From positions 1 through 64,000 of the IMG/VR virus record IMGVR_UViG_3300036770_004732: 64,000 bases of DNA; one strand, given 5' to 3'. The stretch comes from a virus. Position numbers and translations under genes: made by a program. Positions 1 through 64,000 of the stretch are shown in pieces. Below the pieces are notes generated by a model, which did not search any database, was not told where the DNA came from, and saw only the letters and a list, made by a program, of their open reading frames with translations. The stretch's first letter is position 1. Each line of letters opens with the position of its first letter.

Positions 1-113
1 TAAGAATATTTTGTTGGTTGTTCAATTTCTCCTCGTTTTACTCTTGAGTTGAGAATATTCTGTGCTCTTACGGCAGCAGAAAGGTCTTTTGGGGTCATCC
101 ATCTAAAACTCAT
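1..113 (-). CDS. hypothetical protein, 3' end cut by window edge
   Basis: An open frame starts at an ATG at 113 (protein begins MSFRWMTPKD) and is still open at base 1, so the C-terminus lies outside the window. Its start overlaps the stop of the next gene upstream by ATGA, the same coupling used by its neighbours, which supports it being real. About 37 residues are visible, basic and without a recognised domain. Function unknown. Confidence 0.6.
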   Translation of the reverse strand, partial: MSFRWMTPKDLSAAVRAQNILNSRVKRGEIEQPTKYS

Positions 114-352
114 TTTTCAACCTCACAAAGTGGGAATACTCTTACTGACCTGATAAACCCTGGTTTTGTATATTTGTCCTTATAGTTTGAAGCAAAAACC
201 CGTGCTTCATTTTGAGTTTCAAAAACTCCAAAGTATCGGTGAAGTCCTTCTACCCCTTCGTGTCTACTATAAAGTGCGACTATCCACTTATGAGAATGTT
301 CTGGATATGTGTCGTTTTCGGCAATCCAGTCGTAGTATGCGTCCTTATTCAT
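110..352 (-). CDS. hypothetical early protein (80 aa)
   Basis: Small soluble protein beginning MNKDAYYDWIAENDTYPEHS, with a central WIVALYSRHEG segment and an NEARVFASNYKDKY stretch. The latter resembles the short alpha-beta 'sequence-tracking' proteins common among phage early genes. It is joined to both neighbours by 4-nt ATGA overlaps, so it sits in a translationally coupled operon. No family is recognised with confidence. Confidence 0.7.
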   Translation of the reverse strand: MNKDAYYDWIAENDTYPEHSHKWIVALYSRHEGVEGLHRYFGVFETQNEARVFASNYKDKYTKPGFIRSVRVFPLCEVEK

Positions 353-582
353 TCTTCCACCTCAATCTCAATAATTTCATAAGGAGTCCAGAAGCATTCA
401 TCTACTTTTTCTTTTGCTTTCTCGTAATCAAATCCACGAAGCACTTGTTGTTTAATAGCATAATCATATTTTTGTTTAATCTTTATATCTAATGCTACTT
501 GTGCTTTATCCTTGGAAGTGGAAGCACACAGAACGTGATAACCCAAATCAACATTATCAACCACACAATAGATTTTAATCAT
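349..582 (-). CDS. hypothetical early protein (77 aa)
   Basis: Begins MIKIYCVVDN and is rich in Lys and Glu (AYDIKIKQKYDYAIKQQ-like helical middle, acidic end IEIEVEE). The start overlaps the upstream stop by ATGA at 579-582, and the stop overlaps the downstream start in the same way. It looks like a small soluble alpha-beta protein. Unknown function; coding status rests on length, coupling and composition. Confidence 0.68.
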   Translation of the reverse strand: MIKIYCVVDNVDLGYHVLCASTSKDKAQVALDIKIKQKYDYAIKQQVLRGFDYEKAKEKVDECFWTPYEIIEIEVEE

Positions 583-779
583 AATTCTTCCTCATTTACT
601 TTAAGCATCGTTTTTTCGGTGATAATGTCCTTTTCCAGTTCGTATGGTGATGCTACTTGAAGATAGGTTTGATACTGATGTTCGTTGAGGTCTTTGGATG
701 GAATGTATCCCTTATAAGTCAGCATTTTTTGAATTGCTTTTTTGGTTGGTTCTTCCCAGTCCTCTTTGAAGATAAACAT
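579..779 (-). CDS. hypothetical early protein (66 aa)
   Basis: Begins MFIFKEDWEEPTKKAIQKML. The middle segment KGYIPSKDLNEHQYQTYLQV is predicted helical, and the tail is acidic. Its start codon shares one base with the stop of the upstream gene (TGATG) and its stop overlaps the next start, so it belongs to the coupled early cluster. No domain recognised. Confidence 0.65.
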   Translation of the reverse strand: MFIFKEDWEEPTKKAIQKMLTYKGYIPSKDLNEHQYQTYLQVASPYELEKDIITEKTMLKVNEEEL

Positions 780-1036
780 CAGTCATTCCACCCCTCAAAG
801 TATTCTGCGAAAAATTCAAAAGCAAGAGATTGTTTGTCGTTATTAAGTTCTACACCAAAAAGAGAACTGGCAAGAAAAGAAAGTGTGATATGAAATCCAC
901 CAGAAGACCAATGATGAGCAGTAGGATTTTCATAATTCACCCACAGAAATGAATGATTTTTGAAGATGCCAAACTGCCAAGTGCGTGAAGTTTCACCACC
1001 TTCCCAAACTTTTAGGTTATACTGATAGGGTTTCAT
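779..1036 (-). CDS. hypothetical early protein (85 aa)
   Basis: Begins MKPYQYNLKVWEGGETSRTW. It contains an aromatic, beta-rich half (FGIFKNHSFLWVNYENP, HHWSSGGFHITLS) followed by an acidic helical tail ending FFAEYFEGWND. Coupled by an ATGA overlap to the upstream gene and TGATG to the downstream gene. No known family recognised. Confidence 0.65.
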   Translation of the reverse strand: MKPYQYNLKVWEGGETSRTWQFGIFKNHSFLWVNYENPTAHHWSSGGFHITLSFLASSLFGVELNNDKQSLAFEFFAEYFEGWND

Positions 1037-1314
1037 AGCAACTCCAATTTACATTTACCATTCACATCATACACCACTTTGACTTGATAATCTACTGACA
1101 TATCTGCTCTCCATATAGCATCTATGAACTCTTGTGTTTCTTTGTCTGGGTATTTGGCAACAAAATGACCATTCTCATCCATTTCATTACCATTCACATC
1201 ACCAAGATAATGGAGATTTAGGAAACGATTGAGTTGTTGTCTTTGTTCATAGTCAAGTTCAATTTTCACAAATGTGATGAATTCGTTTGATACTGGGAGT
1301 TCTTCGTTAGTCAT
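1033..1314 (-). CDS. hypothetical early protein (93 aa)
   Basis: Begins MTNEELPVSNEFITFVKIEL. The pattern of a short beta strand, a helix (YEQRQQLNRFLNLHYLG) and a C-terminal beta pair (YQVKVVYDVNGKCKLELL) suggests a compact alpha-beta fold. ATGA overlaps link it to both neighbours. Unknown function. Confidence 0.68.
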   Translation of the reverse strand: MTNEELPVSNEFITFVKIELDYEQRQQLNRFLNLHYLGDVNGNEMDENGHFVAKYPDKETQEFIDAIWRADMSVDYQVKVVYDVNGKCKLELL

Positions 1315-1469
1315 TCTTCTTCACCATATTCAGTAGTAATACTATCAATCACATAATCTCCGTGAGCAATCAGAAGATTAGCAGTGGCAATTGCAATCGG
1401 CATAGTTTTGTGTCTTTGGTGTCGTTGCTCCAAATCGTTCTTGTAGTAATATGTGATGAGGTAGGTCAT
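1311..1469 (-). CDS. hypothetical early protein (52 aa)
   Basis: Short ORF beginning MTYLITYYYKNDLEQRHQRH and ending SITTEYGEEE. It fills the gap between two longer ORFs exactly: its ATG overlaps the upstream stop (1466-1469) and its TGA overlaps the downstream start (1311-1314). That double ATGA coupling is the main reason to call it. A beta strand, helix, beta strand layout is likely. Function unknown. Confidence 0.62.
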   Translation of the reverse strand: MTYLITYYYKNDLEQRHQRHKTMPIAIATANLLIAHGDYVIDSITTEYGEEE

Positions 1470-1705
1470 TTCAGTTTTTGCAGTTGGTAAATAAGATGTT
1501 CAATGTCTTCAGTTTCTACACATTTAACAGAACCACCCCAACCATCCGCATCATACTCAACATTGTAAGCAAAGTTGTCCAGTAGATACTGAAGAGTAGC
1601 AATACATACCCGAGCACGATCACCTGTTTTGGGTCGTAGAGTGTATTCTTCTGTGACCTTGATTAGTGTCTCTGCGTGTGTTTTTTGTGGTAATGATTTA
1701 GTCAT
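1466..1705 (-). CDS. hypothetical early protein (79 aa)
   Basis: Begins MTKSLPQKTHAETLIKVTEE. It has a helical ATLQYLLDNFAY segment, then DADGWGGSVKCVETEDIEHL and a C-terminal helix. ATGA overlaps at both ends place it in the coupled cluster. No recognised family. Confidence 0.66.
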   Translation of the reverse strand: MTKSLPQKTHAETLIKVTEEYTLRPKTGDRARVCIATLQYLLDNFAYNVEYDADGWGGSVKCVETEDIEHLIYQLQKLK

Positions 1706-1989
1706 GGTTTCACAGTTTGAATGAGAATTCGTTCTTTGGTAGTATCACGCTTTTTTGCAAGATACTCAATCGCTTCTTGATTTCGTTTGGGTAACTGATC
1801 CCATTCTACTTGCTTTTCAACATAAGGTGATGGAAGAAATTTATCAATCTTATGACACATTTTGTCCAAAGAGTTGGAGATAAATTCTGCAGTTGCTTGT
1901 GCAATCGCAAAGGGACCAAGTACAATCAACCGAATTGCAACAAAATGTGGAATGTATTTGAGGTAGGGATAGGTTTTGGTTTCAGTCAT
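1702..1989 (-). CDS. hypothetical membrane-associated early protein (95 aa)
   Basis: The start at 1989 (MTETKTYPYLKYIPHF) is preferred over an in-frame ATG at 2004 because it overlaps the stop of the upstream mini-gene in an 8-nt ATGACTGA. Residues about 15-35 (FVAIRLIVLGPFAIAQATAE) form one hydrophobic segment that may insert into or lie on the membrane. The C-terminal half is charged (PKRNQEAIEYLAKKRDTTKE). Unknown function. Confidence 0.62.
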   Translation of the reverse strand: MTETKTYPYLKYIPHFVAIRLIVLGPFAIAQATAEFISNSLDKMCHKIDKFLPSPYVEKQVEWDQLPKRNQEAIEYLAKKRDTTKERILIQTVKP

Positions 1990-2077
1990 CGTTTTGAATG
2001 TCATTTAGTCCGTCAAGTTTGGAAAGAATACTACAAATGATTAAAGCAATAAAACTACCTGTAATAATTACAATCAT
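1982..2077 (-). CDS. putative membrane mini-protein (31 aa)
   Basis: A 31-residue ORF beginning MIVIITGSFIALIICSILSK and ending in a polar tail. About 19 consecutive hydrophobic residues suggest a single membrane span. The start overlaps the upstream stop by ATGA (2074-2077), and the stop overlaps the downstream start. Such single-span mini-proteins are common in phage early operons, but coding is inferred only from position and composition. Confidence 0.45.
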   Translation of the reverse strand: MIVIITGSFIALIICSILSKLDGLNDIQNDD

Positions 2078-2247
2078 TTGCCCGTAAGATAATTGAGGTC
2101 ACTTACGATGCGTTGTGCTTCTTCTGGTGAGTTACATTCTTCTACAATGTAACTAAATCCGTTTGAGAATGTCCTACGGATCTTGTTACCTTCAGCAGAA
2201 TAAGATCCATAGCGAACTGGAAACTGATTGAGAATTGCTCTGATCAT
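2074..2247 (-). CDS. hypothetical early protein (57 aa)
   Basis: Begins MIRAILNQFPVRYGSYSAEG and continues with a basic strand (NKIRRTFSNGFSYIVEEC) and a helix (SPEEAQRIVSDLN). The start overlaps the upstream stop (ATGA at 2244-2247) and the stop overlaps the 31-aa mini-gene. No known family; a small alpha-beta protein. Confidence 0.6.
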   Translation of the reverse strand: MIRAILNQFPVRYGSYSAEGNKIRRTFSNGFSYIVEECNSPEEAQRIVSDLNYLTGK

Positions 2248-2474
2248 TTGATGTTCAGATAAGGTTTGTTGTAGATCATATGATCCAGAACTTGACCGAT
2301 CATTTGTCGGTAAGTCTCATCATAGTTCTTACTGCACTCTTCATATGCCTCATAGAGTTTGGTGTAGAGTGTGTCCCAGTGCTCTTGAGTGATGGTGGTC
2401 ATCGCTTTGTTGTGTATGAAGTCATTATAAGGCAAAAAGGAGTCTTGTGGATATGCCCTGTGCCAGTTTCTCAA
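2244..2474 (-). CDS. hypothetical early protein (76 aa)
   Basis: Begins MRNWHRAYPQDSFLPYNDFI. The second half is strongly helical (WDTLYTKLYEAYEECSKNYD, RQMIGQVLDHMIYNKPYL). ATGA overlaps link it to both neighbours. Function unknown. Confidence 0.65.
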   Translation of the reverse strand: MRNWHRAYPQDSFLPYNDFIHNKAMTTITQEHWDTLYTKLYEAYEECSKNYDETYRQMIGQVLDHMIYNKPYLNIK

Positions 2475-2908
2475 CTGACCCTTTCCAGTTTAGCAAGTGG
2501 TTCTGTTCCCCACTTCATAGGTAAATCAAAATCCACTGTGATAGGCATTTCATTTCTGGAAACATTTTCATTCTCAATAATGCCCTGTTCTACTGCTCGT
2601 TCCACGGAAAGTTTCCTACGAATGACCCGATGAAGGTCATAAAGAATACCATTACTTTCTGGAAGGTCTTGATGTCCTACTCCAAGTGAGGAAGCACCAC
2701 CATCAATACCATCAATCATATGTTTGGATAGAATTGCTCCAATAATTTTCATATCTTGATGAAATTCTGTATAATCAATCGGTTTTTGAAGAGGTAGATT
2801 ATCTTGAATTTCCCTCCACTGACCAAGTTGAACTCTTTGAAGCAAATCAGTAGCATCTACAAGTGCTCGTGCCTGCTTTTCAGTGATGGTGAGATTGTAG
2901 GTTTTCAT
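2471..2908 (-). CDS. hypothetical early protein (145 aa)
   Basis: One of the longer members of the cluster. It begins MKTYNLTITEKQARALVDAT, a pattern of strand plus helix suggesting a small regulatory or binding domain, followed by helices (LLQRVQLGQWREIQDNLPL, EFHQDMKIIGAILSKHMID) and a glycine-rich GIDGGASSLGVGHQDLPES loop. The C-terminus returns to beta character (NEMPITVDFDLPMKWG). Coupled by ATGA on both sides. Not recognised. Confidence 0.7.
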   Translation of the reverse strand: MKTYNLTITEKQARALVDATDLLQRVQLGQWREIQDNLPLQKPIDYTEFHQDMKIIGAILSKHMIDGIDGGASSLGVGHQDLPESNGILYDLHRVIRRKLSVERAVEQGIIENENVSRNEMPITVDFDLPMKWGTEPLAKLERVS

Positions 2909-3096
2909 TGATTTTCAATAATGATTTTGATTTGTTTGAGGTCTTCTATTCGTTGTTTAGTAAGGTCGTACTGTTCAGTATACCAATCAAGGTCATTCAC
3001 TTCGTGATTGGTTTCTTCACGAATGTCCCATTCATAACACTGAAGGTTTCCTTCTTGGTCTTTTATGAGGTAATTGAGTGTATCAAGGAGTGACAT
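2905..3096 (-). CDS. hypothetical early protein (63 aa)
   Basis: Begins MSLLDTLNYLIKDQEGNLQC and ends in a helix (TEQYDLTKQRIEDLKQIKII). The stop overlaps the downstream start by ATGA. On the upstream side a 2-nt gap separates it from the proline-rich membrane protein; if that gene's reading frame is repaired (see the finding at 3166) the two would overlap by about 14 nt. Unknown function. Confidence 0.62.
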   Translation of the reverse strand: MSLLDTLNYLIKDQEGNLQCYEWDIREETNHEVNDLDWYTEQYDLTKQRIEDLKQIKIIIENQ

Positions 3097-3098
3097 TT

Positions 3099-3368
3099 TC
3101 AGGAACAGGGGGAGGAGGAAGCAGTTGAGGAGGAGGGGTTTGAGATGTTTGAGGCAGTTGAGGTTGGGGGGGTAGGAAGAATTACAGGTTGTGGAGCAAC
3201 TTGAGGTTGTTGTGCTTGGTCAAGTTTCTTCTCCAACTCCATCACCTTTTGGTCCAGTGGACTCAAAGGAACTTCTTTTTGAGAATCAGCAAGTTTCCAA
3301 CCAGTCGCCCCAGCAGCAAAGATACTTGCAAGTGCAGCAAAAACAGAAACAGTTTTAGAAAAACTCAT
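3099..3368 (-). CDS. membrane-anchored proline-rich protein, possibly frameshifted (89 aa)
   Basis: The start at 3368 (MSFSKTVSVFAALASIFAAG) overlaps the upstream stop as TAATG. Residues 5-24 form an N-terminal membrane anchor or signal segment. A short coiled-coil follows (DQKVMELEKKLDQAQQPQ), then a Pro/Gln-rich tail. The tail changes from Pro/Gln to Ser/Thr exactly after a run of seven C residues (G at 3166-3172 on the plus strand). A one-base shorter run would continue Pro/Gln to a stop at 3083. The single anchor, coiled coil and proline-rich tail recall envelope-spanning lysis accessory proteins, but this is only an architectural resemblance. Confidence 0.6.
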   Translation of the reverse strand: MSFSKTVSVFAALASIFAAGATGWKLADSQKEVPLSPLDQKVMELEKKLDQAQQPQVAPQPVILPTPPTSTASNISNPSSSTASSSPCS

Positions 3369-3562
3369 TAAATAACCTCCCAATCACATTCCCAAAAGTC
3401 GTTGATATTTACCCAGAAAAAGTATTTTTGATTCTCTGATGCGAGAAACAACATACCATCTCCTTTGTCCTGCTCTACAATACAGATAGGATTGTTTTCC
3501 ATTAGATTACACAAGCGATTCTTACTCTTCTTGCTTTTGGGTCTTACAGTAACTTTTCTCAT
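3368..3562 (-). CDS. hypothetical early protein (64 aa)
   Basis: A very basic N-terminus (MRKVTVRPKSKKSKNRL) precedes a compact aromatic domain (PICIVEQDKGDGMLFLASEN, FFWVNINDFWECDW). The basic leader suggests nucleic-acid or membrane-surface contact, which is inference only. ATGA overlap with the upstream gene and TAATG overlap with the downstream gene. Not recognised. Confidence 0.65.
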   Translation of the reverse strand: MRKVTVRPKSKKSKNRLCNLMENNPICIVEQDKGDGMLFLASENQKYFFWVNINDFWECDWEVI

Positions 3563-3735
3563 TCTTCTTCATCCAAAGGAGCAAAAAATTGATCGTATTC
3601 TTCGTCAGTGAGAGTAAGATACTGGACTTCGGCATCTTGGTGCTCTTCGGCATACATTACCTGATAATGCTGAAATTGGTTCCAGTCATTAGCAGCGTAT
3701 TCTATGGTGCCGTCCAAAAGACACAGATAGTGCAT
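3559..3735 (-). CDS. hypothetical early protein (58 aa)
   Basis: The ATG at 3735 (MHYLCLLDGTIEYAANDWNQ) is preferred. An upstream TTG in the same frame lies inside the -10 box of the promoter at 3757-3785 and would precede the transcript start. The C-terminus is very acidic (DEEYDQFFAPLDEEE). It is the first gene of the leftward 3.7-0 kb operon, with a leader of only about 15 nt and no clear Shine-Dalgarno sequence. Confidence 0.65.
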   Translation of the reverse strand: MHYLCLLDGTIEYAANDWNQFQHYQVMYAEEHQDAEVQYLTLTDEEYDQFFAPLDEEE

Positions 3736-3756
3736 TGGTCTGTTGCGTATGAGAGT

Positions 3757-3785
3757 ATTATACAACAAAAAAGGGTCTCCGTGAA
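3757..3785 (-). promoter_or_regulatory. sigma70-like promoter with -35 inside a terminator loop
   Basis: On the minus strand TTCACG (3780-3785) and TATAAT (3757-3762) are separated by 17 bp. The -35 matches four of six consensus bases and lies in the loop of the intrinsic terminator at 3767-3793. The predicted start near 3750 drives the early cluster below 3735. Confidence 0.6.
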
Positions 3786-3793
3786 GACCCCTT
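3767..3793 (-). terminator. intrinsic terminator after the phosphoesterase gene
   Basis: Minus-strand hairpin GGGTCT-TCACGG-AGACCC followed by six T residues. It lies directly downstream of the metallophosphoesterase gene ending at 3805 and overlaps the promoter of the next gene. Confidence 0.8.
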
Positions 3794-3804
3794 GTGACGG
3801 TTCT

Positions 3805-4602
3805 TTAAGTGTCTATCTCAAAGTGTGGGTCAAAGTCTGGATTGAGACCAGAAGTATTATAAGAATTCCAGTATCCGCGTGGATTACATACAACTCTACA
3901 ATCACCTATGAAATAATCCATACTTTCGTGCGTATGACCGTGTGAGAAGTATTTGATCTGTTGATGAGACAAAATCAAATCATCAAGGTGACTAGCATAA
4001 GACCCATTAACAGTTTCCGTTCGGTATTTTGGATGGATTGATTGGTACGAAGGTGCGTGATGTGTAAGAACCCAGACTTTTTGGTCTTCAAACATCGGCA
4101 GAGTATCCAGAAGAAACTGCTTTGACTTCTTATGAAATTCCAGAGTATCTTCTGGTCTCAACTTACGATAGTTGGAACCAATACGAATGGTCTTATAGTC
4201 ATTAAGAAATCTTTGTGCTTCCATCATTTCCAGAGGATTTTCTTTACGAAAGTCAGTCCAAAGGGTTGCGCCTAAAAAAACCATATCTTTGATTTTTACA
4301 TAATCGTTCTCAAGAAGATGAATGGAAGGAGGTATATGTTCTTTTAGAACATTCCAAGTTCCTTCGTAGTTATAACCATAATAACAATGATTTCCAAGAA
4401 CATAGAGAACTTCATCAAAATTATCCACACATTTTTGCAGAAAGTCCTTATAGACCTGATGAAGAGTTCCATTGGTCTTAAAGTGACGAGCACAAAGAAT
4501 GTCTCCACCAAGAATCAAAATTTCCCCTTCTCCCAAGTCAGGGACACCTTGATTATACTCGCAACATTCTAAATGAAGGTCACTGACCGTGCGGATTTTC
4601 AT
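3805..4602 (-). CDS. calcineurin-like metallophosphoesterase
   Basis: A 265-residue protein carrying the ordered metal-binding motifs of calcineurin-like phosphoesterases: SDLHLE (about 7-12), GGDIL (32-36), LGNHCYYG (about 70), LTHHAPS (about 180) and HGHTH (about 222). These coordinate a di-metal centre that hydrolyses phosphate esters. The substrate cannot be read from sequence; cyclic nucleotides, nucleotides or DNA/RNA ends are all possible. Length is typical for a single-domain family member. The start overlaps the end of the upstream gene by 23 nt, and a strong terminator follows its stop, so it closes the operon that begins near 5978. Confidence 0.88.
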   Translation of the reverse strand: MKIRTVSDLHLECCEYNQGVPDLGEGEILILGGDILCARHFKTNGTLHQVYKDFLQKCVDNFDEVLYVLGNHCYYGYNYEGTWNVLKEHIPPSIHLLENDYVKIKDMVFLGATLWTDFRKENPLEMMEAQRFLNDYKTIRIGSNYRKLRPEDTLEFHKKSKQFLLDTLPMFEDQKVWVLTHHAPSYQSIHPKYRTETVNGSYASHLDDLILSHQQIKYFSHGHTHESMDYFIGDCRVVCNPRGYWNSYNTSGLNPDFDPHFEIDT

Positions 4603-4762
4603 CGCAAAGTTCTACTCCGTATTTGTTTTTAATGTGGTCTGTAAGGTAATCATACAGCATATCAGCAAAACCGTAATGAGGTCTTGTACCAGTTTCCAAA
4701 GCGCCACTGGTCGCCACAGTCCACATAATATCCAGTTCTCGTTTTGAAGGTAATTGTTTCAT
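4580..4762 (-). CDS. hypothetical early protein (60 aa)
   Basis: The start at 4762 (MKQLPSKRELDIMWTVATSG) overlaps the upstream stop as ATGA, which is better than longer alternatives that would run antisense to coding sequence. The protein continues PHYGFADMLYDYLTDHIKNK and ends DENPHGQ. It is probably a small helical protein. It overlaps the phosphoesterase gene by 23 nt. Function unknown. Confidence 0.6.
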   Translation of the reverse strand: MKQLPSKRELDIMWTVATSGALETGTRPHYGFADMLYDYLTDHIKNKYGVELCDENPHGQ

Positions 4763-5352
4763 CAGTCCCACCACCAGCAGAGATTTGTAAGTGTATTTAA
4801 GAATTGTTCGTGATAAACAGTGCGACTTGGATTTGGTTTGCCGTCTTTCATATCTTGTAGATACTCTATGATACCACGAACTACTGGAGTATCCTGAAAG
4901 TATTCGTGCATTCTGTAACAATCAAACTTCTCAATGTAGGTTATGAAGTCGTGTAGTGGGTTCATATTGCGACGATATCCCCAGATGAATACATCTTCAT
5001 CTTTAATACCTTCCTTGTTGATGATTTCTAATGGATAAAACTTTTGACCGTCTTCGTCTTCTACAGCATCTTCTTCTTTTTCTTTTGTATCAAACTTAAA
5101 GTGAAGTCCATCATAATACTTATCGTGTAATTCTTCATCAGGAGCAACACGAACTCTCTCATTCTCTGCCAGAATATACTCCATACGACCTTTCGCACTC
5201 TCATCAGTCAAACGGAATACAATGTTGCCGATATAGTAATCCACCGGACCACCATACATATTCTCTGACCTTTTTTTCCGAAATGAAAGATGAAGAATCT
5301 CAAATCCAGGATTTTCGTTTTCAGTTTCTACAAGACCTTGTGTGATGCTCAT
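4762..5352 (-). CDS. hypothetical protein (196 aa)
   Basis: The start at 5352 (MSITQGLVETENENPGFEIL) overlaps the upstream stop as ATGA. The protein is rich in charged residues, with a highly acidic middle (TKEKEEDAVEDEDGQKFYPL) and a C-terminal Trp cluster (LTNLCWWWD). No catalytic motif is evident. Unknown cyanophage early protein, possibly a host-interaction factor on composition alone. Confidence 0.68.
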   Translation of the reverse strand: MSITQGLVETENENPGFEILHLSFRKKRSENMYGGPVDYYIGNIVFRLTDESAKGRMEYILAENERVRVAPDEELHDKYYDGLHFKFDTKEKEEDAVEDEDGQKFYPLEIINKEGIKDEDVFIWGYRRNMNPLHDFITYIEKFDCYRMHEYFQDTPVVRGIIEYLQDMKDGKPNPSRTVYHEQFLNTLTNLCWWWD

Positions 5353-5612
5353 TCTCCTTCCTCCCTGTAATCTTTTTTCCAAGTTCTACTACAAATATCT
5401 ACATCTACCCCGAGTCTCCAAACCCAAAACAAAATACTCAAAAGACCATTACCACCTGATGTGATTTGAAGATAAGGAAATCCTGCATAATCATTGAAAC
5501 TTAAAGAGACTTGTAGCAGAGACCATTTATAAGTCTTTGGACGAATTGTAAAGAACTGAAAAGAATAATCGGTTCCAAAGTCCTCTCTTTTATAAAAATG
5601 AAAGAGTTTCAT
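5349..5612 (-). CDS. hypothetical early protein (87 aa)
   Basis: Begins MKLFHFYKREDFGTDYSFQF and is beta-rich and aromatic (TYKWSLLQVSLSFNDYAGFP), with a hydrophobic FWVWRLGVDVDI segment. ATGA overlaps on both sides. It is not recognised, but it has the look of a small beta-sandwich protein. Confidence 0.65.
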   Translation of the reverse strand: MKLFHFYKREDFGTDYSFQFFTIRPKTYKWSLLQVSLSFNDYAGFPYLQITSGGNGLLSILFWVWRLGVDVDICSRTWKKDYREEGE

Positions 5613-5803
5613 TGATTCAGTTCCTCTGCAAGTTGTAACAGATCATTCTTATCCAGGACTATCATGTCGTTTTGAGCATTGTAATATTTTACAGTTTCGG
5701 CAGCAAGTGAAAGAACTGCCGCAACCAACTTTTCTTCTGTATTGGCACCAGTTTTATTTGCTTCCCAAACCTTATTCATAAATTCTTGTGCTCGATCGGT
5801 CAT
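5609..5803 (-). CDS. hypothetical early protein (64 aa)
   Basis: The start at 5803 (MTDRAQEFMNKVWEANKTGA) is chosen because GAGGAA lies about 8 nt upstream. The protein is almost entirely helical (EEKLVAAVLSLAAETVKYYN, DKNDLLQLAEELNQ). It overlaps the upstream gene by 32 nt and the downstream gene by ATGA. Function unknown. Confidence 0.62.
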   Translation of the reverse strand: MTDRAQEFMNKVWEANKTGANTEEKLVAAVLSLAAETVKYYNAQNDMIVLDKNDLLQLAEELNQ

Positions 5804-5978
5804 TATAATGTTCCTCAAAGTCAAACCATTCATCAAGAGAGTTCATCACCTGTTCAACAATACTATCAATGATAGCACCTTCTGTTGGATTTTCTATGTG
5901 TTTATGAGCACGGGAATATCCATATTTTACACCTTGTTCGAGTGCCATTTCAAGCACATTGCGGAATTTTGGACGCAT
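5772..5978 (-). CDS. hypothetical early protein (68 aa)
   Basis: Begins MRPKFRNVLEMALEQGVKYG, followed by a helical core (GAIIDSIVEQVMNSLDEWFD) and a polar tail. It is the first gene after the strong promoter at 6001-6029 and therefore heads the operon running to the phosphoesterase. Unknown function. Confidence 0.62.
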   Translation of the reverse strand: MRPKFRNVLEMALEQGVKYGYSRAHKHIENPTEGAIIDSIVEQVMNSLDEWFDFEEHYNDRSSTRIYE

Positions 5979-6000
5979 AACTTGATTGATGAATACACAT

Positions 6001-6029
6001 ACTATAAGACCCTTAACTCAAAAAGTCAA
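6001..6029 (-). promoter_or_regulatory. sigma70 promoter with operator-like inverted repeat
   Basis: TTGACT (6024-6029), a 17-bp spacer and TATAGT (6001-6006) on the minus strand form a near-consensus promoter for the gene starting at 5978. A 7-bp inverted repeat, GACCCTT at 6008-6014 and AAGGGTC at 6028-6034, overlaps the spacer and the -35 box, a placement typical of a repressor operator. Confidence 0.75.
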
Positions 6030-6048
6030 GGGTCAATGGTCTATTCAA

Positions 6049-6222
6049 TTAGGACTTCAATAATTCTCTACACACTCTCTTACATAATGATTGATTTTCA
6101 TTACATTCAATTAAGCAAGTATAATAATCATTAATTAATTCTTCTTGATTTATATATTCATTAATTGTTTTTTCAAGATGATTCCAAGAAGCAAGTTGAT
6201 TATGAGAAATTAAATTGTGCAT
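6049..6222 (-). CDS. small cysteine-containing protein (57 aa)
   Basis: The start at 6222 (MHNLISHNQLASWNHLEKTI) is set by a strong GGAGGT about 5 nt upstream. The C-terminal half has three Cys in the pattern YYTCLIECNENQSLCKRVC, actually four counting the last, spaced C-x3-C-x6-C-x3-C. A disulfide or metal-held helical hairpin is possible. A TATAAT box at 6246-6251 precedes it, but no convincing -35 is seen. Family not recognised. Confidence 0.6.
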   Translation of the reverse strand: MHNLISHNQLASWNHLEKTINEYINQEELINDYYTCLIECNENQSLCKRVCRELLKS

Positions 6223-6337
6223 AATGACCTCCACGCACAAAAAACATTATAATAAAGAGTTTTATGTTGTAGTGCTCTCACAATACTATTTTATCATAAT
6301 GTTTGGATTTTATGATTTTCCTTTACATATCTCAATA

Positions 6338-6541
6338 CTAATAGGGCAAAGACTTCAATCCATTCAAAACTTCCTGAAAGCGTTCAGCACGACTTTTATG
6401 ATGCTCTACATTCTCTTCAAGCACACTCACAATGTCGTCCAGAACTACATCCAGAGACGCATCAGTATCAAAGTATTGTTGGATTGCTTCGGCAAGATAC
6501 CTCCGCCGACTCCACTCAATCGAATATGGTTTGTAGTTCAT
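6338..6541 (-). CDS. hypothetical early protein (67 aa)
   Basis: The start at 6541 (MNYKPYSIEWSRRRYLAEAI) is preferred to a start two codons upstream. The protein is helical and charged (LDDIVSVLEENVEHHKSRAE). It is the first gene after the near-consensus promoter at 6563-6591. A 115-bp gap follows before the cysteine-containing gene. Unknown function; short proteins with this MNYKPYSxEW-type opening are, as far as I recall, common in cyanophage early regions. Confidence 0.65.
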   Translation of the reverse strand: MNYKPYSIEWSRRRYLAEAIQQYFDTDASLDVVLDDIVSVLEENVEHHKSRAERFQEVLNGLKSLPY

Positions 6542-6562
6542 AATCAAACTGTATATGCGAGT

Positions 6563-6591
6563 ATTATAGCAGATTTACTCTGGGTCGTCAA
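6563..6591 (-). promoter_or_regulatory. sigma70-like promoter embedded in upstream gene
   Basis: TTGACG (6586-6591), a 17-bp spacer and TATAAT (6563-6568) on the minus strand. The -35 box lies in the last codons of the gene ending at 6575. Predicted transcription start is near 6556, 15 nt before the next ATG. Confidence 0.75.
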
Positions 6592-6781
6592 GATCCCAGC
6601 AGCGTTGAAACTGCCCTCTTAATTCATTGAGTTTCATATCTTCCCAATAAGTCAACAAATGTTGATTAATTTCTTTTTCTTCTTCTGTAAAATCCAGACG
6701 ATATTTGTTTTTAATGATAATCACTTTCGTCATATCATCCAGAAAAGTTGTCGGCATATCCAAAAACTCTTCGTAAGTCAT
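6575..6781 (-). CDS. hypothetical early protein (68 aa)
   Basis: Begins MTYEEFLDMPTTFLDDMTKV, then helical and charged (NKYRLDFTEEEKEINQHLLT, WEDMKLNELRGQF). The start overlaps the glutaredoxin stop as ATGA (6778-6781). Its 3' end carries the promoter of the following gene. Function unknown. Confidence 0.65.
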   Translation of the reverse strand: MTYEEFLDMPTTFLDDMTKVIIIKNKYRLDFTEEEKEINQHLLTYWEDMKLNELRGQFQRCWDLDDPE

Positions 6782-7014
6782 ATGAGGTTTCTCTCTTTGA
6801 AGTATTGAAGTGTTTCTTTCAATCCACCAAGATGTTGATAATCAATTGCGACTTGCGGATAAGATGCTTCACTACCAAACTCTGCTATAAATTGTTTATC
6901 CGTAAAGTCTTGTTGATGCTTATATTCAAGATAAGAAATATCAAGACTTTCTAGAAGCATTCTTGCCCTATCACATTCCTGACAGTTGTCTTTTGAATAT
7001 AAAACTGCTTTCAT
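6778..7014 (-). CDS. glutaredoxin-like thiol oxidoreductase (78 aa)
   Basis: The start at 7014 (MKAVLYSKDNCQECDRARML) gives the compact length usual for phage glutaredoxins. The redox motif is C-Q-E-C at residues 11-14, after the first strand and before the first helix. The cis-Pro region is SYPQVAID, followed by a Gly-Gly (HLGGLKETLQYF). It would reduce disulfides in ribonucleotide reductase or other targets in the host cytoplasm. One base separates its start from the upstream stop. A second, divergent glutaredoxin lies at 50100-50336 with a C-P-Y-C site. Confidence 0.85.
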   Translation of the reverse strand: MKAVLYSKDNCQECDRARMLLESLDISYLEYKHQQDFTDKQFIAEFGSEASYPQVAIDYQHLGGLKETLQYFKERNLI

Positions 7015-7015
7015 C

Positions 7016-7345
7016 TCAATCACGCCGTCTCCAGTTTTCTTCATTATCATCTCTGTCTCTACCAAACCATTCTGCAATATCATCAGGTGAGTTGAATCCT
7101 CTTATACCTCTTCTTTCGTGCCCTAAACTCCCTATGTCTAACTGATTGAGGAAATCGTCAAGGTCATCTTTCTGCATATCAGGATTTTCTGCCGTCCTTC
7201 TTGCTTGACGAAGAAACTTTGCTGCGGTTTGATTTGCTTTTGCCAATTTTTCGGCCCAAATAATCTCATTTAATTCTACTGTTTCTCCTTTTGCAATTCT
7301 TTCGCAAATATTTTCTAATTTCAGTCTATAAGCAGTAGAAAGCAT
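7016..7345 (-). CDS. hypothetical protein (109 aa)
   Basis: Begins MLSTAYRLKLENICERIAKG. Helical N-terminal two thirds (LNEIIWAEKLAKANQTAAKF) are followed by a charged, disordered-looking C-terminus (RDRDDNEENWRRRD). It lies 1 nt before the glutaredoxin gene and is probably co-transcribed. It looks like a conserved cyanophage protein of unknown function; I cannot assign a role. Confidence 0.7.
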   Translation of the reverse strand: MLSTAYRLKLENICERIAKGETVELNEIIWAEKLAKANQTAAKFLRQARRTAENPDMQKDDLDDFLNQLDIGSLGHERRGIRGFNSPDDIAEWFGRDRDDNEENWRRRD

Positions 7346-7368
7346 ATGCAGTCTCCATATGGGATTAT

Positions 7369-7938
7369 TTATTTTAAATTAAAAGAAATTGATATTCTTT
7401 CTTCATTACTTAGATTTGGATGAACTTTATGTGGTAACCAACTAGGAAAAATACACATCATCCCCTCCTGACTCATTATTTCAACCTGAGATCCATTGAA
7501 TACATTGTAATTCCTTACATTCAGTTCTATCATCATATCCATAGATGGATTTTGGAACTGTATATTTCCACAATTATTTGGTGTTTTTACATAGTAAACC
7601 CCACTTAGAGCAGAACCTGGATGAGTATGTAACCAATTAAAGTTACCATAATCATTAATATTCATCCATGCATGTCCAGATGCAACTCTTTCTATTTCTA
7701 AAAAATTACAAATATCATGAGAAAATTCAAAGATACATTTTACTAATTCTTCTAACTCTTTTGGTGGTTTATTTAAATTAAAATCATTTGATTGCCACCC
7801 ACCAACATTACTAATACATCTTCCTAAATCACTATTTCTTCTAGAAATACAAAAAGTTCTTATAACTTCATTGTCTAGAGTAAATTTTTCGGTAAATAAT
7901 GGAATTGAAAAAATAGTAGGATTAAAATCTATGTTCAT
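7369..7938 (-). CDS. 2-oxoglutarate/Fe(II)-dependent oxygenase-like protein
   Basis: A 189-residue double-stranded beta-helix protein. The iron-binding HxH/D element is WLHTHPGSALSG (about residues 105-116), the distal His is in FPSWLPHKVHPN, and the 2-oxoglutarate-binding Arg follows in NEERISISFN. The order and spacing fit the 'putative 2OG-Fe(II) oxygenase' family typical of marine phages. The substrate is unknown. It lies 5 nt after the stop of the upstream gene in the early cluster. Two further oxygenase-like genes sit at 54618 and 55924. Confidence 0.82.
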   Translation of the reverse strand: MNIDFNPTIFSIPLFTEKFTLDNEVIRTFCISRRNSDLGRCISNVGGWQSNDFNLNKPPKELEELVKCIFEFSHDICNFLEIERVASGHAWMNINDYGNFNWLHTHPGSALSGVYYVKTPNNCGNIQFQNPSMDMMIELNVRNYNVFNGSQVEIMSQEGMMCIFPSWLPHKVHPNLSNEERISISFNLK

Positions 7939-7943
7939 AAAAA

Positions 7944-8183
7944 TTATTTATTTTTGTATTCATTGTGTTCATTCATCAACTCTTGTGCGAGTTTTATAGA
8001 ACGACGCCATATTAGATATTTTACCACAGGGTTGCGTGGATTATTCAAAAACCACCATTTTTTTTTCTCAAAATCAATACTGATTAATTTTAACACATAA
8101 TCAAAAGCAGTGGCAATACTATTATCTGCAACTAACAGATAAGCAACCGCTGCAAAAATTAAAAGAGAAATGTAATAAGACAC
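7944..8183 (-). CDS. small membrane protein (79 aa)
   Basis: Begins MSYYISLLIFAAVAYLLVAD, one N-terminal transmembrane segment. A cytoplasmic-looking basic region follows (FEKKKWWFLNNPRNPVVKYL, WRRSIKLAQELMNEHNEY). Unknown function, probably an inner-membrane or thylakoid-membrane early protein. Confidence 0.68.
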   Translation of the reverse strand: MSYYISLLIFAAVAYLLVADNSIATAFDYVLKLISIDFEKKKWWFLNNPRNPVVKYLIWRRSIKLAQELMNEHNEYKNK

Positions 8184-8203
8184 TTTATTGTATCAAACTG
8201 ATA

Positions 8204-8407
8204 CTATTTAACACCATCAAACTGCCTCATAAATCGCAAACACTTTTTAAACTGCTCCCATTCCTCATCAGAAAAATTGTCTGATGCATAAGGAATCTGC
8301 ACGATTGAAGCACAGACACGATTTACATTCACAGTAATCATCATATCATTTGCGAATGTTGGGGAAGCAAAAGCAAGCAGAAATGGAAGAATTAAAAGTT
8401 TTTTCAT
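8204..8407 (-). CDS. secreted/periplasmic small protein (67 aa)
   Basis: The N-terminus MKKLLILPFLLAFASPTFAN is a textbook signal peptide with an AxA-like cleavage site near residue 19. The mature part is about 48 residues with two Cys (RVCASIVQIP, KKCLRFMRQF) that could form a disulfide in the periplasm. ATGA overlap with the upstream gene. Function unknown. Confidence 0.72.
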   Translation of the reverse strand: MKKLLILPFLLAFASPTFANDMMITVNVNRVCASIVQIPYASDNFSDEEWEQFKKCLRFMRQFDGVK

Positions 8408-8625
8408 AGAAATTGCTCTAAACTGGAAACTGATGCACCTTTTACGGACTTTTGAATGTAAGTTTTTGCGGACTTGTAGTTGTTTGCAGTGTGGACTTGT
8501 TGCCCGTTATGAAGAATAATAAACTTCTTACCACAAGGCACTGATGCCCACATTCCGTCTTTGGTCACATAACCAGCAGGGTCTCCTGGTTTTGGATTCA
8601 GAAGACCTTCGTTAGGAATGTTCAT
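8404..8625 (-). CDS. hypothetical protein (73 aa)
   Basis: Begins MNIPNEGLLNPKPGDPAGYV, with beta strands KDGMWASVPCGKKFIILHNG and a helix NNYKSAKTYIQKSVKG. The fold suggests a small alpha-beta domain. It is coupled by ATGA overlaps to both neighbours. No family assigned. Confidence 0.66.
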   Translation of the reverse strand: MNIPNEGLLNPKPGDPAGYVTKDGMWASVPCGKKFIILHNGQQVHTANNYKSAKTYIQKSVKGASVSSLEQFL

Positions 8626-8765
8626 CCGAAAATGGCATTCACAGAAATAACTTTAGCACTTGGATTGCGAGCAAGAGCAGTACGCTTGGCGTCTTGATAG
8701 TCTTTTGCTTCAACGATTTCGTCAAAGACCTTACCAGCGACATAGAGTTGAACTTTGCAACGCAT
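8622..8765 (-). CDS. hypothetical protein (47 aa)
   Basis: Begins MRCKVQLYVAGKVFDEIVEA, then AKDYQDAKRTALARNPSAKV and ends NAIFG. The strand-helix-strand pattern matches small phage alpha-beta proteins. The stop overlaps the downstream start by ATGA, and a TATAAT (8795-8800) lies about 30 bp upstream, so this is likely the operon's first gene. Confidence 0.6.
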   Translation of the reverse strand: MRCKVQLYVAGKVFDEIVEAKDYQDAKRTALARNPSAKVISVNAIFG

Positions 8766-8850
8766 TTGAGGATTCCCCCTGTGTTTACTTGTGTATTATA
8801 GGGGATTTAGGCAGTCTTGAAGTACCCGTTGTGACGGTTTAGTAACTGGA

Positions 8851-10077
8851 TTAGCGGCGAACCACCGACACAGCGACCTCACCTTGCTTGAAGATGATGT
8901 CCATCACGTTCTGGACTGCTTTTGCAGTGCCCGTGGATGCCTTATCAAAGATCGGGCAGACCACCAGACCATAGGACTTGGTGTAGGACTGCAGATCGCC
9001 CGCCTGAAGCGCCCCAGAGCGGATTCCAGCGGCGTCTGCAGGATGCAGGCGCAGGGTGCGACCAACGGTCTGACCAATGCCCACAACATCCATAGAGCGC
9101 AGGAAAACGACCGCCTCCAGAGCAGAGATGTTGATACCTTCTGAAAGCACAGAATGATGAAAAACCACAAACTTCTTGTCGGCATCCTTACCCCAGGCAT
9201 TCAGGGTGTCGAAAAACACCTCACGATTGACCTTCTGCCCGTCAATAAAGGCACCGTGCTTCGCAGTGATATGAAGCACAGAGTAACCCTGCTCGGCAAC
9301 CTGAGAGGCAAAATCACTTTCAGACAGCAGAGCAATGATATGCTTGGTTGCCTTCGCACATACCAGAATCTTGTTGACGGGATTGTCCTGAATGATTTGA
9401 GTCAGATACTCACAGTCACGCTGAGCAATGTCCTCGCCTTTGACCGAAAGACGCATCGGAGTAGCAATCACCTGAGGAGGAATGATGTATCCATTCTTCA
9501 CCAGTTCAGGAGCAGGAACCTTGACAATAATTTGACCATAAACATCAACATCATTCATGCCAGGTTTGGAAATAGTGGCGGAATACTTAGGAGTTGCCGT
9601 GAAGAAATAGCAACGCTTTGCTTCTTGACTGAAGTACTCTACAGCAGGGAAAAAGTCACGACGAACAGAATTGTGTGCCTCATCAAAATAAATGGTGTCA
9701 ACATCAATGTCAGAATATTGAAGTTGATGCAAAGAATGATAAGTTGTAAAGATCAATTTGTGACCTTGAGTTGCCTCATACCAACCACGAATGACGCGAG
9801 GATTCGTACTGCTAAAGTGATGAGTTTCACCCGTGTGAACATGAAGAACTTCAGCATTAGTGATAAACTCAAGGTACTCAAAAGACAACTGATCTGCCAG
9901 GAGGATGCGCGGTGCCACCACTACAACAGTCTTAGGAGCACTAGACTGGAAAACACGAATGGCATCAAAGATACCCACATTGGTCTTACCACCGCCTGTG
10001 GGAAACACGCACACCCCTTTGAGGTGCTGCGCCAAAGCATCCAGAGCAACTTGTTGGTGGGGGCGGAGTTGAATCAC
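8851..10077 (-). CDS. superfamily 2 DEAH-box helicase, GC-rich
   Basis: A 408-residue helicase. Motifs in order: Q-like RPHQ (5-8), Walker A FPTGGGKT (25-32), Walker B DEAH (132-135), motif III TATP (160-163), and motif VI IGQTVGRTLR near 340. This fits a DNA translocase or branch-migration helicase of the T4 UvsW type, though it lacks an extra N-terminal domain. The start is GTG at 10077 after GAGG; an upstream in-frame stop excludes an earlier start. The 3' half (8851-9480) is visibly GC-rich against the AT-rich neighbourhood, suggesting separate ancestry. TATAAT at 10101-10106 is the likely -10. Confidence 0.85.
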   Translation of the reverse strand: MIQLRPHQQVALDALAQHLKGVCVFPTGGGKTNVGIFDAIRVFQSSAPKTVVVVAPRILLADQLSFEYLEFITNAEVLHVHTGETHHFSSTNPRVIRGWYEATQGHKLIFTTYHSLHQLQYSDIDVDTIYFDEAHNSVRRDFFPAVEYFSQEAKRCYFFTATPKYSATISKPGMNDVDVYGQIIVKVPAPELVKNGYIIPPQVIATPMRLSVKGEDIAQRDCEYLTQIIQDNPVNKILVCAKATKHIIALLSESDFASQVAEQGYSVLHITAKHGAFIDGQKVNREVFFDTLNAWGKDADKKFVVFHHSVLSEGINISALEAVVFLRSMDVVGIGQTVGRTLRLHPADAAGIRSGALQAGDLQSYTKSYGLVVCPIFDKASTGTAKAVQNVMDIIFKQGEVAVSVVRR

Positions 10078-10111
10078 GAGTCCTCATTGAATATAGGAAT
10101 ATTATAGCAGC

Positions 10112-10139
10112 AAAAAAGGGGGGTCTTGGGAACCCCCTT
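10112..10139 (-). terminator. intrinsic terminator of the fibre operon
   Basis: Minus-strand GGGGG(TTCCCAAGA)CCCCCC hairpin followed by six T residues, just after the stop of the 836-residue fibre gene. The -10 box TATAAT of the helicase gene lies only 5 bp further on. Confidence 0.82.
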
Positions 10140-10161
10140 GTACCAGTTTGAAAAGTGTCTA

Positions 10162-12672
10162 TCAGTACAGTGTGAGACTTGTAGAACCTACACCAGCGAC
10201 GATAAAGGTCAGAACATTTCCAGAAACTATGATTTGAACTGGGTCAGTTACTCCAATGCCGCTTGTAAAACCACCGACTGATGTTGTGACTCCAGTAATA
10301 CTTGTATCACCAGAAACTGTAAGAGCACTTGTTGGATTTGTAGTTCCGATACCAACATTAGACAGTGTTGAATATCCATACTCCGTTGAGTTCCATACAC
10401 CCAATTCAATCACATCATTTGGTAATTGTGGAAATGGAATTGATAATGTTCCTACTCCCACTGCAGACAATACAAAACTTCCCCCAAATCCAGTATCAAC
10501 AAATCCATCAATTTCAATTGGAGTTCCAATACCACTTGAAAATCCACCATCAGAAATAATATAATCATCGACAACTAAAACATTACTAATATAAGTGTCT
10601 CCTTGAATATGAAGTTTAAAATTAGTATCAACTTGATCTGTTCCTATTCCAATTGTAACATCCGTTCCAATTCCGATATTTGGTGATAATGATATTGTAG
10701 TAATACCAGAATTAATAGGAGATAATAAAAAGTCTGTATTAAATACTAATAAATCAATAGTTCCAGAATTACTTGCATCTATAGTCGAAATAGTAATACC
10801 AGAACCAACAGCAGTAACCCCCGTAGTGGACCCTGTTACTATTAAATTTTTAATAGTTACAGTATCTGATAATCCATCTAAAATAATAAAATCATTTTCA
10901 CCAACAGTTAACGCACCAGTAATTTTAGAATTTCCAACTACAGATAATGTTTGTGATGGTATCGTAGATCCTATACCAACTCTTTCGTTAAGAGAATCAA
11001 TAACTAAAATATTACTAAAATCAAAATTATTAAATGCAGCATTTCCATTAACTTCAAAATCTTGATTAATGATGACTGTTCCCGTTTGAGAATCAAGAAT
11101 TAAATCTCCAGTTCTTGTATTAATAATATTAGAATCGGATACTCCGAATTGAAGATCGCTAATAAAAGCTTGACCGAAAGATTTTCCAACAGTTCCTATG
11201 GAACCAGATTGATCACTATATGGTATTAATTCATCTTGAAATGATGATATTCCACTTACACTGAGAAGAGTTACATCCGATATTCCTCCTACTACATTAG
11301 TAGCAGTAGTTGCAGTTCCAGTTAAATTACCTACAAAACCACTAATTGAATTTACTGTTCCACTGACATTGATATAAGATGCATCTACATTTCCTCCACT
11401 TAAATTAGTCGCCGTAGTTGCAGTGCCAGTTAAATTTCCTATAAAGCCACTACTTGCAGTAATTATTCCGGTAGCATATATATTTGTAATCGTAATATCT
11501 GATGCGTCAATTTGTTCAGTAATTGATAATTCATTTGCACTTATTTTGCCAGAAGCTATAATTCCACCACCAGCAGTTATTGCCACTCCTGGACGAAAAA
11601 GGGGATCACCACCAACAAAAAATTCATAAGAATTATTAGAAATTGTATTTGTTGCAATTCCTAATCTTGCCAAAGTGGTAATTCCAAGATCTCCAATTAT
11701 ATTTCCAGTAAAACTTATATCTCCATTTACAGTTAAATTATTATTAACGGTAGTTAATCCAGTGAAGTAAGAATTTTGCGAAACTAAAAGATTGTTATTA
11801 ATAGTTGCAGTTCCAATTGAAGCAAAATCAGTATTAACAGATTTAATTGTTATGTTTGCATCAGATGTAAGATCTATTGCGGTTGATGATATTCCTACTA
11901 AATTGCCTACAAAAGTTGTTGCTGTAATAATCCCACCAATAGCAATATCTTGAGGAAATCTATCAGTAGATATTGTTCCTGATGAAATATTAGAAGCATT
12001 AAGTTGTGTTATACTGGATCCAGAACCAATTATAGTACCACCAGAAAATTGTGTTGCTGTAATAATCCCACCAATAGCAATATCTTGAGGAAATCTATCA
12101 GTAGATATTGTTCCTGATGAAATATTAGAAGCATTAAGTTGTGTTAAACTAGATCCAAGACCAGCAAAGGATAATGCAGTAATTATACCTACGCTATAAA
12201 CATTTCCAGATGAATTAATACCAATCCCCGTTGAATTTAAAATAGGATCTCCACCCACCTGAAAAGTAAATGATGGATTTGTTGTTGCTATACCAACATT
12301 TCCAACTGCATATATACTTTCATAACCATTCAAGGATGGATCAACATCTACCCATTGAGAAGTTGGCAATCCCTGAAGTTTAGATCCATCACCATAGTAA
12401 GTTACTATTCCAGTTTCAGAAGCAGCACTAATAATACCAGATGTTATTGATGTTACTCCAACATTAATTGTATTAATGTTCAATTTTTGATCACTAAAAT
12501 TTATAACATTTGCTGTTAATGTTCCTCTAATGTTTACATTACCAGTTACATCTAAAATTTCTGTTGGAATTGTAGATCCTATTCCAACTAATCCATTTGA
12601 ATTTACAATGAAATTATCATCATCGACTTGTATTCCACTTCTAAAATTAAATGATTTTTTAATATTTGCCAT
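10162..12672 (-). CDS. virion structural/tail fibre protein (836 aa)
   Basis: Begins MANIKKSFNFRSGIQVDDDN. The protein is built of beta-rich repeats with recurring VGIGSTIPTE, GVGIGTTNP and GNLTGTATTATNLSG motifs. This style is typical of cyanophage fibre and neck-appendage proteins and of trimeric beta-prism/beta-helix stems. Nearly identical 45-residue blocks (SSGTISTDRF...LNASNI) are tandemly repeated. It has no S74 chaperone domain. It is last in the fibre operon, preceded by a CATAAATA late-promoter match and followed by a terminator. Precise virion location is not determinable from sequence. Confidence 0.8.
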   Translation of the reverse strand: MANIKKSFNFRSGIQVDDDNFIVNSNGLVGIGSTIPTEILDVTGNVNIRGTLTANVINFSDQKLNINTINVGVTSITSGIISAASETGIVTYYGDGSKLQGLPTSQWVDVDPSLNGYESIYAVGNVGIATTNPSFTFQVGGDPILNSTGIGINSSGNVYSVGIITALSFAGLGSSLTQLNASNISSGTISTDRFPQDIAIGGIITATQFSGGTIIGSGSSITQLNASNISSGTISTDRFPQDIAIGGIITATTFVGNLVGISSTAIDLTSDANITIKSVNTDFASIGTATINNNLLVSQNSYFTGLTTVNNNLTVNGDISFTGNIIGDLGITTLARLGIATNTISNNSYEFFVGGDPLFRPGVAITAGGGIIASGKISANELSITEQIDASDITITNIYATGIITASSGFIGNLTGTATTATNLSGGNVDASYINVSGTVNSISGFVGNLTGTATTATNVVGGISDVTLLSVSGISSFQDELIPYSDQSGSIGTVGKSFGQAFISDLQFGVSDSNIINTRTGDLILDSQTGTVIINQDFEVNGNAAFNNFDFSNILVIDSLNERVGIGSTIPSQTLSVVGNSKITGALTVGENDFIILDGLSDTVTIKNLIVTGSTTGVTAVGSGITISTIDASNSGTIDLLVFNTDFLLSPINSGITTISLSPNIGIGTDVTIGIGTDQVDTNFKLHIQGDTYISNVLVVDDYIISDGGFSSGIGTPIEIDGFVDTGFGGSFVLSAVGVGTLSIPFPQLPNDVIELGVWNSTEYGYSTLSNVGIGTTNPTSALTVSGDTSITGVTTSVGGFTSGIGVTDPVQIIVSGNVLTFIVAGVGSTSLTLY
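11928..12155. repeat. 135-bp tandem duplication inside the fibre gene
   Basis: The segment containing AATAATCCCACCAATAGCAA recurs with a 135-bp (45-codon) offset, for example ending at 11940 and 12075 at the same motif base, with only a few differences between copies. It keeps the reading frame and points to recent duplication by slippage or recombination. Confidence 0.85.
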
Positions 12673-12691
12673 TTTATATGGAATTTTTAGT

Positions 12692-12699
12692 TATTTATG
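12692..12699 (-). promoter_or_regulatory. T4-type late promoter (CATAAATA)
   Basis: CATAAATA on the minus strand, 20 bp before the ATG at 12672, matches the NATAAATA late consensus of T4-like cyanophages. Confidence 0.55.
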
Positions 12700-12708
12700 A
12701 TTATTTCA

Positions 12709-14178
12709 TTAAAATGATGAATATGTTGTATTACCAAGAAGTCTTCCTCCTTGTGAAACTAGGGTATAACTTCCTCCAGGTGCAACTATAAATGCAAATC
12801 CAGGAGAACCTCCCGAAGTTCCTCCTCCACCACCTCCTCCAGTTGGTGAATATGGGCTGAGAGAACCGCCATTTCCAGCTCTATTTGCTTCTCTTAGCAT
12901 ATAAACAGTGTTTGCCAATCCTCCGGTTAATTCTGTTCCATCACCACCATTATATGCAAACCTATAATCTCCACTACACCCCCCATCATATGCACCTGGA
13001 GCAAAATTTTGTTCTCTTCCACCTTTACCAGCAGGAATTCCAGCGCCGCCGCCGCCGCCATCACCATTATATCTCTGCCCACAACCTCGACCAATGTCTT
13101 GATACTGAAATGAACCGCCGCCACCACCGCCTGCTCCATTTCTTATATCACCCCTAAGATATATAGTGCATGGAACACTAACACCAAAAGCATTCCCCCC
13201 ATTCTCCCCATTTTTCCCCGGATCGGAATTTTGCCCACCATTTCCACCATCCCCACCTCGACCACCAATTACTGCACCCGATTCAATATAATAATTTAAT
13301 TGGACTAAACCATTCCAACCCGATCCTGTTCTAAAGGAAGGTCCGCCAGAACTAATACTAGATACAGTAAAATTAAAAGTTCTTCCATCCCAACTCGTTG
13401 TAACTGTATCATTAACATTATATCTAGCCCCACCAGAAATTAATGTAGCAGTATATGTATCATATATTTCATCCCAATATCTATAAAAACTACTTCTACC
13501 CCCCGCTGAAGTGCGTTTAATTAAATTTGTTCGTGTTTTAGTCATAGATATAGTTGCCCCAGATCCTCCTCCACCACTCAAACTCAAAATTGGACTATTA
13601 GTTGTGGTTGTACTGTAAACACCTAAAGTTGGTGCCGTTCGTGTACAACCTCTCCAAGTGCATACTTGAGGCCACTCCGTGTATGGAATTTCTGTTCTAG
13701 AAACTAGAAATGGTCCCAGAGTATTTGCATTTAGATTTATAAAAAATGCGAATCCCCCAAAATTGATAGGGTTAGATTGAGTTGGAGTTATTGATGCAAT
13801 CGTACTATTTCCACCTATTTTTTTTCTAATCACATGATGCACTTTTTTGGTATCAGATGAAGATGAATTTGGTCTGGAAATAAATCCTCCCACAACAACA
13901 CCAGATGAGTTATAACGAGTTTCACTATTCACATCATACTCAGTTTCGCCAGAATAATCCACCACAATATTTAAAGTCTTACCTCTTAATTCACCTAAAC
14001 TAATAGGATTTCTAAGTCCTCCATTACGTTGAACACCATCATCTAATCCCCATTCTCTACCAGCAATAAATTGTTTTACTCTATAATTTCCAAGTGAAAC
14101 TCGACTCGAAAATTGAACAGATGCACCAAATTCATCTCTAACGTTTCCTAAACTAATTTGACCAGTTGGAGTAGTCAT
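12709..14178 (-). CDS. polyglycine-rich tail fibre adhesin, gp38-like
   Basis: A 489-residue protein. The N-terminal region (MTTPTGQISLGNVRDEFGAS) has the ISLGNVR/ISLGELRG repeats seen in many cyanophage tip proteins. The C-terminal half is packed with glycine runs (GGRGGDGGNGGQNSDPG, GAGGGGGGSF, TGGGGGGGTSGG). This matches the polyglycine-II sandwich adhesins of T4-like phages (gp38 of the S16/T2 type), where variable loops between Gly runs bind the receptor. Local GC is raised because of Gly codons. It lies 13 nt after the stop of the giant 2072-residue fibre, consistent with a tip adhesin for that fibre. Confidence 0.75.
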   Translation of the reverse strand: MTTPTGQISLGNVRDEFGASVQFSSRVSLGNYRVKQFIAGREWGLDDGVQRNGGLRNPISLGELRGKTLNIVVDYSGETEYDVNSETRYNSSGVVVGGFISRPNSSSSDTKKVHHVIRKKIGGNSTIASITPTQSNPINFGGFAFFINLNANTLGPFLVSRTEIPYTEWPQVCTWRGCTRTAPTLGVYSTTTTNSPILSLSGGGGSGATISMTKTRTNLIKRTSAGGRSSFYRYWDEIYDTYTATLISGGARYNVNDTVTTSWDGRTFNFTVSSISSGGPSFRTGSGWNGLVQLNYYIESGAVIGGRGGDGGNGGQNSDPGKNGENGGNAFGVSVPCTIYLRGDIRNGAGGGGGGSFQYQDIGRGCGQRYNGDGGGGGAGIPAGKGGREQNFAPGAYDGGCSGDYRFAYNGGDGTELTGGLANTVYMLREANRAGNGGSLSPYSPTGGGGGGGTSGGSPGFAFIVAPGGSYTLVSQGGRLLGNTTYSSF

Positions 14179-14191
14179 TTAAATAATTTCC

Positions 14192-17100
14192 TTACTTTTT
14201 TAATTCTTGTATTTCTCTTTTTAATTCATCAACTTCACCTTTCAATTCTTTAATTGCTTCAATTAATAATGGAACTAATTTTTCATATTTAACAGTTAAG
14301 TATTCGGAATTTATAGGTGCTTGAGCAACTGCTTCGGGTAAAACTTTTTCAACATCTTGTGCAAATACACCAACATGATTTATTGTTGTATTATAACCAA
14401 GAGAACCAGCAAGATCATTTAAATTATATGTAAATCCACTTAATTCCAAAACTTTTTTAAGAGGATTGTCAATAAATTTAATGTTTGTTTTGAGTCTTTT
14501 ATCTGATGCAAATGCGATTACATCCCCATAACAAGTAAGAGAAATATTACTTGGGTTTGCACCAAATGAAGAAGCTCCTCCAATGCCTCTCATAACTAGA
14601 GTATTTGCAAGTCCACCACCAGCATTATCCCCATTTGCAGTTGCATTTATTGAGGTTTGAAGAGTTGGTGTGGCAAAAAAAGTAGCATTTACCTGTCCAG
14701 TAAAATAAACTGAAGTTGTTTCTGGTATTGTAATAGATTGAGTCGAACTATTATTAAAAGTAGTTGTATTACCTGCATATGAAACGGAAAAACTATGTTG
14801 CAATGTTCCCCTAAGTTGAGAAGCACTGACATATTGACCAGCACCACTAACAGTCAAATTTCCAGATGAAAGATTTACATTACCACTAAAACTTCCTCCA
14901 GTACATTGAATAATATCATTTAATGTAAGTTTTCCTGTAGATGCAATTACAGCATTACCATTAGCTGCAGAAATTGTACCTCCATTAGTGTTTAATTGAA
15001 GTGTTGTAGATCCCCCAACACTATTTCTAAATGACAATGATTTTGAAGATCCTTCAAGTACGACATTATCTCTAAATGAAGATGTTCCTGTTACAGTTAA
15101 ATTATCATTAATTGTAGTTGTTCCGCCAGTGGAATCAATCGTTAAATTACCACTCGAAGTATCAATTGTATTATCATCAGTAATTCCAATTCGAATATTA
15201 TCAATTGTTGCACCAGCATTTGCATCTAAAAGAGCATTAACCGTTAGAGTTCCATCAATAGTTGTAGAATCAAGAGTTGTAGTTCCAATGACATTTAGTC
15301 CACCATTTAATGTTGAAAATCCAAATACTTGAAGATTTCCCTTAGCCGATATATAAGTTTCCGCACTGATATATCCATTTACATATAGATCATCTTGAAT
15401 CAATGTTAAACCATCGACGGAATTAAGTGTCAACGTTCCACTAGTAGTGTCAATTGTATTATCGTTTGCAACACCAATTCTTATATTTCCAACAAAAGAT
15501 TCACTAAAAGGAAGACTTTGAGTTCCCAAATAGGCTCCATATTGTTCATCAGGTACAATACCAGTACCAGTCTTTACTTCACCTACAATTTCAACTTTGG
15601 CGCGGAAGTATGAATCATCACCAACACCTATACCACCTTTAGAAACAATCGACCCACTATTTTCATTAACTGCCTTATCGCGGAAAGTAACTCTAAGTTG
15701 ACCATTTAATGTAGTTTTTCCTTTGACCCTCAAAGAACGAGTCATTGTAACAGGACCATCAAATTGGGAAAGAACGAATCCAGATGTTCCACCCTCAACA
15801 AGGATTCTTTCTCTTACAGTTACTTCATCAAAAGCAACACTTAATTTTGAAGGATCTTGTCCAGTAATTGTTGGTTTTGGAATATCATAAGAAATTGTTT
15901 GTCCACTAGAAGCAGATACCTTTGTATTACCATTAAATGTATCACCTCTATTGTTCATACCAGTGTAAATTACGGCACCAGCAGATCTTTCTTGTGCTTG
16001 AACAAGGAAATCTTCTCTTTCAGAAAGAGATTTAAATTGAACCTGCGGAAGAGCAGTTGAATAGTTTCCTGGGCCGTAACCAAGATATTCAAATGTATGA
16101 CCAGATGCACGAATAATTGAAGGTCTTCTAAACTCAATTGGAACTACTTCAATTTTTTTAACAATAGAATTAATTGGATGATTTCCTTGACGAGTACCTG
16201 CATAACCACGGAACACTTGAATTGATGTATCTGAAGGAGATGCACTAATTCTCATGATTTCGTCATTGACCTGAACGAAATCTCCAAGTTTCAATCTCTT
16301 TGAAGTTGATATACCAGTTAAACATTGAATATTCAATGTTCCCGTATCGCCAGCATTAATTGCCGAAGTCAGTTTAAATGTTTCACCACCATAGAATGGT
16401 ACAGTTCTCGATGAATAACTTTCAGTTCTAATATCCGAAATTCCTTGATTAGATGATAAACCGTGCTTTAGAATATAACCGTTTTCAGCAGAACTTGGTA
16501 AATTTGATTCAGTTCTTACTGCAAATGAAGTTGTACTTAAAACATCTTTAATTACATAATCACCAAGATTTAAATTGGAAGAATTGATGACTCTAAATTT
16601 ATTTCCAACACTTAATCCATGAGAATCGTATGTTGTAAAAGTAATAATTCCTACTGTAACTGCAGTTTCTCCATCAATAATTGTTTGAGAAACTCCATAT
16701 TCTGTGGATTGAATCTTAACTGATTGACCAACAACGAATGCATACTGACCAGCAGAAATAAGAGGATCAGTTGAATGCTTATTAATACCAATTGTATTGA
16801 CACCTACAGAATTAATTCTATAGTATCCATCTTCAGTAAATCCATTACCAGTAATTTGAACAACATCACCAATGTATGTTGTAATGCCAGAAGTTGCTAA
16901 TGTAATATAAGCATCAGAAGATCCACCAATATCAGCAATGTCAAAGTATAATTGATCTCCATTTTTATAACCAGATCCTTTGTTCATAATTTCAAAGGAT
17001 GTGATTGATCCACCAGAAACTACAACCTTTGCAGTTGCACCAGACCATGTTTCTAATGCTAATGCTGAATCATTTGTATGTAATTTTACATTATAATAAG

Positions 17101-20100
17101 TTCCATTATTTCTTCCCCCACTACCAGCGACTAATGTTCCATTTACAACTCCACCTAGTCCATGATTTTGAGTAAATGTAAGTGTTGCGGTTGGTTGTTG
17201 TGTTGCAGAAACACTTTGAATTTGCAATCCCTTACCAAATTCCTTACAGAAAATATCAACTGTTTCTCTTGTAATACTCTTTTTAAGATCATTTGTTACA
17301 ACATCACCAATAGGTGCTCTCTTCGCATAAGTCTTTGCAGATTTTGGATTTGAATCAATGTTGTCTCTATCTAACTGTGGATAAAGATCTACTGGTGTTT
17401 GAGTAAACTTATAATCTGTAAATGTATTTGCTGGAGCATAATTTGCATTTAAAATATAAAGATGATAAATTCCATCTCTTTCATCTTTAATGTAATCTGA
17501 AATTACATCATTTCTGTAAATGTATAAATTTGACTTAATATCATTTTTTTCTATTCTTGGAAGTTCATCAACCGTTCTTGTATTTGTGTCATTTTGAAAA
17601 GTACCTGGAATATGAACCAAACCTGCAATATCAGTAGTAGAATACTGAAATTGCATATCATTTACGATAGTTGTAACTGTAAATGATCCATTAAATCCAC
17701 GATTAAATTCTCCTGTAGTTGTTTCACTACTATCTTTTATATCTCTAACAATTACAATGTCACCAACTTTTAATTTATGTGGTGTTTCGGTTGTAATTGT
17801 TACTGTTGCTCCTGCTAAAGAACAATCTACAATGAATTTTTGATTTCTTTTATATCTTGTATCATTTAAAGATAAAGTAGATTTTAAGGATCCAAATATT
17901 TCAGTATCATTGAGTGCTCCAGTATAACTAGAATCTTGCATAATAAATCCAATTTCTGGATTTTTTGCATTAACAGATTCTTTTGGAATTACTACTCTTA
18001 ACTTATAAACTTTTTCATCAAGTCCTCTTTCATCTGCATTTCTTGTTACAAATGCTAAATCTGTTGATTCTGAGAATTTATTTTCATCATCTGGATCATA
18101 ACCAATTCCAGAGTCTAAGAAAGAATTGTAAATTTCATTTCCAGACCCAACATTAATATACCATTGAGAATTTGAATTATCCCATTGTATTGGGGAACCA
18201 ATATCACCAGCGTCTTTATCAGATACTCTACTGTTTATAATAATGTCGGAGTTTGGATCGCCACCATATGTTTGAACTGATTCATTTAAGAATGCATAAG
18301 TAAATGATGCTGCGATTTTAATTTGTTGAGAATTTAATGTGTTATCAATTTCATTGGTAATTGCATAATAAACAATATGTTCAGTTAAATTTTCTGGGAG
18401 ATCACCTTTTTTACTTTGAATAATAATTTTTTCACCTGTTTTTAAATTATGACTTCCAATTGTGAATATATTTCCATTAATAAATGATACAGTATAACTC
18501 TTTTCATTTCTTGATGTTTGATCATTTTTACCGGTCATGTAAATGTCGGCTTCATAATCAATACCTAAAAATCTAATAAAAAGTTTATCATTTACCTTTG
18601 CACCAATACGGTAACCTTGAGTTACTGAAACAGGTGTTGCACTTTCTGAGGTAAATCCATATAAGTATAACTTCTGGGAATTTCCTATTGTTCTTGTTTT
18701 AACTACATCCAATGATAACCATTCAATTTCATCACTAATTGAGGTATCAATGTCTCTTGGTGCAACAATTGATGTAATATAAGCATGATCATCTTTTTCA
18801 AATGCTTCTGCTTTATAGGTAGAAGACTTTAATGCAATTTGGCCAAAGTTTGAGTTTGAGTTTGTAATCGATGCGTCTGCACCAGAGTTAGCATCAAAAT
18901 GGTATGTAAAACCGATTGCAAAAACAGAAACGATTTGAATAAATGAATCGTTAGAAATTTTAATATGACTTGATTCCCAATCAGGTCTGTAAACTGCATC
19001 TTGATCTAAGTGATATACTTTTTCAGTATTGGTTTGTGATGCACCTAGTGGTAATGCAGATCCATAAACTGGTGTATATGATACTGAATCGTATGTTCTT
19101 GTTACTTTATTATATTTTACAAATGCACGATCATCTTTTTGAAGAGAAACTGCAGTGAATTGTGCAACAACCATTGAACGGAATCCAGATGCTTTTGCAC
19201 CATCTGCGTGCATTCCATTCATACCCCAAACCGATCTCAATGAAATATTGAACACATATGGAGAAGCACCACCGACTGTATCGGTTTCAACAGTAACGTT
19301 TGCATCGTTTAGTTGAGGAGTTGCATTTAAGTTTGGTGGAAAAGTTGGTAAAAGATAAGTAAATTGCGTTTCACTTAAAACATCTTGAACAAATGTTGAT
19401 ACATTATATTCCGATGCAGAAACTCCACGAATTTTAATAGGTGTACCAAAGTTTAAACCATGAGATACATCAGTAGTTACAGTAATTCTATTAGATGCTG
19501 TTGTACCATTTCCCGAGAAAATATTTGTAATAGTGATTGGATCGGATCTAAATGATCCAACAATTTCCCATTCTGGAGCTCTTTTTGCAAAAGATGTTGA
19601 CGATTGTGGAAACTTAGATGCATTTTCAATTTCTCTATATGAATTATATGCATTACTGACCTTACTGTAATACATGTCAAGATCAGTAAGTTCACCATAT
19701 GAAGTTCTATTAACACTATTAACACCATCACAATATTCAAAACAAGTTAGTTTGTGGTGGCTAAATCTTGGTGTTGAACTGAATTCAGAACTAAAATCTC
19801 TTGGATTTGTATAAACTAATCCAGTATCGTCCCCATCAAATAATGAGAATTGCCAAAAATAACAAGCACCAGTAATTCTAAAAATTGCAGAATTTGGTAC
19901 ATTTGAATCTGTTGGATTAGGAACATATTTTGGTCTTAATTTTGTTTTTCTTAAATCTAATCCAACAATAGAAGTTCCTCTTGGAACTACAACACCACCA
20001 TAAACACTATTAAATTTATATAAAATATTATCTTCTTGAGTTAAATCAAAAATAGAATCCAGTTCTAATGATAATGTAGTTTGGGCGGGAGTTCCTATGC

Positions 20101-20410
20101 CACCATCAATAGGAGTAACTCTTGCTACGTTATTATTATCCGCATAAATTGCATAACCAGGTCTATTATCAATGACATGCTCCCCAGGAAATAATAAAAT
20201 AGTTGTTTTTTCTGTTAAATCGTTATTATTTCCTCTTAAATATGAAAATCTTGCCGCCTCTAAAAGTGCTCTTTGAACAGTTTTAAAGGGTTGTGCAAGA
20301 GAATTTCCTTCATTAGTGATAGAATCAGTAGAATCCAAATCACTTGGATTTACATAAAGAATACGTCCTTCTGTATTTTTTATAAATTGATCAAGCTTGT
20401 TGAGTGGCAT
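14192..20410 (-). CDS. giant tail fibre with C-terminal S74 chaperone domain (2072 aa)
   Basis: The N-terminus (MPLNKLDQFIKNTEGRILYV) leads into a beta-helix-like region (FKTVQRALLEAARFSYLRG, TTILLFPGEHVID). Long beta-rich stem repeats follow, with ITTYIGD and FTTYDSHGLSVG-type motifs. The C-terminal 104 residues are an intramolecular chaperone of the peptidase S74 type: SDKRLK at 1969-1974 gives the Ser-x4-Lys autocleavage dyad, GVFAQDVEKVLPEAV is the family signature, and a coiled coil (LKGEVDELKREIQELKK) ends the chain. After trimerisation the chaperone should cut itself off. Preceded by CATAAATA at 20443-20450. Confidence 0.85.
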   Translation of the reverse strand: MPLNKLDQFIKNTEGRILYVNPSDLDSTDSITNEGNSLAQPFKTVQRALLEAARFSYLRGNNNDLTEKTTILLFPGEHVIDNRPGYAIYADNNNVARVTPIDGGIGTPAQTTLSLELDSIFDLTQEDNILYKFNSVYGGVVVPRGTSIVGLDLRKTKLRPKYVPNPTDSNVPNSAIFRITGACYFWQFSLFDGDDTGLVYTNPRDFSSEFSSTPRFSHHKLTCFEYCDGVNSVNRTSYGELTDLDMYYSKVSNAYNSYREIENASKFPQSSTSFAKRAPEWEIVGSFRSDPITITNIFSGNGTTASNRITVTTDVSHGLNFGTPIKIRGVSASEYNVSTFVQDVLSETQFTYLLPTFPPNLNATPQLNDANVTVETDTVGGASPYVFNISLRSVWGMNGMHADGAKASGFRSMVVAQFTAVSLQKDDRAFVKYNKVTRTYDSVSYTPVYGSALPLGASQTNTEKVYHLDQDAVYRPDWESSHIKISNDSFIQIVSVFAIGFTYHFDANSGADASITNSNSNFGQIALKSSTYKAEAFEKDDHAYITSIVAPRDIDTSISDEIEWLSLDVVKTRTIGNSQKLYLYGFTSESATPVSVTQGYRIGAKVNDKLFIRFLGIDYEADIYMTGKNDQTSRNEKSYTVSFINGNIFTIGSHNLKTGEKIIIQSKKGDLPENLTEHIVYYAITNEIDNTLNSQQIKIAASFTYAFLNESVQTYGGDPNSDIIINSRVSDKDAGDIGSPIQWDNSNSQWYINVGSGNEIYNSFLDSGIGYDPDDENKFSESTDLAFVTRNADERGLDEKVYKLRVVIPKESVNAKNPEIGFIMQDSSYTGALNDTEIFGSLKSTLSLNDTRYKRNQKFIVDCSLAGATVTITTETPHKLKVGDIVIVRDIKDSSETTTGEFNRGFNGSFTVTTIVNDMQFQYSTTDIAGLVHIPGTFQNDTNTRTVDELPRIEKNDIKSNLYIYRNDVISDYIKDERDGIYHLYILNANYAPANTFTDYKFTQTPVDLYPQLDRDNIDSNPKSAKTYAKRAPIGDVVTNDLKKSITRETVDIFCKEFGKGLQIQSVSATQQPTATLTFTQNHGLGGVVNGTLVAGSGGRNNGTYYNVKLHTNDSALALETWSGATAKVVVSGGSITSFEIMNKGSGYKNGDQLYFDIADIGGSSDAYITLATSGITTYIGDVVQITGNGFTEDGYYRINSVGVNTIGINKHSTDPLISAGQYAFVVGQSVKIQSTEYGVSQTIIDGETAVTVGIITFTTYDSHGLSVGNKFRVINSSNLNLGDYVIKDVLSTTSFAVRTESNLPSSAENGYILKHGLSSNQGISDIRTESYSSRTVPFYGGETFKLTSAINAGDTGTLNIQCLTGISTSKRLKLGDFVQVNDEIMRISASPSDTSIQVFRGYAGTRQGNHPINSIVKKIEVVPIEFRRPSIIRASGHTFEYLGYGPGNYSTALPQVQFKSLSEREDFLVQAQERSAGAVIYTGMNNRGDTFNGNTKVSASSGQTISYDIPKPTITGQDPSKLSVAFDEVTVRERILVEGGTSGFVLSQFDGPVTMTRSLRVKGKTTLNGQLRVTFRDKAVNENSGSIVSKGGIGVGDDSYFRAKVEIVGEVKTGTGIVPDEQYGAYLGTQSLPFSESFVGNIRIGVANDNTIDTTSGTLTLNSVDGLTLIQDDLYVNGYISAETYISAKGNLQVFGFSTLNGGLNVIGTTTLDSTTIDGTLTVNALLDANAGATIDNIRIGITDDNTIDTSSGNLTIDSTGGTTTINDNLTVTGTSSFRDNVVLEGSSKSLSFRNSVGGSTTLQLNTNGGTISAANGNAVIASTGKLTLNDIIQCTGGSFSGNVNLSSGNLTVSGAGQYVSASQLRGTLQHSFSVSYAGNTTTFNNSSTQSITIPETTSVYFTGQVNATFFATPTLQTSINATANGDNAGGGLANTLVMRGIGGASSFGANPSNISLTCYGDVIAFASDKRLKTNIKFIDNPLKKVLELSGFTYNLNDLAGSLGYNTTINHVGVFAQDVEKVLPEAVAQAPINSEYLTVKYEKLVPLLIEAIKELKGEVDELKREIQELKK

Positions 20411-20442
20411 TTTATTATATTTGACTAAATATTTCTATGTTT

Positions 20443-20450
20443 TATTTATG
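20443..20450 (-). promoter_or_regulatory. T4-type late promoter (CATAAATA)
   Basis: CATAAATA on the minus strand, 33 bp before the fibre start at 20410, overlaps the stop codon of the small upstream gene. It fits the NATAAATA late consensus. Confidence 0.6.
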
Positions 20451-20766
20451 AGGACAAATCTTCCTCATCATAGAAATAATCAGCATCATCTGGCATATCT
20501 TCTGGATTCTCTAAGTCCACAGAAAAAAGGCACGGATGTACTTGTTCGTCAATTAAATAAAAAGAAGTTTTGTATAAATCATCTGGTTCAAAAGTTCTTT
20601 GTTTATCTGCTTCTCTACAAAGATCTAAATCGTATAAATGCCCATCAGGTAATTCATCAAAAGTAAAGGGAAGATGATTTATGAAATACATTTTCACAAT
20701 CATACTACCATTATTGTACCAACAATATGCAGAATCAATACGATAAGACATAGGATTTATTCCCAT
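20446..20766 (-). CDS. hypothetical acidic protein (106 aa)
   Basis: Begins MGINPMSYRIDSAYCWYNNG; an alternative start at 20751 (MSYRID) is equally possible since neither has a clear Shine-Dalgarno. The first half is beta and aromatic (SMIVKMYFINHLPFTFDELP). The C-terminus is strongly acidic (DMPDDADYFYDEEDLSS). It belongs to a small early islet (20.4-21.2 kb) inserted between fibre genes. Unknown function. Confidence 0.62.
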   Translation of the reverse strand: MGINPMSYRIDSAYCWYNNGSMIVKMYFINHLPFTFDELPDGHLYDLDLCREADKQRTFEPDDLYKTSFYLIDEQVHPCLFSVDLENPEDMPDDADYFYDEEDLSS

Positions 20767-20788
20767 ATCTAATATTTATTTTTTAAAT

Positions 20789-20838
20789 GAAAGTGATGAG
20801 AATCGAACCCATAAAACTCACCAATTGAGTTCACTTTT
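20789..20838 (-). pseudogene. tRNA-like remnant lacking the anticodon arm
   Basis: Reading the minus strand: acceptor strand AAAAGTG, D arm ACTC-AATTGGT-GAGT, only TTT where the anticodon and variable arms should be, T arm ATGGG-TTCGATT-CTCAT, and the closing acceptor strand CACTTTC. Six of seven acceptor pairs, four D pairs and five T pairs form. No CCA is encoded. Total 50 nt. It cannot decode, so a decayed tRNA or a tRNA-like RNA element are the options. Confidence 0.6.
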
Positions 20839-20842
20839 TGTT

Positions 20843-21016
20843 TTATGAAGCTTCGTTATTTAATTCGACATAAATTTTCATCAATTCATCATCTGCAGGA
20901 ATCATAACTGTTGCTTGTCCATCAGAATTCATAATTCCAATGTGCTCACCCTTTTCCACACGTTCGATTAATTCATCAAAAAGCTCTTGAAATTCTTCTG
21001 TTGTAAAAATTTCCAT
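20843..21016 (-). CDS. Phd/YefM-like antitoxin homolog (57 aa)
   Basis: Begins MEIFTTEEFQELFDELIERV and continues GEHIGIMNSDGQATVMIPAD. The layout of N-terminal helix, the GE-x-IGIMNSDGQATVMIP beta-hairpin and a C-terminal helix (DDELMKIYVELN) matches the DNA-binding fold of Phd/YefM antitoxins, where the hairpin normally reads 'pvxItxxGkpvavLvp'. No toxin gene lies next to it. It could counter a host toxin or act as a transcription regulator. It lies 2 nt after the upstream gene. Confidence 0.6.
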   Translation of the reverse strand: MEIFTTEEFQELFDELIERVEKGEHIGIMNSDGQATVMIPADDELMKIYVELNNEAS

Positions 21017-21018
21017 GA

Positions 21019-21213
21019 TCAAAAGGGATTTGAATAAACCAGTGTGTCTTCATCAAGTTTATTTCTAACAATTTCTAATACGTTCATGAATTGGTCTACA
21101 GTTTCACATTCCACAATTCGTTCGTCACCTTCATTTGAATAAAGGTAAAATTTTCGAGAAAGTGTATCGACCACGCAACGAGTCAGAAATTCTTCAGTGT
21201 TAGAGGGCATCAT
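21019..21213 (-). CDS. hypothetical early protein (64 aa)
   Basis: Begins MMPSNTEEFLTRCVVDTLSR (a second ATG one codon later is equally possible). Strands RKFYLYSNEGDERIVECETV precede a helix FMNVLEIVRNKLD. It is the first gene behind the near-perfect promoter at 21233-21261 and precedes the antitoxin-like gene. Function unknown. Confidence 0.65.
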   Translation of the reverse strand: MMPSNTEEFLTRCVVDTLSRKFYLYSNEGDERIVECETVDQFMNVLEIVRNKLDEDTLVYSNPF

Positions 21214-21232
21214 GATTTTTCAGTTCCCACAC

Positions 21233-21261
21233 ACTATAGGACACTTTGGTTCTGCTGTCAA
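21233..21261 (-). promoter_or_regulatory. sigma70 promoter, TTGACA-17-TATAGT
   Basis: Consensus -35 TTGACA (21256-21261), a 17-bp spacer and TATAGT (21233-21238) on the minus strand. It drives the early islet (antitoxin-like gene and neighbours) lying between late fibre genes. Confidence 0.8.
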
Positions 21262-21272
21262 CCTTTAAGCAC

Positions 21273-23366
21273 CTATCCACTAATTTTTTCTATTTTTGAA
21301 TGCAATTCTTTAATACATTCTATTAATGCTGCAACTAATCCACTATAATTGACTGTTTTTTTGTTATCTGTAGTGAAAACAAGTTCTGGAAATATTTTTT
21401 CAACATCTTGTGCTAGCACACCCATTGATGGATTATTAGTATCTTTCCAGTTAAAAGTTATACCTCTGAGTTGATTAATTTTTTCGATTGGATTTTCAAT
21501 ACTTTTTATATTATATTTTAAATTTTCGTCAGATGATGAGGTAAAATCAACTGCAGTTATATATCCAGTAGAAGGATTAAATGTTAATTTAGATGTTGTT
21601 ATTCCGATTGAAGTAGAAAGTCCAACATTAGTCGCATATGTGAGATAATATTCGGAATTGGTTGAAGAATCATCATATATTAATATTTCATTTGAACCTT
21701 GAAGACCTTGAGTACCCTGAAAATTACTTAAAGGTCCTTGAAGACCTTGAAGACCTTGAAAATTGCTTAAAGATCCCTGAAGTCCTTGAAGACCTTGAAG
21801 ACCTTGAGTACCCTGAAGACCTTGAGTACCCTGAAAATTACTTAAAGATCCTTGAAGACCTTGAAGACCCTGAAGACCCTGAAGACCTTGAGTACCCTGA
21901 AGACCTTGAGTACCCTGAAGTCCTTGAGTTCCCTGAAAATTACTTAAAGATCCTTGAAGACCTTGAAGACCCTGAAGACCCTGAAGACCCTGAAGACCCT
22001 GAAGACCTTGAAGACCTTGAGTGCCTTGAAGTCCTTGAGTACCTTGAAAATTACTTAAAGCACCTTGTATTCCCCTAACATAATTTCCTAAATCATAAAC
22101 AATAGCATCAATAACATCACCTACACTTGCACCATCTACTAAATTTACATAAATGCCATCAGTTGCAACGTATTCTGATGGTGTTAAATGTGATCCATTC
22201 AAATAAATTTCAATAAAGTCTTCAGTATACCAAACATCTCCACTTGCACTAAATTGAGTTTGTCCCTCAGTAGAGGTAAAAGTATACGTAGTTATTGTGG
22301 ATGCGTAAGTTGGTTCTGCCGCTAATCCTTGAATACCTTGAATACCTTGAAGTCCTTGAACACCTTGAAGTCCTTGAACACCTTGAACACCTTGAGTACC
22401 CTGAAAATCACTTAAAGAACCTTGAAGTCCTTGTCTCCCTTGAGTACCTTGTGTTCCTTGAGCACCTTGTGTTCCTTGAAAATTACTTAAAGAACCTTGA
22501 AGTCCTTGTGTCCCTTGAGCACCTTGAACACCTTGAGTTCCTTGAAGACCTTGAGTTCCTTGAAGACCTTGAGTTCCTTGAGTTCCTTGAGCACCTTGAA
22601 GACCTTGAAGACCTTGAGTACCTTGAAGACCTTGAAGTCCTTGAGTGCCCTGAAAATTACTTAAAGAACCTTGAAGACCTTGAAGACCTTGAGTACCCTG
22701 AAGACCTTGAAGACCTTGAAGACCTTGCGTACCTTGAAGACCTTGAAGACCTTGAAGACCTTGAATTCCTTGAAGTCCTTGAGTGCCCTGAAAATTACTT
22801 AAAGATCCTTGAGCACCTTGAAGACCTTGAGCACCTTGAAGACCTTGAGCACCTTGAAGACCTTGAGCACCTTGAAGACCTTGAGCACCTTGAAGACCTT
22901 GAGTACCCTGAAAATTACTTAAAGAACCTTGAAGACCTTGGAGACCTTGAGTACCTTGAAGACCTTGAGCACCTTGAAGACCTTGAGCACCTTGAAGACC
23001 TTGAGTTCCTTGAAGACCTTGAGTTCCTTGAGCACCTTGAAGACCTTGAGTACCTTGAAAATTACCTAAAGAACCTTGTGTTCCTTGAAAATTACTTAAA
23101 GCGCCTTGAACACCCTGAGAACCATCTTGTCCAGAACCCTGTTGATCAGTTGATTTAATCCAATATCTACTTCCAAGATACCCATCAACAGAAATTAAAA
23201 CATACTGTTCTCCTTCTGGAACAGGTTTTACTCCAACAGATGATACTCCAACTATAGGATCACCTAAATCTGGTTCGGCTTGCTCTAAACCAAGAAACTC
23301 ATATCTATCTGAGGTTATTCCTGTCTGATCAAATTTTTTTACTCTTCCAGAATTATATTTTCCCAT
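21273..23366 (-). CDS. collagen-like fibre protein with S74 chaperone (697 aa)
   Basis: The N-terminal about 80 residues ([20 protein letters not shown]) form an attachment head. Two collagen-like blocks of Gly-X-Gln triplets (GLQ, GTQ, GAQ) follow, encoded at about 23120-22320 and 22075-21690. They are separated by a small beta domain ([20 protein letters not shown]...) and broken at intervals by LSNFQ. The C-terminal 86 residues are an S74-type chaperone: SDENLK at 612-617 provides Ser-x4-Lys, and [15 protein letters not shown] is the family signature. Predicted to be a trimeric triple-helical fibre whose chaperone is removed by autocleavage. Confidence 0.85.
21690..23120. repeat. collagen-coding minisatellite (shorter fibre)
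   Basis: Nine-base units (variants of CTTGAAGAC on the plus strand) repeat over two blocks, about 21690-22075 and 22320-23120, encoding Gly-X-Gln triplets. Long perfect runs make replication slippage and length variation likely. Confidence 0.9.
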
Positions 23367-23376
23367 ATCACTTTAA

Positions 23377-23739
23377 TTATTGTTTTGCTGTTTCAAGCAC
23401 ACTTAAAATTAGAGACAAGACACCATTTTCGTTACTTTGAATTTTAATGATATCACTAGTTTCTAAAGCCAGTCTTCCATCAGAAACTAAATTATAACTA
23501 TCATTAGGCGGAACTGGTACTGAATTTGCAATTTTATAATCTATGTTTGGTGTTTCTCTTGGTCTAGAATGAAATGCAGTTACAGTATATGTACTAGACG
23601 CTGCTCCAGAAGATACATTAACTACCTGAGACAAAATAACAATTGAAGAAACACCAATGGGACAAGTATAAATTCCCACATTGTCTGTAGTAATTCCAAC
23701 TCTAATAGTTCTGAATTTATTAAGTGCAACTGCTGCCAT
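23377..23739 (-). CDS. hypothetical virion-associated protein (120 aa)
   Basis: Begins MAAVALNKFRTIRVGITTDN, wholly beta-stranded (VSSIVILSQVVNVSSGAAS, TYTVTAFHSRPRET). It lies 10 nt before the 697-residue fibre gene and 2 nt after the 2059-residue fibre, so it is co-transcribed with them. It is probably a small beta-sandwich such as a fibre connector or decoration protein, judging from position and composition only. Confidence 0.68.
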   Translation of the reverse strand: MAAVALNKFRTIRVGITTDNVGIYTCPIGVSSIVILSQVVNVSSGAASSTYTVTAFHSRPRETPNIDYKIANSVPVPPNDSYNLVSDGRLALETSDIIKIQSNENGVLSLILSVLETAKQ

Positions 23740-23741
23740 TA

Positions 23742-26700
23742 CTATCCTAATGCAATAATTAAAGGTGTTACTGTATTTAACAAACTTTGATTAAACGCTC
23801 TTCCACTAATTGTTCCTGTAAGTTGATTAATCACTATACCCTCACCAATTTGGAAGTTACCAGACTGGTTTGTGCTGGTGTAAACAACTTGACCACCATT
23901 TCTCATGTCAACTTCATTTTCTTGAATTGAAACACCACCTAATGCTGGTTTTGCACTATTGATATTAGTACCAGAACCTACCCATTCTAATGAAATTGAT
24001 GTTGCAATTTGAAGACTTAATCTAGAAAAGTAAACAGTTGTTCCAACACTAACTATATTATTTAGATTTTGTGTAAGAGTAATTGTTGAAATTCCTGAGA
24101 TTGGAAGAGTTGCAGATTCAATATTGTAATATAATGGATACATTACTGCCTCAGCCGTTGCTCCACCATCTATTACAATAGATGGTGGATTTAAATATTG
24201 ACTACCATTACTAATGATATCAATAGAAGTAATTTGACCTGATTGATTAACATTTGCCGATGCTTCGGCAGTAATTCCATTAGGACCTTCTGGATCTCCT
24301 AAAGTAACTGTTGGAGGATTATTTGGATCATATCCACTACCACCATCAATTACATTAATTGAATTGACCTGATAATATAATTCTCCAAAATATATTGCCT
24401 GACCATCATAAGGTCTATTTTTTCCAACGCCAGATACTACAATAACTGCAGTATCTTCTTCAGGTTCTTCTAAAACTTCTCCAGTATAACGATAAATTGA
24501 TTTTGATTCATAATCGCCAACACCGTCAGATACTAAACCATAGTTACCAAATGAACAATTTGAATTCGTAATATCACATTGTCCACCGGATTTAGTAAAA
24601 ATTCCTATGTCATCACAAATAGTAAAAATTGAAACTAATTGAGAGTATGCACCATTTGTAATAGATACTCCAATTCCACCTTGATTATATTGAGTGTATG
24701 AATCAACACTCATTGTACCAGTAACACCAATATCATCTTGATCACCTGGTTCTGCATTGAACCCATCAACTCTCATTCCAATACTATCGCCAATGAAGTT
24801 GGTACAATTTCTAATATAAGGTCCTTGTGTGATTGGTCCAACACCTCTAGAGTATGGTGGTTTAACGACGCCACCAGAAACATAACTGTGTGCCATTGGT
24901 GCAGTACCTACATTCACGGTAAAAGTAGTTCCTGTTCCAACTACACTTAAGACTCTAAAATTGTATCCATTATTTCCAGTTGGATAAATTGTTGTAGTTC
25001 CCGAACCACTTAAACAAGAGAACTCTAAATCTCTTAATGAAATAATATCATTAACTTTTACATTTAATCCTGGGGCAACAATGGTAGTGATACCGCTAAG
25101 GTGATCGTATGATGCTGATGTAATTCCTATAGCACGATTAATTGCATACCCACCAGAAACATAATTGTGTGGTATTGTTGAAACACCAGTATAAACATCA
25201 AAAGAATTATCACTGTAAACTTTATTAACATAAAATTCATATCCATAATATCCAGATGGAAATCTTTGTGTTGATATTGATCCACTAGATGAACAGGAGA
25301 ACAATAAGTCACGTATTTCAACCATATCACCAACTTTAACTGACAAACCTGGGGCTTTTAATGTAGTTTTACCAGAAGTCTCATTATATACTGCACTCGT
25401 AATGCCTACAACTGTTGTAAATCCTGTTCCTCTATTTCCAGGGTATGATGTAGTAATTCCAGATTGTGAACCAAGACCAACAATTGTGGTAACTACACCA
25501 ACACAAGAATGAATTGCCGACACAACATTTGCACATCCATTAATTGCATTATTAAAACCAGTGTCTGGATCTACTTGCATTGAAAGATCCTTTACCTGAG
25601 TAAAATCATTTTGGAAATTCGTATATTTTTGCACACTTCCACCAGAAACATAAGTATGTGGAAGAGTTGATTGACCAACTACAACTTCAAAAGTATTAAT
25701 TCCTACTACTTTATTAACATTAAAAATGTAACCATAAGATCCAGTTGGATATGTTAATGTTAAAGGACCTGATGGACAAGTAAATCCCAAACCAATAATT
25801 TTTACTGAATCATTTTTGGACAATCCATGATTTATTGCTGTAATTGTAGTAATTCCAGTTATATTATCATATTCAGCATCTATTACTGTTGTACCAAGTC
25901 CAACAGGATATCCTCCCCAGGTAACATTATTAATTACTGCGCGTGAAATTTCATATGAATAATTTAATGTTGCAATTGTTTGTTGAACTTCTTCGGGATT
26001 CTTAAGAATTTGTGGTATTAAATTCCAATTATCATCATAATATGATTTTCCTGCACCAACACACTTAGAATTTCCACCTCTGGTAATATCATGTATAATG
26101 CATTTCCAAATGTCTTTTACATCATCAGCACAATCTTGACTTTCAAGTGTTACACCGTAAATTGTTGTTACTCCCACAGAATAGTTAAAATCACCAAGAA
26201 TATTTGTAATAATTCCTGCACGATTCTGTATTGTAGAAACAACACCAACACAACCACCAGGAACTAAAATTGGAGAATAACTAAAATCTTGTACTAATGA
26301 ACTATATGTAGTAACTCCAGAAAGTGACGCATAATCTGTATTATCAATAACATGAGTTGCAATACCTATAGCATAATTAATTGCATCAATAGTTGCTTCT
26401 TTAACACTATAACCATTAAGATCGTTACCAGTAATGTGTAAAAGTGTTCCTTCAGAACTATAGTAAGATAATCCAGCACCAATTGATTTTTTATTACTTC
26501 CCGCCTTTAAATCGTATGAAATTGCATCAATAATTGACTTAATATCATCCTCACAGTTTACTGGATCAGTTGCAATTCCTGAAGAATTTACAACAGTAAA
26601 TGCAGGATTCTTGTAATCTGTTGATGTTAAGAATCCAATTGTTTCTGCAGCAATAAAATCTTTATTTAAATCAATAAGTCTAGCAGCGTCTTGCTCCCTA

Positions 26701-29700
26701 TGAGATCCTGCAAATCCACTAAATCCACTTGTTAAGAATCCTACAGACTCTTGAGCAATGTAATCTAAATTATAACGAATCATTCTTGCAGCATCAAAAA
26801 ATCTATCGGAAGAAACACCTTCTAAAGGTTGTAATGATATAACTGCTGCCCCATCAGTCATTGGTGCCGAAATAAAACTTAAATCTGTAACGTGACATCC
26901 ATTATTAACATAAAATAAATCTCTATCACGATTAAGTGGTGTAATTACACAATTTCTAAGTTCTGTTCCTTCAACAGAAACTGTTTTTGCAAGAACAATT
27001 GGATTATCTTCAAGATAAGTTCCAGGAAATACTTTGATTGTGTCACCAAATACGGCAACAGAGGCTGCAGACTTGATAGTTCTTTTTGGATAATTTTCAG
27101 CCAATCCAGTATTATTATCATTTCCATTTTGTGATACGTAAATAGTCTTTCCAACTGGTTTGTAAGCATCTACTGTTACAGCACCTTTACCAAAATCTTG
27201 AGAAGAACTAATGTCTACACCGATTCCAGGAATTAACTGAGTTACAATACCAACTAAATTAATTCCCCCACCATAATAATCTGTTGCAGTTGCAGTTCCA
27301 ACAACTGTTAAAGTATTTGTAATTGTGCTTGTTCCAATACCAATACTTCCAGATACTGGATCAAAAACTAATTTTTCTGGATTAGTAAAAACAGAAGATA
27401 TTGAAGCGTTTGTTGTAGTTGAAAATGTTGGATAAGTAATATTATTTTCATAATAAGGTCTGACATCAATATTATTATTACCAATTGGTCCTTGAAGACC
27501 TTGAGTACCTTGAGTACCTTGAGCGCCTTGAGTACCTTGAGCGCCTTGAGTACCTTGAAGTCCTTGAATACCTTGAAGTCCTTGAATACCTTGAAGACCT
27601 TGAGTACCTTGAAGTCCTTGAAGACCTTGAGTTCCTTGAAGACCTTGAATACCTTGAATACCTTGAAGTCCTTGAGTACCCTGAGATCCTTGAGTACCCT
27701 GAGGTCCTTGAGTACCCTGAATTCCTTGACGACCTTGAGTACCCTGAAGACCTTGAAGACCTTGAGTACCCTGAAGACCTTGAGTACCCTGAAGACCTTG
27801 AGTACCCTGAAAATTACTTAAAGGTCCTTGAAGACCTTGGAGACCCTGAAGACCCTGAAGACCTTGAGTTCCTTGAAGACCTTGAGTTCCTTGAAGACCT
27901 TGAGTTCCTTGAAGACCTTGAGTTCCTTGACGACCTTGAAGACCCTGAAGACCCTGAAGACCCTGAAGACCCTGAAGACCCTGAAGACCTTGAATACCTT
28001 GGAGACCTTGAAGACCTTGAAGGCCTTGAAGACCTTGAGTACCCTGAAAATTACTTAAAGGTCCTTGAAGACCTTGAAGACCTTGAAGACCTTGACGACC
28101 TTGACGACCTTGAAGACCTTGTGTTCCTTGAGTGCCCTGAAAATCATTTAAAGATCCTTGAAGACCCTGAAGACCTTGAAGTCCTTGATTACCTTGAAGA
28201 CCTTGAGTACCTTGAGTACCTTGAAGACCTTGACGACCTTGAGTACCTTGAAGACCTTGACGACCTTGAGTACCTTGAAGACCTTGACGACCTTGAGTTC
28301 CCTGAAAATTACTTAAAGGTCCTTGAATACCTTGTGTTCCTTGATCACCTTGATCACCAACACCTTGAAGTCCTTGAAGTCCTTGAGTGCCCTGAAAATT
28401 ACTTAAAGATCCTTGAACACCCTGGTTACTTAAACCTTGAAGACCTTGAAGACCTTGAAGACCTTGGAGACCTTGTGTACCTTGAAAATTACTTAAAGTA
28501 CCTTGAGTACCTTGATCACCAACACCTTGAGTACCTTGACGACCTTGAAGACCTTGAAGACCTTGAGTGCCCTGAAAATTACTTAAAGAACCTTGAAGAC
28601 CCTGAAGACCCTGAAGACCTTGAGCACCTTGAGCACCTTGAGTTCCTTGAAGACCTTGAAGACCTTGAGTACCTTGAAAATTACTTAAAGTTCCTTGAAG
28701 ACCTTGAGTACCCTGAAGACCTTGAAGTCCTTGCGTTCCTTGAAGACCTTGAAGACCTTGAAGACCTTGAAGTCCTTGAGTGCCCTGAAAATTACTTAAA
28801 GATCCTTGAAGACCCTGAAGACCTTGAGTACCTTGATCACCAACACCTTGAGTACCTTGACGACCTTGAGCACCTTGAAGACCTTGAGTACCTTGAGTAC
28901 CTTGAGCGCCTTGAGTACCTTGAGCGCCTTGAGTACCTTGAAAATCATTTAAAGCTCCTTGAAGACCTTGAAGACCTTGAGTACCCTGAGTTCCTTGATC
29001 ACCTTGAAGACCTTGCGTACCTTGAGTACCTTGACGACCTTGAGTTCCTTGAGCACCTTGGGTTCCTTGAGCACCTTGGGTTCCTTGACGACCTTGAAGA
29101 CCTTGAGTACCCTGAAAATTACTTAAAGGTCCTTGAAGACCTTGAGTACCTTGACGACCTTGAAGACCTTGAGTACCTTGACGACCTTGAAGACCTTGAG
29201 TACCCTGAAGACCTTGAGTACCCTGAAAATTACTTAAAGGTCCTTGTAGACCCTGAAGACCCTGAAGACCCTGAAGACCTTGAGTACCTTGACGACCTTG
29301 AGTACCCTGAAGTCCTTGAGTTCCCTGAAAATTACTTAAAGGTCCTTGAAGACCTTGAAGACCCTGAAGACCTTGAAGACCCTGAAGACCCTGAAGACCC
29401 TGAAGACCTTGAGTGCCCTGAAAATTACTTAAAGTTCCTTGAAGACCCTGAAGACCTTGGAGACCTTGGAGACCTTGGAGACCTTGGAGACCTTGGAGAC
29501 CTTGGAGACCTTGAAGACCTTGGAGACCTTGAAGACCTTGGAGACCTTGAAGACCTTGAAGACCTTGAAGACCTTGAAGACCTTGAAGACCTTGTGTTCC
29601 TTGAGTGCCCTGAAAATTATTTAAAGATCCTTGAAGTCCTTGAGCACCTTGAGTGCCTTGAGTACCTTGAAAATTACTTAAAGCACCTTGAAGACCTTGA

Positions 29701-29921
29701 AGACCTTGAAGACCTTGAAGACCTTGAAGACCTTGAGTTCCTTGAGTACCTTGAAAATTACTTAAAGCACCTTGGAGACCTTGTGCTCCTTGAGCACCTT
29801 GAGCACCAAATTTTTCACCGGTGTCACCATTTATTGCATCACCATAAGCAACCATACCTTTAAAGAAAGTTACCTTTTCGTTAAAATAAGACTCGTTACC
29901 AGTTACTGTAATATCTGCCAT
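23742..29921 (-). CDS. giant collagen-like tail fibre (2059 aa)
   Basis: The head (MADITVTGNESYFNEKVTFF) is followed by about 770 residues of Gly-X-Gln collagen triplets ([15 protein letters not shown]) encoded between 29815 and 27485. The triplets are broken at intervals by LSNFQ or LNDFQ, giving a 7-residue Gly-to-Gly step. Gln fills nearly every Y position; Lys is absent, and Pro appears mainly as GPL or GPQ. The C-terminal 1,240 residues are beta-helix-like (KTIYVSQNGNDNNTGLAENY, GDTIKVFPGTYLEDNPI), with repeated SYVSGG and GYEFYVNKV motifs. No S74 domain. It sits directly after the needle and hub genes. Confidence 0.85.
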   Translation of the reverse strand: MADITVTGNESYFNEKVTFFKGMVAYGDAINGDTGEKFGAQGAQGAQGLQGALSNFQGTQGTQGLQGLQGLQGLQGLQGALSNFQGTQGTQGAQGLQGSLNNFQGTQGTQGLQGLQGLQGLQGLQGLQGLQGLQGLQGLQGLQGLQGLQGLQGLQGLQGLQGTLSNFQGTQGLQGLQGLQGLQGLQGLQGLQGPLSNFQGTQGLQGTQGRQGTQGLQGLQGLQGLQGPLSNFQGTQGLQGTQGLQGRQGTQGLQGRQGTQGLQGPLSNFQGTQGLQGRQGTQGAQGTQGAQGTQGRQGTQGTQGLQGDQGTQGTQGLQGLQGALNDFQGTQGAQGTQGAQGTQGTQGLQGAQGRQGTQGVGDQGTQGLQGLQGSLSNFQGTQGLQGLQGLQGLQGTQGLQGLQGTQGLQGTLSNFQGTQGLQGLQGTQGAQGAQGLQGLQGLQGSLSNFQGTQGLQGLQGRQGTQGVGDQGTQGTLSNFQGTQGLQGLQGLQGLQGLSNQGVQGSLSNFQGTQGLQGLQGVGDQGDQGTQGIQGPLSNFQGTQGRQGLQGTQGRQGLQGTQGRQGLQGTQGTQGLQGNQGLQGLQGLQGSLNDFQGTQGTQGLQGRQGRQGLQGLQGLQGPLSNFQGTQGLQGLQGLQGLQGIQGLQGLQGLQGLQGLQGLQGRQGTQGLQGTQGLQGTQGLQGTQGLQGLQGLQGLQGPLSNFQGTQGLQGTQGLQGTQGLQGLQGTQGRQGIQGTQGPQGTQGSQGTQGLQGIQGIQGLQGTQGLQGLQGTQGLQGIQGLQGIQGLQGTQGAQGTQGAQGTQGTQGLQGPIGNNNIDVRPYYENNITYPTFSTTTNASISSVFTNPEKLVFDPVSGSIGIGTSTITNTLTVVGTATATDYYGGGINLVGIVTQLIPGIGVDISSSQDFGKGAVTVDAYKPVGKTIYVSQNGNDNNTGLAENYPKRTIKSAASVAVFGDTIKVFPGTYLEDNPIVLAKTVSVEGTELRNCVITPLNRDRDLFYVNNGCHVTDLSFISAPMTDGAAVISLQPLEGVSSDRFFDAARMIRYNLDYIAQESVGFLTSGFSGFAGSHREQDAARLIDLNKDFIAAETIGFLTSTDYKNPAFTVVNSSGIATDPVNCEDDIKSIIDAISYDLKAGSNKKSIGAGLSYYSSEGTLLHITGNDLNGYSVKEATIDAINYAIGIATHVIDNTDYASLSGVTTYSSLVQDFSYSPILVPGGCVGVVSTIQNRAGIITNILGDFNYSVGVTTIYGVTLESQDCADDVKDIWKCIIHDITRGGNSKCVGAGKSYYDDNWNLIPQILKNPEEVQQTIATLNYSYEISRAVINNVTWGGYPVGLGTTVIDAEYDNITGITTITAINHGLSKNDSVKIIGLGFTCPSGPLTLTYPTGSYGYIFNVNKVVGINTFEVVVGQSTLPHTYVSGGSVQKYTNFQNDFTQVKDLSMQVDPDTGFNNAINGCANVVSAIHSCVGVVTTIVGLGSQSGITTSYPGNRGTGFTTVVGITSAVYNETSGKTTLKAPGLSVKVGDMVEIRDLLFSCSSSGSISTQRFPSGYYGYEFYVNKVYSDNSFDVYTGVSTIPHNYVSGGYAINRAIGITSASYDHLSGITTIVAPGLNVKVNDIISLRDLEFSCLSGSGTTTIYPTGNNGYNFRVLSVVGTGTTFTVNVGTAPMAHSYVSGGVVKPPYSRGVGPITQGPYIRNCTNFIGDSIGMRVDGFNAEPGDQDDIGVTGTMSVDSYTQYNQGGIGVSITNGAYSQLVSIFTICDDIGIFTKSGGQCDITNSNCSFGNYGLVSDGVGDYESKSIYRYTGEVLEEPEEDTAVIVVSGVGKNRPYDGQAIYFGELYYQVNSINVIDGGSGYDPNNPPTVTLGDPEGPNGITAEASANVNQSGQITSIDIISNGSQYLNPPSIVIDGGATAEAVMYPLYYNIESATLPISGISTITLTQNLNNIVSVGTTVYFSRLSLQIATSISLEWVGSGTNINSAKPALGGVSIQENEVDMRNGGQVVYTSTNQSGNFQIGEGIVINQLTGTISGRAFNQSLLNTVTPLIIALG
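27485..29815. repeat. collagen-coding minisatellite (giant fibre)
   Basis: About 2.3 kb of nine-base units, variants of CTTGAAGAC or CTTGAGTAC on the plus strand. The perfect GACCTTGGA run near 29455-29510 is the most homogeneous part. The tract encodes the Gly-X-Gln triplets and also leaves long artefactual open frames on the opposite strand. Confidence 0.92.
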
Positions 29922-29922
29922 A

Positions 29923-30663
29923 TCATGTTTCCGTTATTACAGAATTTAATGAGTCTCTAAAATCTTCAGCGGATTGTAATGTATGAATCGTAGAATCTAC
30001 AATTTGATCAATTGGAAGATTAGATTTCAAATTATTTGTTGCTAATTTTGCAGCACCAAAAATCAAAGATCCTGGACCACCAGAAAGGGCATCTTTTGCA
30101 CCAATAGCAATATCTTGAGCTGTTCCAATAACATCTGGTAAACCTGCCATAAAAGTACTACTAATAATATCTCCACCAACAAAACTTCCAGCAAATGATA
30201 ATGCACCAAAACTATTTGGAATCAAATTTCCTAGTAATCCATCAGCCTCACATTTATTACCCTTAAGTAAAACTCTTGATTTTCCACTTATATTGATATT
30301 TCTTCCGGCTTTTAAATCAATATCCTCATCTGCTTCGATAACAATATTTTTACCTTTTATTTTCACTGAACCATTTCTCATTGCAGTGATTGTAACATCA
30401 CCACTTACTCCAGCAATTACAATGTCTACACCATCACTAGAATCTTTATTTCCCCCAATAAACTCAATTGCTCTATCATTCCATATTCTATAAGTACCAC
30501 ATTCAGTTAATCCTGAAAAGTTTATATCTTTCTTATCAGTTGTTGCATATAATGCATAAACATTTGTTCCATTTCCACCCATTTGTGGATTGTTTGTATC
30601 AATCCTAAATTTAGGACCATAACTGCATATATCTCTTCGTTCCCAATTTTGCTTTCTTGGCAT
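29923..30663 (-). CDS. gp5 C-terminal needle-like beta-helix protein (246 aa)
   Basis: Begins MPRKQNWERRDICSYGPKFR. The middle (about 70-140) has short alternating strands (DIVIAGVSGDVTITAMRNGS, VKIKGKNIVIEADEDIDLKA, RNINISGKSRVLLKG), the pattern of the gp5 C-terminal triple-stranded beta-helix that forms the membrane-piercing needle. The remainder is hydrophobic and Gly/Ala-rich. It directly follows the gp5-like hub gene, so the OB-fold and needle appear to be split into two proteins. Role inferred from motif and position. Confidence 0.65.
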   Translation of the reverse strand: MPRKQNWERRDICSYGPKFRIDTNNPQMGGNGTNVYALYATTDKKDINFSGLTECGTYRIWNDRAIEFIGGNKDSSDGVDIVIAGVSGDVTITAMRNGSVKIKGKNIVIEADEDIDLKAGRNINISGKSRVLLKGNKCEADGLLGNLIPNSFGALSFAGSFVGGDIISSTFMAGLPDVIGTAQDIAIGAKDALSGGPGSLIFGAAKLATNNLKSNLPIDQIVDSTIHTLQSAEDFRDSLNSVITET

Positions 30664-30664
30664 T

Positions 30665-32845
30665 TTATGTGATACAATCTTTTACAAACTTGGTTTCTCT
30701 TATAGAAGATTCATTTGATCTAATTACTTCAATTGGCAATTTATCTAAAATTGGGTTTAAAATAGCACCAGTGCCAGTTTCAGATTCAATGGTAATTATC
30801 GGCAAATCTTCAACAACAATATAGTTATTTATTATTAATCGTGGAGTTGATAATGTTGTAGGTGTTGTAATTGAATCTGAAATGATATTATCATCAACAC
30901 CCAAAACATCTTCAAGACTATCAATACTAACACTAACTATTGATCCATCTTCATCAACGGCAATTGAGTATTGATTTCCAAAATCATCAAATCCTTTATC
31001 TGTTGACTGATATCCAAATCCAGACTGTTCAATGTAAACATTAGAAACATAATTTGGTATTTGTGCTGGATTTGTTTCTGCAATTTCTTCAGCAGTATTA
31101 ATATTGACATTTCCTATTGGATAATTTTCCCCCTCAGATACCATATAAACATCAACCACTTCACCATTTTCGTCAATTACAGTTCTTGCAACAGCACCAT
31201 ATCCTTGTTCACAATCATCAACAATTTCTACAAATGGTGGATATTTATATTTTTTACCTCTTTTCTTAAGTTTTATACCAATGACACTTGCAGTTATAAC
31301 TTCAGATGAGTCTGTAGAAAATGATCCAAGAATAGCTTCTGCTTCTGCACCTTCTCCAGATCCTCCAAATATTTTAACTTTTGGTGCAGAGCAACTTGTT
31401 CGTTGCTGCGTATAGCATCCACCAACATCACTTTCATTTTGTATATTTTTTGTTTTTTCCGAAAAAATATCCCACCCAGATTTAATATCTTTAACACCAT
31501 CAACTACATCTGCAATTGCATTTGCAGTATTCATATTTTTAAGAATACTTGCAAATTTTACAGCATCTTCGCCAGCATCAACAATTCCTATTCCGATTGT
31601 CCATTCTTCAACACCACCCACAGATTTATTTTTATTTTGATTGACATCAAACAATCCACCAATTGATCTTATAGCACTTACTCCGCTTCTTAGAAAATTA
31701 CCTACACTAGAAACACCAAAAGATACAAATTGCAATATTTTCATTATTCCTTCTAAAGGAGAAGAAATTGCACTTTGTATTTTTCCAATAATGTCATTTA
31801 ATAAAGATCCTACAAATTGATCCCCAACACAAGATCTAAAATATCTGACATTTTTTACAACATCAGTTAACATACTCTCAACAGTTTTGAATATACTATT
31901 AGCAACAATACCTGCTATTTTTGGAATGTATGACTCAAGTAACTTTACAGGTATAACCATTGCTTTTTGTGCCGCGACACCAGCCAAATGAGCGACGGCT
32001 GGGTTTTGTGTAGCAGCAAGAACAGCAGCATAAACTGCTTTATATAATGCTTCTAATCCTTTTTGTATTAAAGGAATTAATTTATTATATAAAGAATTAA
32101 TTGCCTGCCCAACAAATCCATTTGAAATACCAACAATTTTATCTACAGACCTACTAATCTCTGGTTTTACATTTTGGATTTTATTTGTTACGTCATTAAC
32201 TTTTTGTAATAGATTATTAACTTCCGCTCCAATTCCTTTTGCAACAGTATCATTACTTGAGTTACCAAGTACAATTTTTTTACCTACTCCAGAAAAATAA
32301 AATACTTCATCCTTTGCTTCACTTTTTTGATTTAACTTACTTATAATTTCTGGTGTTACATCTCTTGGAGATTTTTGAGAATTGCTTTTTTCTTCACTCG
32401 ATTCAGATTTATATAAAGTTCCATTTGGTGGTGGTATTCTTTCAGTATAACCAGTAAAAGGCACAAATGGAGACCTAAAACTTGTACTAGGCACTTGATC
32501 TGTTCTACCAAAACAACCAATAATAACTGGTATTTGAGCATTATCACCATCTAAAAAGAATCCAAGTACAGTATCCCCAGGTCTTAGTTTTGGATTAACT
32601 GCATAATTTGCTGCACCACTTCCCGATGTTGGTGGCATGAGAACTTGTGCCCAAGGAAGATCATCATTTGAAAGTTCCGCTGTACTATAAGGATGATAAC
32701 CTAAAATTCTAACCTTTGTTCTATTTCCCCATCCACCACCATTTGCTTGAGTTTTTTGCGCTTCAATAGGTGGAATCTGTCCAATCCACCATCTAAACCC
32801 ATCTCTCCCTATAAAATTACTTTTAAGTATTGACTCGTCAATCAT
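30665..32845 (-). CDS. gp5: baseplate hub spike protein, gp5-like OB-fold (726 aa)
   Basis: The N-terminal about 150 residues (IGRDGFRWWIGQIPPIEAQK, NRTKVRILGYHPYSTAELSN, RPGDTVLGFFLDGDNAQIP) match the gp5/VgrG-type OB-fold. A long Ala-rich helical middle (AVYAAVLAATQNPAVAHLAG) and a beta-rich C-terminal part follow. No lysozyme motif is visible, in contrast to T4 gp5; a muramidase-like region instead occurs in the 662-residue protein at 34164-36152. The start overlaps the gp27-like stop as ATGA. It would form the central spike under the tail tube. Confidence 0.72.
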   Translation of the reverse strand: MIDESILKSNFIGRDGFRWWIGQIPPIEAQKTQANGGGWGNRTKVRILGYHPYSTAELSNDDLPWAQVLMPPTSGSGAANYAVNPKLRPGDTVLGFFLDGDNAQIPVIIGCFGRTDQVPSTSFRSPFVPFTGYTERIPPPNGTLYKSESSEEKSNSQKSPRDVTPEIISKLNQKSEAKDEVFYFSGVGKKIVLGNSSNDTVAKGIGAEVNNLLQKVNDVTNKIQNVKPEISRSVDKIVGISNGFVGQAINSLYNKLIPLIQKGLEALYKAVYAAVLAATQNPAVAHLAGVAAQKAMVIPVKLLESYIPKIAGIVANSIFKTVESMLTDVVKNVRYFRSCVGDQFVGSLLNDIIGKIQSAISSPLEGIMKILQFVSFGVSSVGNFLRSGVSAIRSIGGLFDVNQNKNKSVGGVEEWTIGIGIVDAGEDAVKFASILKNMNTANAIADVVDGVKDIKSGWDIFSEKTKNIQNESDVGGCYTQQRTSCSAPKVKIFGGSGEGAEAEAILGSFSTDSSEVITASVIGIKLKKRGKKYKYPPFVEIVDDCEQGYGAVARTVIDENGEVVDVYMVSEGENYPIGNVNINTAEEIAETNPAQIPNYVSNVYIEQSGFGYQSTDKGFDDFGNQYSIAVDEDGSIVSVSIDSLEDVLGVDDNIISDSITTPTTLSTPRLIINNYIVVEDLPIITIESETGTGAILNPILDKLPIEVIRSNESSIRETKFVKDCIT

Positions 32846-34164
32846 TTTTTCTGTCCGAAGGTATCTCTGATTAGTTTCATAGAGGTATAAGAACTTTCAG
32901 TATCAAAATGGTGACATAATTCCTTTATCATATATAGTCCACTTGTTTCCTGGTCAAATTCTTTTTTATCAGAACTGCTAATTTTTGGAAAATTACATTC
33001 AATTATATTTCCAGCACTTAAATTTGTGTTTAGGGGAACTATTATATTTAATTGTTGAGTAAACAGACTGTTATATCTCATCAAAGATTGTGATTGATAC
33101 TTCTGAGGATCAGAATTTTTATCCGTAGATACATTTTGCTCTAATGTTCCAACATCTAATATTTGAGTGATCATTCTTGAAGGAATATCTCCAAGAGTCT
33201 GATCAGAACCATCAGAAACTTTTGGTAATTTTAATCTATCGCCAAGATTCTCAGTTGACTTTACATAATCACTTTGCTTGAATAACCCTTCTTCTGGATT
33301 TGAAAATTTAAAGTCCAAGGGATTGAAAAACATTCTATGACTTGCATATGTCCCTAGTCTTAATTTTTCAATTAAATTTTGATTTCGATCAATAAAATAA
33401 TTCAGAATCTTAAAGTCATTATTAATTTTACCACTATCTGAATAAGATTCAACTGCTTCACTGTAAATATAAGTTGCCTTTGATTTTTCTTTATTCATTT
33501 CATCAATAGATCTAAAATTAAATCCATCTTTTGTTTGATAGAATAGAAATCCTGCTGTACCATCTTTAGATTCTACTGGTACAGATTTAGACGCTAACCA
33601 AGTTAAAATCGTAAATGGTTTTCTCATATTTCCAATAAAACCATACTTATTAGAAGTCTTATCAATTTTACCAATTTTATTTGATCTTAATACTTCCTTT
33701 AAAATCTTCTCTACAGACCCATCAATACTTAATGTTGTTGGATACTTTCTTGTAACTCTTACAGTTTCATTTGTAATTGCTTCCCTTGGAACTAAATGCA
33801 ACGTAAAACTTTCTTTCTGTGTTTCTGCAATTACATCAGTAATACTTGAAACATAAAAATAGTTTTCAACTTTGCTTGCAAAATCTAAAGCAATATTTGT
33901 TCTCGTATTTGGTTTCATTTTAAGTGCTAATCTTTCACCACCTCTCAGAGGAAGCCCGTTATATAATGATTGTTTGCTGATATCTTTTTCAGTGGAGGCA
34001 GAATTTCCAGTGTTTACTATTTTTAATTTTGCAGTAACAATAGGTGAAAATATATCTTCATAATATTCAAATGCTACAATAGATGTTCTTAGATCAATTC
34101 TCTGTTTTTGATCATTTGATTCTATTAATACTGTATCGTATATGGACTTTGTTGCTGCTTCCAT
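32842..34164 (-). CDS. gp27: baseplate hub protein, gp27-like (440 aa)
   Basis: Begins MEAATKSIYDTVLIESNDQK. The segment FEYYEDIFSPIVTAKLKIVN is characteristic of tail hub proteins that join the tube to the spike. A later region (FRSIDEMNKEKSKATYIYSE) also fits the family. Length is near T4 gp27 (391 aa). The gene is coupled by TAATG to the upstream gene and ATGA to the gp5-like gene, the expected gp27-gp5 pairing. Identification rests on motif and synteny. Confidence 0.72.
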   Translation of the reverse strand: MEAATKSIYDTVLIESNDQKQRIDLRTSIVAFEYYEDIFSPIVTAKLKIVNTGNSASTEKDISKQSLYNGLPLRGGERLALKMKPNTRTNIALDFASKVENYFYVSSITDVIAETQKESFTLHLVPREAITNETVRVTRKYPTTLSIDGSVEKILKEVLRSNKIGKIDKTSNKYGFIGNMRKPFTILTWLASKSVPVESKDGTAGFLFYQTKDGFNFRSIDEMNKEKSKATYIYSEAVESYSDSGKINNDFKILNYFIDRNQNLIEKLRLGTYASHRMFFNPLDFKFSNPEEGLFKQSDYVKSTENLGDRLKLPKVSDGSDQTLGDIPSRMITQILDVGTLEQNVSTDKNSDPQKYQSQSLMRYNSLFTQQLNIIVPLNTNLSAGNIIECNFPKISSSDKKEFDQETSGLYMIKELCHHFDTESSYTSMKLIRDTFGQKK

Positions 34165-36152
34165 TAGAGGTAATTAAAATCTAAGAGTAATTTTTGTTTC
34201 ATAAATTTATTTAACAGATCAAACTCAGCAATTTGACCAGAAACACCACCACCATAAGATTTTTGAGATCCTACAGAAACTGATGGTTGTTGTGCAGATG
34301 ATCTGTCATCAATAAAAAGAAACTGCTGTCCCATTCTTTCAGTTGTTACCGAATCAGCAACTGCTCTTTGTTGTTGTGACACCGCAGAAGAAATCTGTGG
34401 TTGTTGTGCAGCAGGAGTTACTTCCTTTTCTGATGGAATTTTTGCAAGTTGAGGAGAAACCTGACTCGCTTTTGATCCTGCAGCACCATGAGATACGGTG
34501 ATTCCTCCACTTCCTATAATTTCTGCTTCTCTACCATAACCACCACGATAGTAAACTTCACCAACAGCAAAAGGGAACTTAGTTGCAGATCCTGGTTGTG
34601 AAGGAAATGTTTGTTTTGTTTTTGGATTGTGCTCTTGAATATCAACTCCTGCACTACTTCTTGCACCATGTGCTCTTTGCTCCGCAGCAATCAATGCTTT
34701 TAATTCAGAATCTGATACATTACTGTAAACATCCTTTTTAATATTTCCAAAGTGAACCCAAGATCCTCTAGCAAACATTGCTTTTACTGCTTGGAAGGAA
34801 ACTTCTCTAATGTTTGCCAATTGTGCTGCAGATGGATTTGTAGTTTTTGCATCAATGTGGAAGTGAGTTGCATAGGTAGTATCACCACCACTTCCGGATC
34901 CACCTTGAATAAATCCACCAGATCCAGTCTGAGGAATCAAATTCATTGTTCCTGTAGATGTTGGTCTTGGTGGTGCAGATGAAGATTGCTGTTTTACTTG
35001 AGCAAGGACAGATTTTACCTTTTCTGGTTTAAGAGAACTACTTTGTCCGGAATATGAGAAATTTCCATACGCATTAGGTAATGCTGCCCATACATCCGCC
35101 AAACCTTGCATGAAGTCTTCGGTTTTCATTTTACCAGATAACCAAGAATTACCTCCTTTTCCTTCAATGAGTTTTACTGCAAGAACATCTTGAACTTGTG
35201 GACTAAAAACTGTGTTCTCATTATATCCAGCCGCTTTTGCTCTTCCAAGAAGAAATTGTGGCATTTGTTGATATCGACCAGAAGCACCGGGAGCAGTTCT
35301 AGCAATTTCGCCAATAGTCATTTGACTCAATCCAGGTCTAACTCCCCCAGGAGCACCATTTTGAGCATCATAACCATTATTTTTTTTATCTGTTGATGAT
35401 TCGACCGAATGTATTAAATCAAGTAAAGGTTTCCATCTTCCACCACCACTTCCACCCCCAGGAGTAGGTGCTGGAACTCCTGAAGATTCAGTATCAGGTT
35501 GTTGTTCCCCAGTAGAAGGTATATCAACCTCCCCAGTTGGTTCTAAAAGTGCTTTAAATCCGTCTGCAATTTGTGTTCCTAATAACTCTACCGTACTAGT
35601 CAATTCCGAAAATGAATTTCTTATATCACCAGAAGAATCAGTAAAATCTAAGTTACGTATATCTCTACTAATAAAACCTAATGTTGTACCAAATGATTGA
35701 AGAATTCGGTACATTGTTTGTGGTATAGAGTATATAATTTCTCCCGCTTTTTTCATTCTTGCAATGAATTCTTTTCCCATTGCAATCCAGGTAGGGAGAT
35801 TCTCTAAAATCCATCCCGCTCCAAGATAACCAAGAAAGGATAAGATTCTACTAAGAGGCCCTTGACTACTGGAAGATGCAACTCTTAGTCCAGACTGAAA
35901 ATTTGTTGTTACTTTTGATGCCTCTATTTGATCCTCATATTCTTTTCTTTTTGTTGCCTCTTTTCTTCTTCTTTCTATTATTTGATTTTTAAAGAATAAA
36001 TCACTTCTTACTTTAGTTTTTGTTTCTATTATTTTTTGAATTCTACCAATTGTTACATTAGAACTTGTTAAAGTAGAACGAGTACTAGATATTGATTTTG
36101 ATATTAAATTAATACTAGATGTTTGAGATATAACTTCTGCGGTTGCTGCCAT
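34164..36152 (-). CDS. tail protein with muramidase-like domain (662 aa)
   Basis: The N-terminal third is a coiled coil (KVRSDLFFKNQIIERRRKEA) plus a hydrophobic segment (RILSFLGYLGAGWILENLPT) that resembles the equivalent segment of the next protein (SYLFGGWLTNQV). Residues about 240-395 look like a lysozyme/muramidase: LLDLIHSVESSTDKKNNGYD, GLSQMTIGEIARTAPGASGR, GRYQQMPQFLL and FSPQVQDVLAVKLIEGKGG. The Glu in HSVES is a candidate catalytic residue. A Ser/Gln-rich linker and a C-terminal domain with YATHFHIDA follow. It probably digests peptidoglycan during injection. Confidence 0.65.
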   Translation of the reverse strand: MAATAEVISQTSSINLISKSISSTRSTLTSSNVTIGRIQKIIETKTKVRSDLFFKNQIIERRRKEATKRKEYEDQIEASKVTTNFQSGLRVASSSSQGPLSRILSFLGYLGAGWILENLPTWIAMGKEFIARMKKAGEIIYSIPQTMYRILQSFGTTLGFISRDIRNLDFTDSSGDIRNSFSELTSTVELLGTQIADGFKALLEPTGEVDIPSTGEQQPDTESSGVPAPTPGGGSGGGRWKPLLDLIHSVESSTDKKNNGYDAQNGAPGGVRPGLSQMTIGEIARTAPGASGRYQQMPQFLLGRAKAAGYNENTVFSPQVQDVLAVKLIEGKGGNSWLSGKMKTEDFMQGLADVWAALPNAYGNFSYSGQSSSLKPEKVKSVLAQVKQQSSSAPPRPTSTGTMNLIPQTGSGGFIQGGSGSGGDTTYATHFHIDAKTTNPSAAQLANIREVSFQAVKAMFARGSWVHFGNIKKDVYSNVSDSELKALIAAEQRAHGARSSAGVDIQEHNPKTKQTFPSQPGSATKFPFAVGEVYYRGGYGREAEIIGSGGITVSHGAAGSKASQVSPQLAKIPSEKEVTPAAQQPQISSAVSQQQRAVADSVTTERMGQQFLFIDDRSSAQQPSVSVGSQKSYGGGVSGQIAEFDLLNKFMKQKLLLDFNYL

Positions 36153-36153
36153 C

Positions 36154-37878
36154 TTAGATCACCACATTATAGCAGGAATATGAATATAATGTATAAAAAT
36201 TATCTGGATTAGATGAACGAATCATAGGAACATCAGTCAAAGGCCCATTTGTTGAAGTTTGATTCATTTGAGCACCTTGTTGTTGAGAAGATCCAGAAGA
36301 TGCATAAATGATATTTGGTTTTGGTTCTGGGAGTTCTCCAACATTAGGTGTTTGTGTCGGAACACTTTGAATTTGTGCTGGTTGTATTGGTGAAGTTTTT
36401 GGAGGTATATTTTCTTCTGATTTTAAATTATTATAATTTTCTAGGAAATTGTCAGTATTTCCAGGTTTAAATGTGGACGATGCATCAAAACTTAATTCTT
36501 TATTTCCAGGTAACATTGCTTGATTGGGTTTTACTTCGTTATCAGGAGGTTTTTCTGCAATTGTACTTGAAAAATCAAAAGTATTATTTGCAGAAAGATT
36601 AAATGTATTTGAATAATCTGGAAAATTTATTTTTGGTTCTGAAACCATTTCTTGTTGTGGAGATGGTTTTAATGCTTCAGTTTTTTGTGTTGCTATTGAC
36701 TCTGCATTTGCAGGCAAAACTAATGGTTGTGCAGGTTTTGCCTCTGCTTGAGGTTGTTGCTTATTTAACGATTGTGTAGGTTTTGCTTCTTGTTGAGGTT
36801 GTGATTGATTTCCGAAAAACTTATCATAAATTCCTTTGCCAAAATCTGCAGATGGACTATAAGCAAGAGCACTTGAAACCACACCACTTCCAGGAATAGG
36901 TAATAAAGATCCTGCAGCAAATGCCGCTGCTGATCCAATCATACCCGTAGTTGCTCCTGCAACTGCACGACCAGGATCTTCACCAGATGCAATATCAATA
37001 CCTGTCATTGCAGATCCAACTAGTAATGGTGCTGCTAATCCTCTTATAAAGTTTCCTGCTCCACTTGCCATACCCTTAACTGCACCACCAAGTCCACCAC
37101 CAGGAGGTTTTGCTCCTCCTGGTGGTTTTGCTCCTCCTGGTGGTTTACCTCCCCCACCAGGAGTTACTATGTTCTTGATAATATTAAATGGTGCCGCTAC
37201 TGTTCTACCCAGTAACTTAGCAATTTGACTAACAGCAAACCCTAAAGAAGTTTTTAACGCTCCAATACCAAATTTTATTGCTAATATTGTTCCACCAGCA
37301 ATAGAAAGATATTTGAGAATATTATTTTTAATCTCTGTTAATCTTTCATTATTTCCTTCACCTTCCGCCTTAATATATTCAATAACTTGATTTGTTAACC
37401 ATCCACCAAAAAGATAACTAAGAGATTGCAGAACATTTCCAAATAAACTTTGCACTTTTGGTGCAAGTGCTGCAACTGGAGCAACAATTGCATTTTGTAT
37501 TTTCTTCTCTATCTCACTTTCTTTTCCAATTCTTACTTGTTCTTCTGCAAGTCTTCTTTCACTTTCTTGTTGTGCTCTCAGTATGCTTTCTTCATTTGTT
37601 GCATCCTGTTGTAATAATGTAGAAATAGTGATTAAACCAGTATTTAACTGATTTATGTCTTGTCTTATTAAATTAAGTCCACTTTGAACTTCAACTAAAG
37701 ATGCTTGATTTTGTTGAAGTGTTTGAAGATTCTTAATCTCAGTTTCACTTGGAGTTACTCCAGATAATAAATTAGTTCCTCTTATGGTTTGTCCAGATAC
37801 TGTTGTATTTCCAGCAATAACTTGCCTAGACTCTTGAGAAAGAGGAGAACTTGTAAGTGGTGTGACCTGTTCAGCCAT
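36154..37878 (-). CDS. candidate tape-measure protein (574 aa)
   Basis: Begins MAEQVTPLTSSPLSQESRQV. Helical coiled coil (LQQNQASLVEVQSGLNLIRQ, AQQESERRLAEEQVRIGKES) is followed by hydrophobic helices (YLSIAGGTILAIKFGIGALK), a Gly/Pro loop (KPPGGAKPPGG) and a low-complexity Pro/Gln tail. It follows the gp26/gp51 pair, the position of a tape measure after tail-assembly chaperones. Its length is close to T4 gp29 (590 aa). The start overlaps the gp51 stop in an 8-nt ATGGCTGA. Sequence similarity to gp29 is not evident by eye, so the call is by position and architecture. Confidence 0.55.
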   Translation of the reverse strand: MAEQVTPLTSSPLSQESRQVIAGNTTVSGQTIRGTNLLSGVTPSETEIKNLQTLQQNQASLVEVQSGLNLIRQDINQLNTGLITISTLLQQDATNEESILRAQQESERRLAEEQVRIGKESEIEKKIQNAIVAPVAALAPKVQSLFGNVLQSLSYLFGGWLTNQVIEYIKAEGEGNNERLTEIKNNILKYLSIAGGTILAIKFGIGALKTSLGFAVSQIAKLLGRTVAAPFNIIKNIVTPGGGGKPPGGAKPPGGAKPPGGGLGGAVKGMASGAGNFIRGLAAPLLVGSAMTGIDIASGEDPGRAVAGATTGMIGSAAAFAAGSLLPIPGSGVVSSALAYSPSADFGKGIYDKFFGNQSQPQQEAKPTQSLNKQQPQAEAKPAQPLVLPANAESIATQKTEALKPSPQQEMVSEPKINFPDYSNTFNLSANNTFDFSSTIAEKPPDNEVKPNQAMLPGNKELSFDASSTFKPGNTDNFLENYNNLKSEENIPPKTSPIQPAQIQSVPTQTPNVGELPEPKPNIIYASSGSSQQQGAQMNQTSTNGPLTDVPMIRSSNPDNFYTLYSYSCYNVVI

Positions 37879-38047
37879 TATTTGATCCGTTCTTTAAATT
37901 TTCCTCTTCAATATACTGTTGAAGTAGAGAAACGTACACCTCTCTCTCCCAAGGTATCATATTTTCTAAGTCTGTCAAGCTATATTTATGATGCTGAAGA
38001 AGGGCAAAATTAATCTTATAATATGACGCAAGACTTTCATGCGCCAT
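37871..38047 (-). CDS. gp51: gp51-like small tail-assembly protein (58 aa)
   Basis: A 58-residue ORF beginning MAHESLASYYKINFALLQHH, with LENMIPWEREVYVSLLQQYI in the middle. Small proteins with an 'iPWERE-Y' core follow gp26 in T4-like cyanophages and resemble the T domain of tail-assembly chaperones. Its ATG lies 2 nt after the gp26 stop with no clear Shine-Dalgarno. Its frame is -1 relative to gp26 and can be reached from the slippery site at 38056-38062. The stop overlaps the next start by 8 nt. Confidence 0.72.
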   Translation of the reverse strand: MAHESLASYYKINFALLQHHKYSLTDLENMIPWEREVYVSLLQQYIEEENLKNGSNNG

Positions 38048-38049
38048 TG

Positions 38050-38769
38050 CTAGGCGAAAAAACTTGTCAGGCCCTCTAATACAATTTTATTTTCAACTTC
38101 AGTATTTGGATTTATAACATTAATTGTATGACTTAGTTTTGGCATCGTTTCAAAGAATTTTTCAATTTTTTTAAATTGCTTCGAACTTAAAGATTCTAAG
38201 AAATCACTTAACTCTTTTTTACTACAATCAGATGCTGCCCAAGATTCTTCTTCACTGTAAATCTGTTCAATGCAAGATGTAATAACTCCAAATGTATCCT
38301 CTACACTAATTTGATCATTGCGAATAAAGTTATTTTTGATAAATTCTGTAATTGATGGATATTTCATCCGCACACTCAGATTATCATCCAATTGAATATC
38401 ACGACTATGATCTTTACTTACTTCAACCTTAATATCATCCAAACTAATAGTTACTGGTACTTGTGTCTCCCCATCATCTGGGCAAGTAATTAATACCTCT
38501 GCAGTTTCACCTACAGATTTTCCCCTGATATTTAAAAACAAATATTCTATATCGAAAGTTGCAAGATCATCAACTTTAATTCCTCTGGTAATAATGCAAT
38601 TTTTAATTACATCCTTTACTGCTTCAGTAATTTGCTTTGGTTCTTCACTCTCCATCGCAATGATTAAAATTTTCTCTTCTTTAACTAAAAAAGGTCTATA
38701 TTTAATTGTTTTCTTTAATGAAGGAATTTCCAACTCATATGTTGGTGTAGAAACTTTTGGTAATGGCAT
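38050..38769 (-). CDS. gp26: baseplate hub subunit/tail-assembly chaperone, gp26-like (239 aa)
   Basis: The ATG at 38769 (MPLPKVSTPTYELEIPSLKK) is preferred to an upstream TTG. Motifs of the T4 baseplate gp26 family are visible: TYELEIPS, RPFLVKEEKILIIAMES, IDDLATFDIEYLFLNIRGKS (here VDDLATFDIEYLFLNIRGKS), CPDDGETQVPV. T4 gp26 is 208 aa. The mRNA end reads AGT TTT TTC GCC TAG, containing a slippery heptamer (see the separate feature). In T4 it is listed as a hub component; its position before a tape-measure candidate also fits an assembly chaperone. Confidence 0.8.
   Translation of the reverse strand: MPLPKVSTPTYELEIPSLKKTIKYRPFLVKEEKILIIAMESEEPKQITEAVKDVIKNCIITRGIKVDDLATFDIEYLFLNIRGKSVGETAEVLITCPDDGETQVPVTISLDDIKVEVSKDHSRDIQLDDNLSVRMKYPSITEFIKNNFIRNDQISVEDTFGVITSCIEQIYSEEESWAASDCSKKELSDFLESLSSKQFKKIEKFFETMPKLSHTINVINPNTEVENKIVLEGLTSFFA
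38056..38062 (-). promoter_or_regulatory. candidate -1 ribosomal frameshift site (T TTT TTC)
   Basis: In the gp26 frame the last codons are AGT TTT TTC GCC TAG. The heptamer T TTT TTC fits the X XXY YYZ slippery rule. A -1 slip gives CGC CTA GCA ATG GCG and continues into the gp51-like frame with no stop, yielding a fusion of about 299 residues. Confidence 0.6.
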
Positions 38770-38794
38770 AATAATCAATGACTAGTGAAAATAT

Positions 38795-39571
38795 TTAGAC
38801 TGCTTTTTGATTCCCAGTCAGACTTGTATATAGTTCTCCTCTTACAATTGCTTCGGTTGGTGTTAAATTAGATGGTCTGAAAACAACTCCAGAAGTTCCT
38901 GCCTGACCAGGAGACATTGGAACTCTGGACACTCTTCTAATTGGATCATTATTTATTGATGTATGAGTATAAACTGAAAGACTTGTTGTTCTTCCAGAAA
39001 TATAACGATCATATTCGAATGTAGCAGCAACTTTTAGCACATCAGATGTCCCATATGAGATAGGTACACTTGAAATTGAAACAGGAAATAATCCTCTAAA
39101 AGTATATTCTATTTCTCTTCTGTAATCTCTATCAAACTTTATAATTCTAGTTTGATCTGATTTATATGTAGATGGATATTGCATCCTAATAAAATAATCA
39201 TTTGAAATTGGATTGGCAGAAGATCCGCTAGCAATATAGTCCATCCAATGTTCCAGTAATTTTAAAGTATTATAATTACTATCTACATAAAATTCTAATG
39301 TTATATTAGTATATAATCTTGTATGTGCTATCTTTTCTCTAATCCCAATATATGGTGATACTTCTGCTGTAGCAAATGACGATGTTGGTAATGATGCAGA
39401 AAAACATAATAATCCAAAATCTCCACCAGTAAAAAATGGAGTAATACCTTTAGTCAATAAAAAAGTTGATAACTCATTTGGAAGTCCACCAAATTGAACT
39501 TCATAATGAGATGTTTGTGCTAGATTTCCAAATAAAGATTTTACGCTAGATATACTTCTGGGAAAAGGCAC
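38795..39571 (-). CDS. gp54: tail tube/baseplate initiator protein, gp54/gp19-like (258 aa)
   Basis: Begins MPFPRSISSVKSLFGNLAQT with a GTG start at 39571; an in-frame stop just upstream rules out an earlier start. Segments HYEVQFGGLP, CFSASLPTSSFATAEVSPYI and REKIAHTRLYTNITLEFYVD have the pattern of tail-tube-fold proteins (T4 gp19, gp54, gp48). The gene sits beside gp26 and opposite gp4, consistent with the gp54-type tube initiator. A short tube protein would also share this fold, so the exact T4 counterpart is less certain than the fold. Confidence 0.68.
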   Translation of the reverse strand: MPFPRSISSVKSLFGNLAQTSHYEVQFGGLPNELSTFLLTKGITPFFTGGDFGLLCFSASLPTSSFATAEVSPYIGIREKIAHTRLYTNITLEFYVDSNYNTLKLLEHWMDYIASGSSANPISNDYFIRMQYPSTYKSDQTRIIKFDRDYRREIEYTFRGLFPVSISSVPISYGTSDVLKVAATFEYDRYISGRTTSLSVYTHTSINNDPIRRVSRVPMSPGQAGTSGVVFRPSNLTPTEAIVRGELYTSLTGNQKAV

Positions 39572-39572
39572 T

Positions 39573-39611
39573 CTAAATACCTATAAGTGATCTTTTATTA
39601 TAAGTATTTAG
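39573..39611. promoter_or_regulatory. face-to-face late promoters in a 14-bp inverted repeat
   Basis: CTAAATACCTATAA (39573-39586, plus) is matched at 13 of 14 positions by the reverse complement of TTATAAGTATTTAG (39598-39611). Each arm carries TCTAAATA or CTAAATA, close to the NATAAATA late -10, reading across the spacer toward the gene on the other side. The arms abut the GTG of the gp54-like gene and the ATG of gp4. Confidence 0.55.
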
Positions 39612-40049
39612 ATGTCGTATAAGGGAAAATATCAACCATCATACCCCAAAAAATATAAAGGTGATCCCACAAATATTATTTACCGTTCATTGTGGGAAAG
39701 GCGTTTTATGTCTTATTGCGATTTAAATGAAAATATTTTGGAATGGGGAAGTGAAGAACTTGCTCTTCCTTATCGTTCCCCAATAGATGGAAAAATTCAC
39801 AGATACGTTCCAGACTTTTATATCAAGGTAAAAGAAAATAATGGTTCAATTCAAAAGTATATTATAGAAATCAAACCAAAAAAACAAACAATAGAACCAA
39901 AAGTTCAAAAAAGAAAAACGAAAGGATATATTTTTGAAGTCACAGAATGGGCAAGAAACCAAGCAAAATGGAAAGTCGCTGAAGAATTTTGTGAAGATCG
40001 ACGATGGAAGTTTAAAATTCTCACCGAAGAAGATTTAGGTATTAAGTAA
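39612..40049 (+). CDS. gp4: head completion protein gp4
   Basis: A 145-residue protein beginning MSYKGKYQPSYPKKYKGDPT. Family features are IIYRSLWERRFMSYCDLNEN, EWGSEELALPYRSPIDGKIH, RYVPDFYIKVKE and IIEIKPKKQT. This layout (E...PDF...EIKP) resembles a TnsA/PD-(D/E)XK-type nuclease fold and is conserved in T4 gp4 and cyanophage homologs, which finish packaged heads before tail joining. Length matches T4 gp4 (about 150 aa). It is the first gene of the plus-strand structural island, and its stop shares bases with the next start (TAATG). Confidence 0.85.
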   Translation: MSYKGKYQPSYPKKYKGDPTNIIYRSLWERRFMSYCDLNENILEWGSEELALPYRSPIDGKIHRYVPDFYIKVKENNGSIQKYIIEIKPKKQTIEPKVQKRKTKGYIFEVTEWARNQAKWKVAEEFCEDRRWKFKILTEEDLGIK

Positions 40050-40630
40050 TGGCACTCACAGGATATGAAAAACCAGAACTTGAAGATTATTCATTAAGTG
40101 AACTAAAAGAAATTGCAACCAATTATTATATACCTCATCAATATACTAAAACTGGTGCGACTAGTACAAACTATAGTCGTCTAAACAAAACTCAACTCAT
40201 TTATATTATTAAATATGATGCAGACTACCAGAGAGCAAATCCAAAATTAAGATCTGGTGGAAAAAAGGGACAAAGAAAATCAGAAAATAGAATTGCATCA
40301 ATTAAAAGAGATTTAATTGGTATTGAAAGTCCTTCTGAATTGATGAATATGATCATAGAAAGATTGCAAGATACTGAAAGTCAATATCCTTCTGGCGGCA
40401 AGTATTATACCTACATATATTATGCTAAGACACCAAATATTATTTACGATCGTTATCCATTGATTATGGCATCAGAACCAATGGATTATGGTTTCTTTGG
40501 ATTTAATTATCATTGGGGTAAAATGAGACAATATACTTTCAAGGAAGTTGCAAGTCCATTTTATGAAGTAACAGTTAATGAATTCAATACTCTTCGTTCT
40601 ATTCCTTATGCCGATTTTCGACAAACTTAA
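40049..40630 (+). CDS. hypothetical protein with SAP/Rho-N-like N-terminus (193 aa)
   Basis: Begins MALTGYEKPELEDYSLSELK. The N-terminal YSLSELKEIATNYYIPHQYT ... LNKTQLIYIIKY resembles the helix-extended-loop-helix of SAP or Rho-N nucleic-acid-binding domains. The C-terminal half is beta-rich and aromatic (MDYGFFGFNYHWGKMRQYTF). It lies between gp4 and gp48 in one transcription unit, so it is likely a late, virion-assembly gene. Exact role unknown. Confidence 0.62.
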   Translation: MALTGYEKPELEDYSLSELKEIATNYYIPHQYTKTGATSTNYSRLNKTQLIYIIKYDADYQRANPKLRSGGKKGQRKSENRIASIKRDLIGIESPSELMNMIIERLQDTESQYPSGGKYYTYIYYAKTPNIIYDRYPLIMASEPMDYGFFGFNYHWGKMRQYTFKEVASPFYEVTVNEFNTLRSIPYADFRQT

Positions 40631-40631
40631 A

Positions 40632-40639
40632 AATAAATA
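40632..40639 (+). promoter_or_regulatory. T4-type late promoter (AATAAATA)
   Basis: AATAAATA on the plus strand, 13 bp before the gp48 ATG at 40653, fits the NATAAATA consensus. A second AAATAAAT lies just before the ATG. Confidence 0.5.
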
Positions 40640-40652
40640 GTTAAAAAAATAA

Positions 40653-41540
40653 ATGGCACAAATACTACGATATCCTAAAGCTAGTATTGGAAAAAATGAC
40701 GATTTTTTCCAAATTGATGTTGTAGAATATAAACAACCTGGATTGACTGCTGGTACTGTAGGATTAAATGCATTAAGAACAACTGATCAAGCATTACAAG
40801 GAAGTGTTCCCATAAGTACAATACTACTTCCTATGCCCCAGTCAGTGTCAGATTCTAATTCAGCAAATTGGGGAGAAAATACTTTAAATGCTGCTCTTGC
40901 AGCAGGTTTAATTGCGGGACAAGGAGTTATTGAAGGAGCAGATCCTTTTTCGGCAGCAGTAAAATCTGGTGCAGAAATATTTAAAAAATTTGAAAGTGCA
41001 TTTACACAAGGAACAGGACAAAAAGTAACTTCAACAATATTTTCAAAGTTGGCAATTCAAGCACTCACTGGTCAAGATGCAAATATAAATGGATTAATTT
41101 CAAGAACAACTGGATCAGTAGTTAATCAAAATGTTGAAATGTTATTTCAAGGTGTAAATATTCGCACTGCGTTTCAATTTACTTTTGATTTAATTCCAAG
41201 ATCTCAACCAGAAGCAGATGAAATAAAAAGAATTATAAAAACTTTTAAAAGAGAAATGACTCCCAGAAGAACAGGATCTGGATCTGGTGGCGGATTCTTT
41301 GTAAAATCACCAAATGTATTTAAAATTCAATATAGAACAGGGTCAAGACCACATCCATTTTTAAATAAGTTTAAACCTTGTGCCTTAACAAACATGAGTG
41401 TTAATTATACAGGATCTGGTCAATATGCATCTTTTACTGATGCTACACCAGTTCATATGATCCTAACTCTACAATTTCAAGAACTTTCTCCAATTTACGC
41501 AGAAGATTATCAAAGTATTACAGAAGGAGTTGGTTACTAA
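40653..41540 (+). CDS. gp48: baseplate tail-tube cap protein gp48
   Basis: A 295-residue protein beginning MAQILRYPKASIGKNDDFFQ. Diagnostic segments are IDVVEYKQPGL, SVPISTILLPMPQSVSDSNS, FQGVNIRTAFQFTFDLIPRS, EADEIKRIIKTFKREMTPRR, VFKIQYRTGSRPHPFLNKFK and TPVHMILTLQFQELSPIYAE. These mark the tail-tube-fold cap that sits on the baseplate hub and nucleates tube growth with gp54. Length is near T4 gp48 (364 aa). The stop overlaps the gp53 start as TAATG. Confidence 0.85.
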   Translation: MAQILRYPKASIGKNDDFFQIDVVEYKQPGLTAGTVGLNALRTTDQALQGSVPISTILLPMPQSVSDSNSANWGENTLNAALAAGLIAGQGVIEGADPFSAAVKSGAEIFKKFESAFTQGTGQKVTSTIFSKLAIQALTGQDANINGLISRTTGSVVNQNVEMLFQGVNIRTAFQFTFDLIPRSQPEADEIKRIIKTFKREMTPRRTGSGSGGGFFVKSPNVFKIQYRTGSRPHPFLNKFKPCALTNMSVNYTGSGQYASFTDATPVHMILTLQFQELSPIYAEDYQSITEGVGY

Positions 41541-42187
41541 TGACATATTTTAGAGAACTTCCAAACGTACAATATCAATCTTTTCTTTCAGATAAACAAT
41601 CATCTCAAGATTATTTTCTTGTAAAAAATATTTTTAGAAGAGTGAAAATAAGAGATGATTTACAAAATATCTTTACTTTGTTCAATAAGTATCAAATCGT
41701 TGATGGTACAAGACCAGAATTAGTTGCAGAAGAAATTTATGGCAGTGTTGAATATGATTGGGTAGTTATTATTAGTGCAGGAATTACAGACATTAGAAAT
41801 GAATGGCCTTTATCAAATAAAGACTTATACCATTATTGTGAGAGAATCTATGGTAATGATTTAAATTCAATTCATCACTATGAAACAACTGAAGTAAAAG
41901 ATGACAAAGGCAGATTGATATTACCTTCGGGTCAAATTGTAAATTCTAACTTTACAATACCAAATCCAATCTCACCACTACAAACTTTAAATCCTGTAGT
42001 TGGTATTAGTAATTATGAGTATGAAACAATCAAAAATAATGAAAAAGGTTTGATTTATCTTTTAAAACCAGAGTATCTTCAAACTGCTCTGAAAGACATG
42101 AGAAGAGAATTATTTTACGATGAATCTTCTCAATACATTGATCAACAAACAATTAAAACCGAAAATACTTATATTACTTTACCATAA
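41540..42187 (+). CDS. gp53: baseplate wedge protein gp53
   Basis: A 215-residue protein beginning MTYFRELPNVQYQSFLSDKQ. Family features are YFLVKNIFRRVKIRDDLQNI, YEVxDGxRPE-type YQIVDGTRPELVAEEIYGSV, YDWVVIISAGI and RNEWPLSNKDLYHYCERIYG. gp53 is the last wedge component joined before wedges assemble around the hub in T4. Length matches (T4 196 aa). It ends the plus-strand island, and its 3' end overlaps that of the convergent Mom-like gene by 9 bp. Confidence 0.88.
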   Translation: MTYFRELPNVQYQSFLSDKQSSQDYFLVKNIFRRVKIRDDLQNIFTLFNKYQIVDGTRPELVAEEIYGSVEYDWVVIISAGITDIRNEWPLSNKDLYHYCERIYGNDLNSIHHYETTEVKDDKGRLILPSGQIVNSNFTIPNPISPLQTLNPVVGISNYEYETIKNNEKGLIYLLKPEYLQTALKDMRRELFYDESSQYIDQQTIKTENTYITLP

Positions 42188-42766
42188 TAGTTTTAAACTC
42201 TTATCAAACATCATCACATATCGGTGCTTTCGGGAGCGTTCTTTCCATTCTCCTTCAGCATCTTTTACTTTGCCACGAGAGTGCTTAGTTCCGTCTGCAT
42301 AGTAGAAATCTTTCTTTGGATCTGTGAGACCTGCGTATACAAAATTACAAGCGCGATAGATTGTGCCAGAATGAAAATCACTATCAGCGTAAGAGATGAT
42401 TGCTTTAACCTCAGTATCCTTCCGTAACTGTCTAATCGATCTTGAAACAAACCAAGAAGTGATATTATGCTCTGCAGATTGCGTGTCTGGGTGTATGCAG
42501 AGTCTTGATAATTCAAATAGTCCTTGTTGCTCATTTCGTTCTAATCCAAAAGCACCTTTAGCGATTTCAGGAACAGGAAGTCCAGTGAAAATTACTGTCC
42601 CAAATAATTGTCCGATATTTAAAGGGCAAAAGTCATTTTTCTTGAAGAGACCATAATTATATCCAGAACGATACCCCTTTGAAAAATCTTTGAGATAATG
42701 ATAAGTCAGTAGAAGTTCTTCTGCTTGCTTCTTTGTGATGCGATCCAAGTAGTAATCAGATTTCAT
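42179..42766 (-). CDS. Mom-like GNAT-fold DNA modification protein (195 aa)
   Basis: Begins MKSDYYLDRITKKQAEELLL. The segments FGTVIFTGLP, ELSRLCIHPDTQS (85-97) and ISYADSDFHSGTIYRACNF (124-142) match the acetyltransferase-fold Mom family, best known from phage Mu, where Mom modifies adenines to evade host restriction. The C-terminal KERSRKHRYVMMF also fits. The ATG follows immediately after the U-tract of the gp32 terminator hairpin, with no Shine-Dalgarno. An ordinary GNAT acetyltransferase cannot be excluded. Confidence 0.7.
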   Translation of the reverse strand: MKSDYYLDRITKKQAEELLLTYHYLKDFSKGYRSGYNYGLFKKNDFCPLNIGQLFGTVIFTGLPVPEIAKGAFGLERNEQQGLFELSRLCIHPDTQSAEHNITSWFVSRSIRQLRKDTEVKAIISYADSDFHSGTIYRACNFVYAGLTDPKKDFYYADGTKHSRGKVKDAEGEWKERSRKHRYVMMFDKSLKLLW

Positions 42767-42796
42767 AAAAAAGAGGGAGGATCTCTAACCTCCCTC
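42767..42796 (-). terminator. gp32 terminator abutting the Mom-like start codon
   Basis: Minus-strand hairpin GAGGGAGG-TTAGAGAT-CCTCCCTC and six T residues, directly followed by the ATG at 42766. A TGC-TATAAT extended -10 box lies at 42799-42804, so a transcript starting near 42792 would begin with this hairpin. Confidence 0.82.
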
Positions 42797-42813
42797 ATAT
42801 TATAGCACAGAAT

Positions 42814-43734
42814 TTATTCCGCCAATTTTGCGAAATACGACAAGGTGTCTTCCTCATCTTCATCATCCTCAACCGCAGCGGTGCGGCGAGTGGGTTGAAG
42901 ATTGTTAAGTTCACTACGAAGATCATCATCAAGTTCCTTCACAAGACCACGAGAATACTCTTCCTCATCCTCAACTTCTTCATCCATACGCTTAGATGCT
43001 TTTCCAAGAACAGAATCAAGACGCTTTTTCAGTTCTTCATAAGTCTTGAACTCACTAGGAGACATGAATTCTGCAAGAGAATACTGTTTCTTCCAGATTG
43101 CTTCCAGGGCATCATCATCATTGAGAAGAGCACCAGCAGAAGCAAATTCGCTAGAATCATAGTTACGATAACCAGCAACGTTCTTTGCTTTCAGTTTAAA
43201 GTTGGCACCAGTCCAAAAATCAAAAGGATCAATTGCTTGCTCATCTTCAAACTCAGGTTGCATTGCTTCAGTAATCTTATCAAAGATTTTCTTACCATAT
43301 TTGAAGAGGAAGACTTTACCTTCGTTTTCGGGATTAGCAGGATCCTTCACCACATAGATGTTAGAAACATAAGTCAGTTTACGCTTCTGCTTACGGGCAA
43401 CTTCTTTACCAGCATCAGTGCCATTATTCCAGAGACTAGAGTTGTGCTCACACACAGGGCACTTTTGATTGATAGAAGTAAGACAGTTATCAATCAACCA
43501 ACCACCAGGGCCTTGGAAAGCATGAGAATATACTTTCACAAAAGGAATGTCTTCTCCATCAGGTGCGGGAAGGAATCGAATAACTGCATAACCATTACCA
43601 GATTTGTCGCAATCAAGTTTCCATACACGGTCGTCACCAGTACTACCGCTAGTATTCATTTTTTCTACTTCTTTCACCAGTTTTTCGGTGAGAGAACCAA
43701 GTTTGGATTGTTTTTTAAGATCGGCAAATGCCAT
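42814..43734 (-). CDS. gp32: single-stranded DNA-binding protein gp32
   Basis: A 306-residue protein. The basic N-terminal cooperativity region is MAFADLKKQSKLGSLTEKL. The zinc site is H71-x12-C84-x7-C92-x2-C95 (HAFQGPG..., KCPVCEHN), close to T4 gp32. A core OB-fold follows (RKLTYVSNIYVVKDPANPEN, KVFLFKYGKKIFDKI, FDFWTGANFKLKAKNVAGYR). The C-terminus is acidic (EEVEDEEEYSRG, VEDDEDEEDTLSYF), the protein-docking tail. It coats ssDNA in replication and recombination and recruits gp59. Served by the promoter at 43776-43804 and closed by a strong terminator. Confidence 0.92.
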   Translation of the reverse strand: MAFADLKKQSKLGSLTEKLVKEVEKMNTSGSTGDDRVWKLDCDKSGNGYAVIRFLPAPDGEDIPFVKVYSHAFQGPGGWLIDNCLTSINQKCPVCEHNSSLWNNGTDAGKEVARKQKRKLTYVSNIYVVKDPANPENEGKVFLFKYGKKIFDKITEAMQPEFEDEQAIDPFDFWTGANFKLKAKNVAGYRNYDSSEFASAGALLNDDDALEAIWKKQYSLAEFMSPSEFKTYEELKKRLDSVLGKASKRMDEEVEDEEEYSRGLVKELDDDLRSELNNLQPTRRTAAVEDDEDEEDTLSYFAKLAE

Positions 43735-43775
43735 TGGATACCTCGGATAAATTGGATTCGGGGGATTACTCAGAT

Positions 43776-43804
43776 AGTATAACAGGATTTGGAGGATCAG
43801 TCAA
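43776..43804 (-). promoter_or_regulatory. sigma70-like gp32 promoter, TTGACT-17-TATACT
   Basis: TTGACT (43799-43804), a 17-bp spacer and TATACT (43776-43781) on the minus strand. The -35 box overlaps the last codons of the upstream gene, allowing extra gp32 synthesis independent of gp59. Confidence 0.75.
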
Positions 43805-44126
43805 GATATTTTTTGAGAGATTCAATCGTCTTTGTCATACTAGTGAATAAAACTTGCATATCAGTCTCTGGAGAAAATCCCATAAGTGCGACTGATTTAC
43901 GAAGGTTCTCTTTCATCTCAACCGCTTGTGGGTCGTCTGAGAGAGATAACCTAGTATACATTACTCTTTGCTTTTCTAGCAAGAGTTCTAGTTTTTCAAT
44001 GTGTTCTAATTTTGTTTCGCTGTCCATCATACCGAAAGTAAGAATACTTCCGTATATTTGTTCTTGTAGTTTGTTAATTTCCCTTAATTCATCTTGAATA
44101 ATATCAGAATCGAAAAAACTACTCAT
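43797..44126 (-). CDS. hypothetical protein between gp59 and gp32 (109 aa)
   Basis: Begins MSSFFDSDIIQDELREINKL and is nearly all helix or coiled coil (KLEHIEKLELLLEKQRVMYT, EMKENLRKSVALMGF). Small helical proteins occupy this slot in cyanophage genomes. It overlaps the gp59 stop by 8 nt and carries the gp32 -35 box at its end. The conserved position beside gp59 and gp32 suggests a replication-related role, which is inference. Confidence 0.7.
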   Translation of the reverse strand: MSSFFDSDIIQDELREINKLQEQIYGSILTFGMMDSETKLEHIEKLELLLEKQRVMYTRLSLSDDPQAVEMKENLRKSVALMGFSPETDMQVLFTSMTKTIESLKKYLD

Positions 44127-44715
44127 TTATAATTTCCCGTAAAATTTTCTTGTAAAAGAACACGTCAATATTTATGAACGGCATGTATTTTTTGATTTTT
44201 AAACTTACGGTTTCCCACACAGGATCTAGAAGTTTTTTATCAAAATCTTTTGAAAAATGAAATATTTTTTCGTATATTATTAAAGTTTCTAGCGATAGTT
44301 GCCCGCTTAGAAATTTTTTGAGGATTGGTGGATGACCTCTGGAACAATTCAAGGCATCCTCTAATTTTGTTTCCAAGAGTAATTCGTTGCTTTGCTCTTT
44401 GAATAAGTAAGTCAAACTCTGCTGTCTTCGCATCCACTCTTGGTAGGTTCTTTCTCCAGAATTTATAATTTGACCAATCCATAAGTTACTCGGGGAATCC
44501 GCTGCCACAAAGTTTGATACTAAAAAATCTACGACTTCTTTATCATTATATTTTCTCGATGTCTTTTCGAACCAATATTTATCGGCACGACGGTTAAAGG
44601 AAGTAATGGTTGCCCTAACTTTCTTGTTATATTTGAAGTAATCGTAATTTATATTACTGAAATGTGATTTTTGGGCAAGGTATTCACAATAAACTTGATA
44701 GGGAGTCACCTTCAA
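44119..44715 (-). CDS. gp59: helicase loader gp59
   Basis: A 198-residue protein with VYCEYLAQKSHFSNINYDYF, FNRRADKYWFEKTSRKYNDK and VSNFVAADSPSNLWIGQI. These parallel T4 gp59 (VYKLYLMIKQH, KRRDKYFFQKLSEKY, VANQDAWIGDI). gp59 loads the gp41 helicase on gp32-coated forks. The start is TTG at 44715 or GTG at 44709; no ATG fits. It has both a sigma70-like promoter (44739-44767) and a late-type box (44853-44860) upstream. Confidence 0.87.
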   Translation of the reverse strand: MKVTPYQVYCEYLAQKSHFSNINYDYFKYNKKVRATITSFNRRADKYWFEKTSRKYNDKEVVDFLVSNFVAADSPSNLWIGQIINSGERTYQEWMRRQQSLTYLFKEQSNELLLETKLEDALNCSRGHPPILKKFLSGQLSLETLIIYEKIFHFSKDFDKKLLDPVWETVSLKIKKYMPFINIDVFFYKKILREIINE

Positions 44716-44738
44716 AGTGTTAAATTATCTCACTATGT

Positions 44739-44767
44739 ATTATGACATACTTCAAGAATATTGTCAA
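44739..44767 (-). promoter_or_regulatory. sigma70-like promoter, TTGACA-17-CATAAT
   Basis: TTGACA (44762-44767), a 17-bp spacer and CATAAT (44739-44744) on the minus strand, about 24 bp before the gp59 start. Confidence 0.7.
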
Positions 44768-44852
44768 TAGGCGACAAAGGATACATTACATTTTCTTTTT
44801 CCACTTATCTTTATTTTTCTGAATACATTTCTGCTTTGACTGTCGTTATAAG

Positions 44853-44860
44853 TATTTATA
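44853..44860 (-). promoter_or_regulatory. T4-type late promoter (TATAAATA) in structured spacer
   Basis: Perfect TATAAATA followed by CTTATAA on the minus strand, in the 214-bp spacer between gp33 and gp59. It lies between the gp33 terminator and a 10-bp inverted repeat arm (CTGTCGTTAT at 44840-44849, ATAACGACAG at 44896-44905). Confidence 0.55.
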
Positions 44861-44863
44861 CAA

Positions 44864-44884
44864 GAAAAGGGTCATAAAGACCCC
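44864..44884 (-). terminator. intrinsic terminator after gp33
   Basis: Minus-strand hairpin GGGTC-TTTAT-GACCC followed by TTTTC, 45 bp after the gp33 stop. Confidence 0.65.
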
Positions 44885-44929
44885 ATTCTGCTTGAATAAC
44901 GACAGACAAGCATCATTATTTAGTTATAA

Positions 44930-45190
44930 TCATAAAGGCAATTTTGCTCTAGATGTTTTTTTCATAAAATTGAGACGTGTTGCGTCCCACTTTAACCTTT
45001 CTTTCAAAGGCTTTGAAATGAGTTTCGTTACCGATTCTACCTCAAGTCCATTGATTTCACAATAGTGGCAAATTGCATCAATGTAATTAATATTTTCAGT
45101 TGCCACAATATGTTCAATTTCTAAAGCAAATTTAGAAGGTGTTAAAAATTTATTTTCTATTGCTTGTTCTAATTCTTTATTCTTTTCCAT
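44930..45190 (-). CDS. gp33: late transcription co-activator gp33
   Basis: The start at 45190 (MEKNKELEQAIENKFLTPSK) overlaps the exonuclease gene by 14 nt and gives 86 residues. The central EIEHIVATENINYIDAICHY and C-terminal LKERLKWDATRLNFMKKTSR segments are typical of cyanophage gp33, ending in a hydrophobic/basic tail. In T4, gp33 binds the RNA polymerase beta-flap and links gp55-RNAP to the gp45 clamp, activating NATAAATA promoters. Those motifs are indeed scattered through this window. Confidence 0.72.
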   Translation of the reverse strand: MEKNKELEQAIENKFLTPSKFALEIEHIVATENINYIDAICHYCEINGLEVESVTKLISKPLKERLKWDATRLNFMKKTSRAKLPL

Positions 45191-45857
45191 ATTGTTCCAG
45201 TTTATCTCTAACAAACTTTCTAATGTATTCGGTGAGTAGTTTGATGTACTTTGATTTGTCTCTTTCTTCATAGATAACGCATTCTCCATTCTCGCAAGCC
45301 ATAATAATTACAAGTTTTTTAACGGGTATGTCAGTTAGTTCATAGAACATACATGCATAAGCAGCACACTGAACAAAATAATGTTCAATCCACTCCCGTG
45401 GTTTTGGTTTTTTAGACGTTTTAAAGTCAATTATTGCTAATTCACCATCAAACTCTGCGATACAATCAACGGTTCCTGCTACTCCAAGAACTTTGCTGTA
45501 TAAGGAACTTTCAAGAGCATAAACATTATTTATACGATTTAAATCTGGTTTGGCAATTTTAAATAAAAATTGTGACAAAGGTTGAACCTCTGGAAGATCT
45601 TCATTTTTTAAAAGATGTTCAACCAAAGTGTGCATATCAGTTCCTCGACTAGTTGCCTGTCGAGTAATCTTATCTGCTTTTTCTTCACCAACCTTTTTAC
45701 GCCAGTTTGCAAAAAACTGACGATTTTTATGACTTGTAACAGAAGTAATAGAAACTAAACGGAGAAGTTCTTCTTCATCTGGAACTTTATAATATCGAAC
45801 ACCATCTATAGTCTCCCTTTCAAGTTTAGGGAGATTCACTTCAATATGATTGAACAT
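45177..45857 (-). CDS. PD-(D/E)XK (Cas4/RecB-like) exonuclease
   Basis: A 226-residue nuclease. ATSRGTDMHTLVEHLL (about 68-83) carries the RGT...H motif. GVAGTVDCIAEFDGELAIID gives the first catalytic Asp, followed by DFKTSKKPK with the D/E-x-K core, and YFVQCAAYACMFYEL is the conserved Q...Y motif. These order as in Cas4/RecB-family exonucleases found in many cyanophages, probably for host DNA breakdown or recombination. No iron-sulfur Cys cluster is evident. The 3' end overlaps gp33. Confidence 0.82.
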   Translation of the reverse strand: MFNHIEVNLPKLERETIDGVRYYKVPDEEELLRLVSITSVTSHKNRQFFANWRKKVGEEKADKITRQATSRGTDMHTLVEHLLKNEDLPEVQPLSQFLFKIAKPDLNRINNVYALESSLYSKVLGVAGTVDCIAEFDGELAIIDFKTSKKPKPREWIEHYFVQCAAYACMFYELTDIPVKKLVIIMACENGECVIYEERDKSKYIKLLTEYIRKFVRDKLEQYGKE

Positions 45858-45883
45858 TAAGACCTCATTTTGTACATATTATA

Positions 45884-46648
45884 TCATATTTCAACGCCAG
45901 ATTGAATTTTAGCAATAATATACTCTTTAACTAACCCAGACCTGCATATATCATCAATACCAAATTCAATAATATCAAAAGAAGGCATTGAACGAAGAAT
46001 TTTCATAAAATCGATAATACCATTTCTTTCGTTAGTTTTTTGCAAATCAGATTGAGTTGCATCACCACAAAACATAATTTTAGAATTTTCTCCTACTCTA
46101 GTAATAATAGAATCAAGTTCGTGCCCTGACATGTTCTGGAACTCATCTACAATAATAATAGCATTATCAAGTGTAGTACCACGAAGAAATGAAGTACTCC
46201 AAAACTTAATTGTTTCTTGACCCTTGAGATTGCCATAAAGCATCTCAAATTCAGCATCAGAAGGCATCTGAAACATATATTTCACCATATTCTTATAAGG
46301 AATCTGATAAATGTCAGATTTATCCTCATATGTTCCAGGAAGAAATCCAATCTCTCTGGTGGCTACAAGAGAACGAACAATGTAAACCTTCTCATAAGGA
46401 GTTCTTTCATTTAAAACTTCTTTAAGTGCATTGTAAAGTGTAATAAAAGTTTTACCAGTTCCAGCACACCCATATGCAACCAAGTGTTTTTGATTTGCAT
46501 AAGAATCAAAAAGTTTTTTTTGATTCTCTGTAAGGGGTTCAATATCAATTAAATAATCTGAACTTAATGGTTTCCTACGCTTCATTTGACGGGTTGTTAA
46601 ACCAACGCCGATTGGTTGGTCAGTGTTGCTCCCTTTTCTTCTTGCCAT
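45884..46648 (-). CDS. phoH: PhoH-like P-loop ATPase
   Basis: A 254-residue protein. Walker A GCAGTGKT is at 60-67, Walker B AIIIVDEFQN near 165, and KIMFCGDATQSDLQ supplies the sensor region. The DYLIDIEPLTENQKKLFDSY opening is characteristic of PhoH domains, found in nearly all marine T4-like cyanophages. Host PhoH is linked to phosphate stress and RNA metabolism; the phage role is unresolved. It starts 7 bp after the stop of the upstream gene. No pho box was searched for or seen. Confidence 0.9.
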   Translation of the reverse strand: MARRKGSNTDQPIGVGLTTRQMKRRKPLSSDYLIDIEPLTENQKKLFDSYANQKHLVAYGCAGTGKTFITLYNALKEVLNERTPYEKVYIVRSLVATREIGFLPGTYEDKSDIYQIPYKNMVKYMFQMPSDAEFEMLYGNLKGQETIKFWSTSFLRGTTLDNAIIIVDEFQNMSGHELDSIITRVGENSKIMFCGDATQSDLQKTNERNGIIDFMKILRSMPSFDIIEFGIDDICRSGLVKEYIIAKIQSGVEI

Positions 46649-46654
46649 ATTTGA

Positions 46655-46903
46655 TTAGATTTTTTTTACTTTTGATCCCGGTGCTTTTGATGCTTTATGA
46701 AGAATATCATTCCATCCAGGATTTCTTGAGACAAGTTTATCCTTCCATTCACCAACCTCACCAGAAGATGGGCATGTGGATGGATCAGACCAATCACGTG
46801 TCCAGTCTGGATTATCATTTTTCCACTGATCCCAATCGTGGATGCTCATTTCCACTTCTTTCTGTTCACCAGTTTTTGTATTCACTATTGGATACGTTGG
46901 CAT
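46655..46903 (-). CDS. small conserved phage protein (82 aa)
   Basis: Begins MPTYPIVNTKTGEQKEVEMS, with DWDQWKNDNPDWTRDWSDPS and a C-terminal NPGWNDILHKASKAPGSKVK. The arrangement resembles FmdB-like small regulatory proteins in which two CxxC pairs usually bind zinc, but only one Cys remains here. It lies between thyX and phoH and is probably co-transcribed. Function unknown; the family link is my reading of the motif order. Confidence 0.65.
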   Translation of the reverse strand: MPTYPIVNTKTGEQKEVEMSIHDWDQWKNDNPDWTRDWSDPSTCPSSGEVGEWKDKLVSRNPGWNDILHKASKAPGSKVKKI

Positions 46904-46937
46904 TGTTATAAATTCAAGATATTGTTATTTAGATTCG

Positions 46938-47636
46938 TTAATCAATTCTGATCGAAGGTTGAAGTGCTTGAATTTCTTCACATTTGCAATCATCACTATA
47001 GCATTTCCATTCAAGTGCTTCTGCAACAATTGGAAATGTGCAAATAAAAATTCTTTTACACGCTTTTGCAATATCCATATGTTCTTTTTGAGTTCCGTTT
47101 TTTTCACGAAGATTGATATAATGAATCCAACTACGACAAGATCCCGTCATATAGATGCGTGTAGGCGTTGCCAGGGGCAATACAAACCTTGCACACTCTT
47201 TTGCTACCCCCGCTTCCAACATTCGCTTGTAGAGGTTGTTAGAGTGCTCAAAGAGTTCAGCAATCTCTGCCTGAAATTTGAGTTTTACATAGTCACCAAG
47301 ATCATCCGTAGAGTTCTGACGGTTTTTGGTATCCTGTCGGCGCAGGTCGGGCACAGGAATGTGATCAGTAATCAGATTAGTATCTGCATATCGTTGCGAA
47401 AATTCCTGGAATGTGAAGCTTCTATGGCGAAGAATTTGCGCCGCGATACCACGATTGGTTTCAATCTCAAGAGTCATAAATGCTTGCTCAAACACACTCC
47501 AGTGATTGTGCTTGATACAATACGCAAGAAGTTTTGCGTAATTCTCATTAGTCTGATTTTTTGGATTCGATACTCTCGCAACATATGCCATTGTTTTCTC
47601 GGCATCAGGAGTTACGCTAATTAGTTTTACACTCAT
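46938..47636 (-). CDS. thyX: flavin-dependent thymidylate synthase ThyX
   Basis: A 232-residue protein with the ThyX signature RHRSFTFQEFSQR (residues 70-82), where T and Q replace the usual second S/N positions, and with HWSVFEQAFMTLEIET before it. The CARFVLPLATPTRIYMTGSC segment and the following helix match the substrate-binding C-terminal part. It converts dUMP to dTMP using FAD, NADPH and methylene-tetrahydrofolate, supplying the AT-rich phage genome. The start overlaps the upstream stop as ATGA. Length fits the family. Confidence 0.93.
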   Translation of the reverse strand: MSVKLISVTPDAEKTMAYVARVSNPKNQTNENYAKLLAYCIKHNHWSVFEQAFMTLEIETNRGIAAQILRHRSFTFQEFSQRYADTNLITDHIPVPDLRRQDTKNRQNSTDDLGDYVKLKFQAEIAELFEHSNNLYKRMLEAGVAKECARFVLPLATPTRIYMTGSCRSWIHYINLREKNGTQKEHMDIAKACKRIFICTFPIVAEALEWKCYSDDCKCEEIQALQPSIRID

Positions 47637-47806
47637 TTCTTTCCAAATCCTTTCGATGTTTGCTCTTCTAATTCTTTAATTTGTTCTTTCACAGCACGGA
47701 GTTGTGCTTTCATTTCTTGAATTTTGTCATCAGTATAAAGATGATCTTGTTTGATTAACCTTTCAAGAAGTTTTACAAGTTGCTTTGCTCTTGATGTTTC
47801 AGTCAT
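47633..47806 (-). CDS. coiled-coil mini-protein (57 aa)
   Basis: Begins MTETSRAKQLVKLLERLIKQ and is almost wholly a charged amphipathic helix (DKIQEMKAQLRAVKEQIKEL), ending SKGFGKK. The start overlaps the upstream stop by 8 nt, and its TGA overlaps the thyX ATG (ATGA). It is probably translated with thyX. No known family. Confidence 0.65.
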   Translation of the reverse strand: MTETSRAKQLVKLLERLIKQDHLYTDDKIQEMKAQLRAVKEQIKELEEQTSKGFGKK

Positions 47807-47972
47807 CTAAATCAGAATCCTCAAATATTTCGTCGTAATCTAAGATTGGTCTTTTTCTCACATCTGGTTCTGTATATGAGTAGGCAGAAACATCAGAGTA
47901 TACTTCTGCTTTCAGAGAATCAACCAACAGTTCAAGATTACGGACGATAAGTTTTAGTTTTTCTTTGTCCAT
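47799..47972 (-). CDS. hypothetical acidic protein (57 aa)
   Basis: The ATG at 47972 (MDKEKLKLIVRNLELLVDSL) is preferred over a TTG at 47990 that would coincide with the predicted transcription start. A helical N-terminus precedes an acidic tail (DYDEIFEDSDLDD). It is first in the operon to thyX, behind the promoter at 47994-48022. Unknown function. Confidence 0.65.
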   Translation of the reverse strand: MDKEKLKLIVRNLELLVDSLKAEVYSDVSAYSYTEPDVRKRPILDYDEIFEDSDLDD

Positions 47973-47993
47973 AAGATACCATTCTCTCAACTC

Positions 47994-48022
47994 ATTTTAC
48001 ACAAAAAAAGAGGGGTAGTCAA
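47994..48022 (-). promoter_or_regulatory. sigma70-like promoter with -35 in a terminator loop
   Basis: TTGACT (48017-48022), a 17-bp spacer and TAAAAT (47994-47999) on the minus strand. The -35 covers the loop of the terminator at 48003-48027. Confidence 0.62.
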
Positions 48023-48027
48023 CCCCC
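48003..48027 (-). terminator. intrinsic terminator of the mini-gene operon
   Basis: Minus-strand GGGGT-TGACT-ACCCC hairpin with seven T residues after TC. The stop codon of the 56-aa gene (48019) lies in the hairpin. Confidence 0.8.
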
Positions 48028-48189
48028 CCTGTTATAAATTGGTTCAATAGATAGAATATCTTCAAACCATTCTCGTAAATGTATTCGGTAGCAAGACCAA
48101 TACTTACATCCCCTATAAGTTAGAAGATAGCAAGCAGGTGGTCTGCTTTCCTTATCCATGTCATCATGATGATAGACATAGTGTTGCAT
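48019..48189 (-). CDS. DUF4278-like small protein (56 aa)
   Basis: Begins MQHYVYHHDDMDKESRPPAC, with LLTYRGCKYWSCYRIHLREW in the centre. The TYRGCKY core recalls the TYRGxxY motif of DUF4278 proteins of cyanobacteria and their phages. Its ATG directly follows the upstream stop (TAAATG), and its last codons form the 5' arm of the terminator hairpin. Function unknown. Confidence 0.6.
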   Translation of the reverse strand: MQHYVYHHDDMDKESRPPACYLLTYRGCKYWSCYRIHLREWFEDILSIEPIYNRGG

Positions 48190-48276
48190 TTACTTACTCA
48201 GTAAGATAACTTCAATATATATCAAAAAAATGAACGCTGTTGATGCACCTGCAATAGCTGCAATCATGGCAATCAC
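48190..48276 (-). CDS. putative membrane mini-protein (28 aa)
   Basis: The GTG start at 48276 overlaps the upstream TGA (GTGA) and has AGGAG 7 nt upstream; an internal ATG at 48267 is an alternative. The product (MIAMIAAIAGASTAFIFLIY...) is one hydrophobic helix and is likely membrane-inserted. The call rests on coupling, ribosome-binding site and composition. Confidence 0.5.
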   Translation of the reverse strand: MIAMIAAIAGASTAFIFLIYIEVILLSK

Positions 48277-48371
48277 TTTCCTGCTCCTGCATTTGCAAGT
48301 AATGCTTGGTGACGGCGTTGCTCTTTTTCAATTTGTTCTTTAATCAATTGAAGAACATTGAGTTTCTTCAT
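48273..48371 (-). CDS. helical mini-protein (32 aa)
   Basis: Begins MKKLNVLQLIKEQIEKEQRR and ends ANAGAGK. The start shares one base with the upstream stop (TGATG) and has a strong GGAGG 8 nt upstream, so translation is likely. A single charged amphipathic helix. Function unknown. Confidence 0.55.
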   Translation of the reverse strand: MKKLNVLQLIKEQIEKEQRRHQALLANAGAGK

Positions 48372-48505
48372 CACTTTTCCTCCTTTACAAACTTAACACC
48401 ACGATAGGTTTCGTTGTATGCTTGAGGTTGTTGCTGTTGTTGTGCCTGTTCTTGGCGACGAACTTCGGTGTCATATGCGACACCACGATATACTACACGG
48501 CTCAT
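48371..48505 (-). CDS. DUF4278-like small protein (44 aa)
   Basis: Begins MSRVVYRGVAYDTEVRRQEQ, has a poly-Gln stretch and ends NETYRGVKFVKEEK. Both the VYRGVAYDT opening and the TYRGVKF end match the YRG-x-x-Y signature of DUF4278, common in cyanobacteria and cyanophages. A strong AAGGAG precedes the ATG. It heads a four-gene mini-operon with a long structured leader (48506-48643). Molecular role unknown. Confidence 0.72.
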   Translation of the reverse strand: MSRVVYRGVAYDTEVRRQEQAQQQQQPQAYNETYRGVKFVKEEK

Positions 48506-48563
48506 TGGTTTTGCTCCTTAGAAATGAGAGGTTTAATTCCCGTTCCTTCAGGCGGCGTTTCCG

Positions 48564-48585
48564 TTCGCTATTTGCAAATAGCGAA
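48564..48585. repeat. 22-bp perfect palindrome in a leader region
   Basis: TTCGCTATTTGC followed by its exact reverse complement GCAAATAGCGAA, sharing the central GC. It lies in the 257-bp gene-free stretch (48506-48762) between the DUF4278-like gene and the next gene, downstream of the promoter at 48650-48678. A second hairpin, TCCAGA-TTT-TCTGGA, is at 48621-48635. Confidence 0.85.
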
Positions 48586-48649
48586 TGAACGAATTTGCGT
48601 TCCGCGTCGTCTTACTTGCGTCCAGATTTTCTGGATGAACGATAAGAGT

Positions 48650-48678
48650 ATTATACTCTCTTCGACCATATTTATCAA
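48650..48678 (-). promoter_or_regulatory. sigma70 promoter, TTGATA-17-TATAAT
   Basis: TTGATA (48673-48678), a 17-bp spacer and TATAAT (48650-48655) on the minus strand. The predicted start near 48643 gives a leader of about 138 nt with two hairpins before the AAGGAG of the DUF4278-like gene. Confidence 0.75.
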
Positions 48679-48762
48679 CTATGCATTGTATAATGTGATA
48701 CAGTTTTGGAAAATCTTAATAAGATAAATTTTTGCCGGAAATTTTTTACCCGATTTGACAAA

Positions 48763-49116
48763 TCACTTCCGCTTTTTGGTTTTAGGTGCCTGATAACCCC
48801 AAGTTTTTGGATTGAGTGTGCCAAATCCAAACTCAATACTCTTCAAGTTTTCACGAAACTTATCCCAATACATATCAAATAATTTAATTTTAGCTCCTCT
48901 TGTGAGATCAAAACAAATCTTGCCATCTACAAGATACTTGATAATATAAGCATCTCTTGGAGATTCCTTAGTGCATACCTCTTCATATGAACCATTTTCA
49001 ACAATGATATCACAACCATAGCGTGACTTACAGGTTTCTTTTTCTGCTGGTGTCCAGGAATCCATATGCTTTTCTTTGTTTTGTTCCTTTTCAATTACAT
49101 TACCAAGTTTACTCAC
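48763..49116 (-). CDS. conserved cyanophage protein, unknown function (117 aa)
   Basis: The GTG at 49116 (MSKLGNVIEKEQNKEKHMDS) overlaps the upstream TGA as GTGA and follows a G-rich run that can act as Shine-Dalgarno; an upstream ATG at 49131 is an alternative. The protein continues WTPAEKETCKSRYGCDIIVE, YLVDGKICFDLTRGAKIKLF and ends in a basic tail (WGYQAPKTKKRK). Three Cys are present. It resembles proteins I recall as shared among cyanomyoviruses but without assigned function. Confidence 0.68.
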   Translation of the reverse strand: MSKLGNVIEKEQNKEKHMDSWTPAEKETCKSRYGCDIIVENGSYEEVCTKESPRDAYIIKYLVDGKICFDLTRGAKIKLFDMYWDKFRENLKSIEFGFGTLNPKTWGYQAPKTKKRK

Positions 49117-49709
49117 GAACGACCCCCCCATTGAATATTGGGGTATGCTTGACTTACAATTTCCTTGGTAATCTTATATTTTGTTTGTAATTTTTTATCT
49201 TTTACAAGACATAAAATCTCAGCTTCAAGTGGATGAAGTCCTTGAAGCATATTGATAAACATAGTTTCTCTACGAAGAGAACTTAATCCATCATTACCAC
49301 CTTTAACGAAATTATAAAATTTTTGATATTCTTTACGAATTGATGATCTTCCTTGATCTTGAGATCCTAATGAACTAGAACCAAGTTCTTCCATTTTAGA
49401 AACAGCATCAGTAATTTTTTCACTAACTGTTCCACTAAAAGAATTCTGATCTCCAACACTTGCGTATGGAACATCACCTTCTGGGATTACTGAAATAATA
49501 CTTTCATCAAAATTCCAAACAAATAATGTTTGAATAGATGGGTGAGAGTACTTTTGAAGTACTTCCACTTTCTTGGCATTACTTTTTTGTTTTGATGCTA
49601 AATTAAAAACTTCAAACGCAAATGGATTTGCTGGTAGTTCAATATTTGTCGAAGTTCTTGTAGTCGTTTTAGGTTTCGTCGTCGTCTTCTTCTGTGTCGT
49701 TGTAGTCAT
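49113..49709 (-). CDS. conserved cyanophage protein, unknown function (198 aa)
   Basis: The start at 49709 (MTTTTQKKTTTKPKTTTRTS) gives a Thr/Lys-rich disordered leader. The conserved part begins NPFAFEVFNLASKQKSNAKK, continues VLQKYSHPSIQTLFVWNFDE and ends MLQGLHPLEAEILCLVKDKK, SQAYPNIQWGG. The last two thirds are helical. The gene is widespread in T4-like cyanophages as far as I recall, but its role is not established. It overlaps both neighbours. Confidence 0.7.
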   Translation of the reverse strand: MTTTTQKKTTTKPKTTTRTSTNIELPANPFAFEVFNLASKQKSNAKKVEVLQKYSHPSIQTLFVWNFDESIISVIPEGDVPYASVGDQNSFSGTVSEKITDAVSKMEELGSSSLGSQDQGRSSIRKEYQKFYNFVKGGNDGLSSLRRETMFINMLQGLHPLEAEILCLVKDKKLQTKYKITKEIVSQAYPNIQWGGRS

Positions 49710-49902
49710 AATAGTTTTCAAAATTAAATGCAATTACCTCATCTGGAATTAAATTTCCTTGTCCATCAAACATTTCGGGGTGAGGTCTTGGGATTTCCCG
49801 ATAATTCATCATATATTCTCTAGCAACCCATCCACCTATAAGTCCCACTATAAGAAATAAAATTGTTAAAAATGAACCGAATACTAGACTAATTGCTAAC
49901 AT
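49669..49902 (-). CDS. single-span membrane protein (77 aa)
   Basis: The ATG at 49902 (MLAISLVFGSFLTILFLIVG) is preferred: CCCGGAG lies 7 nt upstream. One transmembrane helix (about 3-26, ending LIGGWVAREY) is followed by an acidic cytoplasmic or lumenal tail (NYYDYNDTEEDDDET). Its mRNA probably starts at the late promoter 50086-50093 and has a folded leader. Unknown function. Confidence 0.7.
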   Translation of the reverse strand: MLAISLVFGSFLTILFLIVGLIGGWVAREYMMNYREIPRPHPEMFDGQGNLIPDEVIAFNFENYYDYNDTEEDDDET

Positions 49903-49977
49903 TTTTTTCTCCGGGAAACTACTACTTTTTCCTGATTTTAAAGGAAAATTCAAAATAAATGGTTACTTCCCGTCTTA

Positions 49978-50028
49978 GAAAGCAAACCATCTTTTCAAAG
50001 ATGATGTGGAAAGGATAAGTTTGCTTTC
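49978..50028 (-). other. nested hairpin leader element
   Basis: A 10-bp outer stem (GAAAGCAAAC at 49978-49987 with GTTTGCTTTC at 50019-50028) encloses a 7-bp hairpin (CATCTTT-TC-AAAGATG, 49988-50003). It lies between a late promoter and the ATG at 49902. No T run follows, so it is not a typical terminator. Confidence 0.65.
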
Positions 50029-50085
50029 GTTTACCTCCATTAAGAATAAGTTCAACACCCCGATTGATCTCTGGGTTCTTATTTT

Positions 50086-50093
50086 TATTTATA
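50086..50093 (-). promoter_or_regulatory. T4-type late promoter (TATAAATA)
   Basis: Perfect TATAAATA on the minus strand just after the glutaredoxin stop, reading toward the membrane-protein gene at 49902. Confidence 0.65.
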
Positions 50094-50099
50094 GTATCA

Positions 50100-50336
50100 T
50101 CAAACGATTTGCTGTTCTTTGAGGAATTTGATCGTGTCAACACACCCTCCCAATTTTTTAGTATCACAAATTACTTGTGGAAATGTAGATCCTTGACCAA
50201 ATTCAGAGTAAAACTCTTCCTTAGTGAAATCTTGATCTAAAATGTAAACAACATGCTTACACTCTGTTAATTCTAGCACTTGTTTTACTTTTGTGCAATA
50301 TGGACAATTTTCTTTTGAATAAACTGTAAAATTCAT
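50100..50336 (-). CDS. glutaredoxin (78 aa)
   Basis: Begins MNFTVYSKENCPYCTKVKQV with the canonical C-P-Y-C redox site at 11-14. The cis-Pro segment STFPQVICD and the LGGCVDTIKFL region complete the glutaredoxin fold. It is a typical electron donor for ribonucleotide reductase. It differs from the early glutaredoxin at 6778-7014 (C-Q-E-C). The 74-bp stretch upstream holds no clear promoter. Confidence 0.92.
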   Translation of the reverse strand: MNFTVYSKENCPYCTKVKQVLELTECKHVVYILDQDFTKEEFYSEFGQGSTFPQVICDTKKLGGCVDTIKFLKEQQIV

Positions 50337-50410
50337 ACTTAACTTAACGATTTTTAATATATATCATAAATTCGCAGGAATAATTATCAATAAAATTATT
50401 ATCAAATATT

Positions 50411-52648
50411 TTATCCTTTATTAGAATTATCATATTCAATATCATTCACTCCCATTTTTTTAAGATTATCTATTATAGACCATCTATCCCCCTCATTCAA
50501 GTTATGGATGTTCAACATTTCAAAAAATATTGATTTTGATTCTTCAACTTTTCCCCACCACCATCCAGAAATCGCTTTTTGGAAAAGTAACCCATACTTT
50601 CCAGGGTATTCAACATCTGTTCTTAATGGTGAAAGATCAAAATCACAATTTAACAGACAAAGTTCGGAAGTTGAATAACAGTCTTGCCACCATTCGTTTT
50701 TAGCAGCATATCTTGCTAAAAGATAGTATGCTTCTGGACGATTTGGTAAGAACATCTGCGCTTGCCACAACATTCCCCGTCCACTTCCATCTCTTGTACC
50801 CTGTTTAAAATAACAAGATGATCCCCTTATCAAGGCCTCATATGCAAGATCAGGATCTAATTCAAAACCCCGTTCTGCACATCTTAGAAAATATGAAAGA
50901 GCTGGAGCAGTGTGTCCTTGAGTTTCATACCACAAACCTAAGTTAAAATTGTGCTCTGGATTTTCAGTATCCAGAGAATATAGTTCTAAAAGTTTCTCAA
51001 GTTCCGTCTTTTCAACAACCACTATTTCAGATTTTAAAACTTGTTTTTTAGATTTCCACATATTTAAAACTATATCATATGCAATTATATGATTATTTTT
51101 TTGTCCCCCCTTTACATCATCATCTTGATTTTCAAAGGTTGATTTAAAACTTACATTTTCAACAAACAAAGGAATCGTATATGTATTAACAAATGAAAAA
51201 ATTATATTTTCAATTAAGGGCATTATTTCTTTATTGGGAACTTCTAAAGAATAAACATCTTCAAAAATATAAGAGTCTATTATTTTCTTTGCTCCATTTC
51301 TAGTCAATATATAAGCAGTTGCCCCCCAATCATCCCAATATCTTGATCTCATTTCAAAAGTATCATAATGATTGCGTATTGTGAGAAGTTGCACACACTC
51401 TGCATCATCAGGGATTTTTTCAATGAACTCATTCCAAGTAAAATCCCAGTAATCTATCGTTTCCAAACTTAAATCATCTTCACAGAAAAATGCATATTCT
51501 TCGTCAGTATTATTATACCACTCTTTAATCATTTTTAAATGTGATACACAACATCCTTTTGTACCATCATTTAAAGTGTGTAGATATTTTCCAACTACTT
51601 TATCATTAGACTCAGAATAACGCTTTGATATTAAAAATATCGGTTCTATACCATAATTATTAAATTGGGAAGTAAGTTCATGTCTTCTTTCTTGACACTC
51701 TTCGAGACTTACACAATAGACAGATGGAAATTCATCTATAATATTATTCGTCTTATCTTCAATTTCTACTGCATAATAATTTTGATCATTCAGTTGCGTA
51801 ATATTCCAATGACTTTTTGGTTCTATGTAATAATTGGTTATTTTTGAAAATCTATCTTTATTTACATTGACATGTTTTTCTGAAAGTGCATACTCAACTT
51901 GCCATTCTAATTCGTCACCATCATATGCTGAAGATAAATTTTCTCTAATTTTTTGTTCATATTCATCTTGACTTTCAAATCCTTTAAAATTTTCTGTTCT
52001 TTTTTTATCTGGATGTGGTAAATGAATGAAATAAAAATCCATTTCTAAGCATCTTTTTTTCAATCCATATAATTCCAATCTATTACAAATTTCTTCATCC
52101 TCAAAGGCATAACAGTCACCAAAATTTTCATTATACCCACCAACTACATCAAAATGTTCTTTCTTAACAAAAAGAATTCCAACTAAGTATCTAAAAATAG
52201 GTGAGTATGCATAAACATATTTTTTACGATTTTCTGAGGTAAAAAAATAACTATTATCTACATAATACTCTTTGGTATTTTCATCATAATATTCCGGATT
52301 ACTAAAATTTAAACTTCCACAAGTAAATTCATCATCTTTCGGAAAATACTTTTTTATACCATTATAGTATGAATTAAATATATGATCTGCATCAACTTTT
52401 ATAATATAATCTCCTGTTGCAATTTTTGCAGCAAGATTTAATGGCTTAGGTTGATTAAAATATTGCTTATCAGAAACACGTATTACTTTTATCCTAGGAT
52501 CTATTTCTGTCAGATAATTTATTGGATCATCAGAATTCCAATCAGTTATAATAATTTCGTGAATTTCTTCAAAATTTAACCAAGACATCAAAGATATTTT
52601 GAGAGCATCAACTCTATTTTTACATGCAGTTATTAATGAAATTTTCAT
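50411..52648 (-). CDS. three-domain glycosyltransferase (GT2 + GT25 + TPR, 745 aa)
   Basis: Residues 1-230 are a GT-A GT2 domain: MKISLITACKNRVDALKISL, TDWNSDD, GDYIIKVDADHIFNS (DxD-type metal site) and EDEEICNRLELYGLKKRCLE. From about 306 a GT25-type domain follows: SVYCVSLEECQERRHELTSQ, DGTKGCCVSHLKMIKEWYNN and YAFFCEDDLSL. The last 170 residues contain TPR-like helices (NPEHNFNLGLWYETQGHTAP). GT25 includes LPS galactosyltransferases and animal collagen galactosyltransferases. It heads a glycan-related gene group, so it may modify virion proteins or the host surface. Confidence 0.85.
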   Translation of the reverse strand: MKISLITACKNRVDALKISLMSWLNFEEIHEIIITDWNSDDPINYLTEIDPRIKVIRVSDKQYFNQPKPLNLAAKIATGDYIIKVDADHIFNSYYNGIKKYFPKDDEFTCGSLNFSNPEYYDENTKEYYVDNSYFFTSENRKKYVYAYSPIFRYLVGILFVKKEHFDVVGGYNENFGDCYAFEDEEICNRLELYGLKKRCLEMDFYFIHLPHPDKKRTENFKGFESQDEYEQKIRENLSSAYDGDELEWQVEYALSEKHVNVNKDRFSKITNYYIEPKSHWNITQLNDQNYYAVEIEDKTNNIIDEFPSVYCVSLEECQERRHELTSQFNNYGIEPIFLISKRYSESNDKVVGKYLHTLNDGTKGCCVSHLKMIKEWYNNTDEEYAFFCEDDLSLETIDYWDFTWNEFIEKIPDDAECVQLLTIRNHYDTFEMRSRYWDDWGATAYILTRNGAKKIIDSYIFEDVYSLEVPNKEIMPLIENIIFSFVNTYTIPLFVENVSFKSTFENQDDDVKGGQKNNHIIAYDIVLNMWKSKKQVLKSEIVVVEKTELEKLLELYSLDTENPEHNFNLGLWYETQGHTAPALSYFLRCAERGFELDPDLAYEALIRGSSCYFKQGTRDGSGRGMLWQAQMFLPNRPEAYYLLARYAAKNEWWQDCYSTSELCLLNCDFDLSPLRTDVEYPGKYGLLFQKAISGWWWGKVEESKSIFFEMLNIHNLNEGDRWSIIDNLKKMGVNDIEYDNSNKG

Positions 52649-52668
52649 AAGATTTTTTATTCAATAAC

Positions 52669-53433
52669 TTATATAGTAATCCAATCAGAACGGTATAAAT
52701 CTTTAGTATTGTAATCTTTAAATTTTCCTGTTGGAGAAAACCACTGTTTAGGTGCAATTGTTTTTTTACTCTTTGCTAACCAGGATCCCCACCAACTAAA
52801 AGTGCTATTTGCAATAATATGATAAGTACATAAACTCATTAAACACAAATCAGAATAAGGATTTTCAAAAGACATTACAAAAAAATTATTTGAATTAAAA
52901 TGATTTTTACACCATTCAGGATCATCACTTATTACTAACACGGGAATATCTTTAGGAAAATATTCTAATGCTTTCATATAATAATCAATAGTAAGAACAT
53001 CAAAGTTTACCTCACTAATATAATCAGTTCTTCTCACATGCAAAGATATAACTTCAACATTATAAAACATACTATTCATATAATGAATGACTGAATCATA
53101 TATTTCTTTACGGAATGAAAAATCTTTTCTAATTTCACTTTCAATATTTTCGAAATATTTTTCACTCTGAAAAAATCCATCTAAATTAATATCATCTGGA
53201 CAATTATTAAATAGATTTTCATCAAATTCATATTTTTCCTCTAAAATATCATTTTCAAATTCATTTGTATAAGTAATTGGTATATTAAAACATTCTTTTA
53301 ATTCACAATTTCTTTGAGGTATTGAATACCAATATCCTTTGTTTCTAGATATTCCTTTTAAAGATGCATACTGAAACATTTGATTACCCAAACGTCCTTT
53401 ATATCCAAGATTTTTAAATGAGATCATAATCAA
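52669..53433 (-). CDS. GT11-family fucosyltransferase
   Basis: A 254-residue protein. It has the GT11 N-terminal motif GRLGNQMFQYASLKG (about 14-28), HVRRTDY (about 125, the H-x-R-R-x-D nucleotide-sugar site), VISDDPEWCKNHF and NSTFSWWGSWLAKSKKTIAP near the C-terminus. These define alpha-1,2-fucosyltransferases that use GDP-fucose. It lies 20 bp before the GT2/GT25 gene in the same direction. The acceptor is unknown. Confidence 0.9.
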   Translation of the reverse strand: MIMISFKNLGYKGRLGNQMFQYASLKGISRNKGYWYSIPQRNCELKECFNIPITYTNEFENDILEEKYEFDENLFNNCPDDINLDGFFQSEKYFENIESEIRKDFSFRKEIYDSVIHYMNSMFYNVEVISLHVRRTDYISEVNFDVLTIDYYMKALEYFPKDIPVLVISDDPEWCKNHFNSNNFFVMSFENPYSDLCLMSLCTYHIIANSTFSWWGSWLAKSKKTIAPKQWFSPTGKFKDYNTKDLYRSDWITI

Positions 53434-53533
53434 TTATTAAATAATTTTTGTATTTCTTTTGCGTTTCTCATATTTTACACCAATCTATAATTTCTGAGGG
53501 TTGTTATTATCTTCTGTTATAAAAATTATTTGA

Positions 53534-54520
53534 TTATTCATTTTTAAAAATATACTCCTTTACAAACTCTTTATTCACTCTCAAAAGATACGCCGCATTA
53601 TCTTGAAAACCGAAGGTAATCAAATAATCATCATTATATTCACACATACCAACAGCAAATTCTACTTCTGCTTCCAAAAAAGAAAATCTTTTTGATACTT
53701 TTACAATATTCCAATCTTTATCCCAAACTATAAATCGATGTCGATAAGTCCCGTCTTTTCTTCCAGCTGGACTTTTAAATAAAAATGTTTCATGATTTAG
53801 TGCAAATCGATGTTCACCAAATGGAATTACTTGAGATCCACCACGAAGATCAATACATCCCAAATCTTTCCAATCTCTTAGTGCAACTTGTGTTGTTTGA
53901 CCAGTGTGAATGTCATACTTCACAACTTCAGTACCGTTTGTCCATTTCACAAAATGATATGGCATGTCAAGAATTGGCATCCAATTTTTTTCACAATAAG
54001 AGTTATTATCCCCAGGAGTTGGAATACGATGTTGACTCAATTCTTTAACCTGCCCATTGTCAATTTCAACTTCACAAAGTTCCATTCTACCAGTACCAAT
54101 AGTATCAAGATCTCTGCGAACACCACAAGTATAAAGTTTTCCTTCCCATCTAAAAATACGAGCATCTTCAAGTCCAACAAATTCCCACAATTCCTTATCA
54201 GGGTGTTTAGATGTATCAATATGGGTATGCCATTTGATTCTCATATTTTCGTCAAGTTCACCAATTACATTCCAAGTGCGAAGGCGTAAATCATTTTCTG
54301 GGTGAATATAAACTAATGGCCCCCAATGATGTTCAAACTTTTTCTTTTCCGAATGATAAAGGGTATAATTAATATTTCTAAGATTTACAATTAATTTACC
54401 ATTGTCATTGTAAATGGACGGGTTTGTGATTGCTGGTCCTTTTAGATCAGTCGAAGGGATAATAAGGGGATGGATAGATCCTCCATTTTCCAAAGCAAGT
54501 TTTACAAAATTTTCAGACAT
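53534..54520 (-). CDS. GH130-like five-bladed propeller glycosidase/phosphorylase
   Basis: A 328-residue beta-propeller. GLEDARIFRWEGKLYTCG, NPSIYNDNGKLIVNLRNINY and EKNWMPILDMPYHFVKWTNG match the GH130/GH43-like repeats (mannoside phosphorylases and related enzymes). The Asp in LEDAR is the usual catalytic acid position. In phages such proteins often accompany glycosyltransferases and may trim or recognise glycans; some are catalytically inert. It is separated from the fucosyltransferase by 100 bp of AT-rich DNA without a recognisable signal. Confidence 0.75.
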   Translation of the reverse strand: MSENFVKLALENGGSIHPLIIPSTDLKGPAITNPSIYNDNGKLIVNLRNINYTLYHSEKKKFEHHWGPLVYIHPENDLRLRTWNVIGELDENMRIKWHTHIDTSKHPDKELWEFVGLEDARIFRWEGKLYTCGVRRDLDTIGTGRMELCEVEIDNGQVKELSQHRIPTPGDNNSYCEKNWMPILDMPYHFVKWTNGTEVVKYDIHTGQTTQVALRDWKDLGCIDLRGGSQVIPFGEHRFALNHETFLFKSPAGRKDGTYRHRFIVWDKDWNIVKVSKRFSFLEAEVEFAVGMCEYNDDYLITFGFQDNAAYLLRVNKEFVKEYIFKNE

Positions 54521-54588
54521 GTCTTAAATAAAAAATCCTATAGGATATTTGTTATCTATACTAGCACAACTATTCAAATTTTTCAACA

Positions 54589-54596
54589 AATAAATA
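54589..54596 (+). promoter_or_regulatory. T4-type late promoter (AATAAATA)
   Basis: AATAAATA on the plus strand, 21 bp before the ATG at 54618, in the 97-bp divergent spacer. A 12-bp palindrome (ATCCTATAGGAT, 54535-54546) lies on the other side near the GH130-like gene. Confidence 0.5.
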
Positions 54597-54617
54597 TCAA
54601 AATAATGTTATAATTTT

Positions 54618-55196
54618 ATGAATGAATTTATTTCCAAAGGTTGGTATTATATTCCTAATATAATTACAAAAGAAGAAGCAATACAAATTAAATATAAAAA
54701 TTTAATGGGTGCTATAGGAGATCTTGGTAGTTTACAAACTCACTATGACCCAGAAAGAGGTAATGTATTAACCTGCTATGCTCCACCAGCATGTGCTTTT
54801 GTAATGAAAAGAATGCAACCAGTTCTTGAAGAACTTTTAGGAGAAGAACTTATTCCATCTTATTGGTTTTCTACAACATATCATAATAAAGGATGGATGA
54901 ATTGCCATACTGATAGACCATCTTGTGAAATATCCGTAACAATGAATATTTGTGGTGATGCTGCTTGGCCTATTAAACTTAAAGATTTAGAAGGAAACAA
55001 ACAATCTGTAGTTACACCTATAGGATGTGGACTTGCTTATCTTGGAATGAAGGTTCCCCATTGGAGAAGTCCATTGAGAACTCATCCAAATGACAGATTT
55101 ATGCAACTCTTTTTACACTTTGTAAGAAAAAATGGTTCTTGTGCAGAATATGCATATGATAAAAATCAAAAGTGTTATGAATTATTGAACAGGTGA
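54618..55196 (+). CDS. 2-oxoglutarate/Fe(II) oxygenase-like protein (192 aa)
   Basis: Begins MNEFISKGWYYIPNIITKEE, the typical opening of phage oxygenases. The iron-binding HxD is in MNCHTDRPSCEISVTMNICG, with the distal His in LGMKVPHWRSPLRTHPNDRF, where the Arg could bind 2-oxoglutarate. It is the only plus-strand gene in this region, and its 3' end overlaps the convergent gene by 15 bp. Substrate unknown; a protein or small-molecule hydroxylase. Confidence 0.75.
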   Translation: MNEFISKGWYYIPNIITKEEAIQIKYKNLMGAIGDLGSLQTHYDPERGNVLTCYAPPACAFVMKRMQPVLEELLGEELIPSYWFSTTYHNKGWMNCHTDRPSCEISVTMNICGDAAWPIKLKDLEGNKQSVVTPIGCGLAYLGMKVPHWRSPLRTHPNDRFMQLFLHFVRKNGSCAEYAYDKNQKCYELLNR

Positions 55197-55919
55197 TTCT
55201 TCTTCTGGAAGTGGTGAAAGAGGATCATTAATCATATTAATATTTCTTACTTGATCAAATGAATTTGTTAGTTTCATCAACTCTTTATTGTTTTGTAAAC
55301 TAACTGGAAGTGATGGATATGAGGTTGGAAAAGTATCAGAATTTGGAAGTGTCCTTAATTCTTGCCTCCAAATTTTAAAATCTTCATCTAAGGTATTTCC
55401 TTGCTCTAATTCTTTTGTCACCATCCAATCAGTAAGTTCAAGCATTTTATCACGATTGACTCTAAGAATGTCATATCTCTTTTCTTTTTGACGATTATCA
55501 AAAAAAGTTATTTCATTATCCCATTGCTCTTGAGTCAGTATTGAAAGACCTTCAGATTCTTCAAGAACATAAGGTTCTCTATAAACTATATCATAAACTG
55601 TTACTATTTGAAAATCTCCAGTTGGTTGACCAGGAGATTCTGGATTTATAATTTCTTCTTTAACTTCTCTTTCAGTAGTACTTATAATAGTAATATTTGA
55701 ATTATTTTGATAATCTTTTAATTCATTACTACCTACTGTAATCTTATATTCGAAATATTCTGGAACATATGATAAGAAAAATGGAATGTCATTTTGATCT
55801 ATTAACTGATATTGAGTTTCCAACCCCTTAATATTTGGCATCATCAAACCAAAACGAGTGTCTGTTGCCCATGCACCAGTATCACGATTGATCCAATAAT
55901 GCTTGACTAATTGAGACAT
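55182..55919 (-). CDS. tail-fibre-assembly-like protein (245 aa)
   Basis: Begins MSQLVKHYWINRDTGAWATD. The C-terminal region RYDILRVNRDKMLELTDWMV ... EDFKIWRQELRTLPNSDTFP matches the closing motif of phage tail-fibre-assembly/tail-chaperone proteins (R..LL..TDW ... W..YRQ.LRD.P). The upstream half is beta-rich with a Glu/Pro-rich linker. It lies beside Kelch-like and fibre genes, consistent with helping fold or attach them. Assignment is by motif. Confidence 0.65.
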   Translation of the reverse strand: MSQLVKHYWINRDTGAWATDTRFGLMMPNIKGLETQYQLIDQNDIPFFLSYVPEYFEYKITVGSNELKDYQNNSNITIISTTEREVKEEIINPESPGQPTGDFQIVTVYDIVYREPYVLEESEGLSILTQEQWDNEITFFDNRQKEKRYDILRVNRDKMLELTDWMVTKELEQGNTLDEDFKIWRQELRTLPNSDTFPTSYPSLPVSLQNNKELMKLTNSFDQVRNINMINDPLSPLPEEESPVQ

Positions 55920-55923
55920 GTTT

Positions 55924-56583
55924 TTAATAAACTTCTATACCATATTTATCGGCAATCTCTTTATCAACCTCATCCTTTGTCTTGAATCCTTTGACTCTCA
56001 TCCAAGTTACGAGAGTATAACGATTGCCAGAAATAACAGGTTCTACCATATGCGTATACCATCTTGATGAAGGAAAACAAACTAAAAGTCCTGGTTCTGG
56101 TTTAATCTTAATTCTTAAATCTGGGAAAGAAAAATATCCACCTTCAAAATCATCATTCAGGAAAAGAACGGTAGAGAGGTCTCTGTCTATTGTCTTCTTC
56201 CATACTTGTGTTCCATCAGGATTCGTCCATAAACCTTCTCCATCATTATGAGGTTTATAGTGTCCTCCTGGACTATAGCAAAGTAATTGTGGTTCTTCAC
56301 TATCTCTTACTTCAAATCCATAAAAAGGATTAATGACATTTTTTACTACATTATCAAGTAAATCTTTAACTTGAGGAAAGACCGGAATTAAGTCAGCACA
56401 CTCTACATCTCTCACTGACTTATCTATTTTTGATTCTCTTTGTCTCGTTTTATCACTTTTTTCAGCATCAAAAACAGACATTCTCTCTTTGTGAGATTGT
56501 CTCATATAATCAGTTAAAAACTTTAATCCTTCTGGTGTAACAACTTTAGGTTGAATCAAAACATTAGCAAGAATATCATTCAT
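55924..56583 (-). CDS. prolyl-4-hydroxylase-like Fe(II)/2-oxoglutarate oxygenase (219 aa)
   Basis: The C-terminal double-stranded beta-helix has HYKPHNDGE (HxD iron site), STVLFLNDDFEGGYFSFPDL (the strand-turn typical of P4H domains), SSRWYTHMVEPV (distal His) and NRYTLVTWMRVKG (2-oxoglutarate Arg). These fit the phage 'PiuC/P4H-like' oxygenases. An N-terminal helical part precedes it. Proteins of this type hydroxylate Pro or other residues. It sits 4 nt after the tail-assembly-like gene start in the same operon, near collagen-like fibres elsewhere in the genome. Confidence 0.85.
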   Translation of the reverse strand: MNDILANVLIQPKVVTPEGLKFLTDYMRQSHKERMSVFDAEKSDKTRQRESKIDKSVRDVECADLIPVFPQVKDLLDNVVKNVINPFYGFEVRDSEEPQLLCYSPGGHYKPHNDGEGLWTNPDGTQVWKKTIDRDLSTVLFLNDDFEGGYFSFPDLRIKIKPEPGLLVCFPSSRWYTHMVEPVISGNRYTLVTWMRVKGFKTKDEVDKEIADKYGIEVY

Positions 56584-56609
56584 AATAGAATATTGTATAT
56601 CGTTTTTAT

Positions 56610-58466
56610 TTAGTTTGAGTTTGAAAATCCAGTGTTCCCAATTCTAGATGGACTAAAACCTGTTCCAGTAAGACTTACATCTTCAGTTGAAAATTCAATC
56701 CTAACAATTTGAGATTGGGAAGGTCCCATATTTACATAACCATAAAAACTACTTGATGATCCAGAAGCGGATGCCAAAGTTGTTGGCATATTTTTTCCTG
56801 GATTACTAAGTGTTTCATTTGAAAAATCAAGTCTTCTAATTGTACTAAATGCGAATGGACCGGGAGGACCATTACTACCACCACAAAAATATCCATATAG
56901 ATTATTTTGAACAGTTGTAGCATAATCTACACCCCTTGGAGACCAAGGAAAAGTGAGAGAAACTACTTCATTAGAATAATTTATCTTTAGTTGCTCTGAT
57001 GGGAAAAAAAATCCATTATCTCGTACAATGTATCCATAAGATTTAGTAGAAACAGAAGAAGAATTTAGTAAAGGTGCTGATAGATTTTTTCCTGGATTAT
57101 TCAATGTTTCACTAGAAAAATCAAGTCTTGTAATTGTAGTATAAGTCGCAAACGCTGGAAAAGTAGGAGTACCTCCAGTTTTATATCCACCATAAAAATA
57201 TCCATAATTATTCGAGTTAACAGAACCAACCTGAAGTACTGAATTTAATAAATTTTGTCCAGAGTCATTTGAAATTTCATTTGAAAAATCAAATCTAGTA
57301 ATTACAGTTGTACCTGATGGAGGTGGGCTTCCTGCAAAATAGTTATAATTGTTTGAAGTAACTGTTGCAATCAAATATCTTCCTGCTGGTAAATTTTTTC
57401 CAGGATCACTTAACGTTTCATTTGAAAAATCAAGTCTTGAGATTGTACTAATAGAAGAGGGAACGCTTCCACCACCAGCATAATAACCATAAGTCTTAAA
57501 TCCATTATTGCGGTAAACTGATTCCCCCCCTGAAACTGATGCCATACTAGATCTTGCTGTTGGTAAATTCTTTCCCGGATTACTTACAGTTTCGTTAGAG
57601 AAATCAAGTCTTGTTATGGTATTAATATATGTTGGTGTTGGAGTAAGACCACCACCATAATAACCATAAAAACTATCTGAAGTTGCTACTAAACCACCTC
57701 TTGATGTTGGTAAATTATTTCCAGGATCACTTAATGTCTCATTTGAGAAATCAAGTCTTGATATTGTACTAAATGAAGATGCTCCTGATTCACCTCCACC
57801 AAAATATCCATAAGAATTACTTGACGTTGCTTCTAAATAACTTTTTGCTGTTGGTAAATTTTTTCCAGGATCACTTAACGTTTCGTTTGAAAAATCAAGT
57901 CTTGATATTGTACTAATAGAAGAGGGAACGCTTCCACCACCAAAGTAACCATAAGAATTACTTGACGTTGCTGCTAAACTACTTCTTGCTGTTGGTAAAT
58001 TATTTCCAGGATTACTTACAGTTTCATTAGAGAAATCAAGTCTTGAGATTGTATTAACAAAAGGGGGAAGAGTACCGCCACCATAATAACCATAAGAATT
58101 ACTTGACGTTGCTGCTAAATTTTGAACAGATGCTGGTAAATTATTTCCAAGATCACTTAAAGTTTCATTAGAGTAATCAAGTCTTGATATTGTACTAATA
58201 GAAGAGGGAACGCTTCCACCACCAAAGTAACCATAAAAACTAGTTGATACTGCTGACAAAAAACCTCTTGCAGTTGGTAAATTATTTCCAGGATCACTTA
58301 CACTTTCATTAAAGAAATCAAGTCTTGATATTGTATTAATAATTCCCGGCAATCCGCCGCCACCATAATAACCATAAGCAGCACCCTCTGGCCAACTTTC
58401 AAAATTATTATCCGTTACATTTTGAATTTGTAATTCTTTGACTTCTTGTAGAGAGAATATTGCCAT
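56610..58466 (-). CDS. Kelch-like 12-repeat virion protein A (618 aa)
   Basis: Begins MAIFSLQEVKELQIQNVTDN and contains FESWPEGAAYGYYGGGG. Twelve repeats of about 48 residues follow, with consensus YGYFGGGS...STISRLDFSNETLSDPGNNLPTARSxLAATSSNS. The GG doublet, hydrophobic strand and PTAR motif are Kelch-like, so beta-propellers are expected. After repeat 6 an extra segment (SVYRNNGFKT) is inserted, suggesting two six-bladed units. A paralog lies at 60508-62406. The start of the sulfotransferase stop overlaps its ATG by one base. Confidence 0.8.
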   Translation of the reverse strand: MAIFSLQEVKELQIQNVTDNNFESWPEGAAYGYYGGGGLPGIINTISRLDFFNESVSDPGNNLPTARGFLSAVSTSFYGYFGGGSVPSSISTISRLDYSNETLSDLGNNLPASVQNLAATSSNSYGYYGGGTLPPFVNTISRLDFSNETVSNPGNNLPTARSSLAATSSNSYGYFGGGSVPSSISTISRLDFSNETLSDPGKNLPTAKSYLEATSSNSYGYFGGGESGASSFSTISRLDFSNETLSDPGNNLPTSRGGLVATSDSFYGYYGGGLTPTPTYINTITRLDFSNETVSNPGKNLPTARSSMASVSGGESVYRNNGFKTYGYYAGGGSVPSSISTISRLDFSNETLSDPGKNLPAGRYLIATVTSNNYNYFAGSPPPSGTTVITRFDFSNEISNDSGQNLLNSVLQVGSVNSNNYGYFYGGYKTGGTPTFPAFATYTTITRLDFSSETLNNPGKNLSAPLLNSSSVSTKSYGYIVRDNGFFFPSEQLKINYSNEVVSLTFPWSPRGVDYATTVQNNLYGYFCGGSNGPPGPFAFSTIRRLDFSNETLSNPGKNMPTTLASASGSSSSFYGYVNMGPSQSQIVRIEFSTEDVSLTGTGFSPSRIGNTGFSNSN

Positions 58467-59293
58467 CAGAGTCCAAAAATAGAATATCTTTGAGTTCCCC
58501 TTTTCCAGAACTCCATATGATTATATTTATTGATTACATATTCACTTAAGAACTTTGAATTATCACGATGTATTTTTTCTACTTTATCCCTTACCGTATG
58601 CATATTTTCTAACTTATAAACCTCATCATTCTCATCAAATTTTGGTTTTATATTCTCAAAAGTATGAATAAATCTTGGAAGTTCTAAGAAGTCGTAGATT
58701 TTATTCAGTTCACCTTGCAGATTATTTACTAGATCATCATAATCAACTAATATCAAATACTTATCATTCCCTTTACGAAATGCTTCTGCGAGTGCATGAT
58801 AAGATTGACCAATAATACCTTGAGGAGACATTAGGTAATCAGCACGATTATCATTACTAATTTCTATATTATTATTGATAAGTCCTTCATCAATAAATGA
58901 AGTTGTCTTGGAATGATAAATGAGATTTAAAAATGAAGATATAATGTCTTGTATGTCTCTGACTGGACAAATAATCTTTGGTTCTGGAGTGATGTAATCT
59001 TGAATATGCTGGATTTGGTTGACCCAACCTCTTGACTTATCAACAATAATATTTTGTGGAGTATTGAAGTAATAATTATGAGGTATAGATGATAATACTT
59101 TATGAGCACATTCTGGTTTAGGATGTGCTTTGTATTGTTCGGAATTATATAAAAGATACTCTTCAGTATAATGGATTGTATCTAAAAGTGGTGAATTTGT
59201 AGATGCGTGTATTTCTGGATTTTGATTGAGTAGTGCTGTTAATAAAGTTGAACCTGATCTTGGAAGACCAGACATAAAATAAAATGTTTTCAT
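58466..59293 (-). CDS. sulfotransferase (275 aa)
   Basis: The 5'-phosphosulfate-binding P-loop is SGLPRSGSTLLTAL (residues 8-21). The 3'-phosphate-binding motif is CPVRDIQDIISSFLNL (109-124, with the conserved R and S). Both define PAPS-dependent sulfotransferases. It would move sulfate from PAPS to a sugar hydroxyl or Tyr. It lies between Kelch-like and structural genes, so virion or glycan sulfation is plausible. The acceptor is unknown. The 3' end meets the Kelch gene with 1-nt overlap. Confidence 0.85.
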   Translation of the reverse strand: MKTFYFMSGLPRSGSTLLTALLNQNPEIHASTNSPLLDTIHYTEEYLLYNSEQYKAHPKPECAHKVLSSIPHNYYFNTPQNIIVDKSRGWVNQIQHIQDYITPEPKIICPVRDIQDIISSFLNLIYHSKTTSFIDEGLINNNIEISNDNRADYLMSPQGIIGQSYHALAEAFRKGNDKYLILVDYDDLVNNLQGELNKIYDFLELPRFIHTFENIKPKFDENDEVYKLENMHTVRDKVEKIHRDNSKFLSEYVINKYNHMEFWKRGTQRYSIFGL

Positions 59294-59296
59294 AAT

Positions 59297-59434
59297 TTAG
59301 TTTGAGTTTTCAAAATTTCCCATATTAGAAAACCATAATCTTATACATGTTGTTCTTAGTTCCTTTCCAAGATTAAATAAAACTTTTTCACTCACAAGTC
59401 CATCATAACAAGGTAAATCAATTAATAAAGACAT
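59297..59434 (-). pseudogene. possible glycosyltransferase remnant (45 aa)
   Basis: A short ORF beginning MSLLIDLPCYDGLVSEKVLF. The IDLPCYDGLVSEKV opening resembles the first strand and loop of phage GT-A glycosyltransferases (usually 'vaiPtydG.v...'). It stops after 45 residues with a tail (SNMGNFENSN) whose DNA resembles the 3' end of the Kelch-like gene. A decayed gene joined to a structural-gene end is likely; it could still be expressed as a mini-protein. Confidence 0.4.
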
Positions 59435-59449
59435 AAAAAATTAATTATA

Positions 59450-60445
59450 CTATGTTATATATTTACCTGACAGAATAACTGCTAAAACATCAGTGGCAGA
59501 TGCTTCGGCAACAATACTATCATTTACAGCAAGATATGCAGGTTTGCCTAGTATCTCAATAACGCCATTTTTTGGAACTGTAAGATTATAAACCAAATAT
59601 CCTAATCTTACTCCCGTTGCTAATGATCCACGATAAATTGAAATGGAAGCATCAATGTCAGTATTTAAATTATAATTACAGATTTTAATGGATTGTAACA
59701 TAGCGGGATTTGTTGATGCTTGGAATATTTGAGTTCCCGATGCAGTAGTTACTGTTGTTCCTATTCCAACGTAATCCGTATCATCTTTTGTAGAGTATAT
59801 AATCCATGCATCAAGTCCTCCATCAATACCTGTTGCAGTAGATCCTGTTCCGGAAAGTGCTTGGAACCTTAAGACATCTGATGGATTTGCAATAATTGGT
59901 TGATCTAAAAACTGAATTGCTCCCTGATAAGGAACAATGACTCTTTGTGCCAAAGGTACTTTAGATCCACCATTAAAATCATGTCTTCCTACAAAATATA
60001 ATTCATTAGAGAATGAATTAGAAATATGAATTGATTCAATTATATATTTCTTATCTACAGTTGATGGAAATGAATATGCAATTCCAGGACCAACAAAAAT
60101 ATCATTTGTTTGAGAAGTATTTACACCAACACCAGAAGTTACAGAAACATAAATGGATGTTGTAATACCAGTATCAAATGTTCCAGAACCACCACTCCCA
60201 CCACTAGCATCAATAGTTACACTACCAGTGGAATCAGATATAGTAATATTAGTTCCAGCAACAATAGAAGTTACAATACCAGTTAAGTTTGATCCAGAAC
60301 CACTGAATGATGATGCAGTAATAGTTCCATTAACATCAAGTGTTGAAGTTGGTGATGTAGAGTTAATTCCAATCCTATCATTATTAATATCAACACTTAT
60401 AATATTTTCTGATGATAAATTACCAGTATTTCTAGGCCTTCCCAT
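59450..60445 (-). CDS. virion structural protein (331 aa)
   Basis: Begins MGRPRNTGNLSSENIISVDI. The first 90 residues carry the DRIGINSTSPTSTLDVNGTI and ITASSFSGSGSNLTG motifs also found in the 836- and 697-residue fibres, so this is a related fibre-family stem. The C-terminal two thirds are beta-rich (YIIESIHISNSFSNELYFVG, RVIVPYQGAIQFLDQPII) and may be a jelly-roll tip. A late-type CTAAATAC box lies just upstream. Confidence 0.72.
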   Translation of the reverse strand: MGRPRNTGNLSSENIISVDINNDRIGINSTSPTSTLDVNGTITASSFSGSGSNLTGIVTSIVAGTNITISDSTGSVTIDASGGSGGSGTFDTGITTSIYVSVTSGVGVNTSQTNDIFVGPGIAYSFPSTVDKKYIIESIHISNSFSNELYFVGRHDFNGGSKVPLAQRVIVPYQGAIQFLDQPIIANPSDVLRFQALSGTGSTATGIDGGLDAWIIYSTKDDTDYVGIGTTVTTASGTQIFQASTNPAMLQSIKICNYNLNTDIDASISIYRGSLATGVRLGYLVYNLTVPKNGVIEILGKPAYLAVNDSIVAEASATDVLAVILSGKYIT

Positions 60446-60461
60446 AATTTATGTTTTATAC

Positions 60462-60469
60462 GTATTTAG
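60462..60469 (-). promoter_or_regulatory. late-type promoter (CTAAATAC)
   Basis: CTAAATACGTATAA on the minus strand (60456-60469) is nearly identical to the arm CTAAATACTTATAA at 39598-39611. It starts about 24 bp upstream of the ATG at 60445. Confidence 0.45.
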
Positions 60470-60507
60470 ATTAAACATCATCAACACAAGTTAAAAGATT
60501 TCATGAT

Positions 60508-62406
60508 TTAGTTTGTAACTCCGTGATCAGAAGTAATAGCTACAGGTACATTATTTCCACTATCAGTTGTAACTTCAGTAGAAAAATTTAATCTAAGTAT
60601 ATTACTTGATGTTGTTGGTATAGATCCACCAACAATATATCCATAATAATCACTCGATAATGAAGCTGCAGATGAGGTAGTAACTGGTAGATTATTCGCT
60701 GGATTACTAACAGTTTCTGTAGAAAATGGAAATTTATATACCGTGTTAATATATGGAAAAGAACCTCCACATATGTATCCTTCAGAATTATTCTGAACCG
60801 CTGCGCGACCATCACATGTTGTTGGTGATACTGTACCAATTACTGAAGTAGTTTCACTTATAAAATCAAGTCTAGTTATAGTTGTAAACCAATCATCTGC
60901 TGGAGGATCATAATAATATCCACCCATAAAATAACCATATGAATTAGTAGAAAAATTTTGTCTATATCTACCTTTAAAAGGTAAATTTTTTCCAGTATCG
61001 GTTATAACTTCATTAGAAAAATCCATTCTGGTTATGTCGCTATATTCTTCGAAAGGAGGATATTGCCCACCGCAAAAATAACCATAGTTATTGTTCATGA
61101 CATTTTGAGATGGAAAATATGCAATACCTAATAAACGTTTTTGGGAATCAGTCGCAGTTTCGTTAGAGAAATCAAATCTTACTATTGTAGAAATAGTGGA
61201 TGGTGTGGGAGTACCCCCACCAGTAAAATATCCATAATTATTATTAAATACAAATCCACATGTATTTGCACTTGCTGGATTAGTTGCACTTATAAGTTGA
61301 GAAGATTCACTAGATAAATCAAGTCTAATGTAAGATGTTCTCGTTTGTATGTATCCATAAGTCCTAAATCCTTTAGAACGATAAGTTGATGTTCCACCAG
61401 AGAATGCTGCTGTTCCTGATCTAATTGTCGGTAAATTATTTCCCGGATCACTTATAGTTTCAGTATTCAAATCAAGTTTAGTAATTGTATTAATTGGCGT
61501 ATTTGAAGAATTTCTACCTCCACAATAATACCCAAAAGAATTACTTGGAGTTCCAGACACTCCATCTCTTGCTGTTGGTAAATCATTTCCTGGACTACTT
61601 ACAGTTTCGCTGGAAAAATCAAGTCTTTCTATTCTACAATAATAAGTTCCAGAAGGTGTTCCTGGGGGTGGATATGTAAATCCTCCACCAAAATATCCAT
61701 AAGAATTATTGGAAGTGGAAGCAAATCCATTTTTTGCCTCTAGCAAATTATTTCCAGGATCACCTATGGTTTCATTAGAAAAATCAAGTCGTGTTATTAC
61801 ATTTAAAGATCCAAAAGGAGATGATGGATCACCGCCACCACCAAAATATCCATAAGAAATAGATTGGATACCACATGATCTAAATCTTCCCGAAGGTAAA
61901 TTATTTCCCGGATCACTTACGGTTTCATTGGAGAAATCTAATCTAGATACTGTATTAGTGGTTGGAGCCGGTGGAGTATCACTACCACTGGATAAGTATC
62001 CATAAGAATTATTCGAAACTGTCGTCAAATTAAACTTTGATATCGGCAAATTATTTCCTGGATTGCTTACAGTTTCATTCGCAAAATCAAGTCTTGATAT
62101 TGTATTGAAAAAAACAGATGGGGGAGTTGGAGCAAGTCCACCAATAATATAACCATATAAATTATTTGAAGTTGCTGCAATCCGCTCCTTTCCTTCAAGT
62201 AAATTATTTCCTGGATTATTTACCGTCTCATTGAAAAAATCAATTCTTGATATTGTATTGTAATCAATATTGGGTGGAGCAAATCCACCAATAATATAAC
62301 CATAAGTAGCACCTTCTGGCCAACTTTCAAAGTTGTTATCATCTACATTTTTTACTTGCCCATCATAAACAGAATTTAATCCAAATACAGATCCGACTAC
62401 TGCCAT
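60508..62406 (-). CDS. Kelch-like 12-repeat virion protein B (632 aa)
   Basis: A paralog of the protein at 56610-58466. It shares the NNFESWPEGATYGYIIGGF opening and twelve repeats with YGYxxGG ... ITRLDFSNET ... PGNNLP spacing. After repeat 6 a corresponding insert, STYRSKGFRT, precedes repeat 7, preserving the 6+6 split. Glycines and repeat strength decay toward the C-terminus (EGYICGGSFP). Two propellers for glycan or receptor binding, or a decoration protein, are plausible. Not assigned to a known T4 gene. Confidence 0.8.
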   Translation of the reverse strand: MAVVGSVFGLNSVYDGQVKNVDDNNFESWPEGATYGYIIGGFAPPNIDYNTISRIDFFNETVNNPGNNLLEGKERIAATSNNLYGYIIGGLAPTPPSVFFNTISRLDFANETVSNPGNNLPISKFNLTTVSNNSYGYLSSGSDTPPAPTTNTVSRLDFSNETVSDPGNNLPSGRFRSCGIQSISYGYFGGGGDPSSPFGSLNVITRLDFSNETIGDPGNNLLEAKNGFASTSNNSYGYFGGGFTYPPPGTPSGTYYCRIERLDFSSETVSSPGNDLPTARDGVSGTPSNSFGYYCGGRNSSNTPINTITKLDLNTETISDPGNNLPTIRSGTAAFSGGTSTYRSKGFRTYGYIQTRTSYIRLDLSSESSQLISATNPASANTCGFVFNNNYGYFTGGGTPTPSTISTIVRFDFSNETATDSQKRLLGIAYFPSQNVMNNNYGYFCGGQYPPFEEYSDITRMDFSNEVITDTGKNLPFKGRYRQNFSTNSYGYFMGGYYYDPPADDWFTTITRLDFISETTSVIGTVSPTTCDGRAAVQNNSEGYICGGSFPYINTVYKFPFSTETVSNPANNLPVTTSSAASLSSDYYGYIVGGSIPTTSSNILRLNFSTEVTTDSGNNVPVAITSDHGVTN

Positions 62407-62412
62407 TGATTT

Positions 62413-63252
62413 TTACTCTATTTTAAGATCTTGATTAAATAATGATTGTGGAATTTGCTTTTGTTCTTGCTCTTCAACACCGCGAATAAGTTGTTGATCC
62501 ATTCCGGTAATTTCTTCAATGCCTGCAGAAACTGCTTGCTGAAGACTATTCAAAAAGTCCATAGGATTATTTGGATCACCAAAACTACCTTTGATACGAT
62601 TGGCATCATCAGTCAATACTGTAGGGGCACTTGCACGCCTCATAGAACGAATATTTCCAGCATTCACACCAGTTCTCGCAGCAAGCAAATCATCAAGTGA
62701 CTGATTAGCGAGTCTACGTTCCCAGTAGTTTGGTTGATCTTCATTATATTGTTCTCTTGAAACTAATTTACCACCATTTAATTCAATCAAACGATTAATT
62801 AATTTATCAAAACATTGAAGTTCTTCTACTGCTGCTTTAAATCCACGATTTAATCCTTCAAGCATACGATGAAAATGAAACTCATCGATATCATACCAAC
62901 ATAGTTGTTCACCACCTTCACGAGTTTTCCACCAAATTGGTTGAGTCTTATCCTTTCCTTCCCACTTATAATTAAACTCTCTTGCTGCTCTCTTTGCTTC
63001 AATGACTTGTTGTAAAAGACCTTCTGCTACACTTCTACGATTGATAAGTGCTGCCTTAAATGCTGATGGAATTGTAAAGTTGTCATGAATAATAAACTTT
63101 TCAATTTGGAAATCTGAACGACCTTGTGCAAGTTCAGTCTCACTTTCTTCCCAACGAGTTGCCTCTTGAAGAACCTTAAGCATAAATTCATTATTATCAT
63201 CTAAAACTTCTTTAGATGTTGCAAGTGCAATTGCTTCATAATTGTTAGACAT
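62413..63252 (-). CDS. conserved hypothetical protein (279 aa)
   Basis: Begins MSNNYEAIALATSKEVLDDN and is almost wholly helical, with WEESETELAQGRSDFQIEKF, LLQQVIEAKRAAREFNYKWE, WWKTREGGEQLCWYDIDEFH and a charged, Gln-rich C-terminus (EEQEQKQIPQSLFNQDLK). It lies behind a perfect TATAAATA and just before the Kelch-like gene. I recognise no domain. Late expression suggests a virion or assembly role. Confidence 0.68.
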   Translation of the reverse strand: MSNNYEAIALATSKEVLDDNNEFMLKVLQEATRWEESETELAQGRSDFQIEKFIIHDNFTIPSAFKAALINRRSVAEGLLQQVIEAKRAAREFNYKWEGKDKTQPIWWKTREGGEQLCWYDIDEFHFHRMLEGLNRGFKAAVEELQCFDKLINRLIELNGGKLVSREQYNEDQPNYWERRLANQSLDDLLAARTGVNAGNIRSMRRASAPTVLTDDANRIKGSFGDPNNPMDFLNSLQQAVSAGIEEITGMDQQLIRGVEEQEQKQIPQSLFNQDLKIE

Positions 63253-63282
63253 ACTTATCCAATTAAATTAATAGTGTTGTTT

Positions 63283-63290
63283 TATTTATA
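63283..63290 (-). promoter_or_regulatory. T4-type late promoter (TATAAATA)
   Basis: Perfect TATAAATA on the minus strand, 31 bp before the ATG at 63252, overlapping the stop codon of the upstream glycosyltransferase gene. Confidence 0.72.
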
Positions 63291-64000
63291 GTGCAAATCT
63301 TTGAGTAACGGCAAGAGATAATCTTCTATCAGCAACTTCTTTTCCCCACTTTTTACAGAAGTGACGATACAATTGTTCCGTTCTTGAGTCTTTTTCTTCT
63401 TTAGTTTCATTATCTAAAGTTCTATGAGAAAAATGAAGTAAATATGATTGATGATTGAACTTGGTTTCAAATCCAAGTTGTTCTGCTCTAAGTCCATAAT
63501 CTATATCTTCTCCACCACCTTTTCCAAATTCCTCATCAAATAATCCAACCTTTGAACTGACTTCATGAGGAATATAAAAACAATAGAATGCTTTGATTAA
63601 GTTTGGTGCCACATTCTGGGGTTGTGTTGTAATTTGAGAAGCAATTTGATTGAGTGATTCTTCTTTACCAACAAATTCTTCAAGTTCCATTTCACCTTTT
63701 ATCCAATCACCTTGTAAGTGTTGGTTACATAAAGGAATAGAAACTGAATTTGAATCACCTAAATTTTGATTCCAGTTTTTTGTAAAAACAATATCATTAT
63801 TCAGTCCAACAAAATCAGCACCATCCATAATTGCTTGCTTAAGAATGAAATTCATATTCTCAGCAAAAGACTTTGGCAAAACATTTGAGACTACTGTAAT
63901 ATTTTCATAGTCCTTAGTAAATGATTTATCATTATCAATCAAGAAAAACTTATCTTGTTTTTTAAAAATACTATTTCTAAAAAATGTGTCTAGTGCAAGA
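63286..64000 (-). CDS. glycosyltransferase, 5' end beyond window
   Basis: The frame is open to base 64000 (visible upstream residues include LALDTFFRNS and KKQDKFFLID), so the true start lies outside; a TTG at 63942 is an internal codon. GT-A features: ADFVGLNNDIVFTKNW (a DxD-like NND), FDEEFGKGGGEDIDYGLRAE (the galactosyltransferase-like 'ED.D.G.R' acceptor region) and FNHQSYLLHFSHRTLDN. About 238 residues are visible. It probably acts in the same glycan module as the GT2/GT25 and GT11 enzymes. Confidence 0.78.
   Translation of the reverse strand, partial: LALDTFFRNSIFKKQDKFFLIDNDKSFTKDYENITVVSNVLPKSFAENMNFILKQAIMDGADFVGLNNDIVFTKNWNQNLGDSNSVSIPLCNQHLQGDWIKGEMELEEFVGKEESLNQIASQITTQPQNVAPNLIKAFYCFYIPHEVSSKVGLFDEEFGKGGGEDIDYGLRAEQLGFETKFNHQSYLLHFSHRTLDNETKEEKDSRTEQLYRHFCKKWGKEVADRRLSLAVTQRFAL

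Follow-up and report, generated by a model that had tools for sequence, protein, structure and literature searches.

Does the short reading frame that follows gene 26 in this viral DNA encode a protein of its own, or is it the far end of a longer chaperone, which ribosomes would reach by slipping back one base just before the gp26 stop codon? We addressed this question in the window, i.e. the whole 64,000-nt stretch that was analysed, which comes from a virus record of 111,301 bases and appears to derive from a T4-like cyanophage, judging by its nearest named gp26 relatives (among them Synechococcus phage S-SRM01, with 75% identity, and Prochlorococcus phage P-SSM2, with 70%). We favor the second answer, at a probability of roughly 93%: the sequence points to a tail assembly chaperone locus of a Kyanoviridae-type T4-like cyanophage, in which a minority -1 slip would give a 299-aa protein, TAC-NC, besides the 239-aa TAC-N. 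This reading is based on sequence, phase, conservation, stimulatory elements, start-codon loss and a counterpart in T4, and from these we infer the slipping itself, its rate, and the chaperone function. The features on which the argument turns are the following.

38795-39571, minus strand: tail tube gene (phrog_45, profile match), directly upstream of gp26
38050-38769, minus strand: gp26, the putative TAC-N and zero-frame product, 239 aa, with its ATG at 38769 (PF12322, phrog_150; 'baseplate hub' family)
38072-38076, minus strand: SD-like element GAGGG, a candidate frameshift stimulator (anti-SD pairing, codon bias)
38056-38062, minus strand: slippery heptamer T TTT TTC, one codon before the gp26 stop
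38050-38052, minus strand: gp26 stop TAG, the second codon after the heptamer (direct reading)
38023-38047, minus strand: downstream stem-loop with an 8-bp stem (arms 38040-38047 and 38023-38030)
37871-38056, minus strand: putative -1-frame extension (TAC-C, 'gp51'), RLA plus 58 aa and a stop (phrog_634, C-terminus of phrog_150)
37871-38047, minus strand: gp51-like ORF, 58 aa, between gp26 and the 574-aa gene
36154-37878, minus strand: 574-aa product, candidate tape measure (position directly downstream; weak phrog_794 match)
34164-36152, minus strand: 662-aa protein, the gene after the 574-aa one
32842-34164, minus strand: tail protein at the gp27 position, after the 662-aa gene

Read directly on the minus strand, the 3' end of gp26 is GAG GGC CTG ACA AGT TTT TTC GCC TAG CA ATG GCG. 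A sequence-only reading of the window had proposed a -1 frameshift at this place, and its description of the junction proved accurate: T TTT TTC lies in slippery phase, its TTT and TTC being codons of the zero frame, the -1 frame (CGC CTA GCA ATG GCG) is free of stops to the end of the gp51-like ORF, and only 2 nt separate the gp26 stop from the gp51 ATG (TAG CA ATG). Translation of the slip product gives a fusion of 238 + 3 + 58 = 299 aa, which reads ...SFF-RLA-MAHESLASYY... across the junction. The same reading had named the downstream ORF 'gp51-like'; it is continuous with gp26 in the -1 frame, but is better regarded as the C-terminal domain of the putative fusion than as a gene of its own.

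The two parts of this product fall into known families. The gp26 protein matches PF12322 (hmmscan, E 6.9e-73) and phrog_150 (E 2.8e-80), and PF12322 occurs in a single copy in the 111-kb record, which may itself be a fragment. The gp51 peptide matches phrog_634 (E 3.4e-27) and the C-terminus of phrog_150 (E 1e-6), and no Pfam family above the cut-offs. T4-type gp51 matches PF12322 over its full length (E 4e-55) and reaches the end of phrog_150 and into phrog_634; T4 gp51 is therefore a 249-aa gp26-like protein plus C-terminal domain, not a 58-aa protein. According to PMC3004832, T4 assembly requires gp51, yet the particle does not contain it. Homology to T4 gp26 and to the C-terminal domain of T4 gp51 supports the proposal that gp26 and gp51 are the cyanophage TAC-N/TAC-NC tail assembly chaperone pair, with chaperoning as their presumed function. 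Structural comparisons were less informative: a PDB sequence search with T4-type gp51 returned no match, and for an AlphaFold model of gp26 (pLDDT 87; modelled from IMG/VR loci and the window), only the HK97 entries 2OB9 and 3FGX exceeded a probability of 0.5 among the PDB matches listed (0.5-0.6, E about 2). The resemblance of the predicted fold to the HK97 tail assembly chaperone 2OB9 is weak at this E-value, and no more than suggestive. Matches of the model to predicted viral structures were mostly to baseplate hub / gp26 proteins.

The expectation that the heptamer and the -1 phase would be kept in relatives was strongly borne out. In the window and in all 80 of its closest IMG/VR relatives (68-91% gp26 identity), gp26 ends with the codons NNT TTT TTC NNN stop. 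When relatives found with cyanophage, Pelagibacter, C48C1 and Stenotrophomonas queries were added, yielding 161 non-redundant gp26 junctions, TTTTTTC or TTTTTTT lay in slippery phase near the stop in 156 of them (TTTTTTC one codon before the stop in 139, TTTTTTT directly at the stop in 13, and either motif at a neighboring codon in 4), and the -1 frame was open for 55-68 codons beyond the stop position in nearly all relatives. Such counts are not counts of events, since the relatives are not phylogenetically independent. The motif is also found in phages of Pelagibacter (HTVC008M), Stenotrophomonas, Vibrio (PVA8), Aeromonas, Caulobacter, Sinorhizobium, Rhizobium, Xanthomonas and Cronobacter, the other named carriers outside the cyanophages being C48C1, Mendera, vB_AdhaM_G2, phiM7, Cr30, IG49, X1 and LPCS28. 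Among relatives in culture, P-SSM2 and S-SRM01 share the junction seen in the window. Two further loci (L175 and L197) lack the heptamer at a point where, against near-identical relatives, their gp26 frame looks interrupted or displaced; sequencing or assembly indels are the probable cause, and the two loci were not counted as counter-examples.

Conservation of this kind could also arise if the two phenylalanines and the run of T were kept for protein or codon-usage reasons only, with no role in frameshifting, and the terminal Phe-Phe is indeed nearly invariant as protein, even in T4-type gp26, which has no extension. Because Phe-Phe itself is nearly invariant, what matters is the choice of codons, which we compared with usage at other sites in 135 gp26 genes from relatives (96.7 kb). 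There, TTTTTTC occurs twice, once in slippery phase; TTT makes up 72% of Phe codons, and TTT TTC encodes only 3 of 137 Phe-Phe pairs. At the heptamer site the pair is always TTT TTC, and the preceding codon always ends in T, whereas third-base T elsewhere varies from 30% to 87% by residue. In T4-type gp26 (RB32, Melville), which has neither heptamer nor downstream extension, the same Phe-Phe is kept as TTC TTT. These codon-level data largely refute a protein or codon-usage origin, to which we give hardly any credence, and indicate that the heptamer at the end of gp26 is not there by chance.

Upstream of the heptamer, a second element appears to be maintained at the codon level. The SD-like GAGGG lies about 10 nt upstream, within Glu-Gly codons 14 nt upstream, and the Glu codon at this site is GAG (followed by GGN) in 115 of the 135 genes, compared with 33% GAG elsewhere. 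Where GAA is used instead, GGG follows in 15 of 20 genes, as against 7% elsewhere. Predicted pairing with the anti-SD has a sharp minimum at this offset, at about -8 kcal/mol, and the median over 156 junctions is -7.1 kcal/mol, compared with -3.3 at the start of gp26 itself and 0.0 at the gp51 ATG. GAGGG thus seems to be kept through codon choice, and it fits the role of a frameshift stimulator.

Downstream, an 8-bp stem begins 8 nt after the heptamer, and the gp51 AUG falls within its 5' arm. The window's own stem-loop is only moderately better than shuffled sequences (MFE -11.3 kcal/mol, z -1.59); across 40 relatives the 40-nt segment starting 6 nt past the heptamer has a mean z of -2.77, and 60-nt segments past the heptamer have a mean z of -2.09, versus -0.84 for controls within gp26. 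RNAalifold on pooled alignments found no structure, probably because hairpins differ between subgroups: the exact 8-bp hairpin is limited to part of the family, and other subgroups show hairpins of their own close to this position. The stem was therefore counted in the subgroup of 99 relatives that carry the ATG at the window's position. Here, 86.7% of stem cells are paired, versus 22-51% for slid partners, and the covariation score of the stem was reached by 0 of 500 shuffles. Covariation is clearest between the Ala2 codon, at its synonymous third base, and codon 7, at its second base, for which we counted GCT-GAG 44 times and GCG-GCG 22 times, with GCT-GCG and GCG-GAG both at 0. That a synonymous base should track its partner in this way is hard to explain without base pairing, although relatedness inflates the counts.

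The same region bears on the main alternative, raised with the original proposal, in which ribosomes terminating at the gp26 UAG would begin again at the AUG that follows after two bases, to give a free 58-aa gp51 and no fusion. The ATG 2 nt past the stop, in the window and in most close relatives, is what such termination-reinitiation would use, but no ATG is present within codons 1-12 of the -1 frame in 32 of the 156 heptamer-bearing junctions, and in 21 of the 156 there is no ATG, GTG or TTG. Even in junctions without a start codon, such as L046 (TAG CCC TCT CCC ACA), ACG-2014d and HTVC008M, the -1 frame is open and conserved; where the start codon is absent, fusion would therefore be the only way to make the domain, barring use of an uncommon start. 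Where the gp51 ATG does exist, it has no SD before it (the median of 0.0 kcal/mol given above) and sits in the hairpin stem, and reinitiation would leave the codon-level conservation of T TTT TTC without explanation. We consider reinitiation as the sole route highly improbable. An arrangement with both products, in which the frameshift fusion is accompanied by a minor reinitiated free gp51 where the ATG is kept, is compatible with our preferred reading, and an early -1-frame ATG is present in 124 of the 156 junctions; but that ATG may be kept owing to its position in the hairpin stem, and it lacks an SD; we regard a second product as unlikely.

Public annotation reflects the missing start codons, in that gp51 is absent from ACG-2014d, vB_AdhaM_G2 and LPCS28 and starts late in HTVC008M and C48C1, gaps that arise because no start codon precedes the conserved domain. 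The loci at which public annotation leaves out gp51, or begins it too far downstream, are L090, L087, L204, L082 and L083.

The proposal had further cast the 574-aa product as the tape measure. Its position fits, but its profile similarity is weak and the next gene shares its N-terminal region. The match to the tape-measure family phrog_794 has an E-value of 5e-4, comparison of the 574-aa family with the HTVC008M tape measure gave a probability of 38% (hhalign), and against T4-type gp29 BLAST found nothing and profile comparison gave 0.9%. The 574-aa and 662-aa families have about 117 N-terminal residues in common (hhalign 98%, E 3e-13), and therefore either could be the tape measure; we retain the 574-aa protein as an unproven candidate that fits the position. 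Elsewhere in the window, at 21273-29921, two large proteins of 697 and 2059 aa carry collagen-like QGLQGTQG repeats, and the long antisense ORFs over these genes look like repeat artefacts.

In the frameshift reading that we prefer, most ribosomes would stop at the gp26 UAG and release the short chaperone TAC-N of 239 aa, while on U UUU UUC a minority would shift back by one base, bypass the stop, and produce the 299-aa TAC-NC with its gp51-like domain. The slip would be helped by the mRNA hairpin 8 nt downstream and, about 10 nt upstream, by the SD-like GAGGG. If they act as lambda gpG/gpGT do, TAC-N and TAC-NC together may bind the tape measure, whose gene would lie immediately downstream, fold it, and recruit tail tube subunits.

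One group of relatives departs from this pattern. Ackermannviridae-type gp26 genes (Salmonella GG32, Dickeya phiDP23.1, Vibrio K447) are without a canonical heptamer and end in ATT TTC ATT TAA or CTT TTC AAG TAA, and relatives of this type (L198, L199, L085) have an open -1 frame with a similar domain after gp26. The earliest start codons in GG32 come as a GTG ATG some 11 codons beyond the gp26 stop. A scan of IMG/VR for relatives of the Vibrio K447 gp26 found none. It is possible that the Ackermannviridae-type long form is made by a non-canonical slip or by some other route.

If the frameshift reading is right, it is misleading to annotate a 'baseplate hub assembly catalyst' as a gene in its own right, and that entry should give way to the C-terminal part of a frameshift fusion. 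The reading also favors regarding the products of T4 genes 26 and 51, which go by the name of hub proteins, as a tail assembly chaperone pair supplied by two genes instead of a frameshift. Moreover, the aligned natural variants make the roles of the SD-like element, the heptamer and the hairpin directly testable.

Several known systems resemble this locus. The E. coli dnaX cassette has, as in the window, an SD-like element about 10 nt upstream, a heptamer, and a hairpin a few nt downstream, the spacing of SD-like element and heptamer being similar; it differs in its heptamer (A AAA AAG), in that the shift leads to a shorter product, and in belonging to an unrelated gene. Lambda gpG/gpGT, an instance of the conserved tail-gene frameshift of dsDNA phages, likewise has a single locus that gives a short chaperone and, when ribosomes slip by -1 shortly before the first ORF ends, a long one, at a site upstream of the tape measure (in the window a candidate only), although the lambda heptamer is G GGA AAG, unlike T TTT TTC. 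The conserved dsDNA phage frameshift was reportedly described by Xu, Hendrix and Duda in 2004, and Vladimirov, Gautam and Davidson (2022, Virology 566:9-15) are said to have found frameshifting conserved in several T4-like groups, with T4 using genes 26 and 51. Two papers that refer to Vladimirov et al. 2022 (PMID 34826709) relay that in the TAC-N genes of T4-like phages poly-T is an established -1 signal (PMC12846349), and that some T4-like phages have separate short and long chaperone genes instead (PMC10885494). On these second-hand accounts, the chaperones of Vladimirov et al. 2022 share the gp26 family, the gp51 domain and the poly-T -1 signal with the window; a frameshifted gp26 would thus already have been reported in general for T4-like phages, and the window, whose putative frameshift is therefore of an already known type, would be a further case. 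The SD-like element, the hairpin and the loss of start codons are evidence additional to those reports. We hold it possible, at somewhat below even odds, that two things are together undescribed: a cyanophage or marine cassette of SD-like element, heptamer and hairpin, the hairpin leaving the fusion as sole product by enclosing the gp51 AUG, and a different Ackermannviridae-type route to the long chaperone. A further comparison is with T4-type phages themselves (RB32, Melville), in which gp26 and gp51 both belong to PF12322 and gp51 ends in the same C-terminal domain as the window's extension, but the short and long forms come from separate, divergently transcribed genes 26 and 51, whereas the window has one locus. 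T4-type gp26 is thereby a natural control, in which the slippery codons are missing in precisely the case where a second gene supplies the long form.
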